Positions 1 through 7,424 of a stretch of 7,424 nt of DNA are shown piece by piece (position 1 is the stretch's first letter; every line of letters begins with the position of its first letter). Origin of the DNA: Pseudomonadota bacterium (GTDB lineage: Bacteria; Myxococcota; Bradymonadia; UBA4248); contig JAGBXG010000146.1 of assembly GCA_017629415.1 (NCBI GenBank), positions 1-7,424 of the forward strand, in the 5' to 3' direction. Both the position numbers and the translations under genes were made by a program. A model generated the notes under the pieces. That model was not told the DNA's origin, did not search any database, and worked only from the letters and a program-made list of their open reading frames with translations.

Positions 1-81
1 AAAATCATTCGGCGTCAGTTTCACCGCCATAAATTTTGTACGTTTCAAGCGCTCAAGCAAGACTTTTGCTGACTCAAAGAC

Positions 82-115
82 TTCAAAAATAAAAAAACGA
101 GCCAATCATGACTCG
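82..115 (-). terminator. Duplicated intrinsic terminator (distal copy)
   Basis: Second copy of the operon terminator, in the next tandem repeat unit. One C next to the T-tract is missing, so the stem is a base pair shorter (CGAGTCA-type arms), but the T-tract is intact. It would act as a back-up terminator for read-through from the proximal copy. Confidence 0.75.
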
Positions 116-202
116 GTTCATAAAATCATTCGGTGTCAGTTTCACCGCCATAAATTTTGTACGTTTCAAGCGCTCAAGCAAGACTTTTGCTGACTCAAAG
201 TC

Positions 203-238
203 TTCAAAAATAAAAAAACCGAGCCAATCATGACTCGG
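203..238 (-). terminator. Intrinsic terminator of the FHA operon (proximal copy)
   Basis: On the minus strand, ten bases after the TGA stop, an 8-bp stem (CCGAGTCA / TGGCTCGG, one G-U pair) with a TGAT loop is followed by seven T, an A and five T. This is a textbook Rho-independent terminator for the two-gene FHA operon. Confidence 0.9.
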
Positions 239-248
239 TTCAGAAAAA

Positions 249-1634
249 TCATTCGGCGTCAGTTTCACCTGACTCCAAACTCTTTAAACGTTGCAAACAT
301 CTTTTTGCTGCTGCATTCTGCTTATTATTCTTATTTTTAGACGTGCGCTCCATAAAAGCCACAGTATCATCAAAACGCGCTTTTTCTGTTTGTTCACTCA
401 GCTCAAGCTCGCTTGTCGCATCACAAAGATCGCTGACACATTCAGCCGTTGTACCTTCATCGCATTTGGAACGCGCATCGTTATAAGCTCTGAGCCGCAA
501 ATCATGCTTTGTTTCCTCAATGCGTTTTTCGGCAACCACACGATTCACGCTCTCGGAATCCACCATCTCAAACAAATCAATCGCCGCTTCAAATTCATCA
601 TTTTCAAGCTTTTTAATACCTTGGTTCAAAAGCTCTTCATTTTTGAATTCAAATTCAACTTTGCTGTTTAAGGCACGCAATTCAGCATTGTTGGGATTTT
701 CCTTAAGCAATTCCGTCACAATATTGCGAGCAGGTTCAAAGTGTTTCTTTTCAAAAAGCACTTCTACATCATGAATACGCTTTTGCAAATCTGCCTTTGC
801 GGTTTCAGCACTGACCACTTCTTGCTTCGCAACAGCCTCATTGTCAGAATCTCCCTGTTTGGCCTTGAAAACAGCAAAACCGATGATGACAATGCAGAGA
901 ACAATAATTGCTCCACCCAAAATGACAACCAACTGGCGATTATCATTGCGTTTTTTGCTTGCATATTGACGAATATCTACGGTTTCGGATGCAGGTACAA
1001 AGACAAACGAGACATTCCCAAAACGAATTTGATCACCTGGATGAAGCTTGCATTCAGAGTTGATTTTTTTGTTATTCACGAATGTGCCATTCGAAGACCC
1101 GAGATCTATAACATGATATGTCAGATTGCTGTTCACAATCCTCGCATGATTTCTCGAAATCGAATTATCCGAAAGTAAGATATAGTTATCTTCTGTTCGG
1201 CCGATCGTATTGTTCTGCTCAGAAAGCATGAAAGCTTCGCCGGCGAATTTATCGCCGACACGAACAATTTTATAGCCGCTCTGATCACTCGAAACAATCT
1301 GAGTCTTCAGAACATCCTGACCAGCATGCATGTCGCTTTGATCTTTATACTCCAAATAAAGCGTATATTCTCCAATTCGAACTTTCGACCCATTTCTGAT
1401 CTCTGTGCGTTCCTTGATGGCCTCGCCATCTACCGTCACTCCGTTGGCACTGGCAAGATCATCAATGTAACACTTGTTATTAGAGACAAAAATACGCGCA
1501 TGCGTACGAGAGACTGTATTGGAAGGCAAAACGACATCATTACCGTCTACACGTCCGATCGTATAACTTCCTTGATCGAACGATATTTCTGCCGCAGATC
1601 GCCCATGACGATCTTCAATAATCAATGTGTACAT
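249..1634 (-). CDS. Membrane protein with two FHA domains and a TPR-like tail
   Basis: The 461-residue protein has two N-terminal FHA domains, modules that bind phosphothreonine peptides. FHA1 (about 2-95) shows the signature G27-R28, S42-R-T-H45 and N64-G65. FHA2 (about 120-213) shows G145-R146, S160-R-N-H163 and N182-G183. A basic stretch (KKRNDNR, 227-233) precedes one membrane segment (about 235-256), which predicts FHA domains in the cytoplasm and the rest in the periplasm. Residues 280-380 are helical and charged and resemble TPR repeats; four cysteines follow (391, 399, 404, 446). The ATG at 1634 lies 11 bases after the upstream stop, with only a weak GGA ribosome site, so translational coupling is likely. 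It probably senses or recruits a Thr-phosphorylated partner to the membrane. The partner kinase is not in the window. Domain calls are firm; the role is inferred. Confidence 0.9.
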   Translation of the reverse strand: MYTLIIEDRHGRSAAEISFDQGSYTIGRVDGNDVVLPSNTVSRTHARIFVSNNKCYIDDLASANGVTVDGEAIKERTEIRNGSKVRIGEYTLYLEYKDQSDMHAGQDVLKTQIVSSDQSGYKIVRVGDKFAGEAFMLSEQNNTIGRTEDNYILLSDNSISRNHARIVNSNLTYHVIDLGSSNGTFVNNKKINSECKLHPGDQIRFGNVSFVFVPASETVDIRQYASKKRNDNRQLVVILGGAIIVLCIVIIGFAVFKAKQGDSDNEAVAKQEVVSAETAKADLQKRIHDVEVLFEKKHFEPARNIVTELLKENPNNAELRALNSKVEFEFKNEELLNQGIKKLENDEFEAAIDLFEMVDSESVNRVVAEKRIEETKHDLRLRAYNDARSKCDEGTTAECVSDLCDATSELELSEQTEKARFDDTVAFMERTSKNKNNKQNAAAKRCLQRLKSLESGETDAE

Positions 1635-1645
1635 ATTTATCCAAA

Positions 1646-4141
1646 TCAGGCGTTAAAGATAGAGGGTTCAAGAGCCATACCGCCACGTTCCAGTTCTTTA
1701 TAGAATTTAGGAATATTCCCTAAAGCCTTGAACTGTCCTTCCCCCATAGCCATATGTCCCATGCCGGTTCCACACCAGGCAAAAATGGGTACCAAACTGC
1801 AGCAGCCGTTGTCATCAGCAACAACCTCAGCAATTTCAACAATGCGGCGACGGGCATCCGTAAAGGCACGAACCGTCACAACAATATCAATATTACCCAC
1901 TAAACTGCGAGCCGATGCATCCGAAGCCACCATGCGTTTAAGCAGGGCAAAACCTTCATCGCCATTAAGTCCGCAAATCGTCGCCATCGAACCTTGAGCT
2001 CCGGCACAAATAGCACCCAAAAATGCACTGGCATCCGCCGGCGTCTGGATCGTATCAACAAGAACACGTTCGGCACGCAAACGGCCTACCTGGCGTACCA
2101 GAGAAGCAAGATCACCATTCTGAACACCTGCATTCTGAGCTTCAAGACTCAACACATAAGGCTGAGGCATAATCAAAACTGCAGAATTTTCAATCGTCAC
2201 AATACGCTCACCATCGGGAATTTCAGCACCAAGTGCATTCAACACACTCGTACGGCCTGAACCCTGTGCACCCACAATAAGCATGTTGCGACGAGCTTTG
2301 ACACAAAGATTCAGGAACTTCGCCATATCGCTCGAAAGTGACTCACGCTGAATCAATGCAGATACTGCATTAAACTCATGACTCGGCTTGCGAACAACAA
2401 TGTTCGTCGAGGCCACTGCCACTGGCGGCAAAATCACCTGAATCTGCGTTCCGTCTTCAAAACGAATTTCAGAAACTGTCGATGTCTGAGGATTAATCCC
2501 TTGATAAGCAAGCAAACGCTGCGAAGCAAGATAAAGTGTGTCTGCACTCGTAAACTGAATACTCGAAATTTCGCGACGACCACGACGTTCACAGACAATT
2601 GTCTCAAAATTATACACCGTGAACGTGCTCACTTCAGGATCATCAATCAAAGAATCTACTGCACCTAAACCACACACTTCCTTAAGAAGGAAATCCATAA
2701 GGCTGTTGATATCCACATTGCCAAGAGATGCACGCGTTTCACTGACACACTGAGAAAGCATATTATAACATGCATCCTGATTATCAGGTTCAGGCGGATA
2801 AGGCTGCGCAAGTATGGCCTGGAAATCATTTTTGGAAAGATAATTATCCATCACGATTCTCGCAGCTTTCATCCACGCATCGCTTTCAGCCGTACGCGCA
2901 TCATCTACAATAATATCTTCAGGAAGTGCCGCTGTACCCACATCTTTGCGTCCAGAATTGGCACGAACACCACCCAATGTTGACTTCACGGCCGGACCAC
3001 GATCCGACTGACCTGCACTGGGCAAACGAAGGGATTTATCAATCACACCCTCATTTTGTTGTGCACGTGCACCCAAAGGCGATACCGCAGGCGAAGAAGT
3101 TGCACTTAAACTGGGCGTCAACCCCGGAGCTTGGGTCAAATTACCCGGACTGCTCAGTGCAGGGCTAGGCGCTCCACTCAAAGAAGGTGCTCCACTCAAA
3201 GAAGGCCCGCCACTCAAAGAAGGCGCTCCACTCAAAGAAGGCCCGCCACTCAAAGAAGGCGCTCCACTCAAACCAGGCCCCGCGCCCAATGAAGGCGCAT
3301 TGCTCATACCAGGACCCGCACTCAAAGAAGGCGCTCCACTCAAAGAAGGCCCACCGCTTAAACCAGGCCCCGCGCCCAATGAAGGCGCATTGCCCATGCC
3401 AGGCCCCGCGCCCAATGAAGGCGCATTGCCCATGCCAGGCCCCGCGCCCAATGAAGGCGGATTACTCATGCCAGGACCCGCGCCCAATGAAGGCGCATTG
3501 CTCATGCCAGGACCCGCAGGTTCCGGCACAGACATGCCGCCCGCAGGCTCACCACCTAAAGGCGCAGAAACACCCCCCATACTCGGAACGGACATATTCG
3601 GACGGGAGAAATTCGGAGCACTGGGAACAGGCGCACCCAAAGATGGAGCATGAGGCGGAGTCATGCCGCCCATACCATGTTCACCTCCCATCGGACTGAC
3701 AGGAGGCATCGCTGCAGCAGATGGCACACCACCAAATGACGGCATGCTCGGAGCACCGCCCATACCCGGAGCACCAGGCATTGCAGGTACACCAGGCATT
3801 GAAGGCGCACCAGACATGACAGGCGCTGCCGGCATCGCTGGCGCACCGCCACCGACCTCACGAACCTCAATCGTAAAATCACCAATAAATACTTTATCCC
3901 CCTCTTGCATCACATGAGGAGTCGTAATTTTGTGACCATTAATAAACGTGCCGTTCGTACTCTTCAAATCAACGAGAATGATCTTACCATCCTTCACCAC
4001 GATACGAGAATGACGCTTAGACACATTCGTCTTCGGCAAAACAACATCATTACCCTTCACACGGCCAATCAATACTTCTGTCTTGTCGAATGTCGTTGTG
4101 GTCGACGGACCGTCCTTCTCCGTGATGGTCACACTAAGCAT
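1646..4141 (-). CDS. FHA domain fused to a degenerate CpaF/TadA-like ATPase
   Basis: The 831-residue protein has an FHA domain (about 2-95; G26-R27, S41-K-R-H44, N63-G64), a low-complexity Gly/Pro/Ser/Ala/Met linker (about 98-360) and a CpaF/TadA-type secretion ATPase domain (about 420-790). In that family the ATPase powers Flp/Tad pilus or type II/IV secretion assembly at the inner membrane. The pre-ATPase region is typical (GLGAVDSLIDDPEVS, 491-505; FEDGTQIQVILPP, 561-573). The nucleotide site is degraded: Walker A is GAQGSGRTS (624-632) with Arg for Lys; the Asp box reads TIENSAVL; Walker B reads RVLVDT where GE is expected; both His-box histidines are replaced (A715, C723). Catalysis is therefore doubtful. 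I chose the ATG at 4141, not the one at 4213, because AAGGAG lies six bases upstream and the FHA fold starts there. First gene of the operon. Confidence 0.9.
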   Translation of the reverse strand: MLSVTITEKDGPSTTTTFDKTEVLIGRVKGNDVVLPKTNVSKRHSRIVVKDGKIILVDLKSTNGTFINGHKITTPHVMQEGDKVFIGDFTIEVREVGGGAPAMPAAPVMSGAPSMPGVPAMPGAPGMGGAPSMPSFGGVPSAAAMPPVSPMGGEHGMGGMTPPHAPSLGAPVPSAPNFSRPNMSVPSMGGVSAPLGGEPAGGMSVPEPAGPGMSNAPSLGAGPGMSNPPSLGAGPGMGNAPSLGAGPGMGNAPSLGAGPGLSGGPSLSGAPSLSAGPGMSNAPSLGAGPGLSGAPSLSGGPSLSGAPSLSGGPSLSGAPSLSGAPSPALSSPGNLTQAPGLTPSLSATSSPAVSPLGARAQQNEGVIDKSLRLPSAGQSDRGPAVKSTLGGVRANSGRKDVGTAALPEDIIVDDARTAESDAWMKAARIVMDNYLSKNDFQAILAQPYPPEPDNQDACYNMLSQCVSETRASLGNVDINSLMDFLLKEVCGLGAVDSLIDDPEVSTFTVYNFETIVCERRGRREISSIQFTSADTLYLASQRLLAYQGINPQTSTVSEIRFEDGTQIQVILPPVAVASTNIVVRKPSHEFNAVSALIQRESLSSDMAKFLNLCVKARRNMLIVGAQGSGRTSVLNALGAEIPDGERIVTIENSAVLIMPQPYVLSLEAQNAGVQNGDLASLVRQVGRLRAERVLVDTIQTPADASAFLGAICAGAQGSMATICGLNGDEGFALLKRMVASDASARSLVGNIDIVVTVRAFTDARRRIVEIAEVVADDNGCCSLVPIFAWCGTGMGHMAMGEGQFKALGNIPKFYKELERGGMALEPSIFNA
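3158..3520 (-). repeat. 36-bp and 18-bp coding repeats in the FHA-ATPase linker
   Basis: This stretch encodes linker residues about 208-328. A 12-residue unit (GPGMGNAPSLGA and variants, 36 bp) recurs, then gives way to a six-residue unit (PSLSGA / PSLSGG, 18 bp). Some neighbouring 36-bp units are identical in DNA, which points to slippage or recombination. The reading frame stays open throughout. The linker is presumably a flexible tether between FHA and ATPase domains and may vary in length between strains. Confidence 0.85.
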
Positions 4142-4145
4142 ATGA

Positions 4146-4151
4146 GACTCC
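4146..4151 (-). promoter_or_regulatory. Shine-Dalgarno site deciding the FHA-ATPase start
   Basis: On the minus strand AAGGAG (positions 4153 to 4148 or within a base) sits about six bases before the ATG at 4141. It supports this start over the in-frame ATG at 4213, whose 24 extra residues do not belong to an FHA fold. Confidence 0.75.
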
Positions 4152-4236
4152 TTAATTATTGAACAAGAGCGACGACAAACAAGCGCCACACTGCTGGAAA
4201 CGAAAATGCGCAAACACGCTCAAAAAACAAATCTAT

Positions 4237-4265
4237 TTTCTACACTCACCATAATAAAGTGTCAA
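4237..4265 (-). promoter_or_regulatory. Promoter of the FHA operon
   Basis: On the minus strand a perfect TTGACA (4265-4260) is followed after 17 bases by TAGAAA (4242-4237, four of six consensus bases). Transcription would begin near 4230, leaving a leader of about 90 bases before the ATG at 4141. This is the best sigma70-type match in the divergent region. Confidence 0.6.
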
Positions 4266-4370
4266 GATTCAGCGTTTTGCATCGCTATCAACACTGCTTT
4301 ATGAAATACATGAAGCCTCTCGTTCGATAAATTTACGCTCATCGAAAACAATTGATGACTGCTCCTCTCC

Positions 4371-4403
4371 TATGATAACACGATGAGAAACTTCCCTTTC
4401 TCA
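4371..4403 (+). promoter_or_regulatory. Possible promoter -10 and 5' hairpin of the lipoprotein gene
   Basis: TATGAT (4371-4376) matches the -10 consensus at five of six positions, but no good -35 lies at the right distance (TTGATG at 4352 is only 13 bases away). A start near 4383 would put a 7-bp hairpin (TGAGAAA, loop CTTCCC, TTTCTCA; 4384-4403) at the very 5' end of the mRNA. The hairpin is seen directly; its function and the promoter are tentative. Confidence 0.3.
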
Positions 4404-4431
4404 CACTCTCTCACCGCAAAGCAAACACACC

Positions 4432-5268
4432 ATGAAATATCATCAGAAATACATCAAACAATGCCTGCTCATCACCATCATACTGTTCTCATCATGGACA
4501 ATACTGGCATGCGCATCCACACAAAATATCCCAGAACCTGATGTTCCTATCGAACAAGCCAGACAAACGCTTAGCCAAATCCAAAGACAAAGTCCCGACA
4601 CGATGAGAATCAATGCCAAAATCGATTATGTCGACGGCATCAATAACAAACGTGTCGTCGGCCAAGATCTCATTCTGTCTGCACAGGCCCCTCTCAACAT
4701 GAGAATCACCCTGTCGGCCTTTGATAAAGCCATGGCCACGCTTGTCACTGATGGCACCGGATTTTCTCTCATGGATGTCTCACAAAATGCTTATGTTACC
4801 GGCATGGCAACCCCCGAAAATATCGCTTCAATTCTGCCTGTTTTCCTCTCCGCCGCCGATCTCTATCGCGTCATCAACGGACAATATCCAACAGATGGCG
4901 TATCAAAAGATTCTTCACAAAATCAACATGTTACATGGGATAACACAGAAGGAGGCTACAAACTCTCCATGCCGCTTGAAAACGGCAACATACAGCATGT
5001 CTTCTACAGCTGGCCTGAAGGCGATATTTTCCTCATCACTGTCACCAACGGGGATCAACTGCTGTACAGATACGAAGCCTCTGACTTCAAAACCTTCGAA
5101 GTCAATGAACAGCAGTGGCGCTATCCTGGACAAATTATTTTCAGGCTCCCCCCCAAAGAAACCGATGTCAGACTGCGTGTTGAAAAACGCGACATCGGCC
5201 TGGAATTTTCTCCTGCTGTTTTCAAACTCATGCCGCCTGCAGGCGCACAAATCATCGTCCTGCCATAA
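4432..5268 (+). CDS. LolA/LolB-like outer-membrane lipoprotein
   Basis: The 278-residue protein starts with a lipoprotein signal peptide: a basic N-terminus (MKYHQKYIK), a hydrophobic core and lipobox I-L-A-C with C27 as the predicted lipidated residue. Residue +2 is Ala, not Asp, so the standard Lol sorting rule predicts the outer membrane. The mature part is beta-rich and resembles the LolA/LolB/DUF4292-like fold: an early helix with QARQTLSQIQ, then the alternating strands typical of lipoprotein carriers, and a closing PPAGAQIIVLP like the ends of several deltaproteobacterial relatives. It may help insert or carry lipoproteins, but I see no residue that proves LolB activity. The ATG at 4432 is the only start between the upstream in-frame stop (4384-4386) and the signal peptide. 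It lacks a clear Shine-Dalgarno sequence. It is a single-gene unit that converges on the tRNA. Confidence 0.8.
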   Translation: MKYHQKYIKQCLLITIILFSSWTILACASTQNIPEPDVPIEQARQTLSQIQRQSPDTMRINAKIDYVDGINNKRVVGQDLILSAQAPLNMRITLSAFDKAMATLVTDGTGFSLMDVSQNAYVTGMATPENIASILPVFLSAADLYRVINGQYPTDGVSKDSSQNQHVTWDNTEGGYKLSMPLENGNIQHVFYSWPEGDIFLITVTNGDQLLYRYEASDFKTFEVNEQQWRYPGQIIFRLPPKETDVRLRVEKRDIGLEFSPAVFKLMPPAGAQIIVLP

Positions 5269-5336
5269 CAGTCTGAATACAGAATCGATATACCCTGAAT
5301 ATGCGGCGATTCACGCCATGATGCACGATATGCAAT

Positions 5337-5377
5337 AAAAAGGCTGGGCGTATTTGCAGCTTGCAAATAGCCCAGCC
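5337..5377 (-). terminator. Long bulged hairpin with T-tract, minus orientation
   Basis: An 8-bp arm pair (GGCTGGGC / GCCCAGCC), one bulged G (5350), then a second 8-bp pair (TATTTGCA / TGCAAATA) around a three-base loop. On the minus strand it is followed by TTTTTATT, so it can terminate minus-strand transcripts, as a distal back-up for the tRNA. No T-tract follows on the plus strand, so it is not a standard terminator for the lipoprotein gene. Confidence 0.7.
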
Positions 5378-5382
5378 CAACT

Positions 5383-5411
5383 GTGCGGCGTATGCACAAG
5401 CATAGCCGCAC
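5383..5411. repeat. Bulged hairpin between the two tRNA-side terminators
   Basis: GTGCGGC, a bulged G (5390), TATGC, loop ACAA, GCATA, GCCGCAC: a perfect 7+5 bp stem with one unpaired G. No T-tract follows on either strand. It has the same plan as the hairpin at 5342-5377: a bulged G between a GGC arm and a TAT arm. Function unknown. Confidence 0.7.
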
Positions 5412-5415
5412 AAAC

Positions 5416-5445
5416 AAAAAAAACCTCTGCATCCATCTGCAGAAG
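5416..5445 (-). terminator. Intrinsic terminator of tRNA-Arg
   Basis: On the minus strand, 17 bases after the tRNA, CTTCTGCA pairs with TGCAGAGG (8 bp, one wobble, six-base loop) and is followed by eight T. It is placed to end the tRNA transcript. Confidence 0.8.
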
Positions 5446-5462
5446 CTTACGAACATTTATCA

Positions 5463-5538
5463 TGACCCTGGCAGGAGTCGAACCTGCGACTTACAGAGAT
5501 TAGGAATCTCCAGCTCTATCCGTCTGAGCTACAGGGCC
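5463..5538 (-). tRNA. tRNA-Arg (anticodon CCT)
   Basis: The cloverleaf is clear on the minus strand. The acceptor stem is GGCCCTG / CAGGGTC with one G-U pair, and the discriminator is A. The D arm is GCTC-AGACGGATA-GAGC. The anticodon arm is GGAGA-TTCCTAA-TCTCT, which gives anticodon CCT for the AGG codon. The T arm is GCAGG-TTCGACT-CCTGC. The CCA end is not encoded and must be added by nucleotidyltransferase. The variable region (GTAAGTC) has seven bases, two more than the usual class I maximum. The gene has its own promoter upstream and a terminator 17 bases downstream. Confidence 0.95.
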
Positions 5539-5552
5539 GCTAAAATCGCGCC

Positions 5553-5582
5553 CTATATGTTACAAATCCCATGGCTTGTCAA
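5553..5582 (-). promoter_or_regulatory. Promoter of tRNA-Arg
   Basis: On the minus strand a perfect TTGACA (5582-5577) is followed after 17-18 bases by CATATA/ATATAG (5559-5553) and a GC-rich discriminator (GGGCGCG), the arrangement typical of stringently controlled stable-RNA promoters. Transcription would begin about eight bases before the tRNA. The promoter lies between the stop of the LITAF-like gene and the tRNA. Confidence 0.6.
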
Positions 5583-5589
5583 TATCGAT

Positions 5590-6192
5590 TCATGCACGAC
5601 GGCCACAGCGCGGACATGTATATACGATCTGTTTTTCACGAAAAATAAGCAAAGGAATGAAACACAGCGGAAAACAGAAAAAAAGAAGCACGCCAAAAAT
5701 GACCCAGCCTAGGGATGAAACTTTATTTTCTTCCTTCATGACAAGCGTGGCATGACAAGCAAGGCATTGAGGCACCAGAGAGGTACTTCTTTTGTCATTT
5801 CGACGCGACTTTTCCATGTATGATTTCATGGCATTTTCACGCCTGTCTGCCTCTGTTTTAGGCTGCTGACGCTTGGCCAGCATATCGAGCACATCACCAG
5901 ACCTGCTTTTGAGCTCTTTATGAAGTTGGCGTGTTCTGCCTGAAAGTGCTTCAAGCTTCTGCTCAATGGCCAACATGCCTTCCGCATGAGAAGCGCCCTG
6001 TTTGGCCATATAAGCATCAATATCCTGAATAATATCTTCAGAAGTTTTGAACTCAGCCTCGGCCACACGGCTCACATATTCATCAAATTCAGAGGTCGAA
6101 TGCAAAACCACGAGTGCAGGCAAAATCGAGTCAAAATCCACGGGCACAAGCAGCCAGTTTTCGATCTGACGAATCGCTTCGGACTGTGTCAT
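5590..6192 (-). CDS. Coiled-coil protein with C-terminal LITAF-like membrane zinc ribbon
   Basis: The 200-residue protein has a charged, helical N-terminal part (about 1-135, likely coiled coil around 65-130) and a distinctive end. Cys143-x-x-Cys146 and Cys193-x-x-Cys196 flank a hydrophobic segment (about 162-184, ending in PLCFIPLLIF). This is the plan of the LITAF domain: two CxxC knuckles form one zinc site, and the hydrophobic stretch between them lies in the membrane face. The Thr after the first knuckle, the Gly-Trp before the hydrophobic core, the Cys-x-x-Pro inside it and the Y-T-C-P-x-C-G at the end all fit. The protein is probably anchored at the cytoplasmic face of the inner membrane. 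The ATG at 6192 has AAGAGG four bases upstream. It lies 66 bases after the kinase gene and may share its transcript. Its cellular role is unknown. Confidence 0.75.
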   Translation of the reverse strand: MTQSEAIRQIENWLLVPVDFDSILPALVVLHSTSEFDEYVSRVAEAEFKTSEDIIQDIDAYMAKQGASHAEGMLAIEQKLEALSGRTRQLHKELKSRSGDVLDMLAKRQQPKTEADRRENAMKSYMEKSRRNDKRSTSLVPQCLACHATLVMKEENKVSSLGWVIFGVLLFFCFPLCFIPLLIFREKQIVYTCPRCGRRA

Positions 6193-6258
6193 GAGACCTC
6201 TTGTTATGAAAATGATTCAAACATCATCGCAGTGAACGAAAAATCTAAATTTGAAGCG

Positions 6259-6930
6259 TTACAGTTTAAACAGCACACCTTGCCCTTGCAGCTGCTGATA
6301 AGGACGCGGTGCTTCAGGAATCGGATGATGTGTCAAGTAGCCGTCCAACATTCGACAAATAAATTCTTCATCCTGTGGATCGTCCACATAATTGAGATGT
6401 GTGGTATCCAAAACGTAAACGGGACAACGCGTCCAATTCTGCCAAAGCTTGTAATATCGAGCACGAAGCGCATCCAAATAATCCGCTTCAATGACCTGTT
6501 CTGCATCGATGGAACGGCGCGCAATACGTGAAAGCACGACATCTGTGGGCGCATCAAGAAACAGAATGAAATCAGGTGTCGAAACATGATGGCTCAACAA
6601 CGATGTAAATCGATTGTAGAGATCCATTTCATCGTCATTGAGTGTTTGTTCGGCAAAAAGGCGATCTTTATCAAAAAGATAGTCCGCCACTGTCAGCGTT
6701 TCAAAAAGGTTTTTCTGAAGCAATTCAACCTGCTGCTGATAGCGACTGGCAAGATAAAACATCTGAGCAGGAAACGCGTAATGCTTGGGATCGGCATAAA
6801 AACTGGCCAAAAACGGATTGGCTTCGCAAGGCTCAAGCACGAGACGCGCTCCGCGCCGTTTCTGCATCAGTCTGCATAAACTCGTCTTTCCTACGCCGAT
6901 CAAACCTTCGACTACGATATAATTTGACAA
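6259..6930 (-). CDS. Deoxynucleoside kinase (dGK/dAK/dCK family)
   Basis: The protein is a salvage kinase that phosphorylates deoxynucleosides (probably deoxyadenosine, deoxyguanosine or deoxycytidine) to 5'-monophosphates with ATP in the cytoplasm. Counted from the GTG at 6936, it has the P-loop GLIGVGKT (11-18), EPCEANPF (35-42), the FPAQMFYLASRYQQ substrate helix (55-68), the DYLFDKDRLFA motif (85-95) that replaces the ERS motif in this bacterial branch, and an arginine-rich lid (RIARRS, 137-142). The length of about 223 residues is normal. Two starts are possible: the GTG at 6936 overlaps the Shine-Dalgarno sequence, while the TTG at 6930 has GAGGGG (6941-6936) at good spacing and gives the family-like N-terminus MSNYIVVEG, so I prefer the TTG. 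The substrate cannot be told from the sequence. Confidence 0.9.
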   Translation of the reverse strand: MSNYIVVEGLIGVGKTSLCRLMQKRRGARLVLEPCEANPFLASFYADPKHYAFPAQMFYLASRYQQQVELLQKNLFETLTVADYLFDKDRLFAEQTLNDDEMDLYNRFTSLLSHHVSTPDFILFLDAPTDVVLSRIARRSIDAEQVIEADYLDALRARYYKLWQNWTRCPVYVLDTTHLNYVDDPQDEEFICRMLDGYLTHHPIPEAPRPYQQLQGQGVLFKL

Positions 6931-6949
6931 AACCACCCCTCAAAACATC

Positions 6950-6977
6950 AAAATACAACAATGCTATCGCGCGTCAA
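6950..6977 (-). promoter_or_regulatory. Possible promoter of the kinase operon
   Basis: On the minus strand TTGACG (6977-6972, five of six) and TATTTT (6955-6950, four of six) are 16 bases apart. Transcription would start near 6943, only about 12 bases before the TTG start codon, so the mRNA would begin almost at the GAGGGG ribosome site. A promoter further upstream cannot be excluded. Confidence 0.4.
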
Positions 6978-7090
6978 TATGGCAAATGACACCACATAAA
7001 CAAGACCTCAGAGTTTACCCCAAACGCATACCTTTTTGAAGTTCTAAAGTAGGATATTCAGAACACCCCTCCCTCCGCACGCAAAGTTCT

Positions 7091-7161
7091 TTTGGGGCTC
7101 CGCCCCAAACCCCGCCGGGGCGGTTGCCCCGGACCCCACCAAAGGAGCTGAGCTCCTTTGG
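7091..7161. repeat. GC-rich mosaic palindromic element
   Basis: Three perfect hairpins lie side by side: TTTGGGGC-TCC-GCCCCAAA (7091-7109), CCGGGGC-GGTT-GCCCCGG (7115-7132, alternatively CCCC-GCC-GGGG at 7110-7120) and an 11-bp inverted repeat around a single G (7139-7161, arms CCAAAGGAGCT / AGCTCCTTTGG). The GC content is far above the flanks. No T-tract follows on either strand, so these are not standard terminators. Such mosaics occur as dispersed intergenic repeats in several bacterial genomes; whether this one is dispersed cannot be told from one copy. Confidence 0.75.
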
Positions 7162-7208
7162 AATCCTGCAAATTTGGGCGTTTTTCGTTGGTTAGACAGG
7201 TACTGATT

Positions 7209-7258
7209 ACTCACGTTTAGGGGCGAAATGGGACCCTGTATCCCATTCCGCCTTGAGT
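7209..7258. repeat. REP-like imperfect hairpin 1
   Basis: Arms GGCGAAATGGGA (7222-7233) and TCCCATTCCGCC (7241-7252) form a 12-bp stem with one mismatch and a seven-base loop. An outer 5-bp pair, ACTCA (7209-7213) and TGAGT (7254-7258), extends it. No T-tract follows. Confidence 0.65.
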
Positions 7259-7304
7259 GAACTTAACGATTCGTGAATACAACTGATTTTGGCCGCCATT
7301 TGGA

Positions 7305-7372
7305 TGTCATTTTGAGGGAACTCGAAATGAAAGGAGGGAGCGTGATAGCGCACGTGACCGCCTGAAATGACA
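7305..7372. repeat. REP-like imperfect hairpin 2
   Basis: TGTCATTT (7305-7312) pairs with AAATGACA (7365-7372), and AGG (7315-7317) with CCT (7361-7363). An inner CGTG-ATAGCG-CACG hairpin (7341-7354) sits inside. The 68-base element has the shape of the short dispersed TGTCATTT...AAATGACA repeats known from many genomes. Confidence 0.6.
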
Positions 7373-7399
7373 AAGCTGACGGAGAAAGCGCAAAAGAAT

Positions 7400-7424
7400 A
7401 AAAAAACGCGCCCAAAGGCGCGTT
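7400..7424 (-). terminator. Intrinsic terminator for a gene beyond the right edge
   Basis: AACGCGCC (7405-7412), loop CAAA, GGCGCGTT (7417-7424): a perfect 8-bp stem. On the minus strand it is followed by a run of T (7406-7400, then ATTCTTTT), so it would end a minus-strand gene entering from the right. The plus-strand T-tract, if any, is cut by the window end, so it might be bidirectional. Confidence 0.75.

Follow-up and report, generated by a model that had tools for sequence, protein, structure and literature searches.

The window analyzed here, i.e., a stretch of 7,424 nt from contig JAGBXG010000146.1, carries on its (−) strand a gene whose product joins an FHA domain and a linker to a CpaF-like region, and a second gene, encoding two FHA domains (1634 to 249), that begins eleven bases past the stop codon of the first (Table 1). 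The FHA-CpaF-like reading frame contains no internal stop from the ATG at 4141 to 1646–1648, with AAGGAG located 5′ of the ATG. An alternative TTG start at 4213 in the ORF listing would yield a protein of 855 aa; residue numbers (R630, etc.) follow the 831-aa form, as they did in a preliminary description of this DNA. That description had proposed an FHA fusion and an open frame, and both are borne out (Pfam FHA, 3e-17 at residues 1–96; 831 aa without interruption), while the interval that it gave, 1646–2890, takes in the ATPase-like part (residues 418–831) and misses the FHA domain at 3854–4141.

Table 1. Features of the FHA-CpaF-like gene and of the double-FHA gene in the window
Feature	Position	Strand	Details
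CDS, FHA-linker-CpaF-like protein, 831 aa	1646–4141	(−)	start ATG 4141, stop 1646–1648
N-terminal FHA domain, residues 1–96	3854–4141	(−)	Pfam FHA 3e-17
Pro/Gly/Ser-rich linker, residues 97–403	2933–3853	(−)	contains 18/36-base tandem repeats
Predicted CpaF/TadA-fold region, residues 404–831, catalytically degenerate	1649–2932	(−)	AF2 + Foldseek/VIA-align
Degenerate Walker A GAQGSGRTS, residues 624–632	2246–2272	(−)	Lys replaced by Arg630
Degenerate Asp box TIENSAVL, residues 649–656	2174–2197	(−)	N652, V655
Degenerate Walker B ERVLVDTIQT, residues 691–700	2042–2071	(−)	Gly-Glu replaced by D696-T697
Degenerate His box AGAQGSMATICG, residues 713–724	1970–2005	(−)	A715, C723
Downstream gene, 461 aa, two FHA domains, one hydrophobic segment, weak TPR-like match	249–1634	(−)	
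Predicted membrane segment of the double-FHA protein, residues 235–253	876–932	(−)	mean hydropathy 3.2 over 19 residues

Pfam detects T2SSE (4e-13) in addition to FHA (3e-17) in the window protein, the NCBIfam TadA model TIGR03819 scores it at 129.5 bits (model cut-off, 373), and its best sequence match among solved structures is CpaF (8rkd; E 3e-34). The AF2 model of the CpaF-like region (residues 404–831) has a pLDDT of 90.2 and a pTM of 0.83, and both Foldseek and VIA-align return CpaF as its closest match, with the fold extending over the whole C-terminal region; a CpaF fold is predicted with high confidence. An N-terminal FHA joined to a CpaF domain, as present here, is the KilF-type architecture. 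The phosphothreonine-binding motif of FHA domains consists of the GR, SxxH, and NG residues, and the window domain retains G26, R27, S41, H44, N63, and G64, i.e., judged by its sequence, every residue expected to bind phosphothreonine.

Catalytic residues of the protein and its orthologues

In Caulobacter CpaF, K287 is the gamma-phosphate Lys, E312 the Mg-coordinating Asp-box Glu, and E357 the Walker B Glu, according to the accessible part of the corresponding report (PMC12019362). These residues correspond to R630, V655, and T697 in the window protein, and A715 and C723 stand where CpaF has its two His-box His. R560 (CpaF R217) and R687 (CpaF R347) are kept, and R223 is replaced by Q566. The substitutions listed in the preliminary description (R630, N652, V655, D696-T697, A715, and C723), as well as the retained R687/R689 and ERIVTIE, are all exact in the translation, and the alignment with CpaF/TadA and the structure prediction that it had suggested returned the CpaF fold but not the catalytic residues.

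A protein search yielded 39 orthologues at 48–97% identity, with the next matches at ~27–34% (best 120 of 150 matches), and the losses proved to be shared by the window protein and these orthologues. Specifically, none of the 40 sequences has the Walker B Glu, the Asp-box Glu, or either His, and 39/40 lack the Walker A Lys, position 630 being Arg in 39 and Lys in one (orthologue P0030). Position 655 is never Glu, positions 715 and 723 are never His, and position 696 is Asp in all 40, while position 697 is Ser in 28, Thr in 7, Ala in 4, and Met in 1, and position 652 carries Asn in 34 sequences, with Asp surviving in 2. R560, T631, E651, R689, and D696 are invariant in 40/40, as are G624 and G629 in alignment A1 (21 sequences). 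Omega was well under 1, ranging from 0.018 to 0.052 for the FHA part and from 0.075 to 0.176 for the CpaF-like part (for each part, from the 7 of 10 pairs that gave a dS value), and these values are rough because dS was near or above 1.

The view that the protein is a pseudo-ATPase with its fold kept, and not a product of decay, is supported by the sequence, the AF2 model, omega, and the orthologue counts. Orthologues with an intact Walker A Lys and Walker B Glu had been named beforehand as the sign of a local mutant; we found this pair only in sister lineages (16 of the 44 class members with the domain, Bradymonadales-like relatives, with this and the class and phylum labels taken from the source names of matches, e.g., Bradymonadaceae and Persicimonas). 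In the window's own clade, 0/40 keep the Walker B Glu; the losses are therefore not those of a local mutant, and we rejected local mutation or decay on the basis of the 39 orthologues, an omega far below 1, and losses common to the clade. A fold kept while the catalytic residues are lost across an orthologue group is the mark of a pseudoenzyme, and this is the pattern found here.

Site erosion across the wider family

At 1e-18, a search with FHA alignment A2 had matches in 160 of 282 genomes, a figure that also takes in FHA domains belonging to other proteins. The 59 further loci form a hand-picked, nonrandom sample, nearly all with frames of >540 aa; FHA was found in 59/59 and a CpaF-like part in 58/59. 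In the joint alignment, the 114 family members were set against 22 canonical sequences of the CpaF or FHA-CpaF type. L214, which combines an FHA domain with an intact site and lies downstream of a secretin gene, was counted as canonical and removed from the family count, and L162, with FHA and no detectable ATPase-like part, lies outside the counts. All 13 scored residues are kept in 22/22 canonical sequences. Among the family members (n = 114, kinship not removed; the motif letters of the most divergent ones depend on a shaky alignment), the Walker A Lys is kept in 23, the Walker B Glu in 26, the Asp-box Glu in 18, R347 in 48, and R217 in 71; the second His persists in 32 members and the first in none. 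Lys and the Walker B Glu occur together in 16, and Lys with both Glu in 0. In comparison, FHA residues G26, R27, S41, K42, H44, N63, G64, and T65 are invariant in 96/96 members with an FHA segment, and mean pairwise identity is 56% for FHA versus 27% for the CpaF-like part (96 sequences) and 54% for the canonical ATPase region (22 sequences). Going by these alignments, ATPase residues have disappeared in different ways from many relatives within the phylum, with the FHA domain hardly changed.

Two groups retain much of the site. The Bradymonadales-like proteins (P0121–P0219, n = 99) keep Lys in 93 and the Walker B Glu in 89, with the Asp-box Glu in 0 and R347 in 1. The copies of the cultured relative Lujinxingia retain Lys and Glu. 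Among 117 proteins from the FHA search (from the best 120 of 2719), 66 combine Lys, the Asp-box Glu, and the Walker B Glu, whereas none has the first His and a single one the second; those with names are largely Kofleriaceae, joined by a Haliangium and one called Acidobacteriota. Therefore, it would be wrong to call the entire family dead: as far as the residues indicate, the window's clade and several others are, and the wider family is not uniformly so. The Gly before the Walker B Glu has become Asp in 40/40 sequences of the window's order and in 98/99 Bradymonadales-like proteins, with the Asp-box Glu gone. Asp at that position is the classical P-loop arrangement, and its arrival along with the loss of the Asp-box Glu could represent a swap of the Mg-binding residue.

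Several lineages outside the window's clade have lost the pocket completely. The fold is predicted to persist even in L104, which has no recognizable motif (model pLDDT, 78; pTM, 0.54; best match CpaF, E 1.6e-19). Two unusual architectures were also observed: L162 (3575–5053) carries the family FHA on a 492-aa protein without a detectable CpaF-like part, possibly a full domain loss, and P0039 (1384 aa; source name CpaF) contains three CpaF-like stretches, the best of which has an intact site.

In a 141-taxon tree, the family forms one clade (SH-aLRT 100) beside the intact FHA-CpaF proteins P0042, P0052, and L214, and stands apart from the KilF-type clade of the class (M. xanthus KilF not included). 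The window's order and the Bradymonadales-like branch (100 each) are sisters, joined at a node of 93.7. Loss of the first His is a single step on this tree, and the other losses are scattered. Fitch counts for K287 amount to 3 steps on a 78-taxon tree and to 9 on the 141-taxon tree (27 losses there when regain is disallowed), and because they differ with the tree, we claim no firm number of losses.

The gene pair, its neighborhood, and Tad genes

The double-FHA protein is a probable partner of the FHA-CpaF-like protein. Across the class (57 genomes), the analysis covered 48 loci that encode the long-FHA protein in full or at its start, two of them (L003 and L040) in one genome. An FHA gene lies directly downstream in 42/48; four of the six misses (L003, L093, L109, and L110) end at a contig edge, and two (L095 and L108) do not. 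The same holds for 7/7 window-order loci that extend past the gene with its CpaF-like part. A hydrophobic segment follows just behind the second FHA in all 12 class double-FHA proteins checked (window included), and the short double-FHA forms (235–250 aa) carry one as well. Outside the class, an FHA gene is directly downstream (within 600 bases) in only 24/59 loci, so the pairing is not universal. A second double-FHA gene was noted near a dNK-type gene in sister genomes (L001, 163–1776; L003, 2824–4383; L004, 629–2200).

Many Bradymonadales-like loci have an OppABCDF-type ABC operon upstream and convergent MlaC, OEP, and SppA genes downstream (neighbor clusters at 17 to 29 of 48 loci; Pfam on one example each). 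The neighbors differ at the window, L001, L002, and L004, and L037 and L039 of the same order have Opp-type genes nearby. Since the neighbors, including the Opp-type context, vary within the window's order, no pathway follows, and we rejected them as a functional clue. The window further contains a LITAF-like zinc ribbon protein (5590–6192, (−) strand; Pfam 5e-10), homologues of which adjoin the dNK-type gene in L001, L002, L003, and L004; a divergent lipoprotein-like ORF (4432–5268, (+) strand; weak DUF2092 match), homologues of which are located upstream of that same gene in L001, L002, and L004; a tRNA-Arg (cct) at 5463–5538 on the (−) strand, overlapped by a probably spurious (+)-strand ORF (5383–5712); and, on the 3′ side of the double-FHA gene, a tandem repeat (1–269; period 121, 2.2 copies, 95% matches).

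We sampled nine genomes of the window's order, of unknown completeness and with the window's own not among them; 7/9 carry the CpaF-like part. CpaB was found in 0/9 versus 5/5 controls (G010, G018, G020, G022, and G023), as were TadB/TadC-type T2SSF matches (weak, 43–60 bits; 0/9 versus 5/5), and besides the pseudo-protein, nothing in the order genomes exceeded 62.5 bits against the TadA model. In comparison, the class has two intact FHA-CpaF proteins that reach 311 bits. Because these two also fall short of the cut-off (311 versus 373 bits), it is not decisive as a test for Tad, and we instead relied on bit scores, CpaB, and T2SSF; the absence is meaningful chiefly through the agreement of all nine genomes. 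Thus, neither a partner Tad ring, which the preliminary description had suggested could be encoded elsewhere, nor the catalytic TadA paralogue that it had proposed to look for was encountered in these nine relatives. No Tad, type IV pilus (T4P), or type II secretion (T2SS) genes were found in the window or among the annotated conserved neighbors. In G001 and G004, the two order genomes with classified secretion ATPases, PilB, GspE, a TfpB-like protein, and PilT are present, and a tie of the window protein to the type IVa pilus or T2SS, to which such ATPases belong, is conceivable. Class loci keeping Lys and Glu lie in a genome with CpaB over the cut-off in 14/16 cases, versus 8/28 for loci without them (Fisher p 0.0004, uncorrected for kinship), a hint of an ancient association with Tad.

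A scaffold reading, its alternatives, and known systems

We consider it fairly probable that the window protein is a CpaF/TadA-derived pseudo-ATPase kept as a scaffold. The CpaF-like part would form an oligomer, probably a ring, without ATP hydrolysis, which would display several FHA domains on flexible linkers; once a Ser/Thr kinase has phosphorylated a common target, the oligomer would be gathered with the double-FHA protein at the inner membrane. Because R630 (39/40), T631, and D696 (both 40/40) are conserved, the window's clade may bind nucleotide or phosphate without turnover, and such sensing appears likelier than an empty pocket.

It seems unlikely that the protein instead serves, as a regulatory subunit or as a decoy, a catalytic Tad/Kil, type IVa pilus, or T2SS ring encoded elsewhere in the genome. 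Its fold and sequence derive from CpaF, the link between Lys+Glu loci and CpaB genomes recalls an old Tad tie, and PilB, GspE, the TfpB-like ATPase, and PilT would offer possible rings in the two classified genomes, but that link is uncorrected for kinship, CpaB or TadB/C-type matches occur in 0/9 order genomes, and Tad, T4P, and T2SS genes are absent from the window and the annotated conserved neighbors. Still less probable is an active or slow ATPase that works with Arg in Walker A and Asp at the usual Walker B Gly. A Lys-to-Arg P-loop could keep residual activity, which counts against the scaffold reading, and the five residues invariant in 40/40, the G624 and G629 of A1, and the Lys of P0030 fit this alternative; the Walker B Glu, the Asp-box Glu, and both His are nevertheless absent in 40/40, and K287A abolishes the activity of CpaF, although this change is Lys to Ala, not Lys to Arg (PMC12019362, accessible part). 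A decaying pseudogene or assembly artefact, suggested by the joint loss of several motifs, has next to no credibility, being refuted by the open frame, the 39 orthologues, an omega far below 1, and the conserved gene pair.

Extending the scaffold reading to the phylum, we tentatively propose, as a minority expectation, that Myxococcota possess an ancient Tad-independent signaling platform, in which a CpaF-type oligomer carrying FHA, accompanied in many lineages by a membrane protein with two FHA domains, would have lost hydrolysis repeatedly and in parallel, turning from a motor into a phospho-signal hub. The series from a near-complete to an erased site next to an almost frozen FHA would be a rare natural experiment in the passage from motor to scaffold. 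Counts of Tad pili by name in this phylum may be inflated because many such proteins carry the source names "pilus assembly protein CpaF" or "TadA." The conserved FHA gene pair occurs in bacteria of interest for Ser/Thr phospho-signaling and FHA-rich predation systems.

The downstream protein recalls FHA-TM proteins whose cytoplasmic part is YscD/SctD- or GltG-like, in that it has Pfam FHA and Yop-YscD_cpl matches and matches the GltG and SctD models below cut-off; unlike them, it has two tandem FHA domains. No type III secretion or gliding genes were recognized among the annotated genes near the double-FHA gene. No description of a catalytically degenerate FHA-CpaF family was found in the open literature (titles and abstract openings, with subscription papers mostly outside). 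An FHA-fused CpaF is itself already known as KilF, the CpaF-type ATPase of the Tad-like Kil predation system of Myxococcus xanthus (Seef et al. 2021), which, in the accessible part of that paper (PMC8460266), is associated with further FHA proteins and has Kil-like counterparts in Bradymonadales. The window protein resembles KilF, as described there, in its N-terminal FHA, its CpaF-type ATPase region, and its company of further FHA proteins, and differs from Kil in that CpaB and Tad-type platform genes were not found in its order (9 genomes). Compared with the CpaF/TadA of Caulobacter (PDB 8rjf, 8rkd, and 9e24), the residues at K287, E312, E357, and both His-box His are all replaced. Within the class, the FHA-CpaF proteins encoded by CpaB and platform genes (such as L111, L112, L117, and L118, presumably KilF-type) retain every scored residue, in contrast to the window protein.
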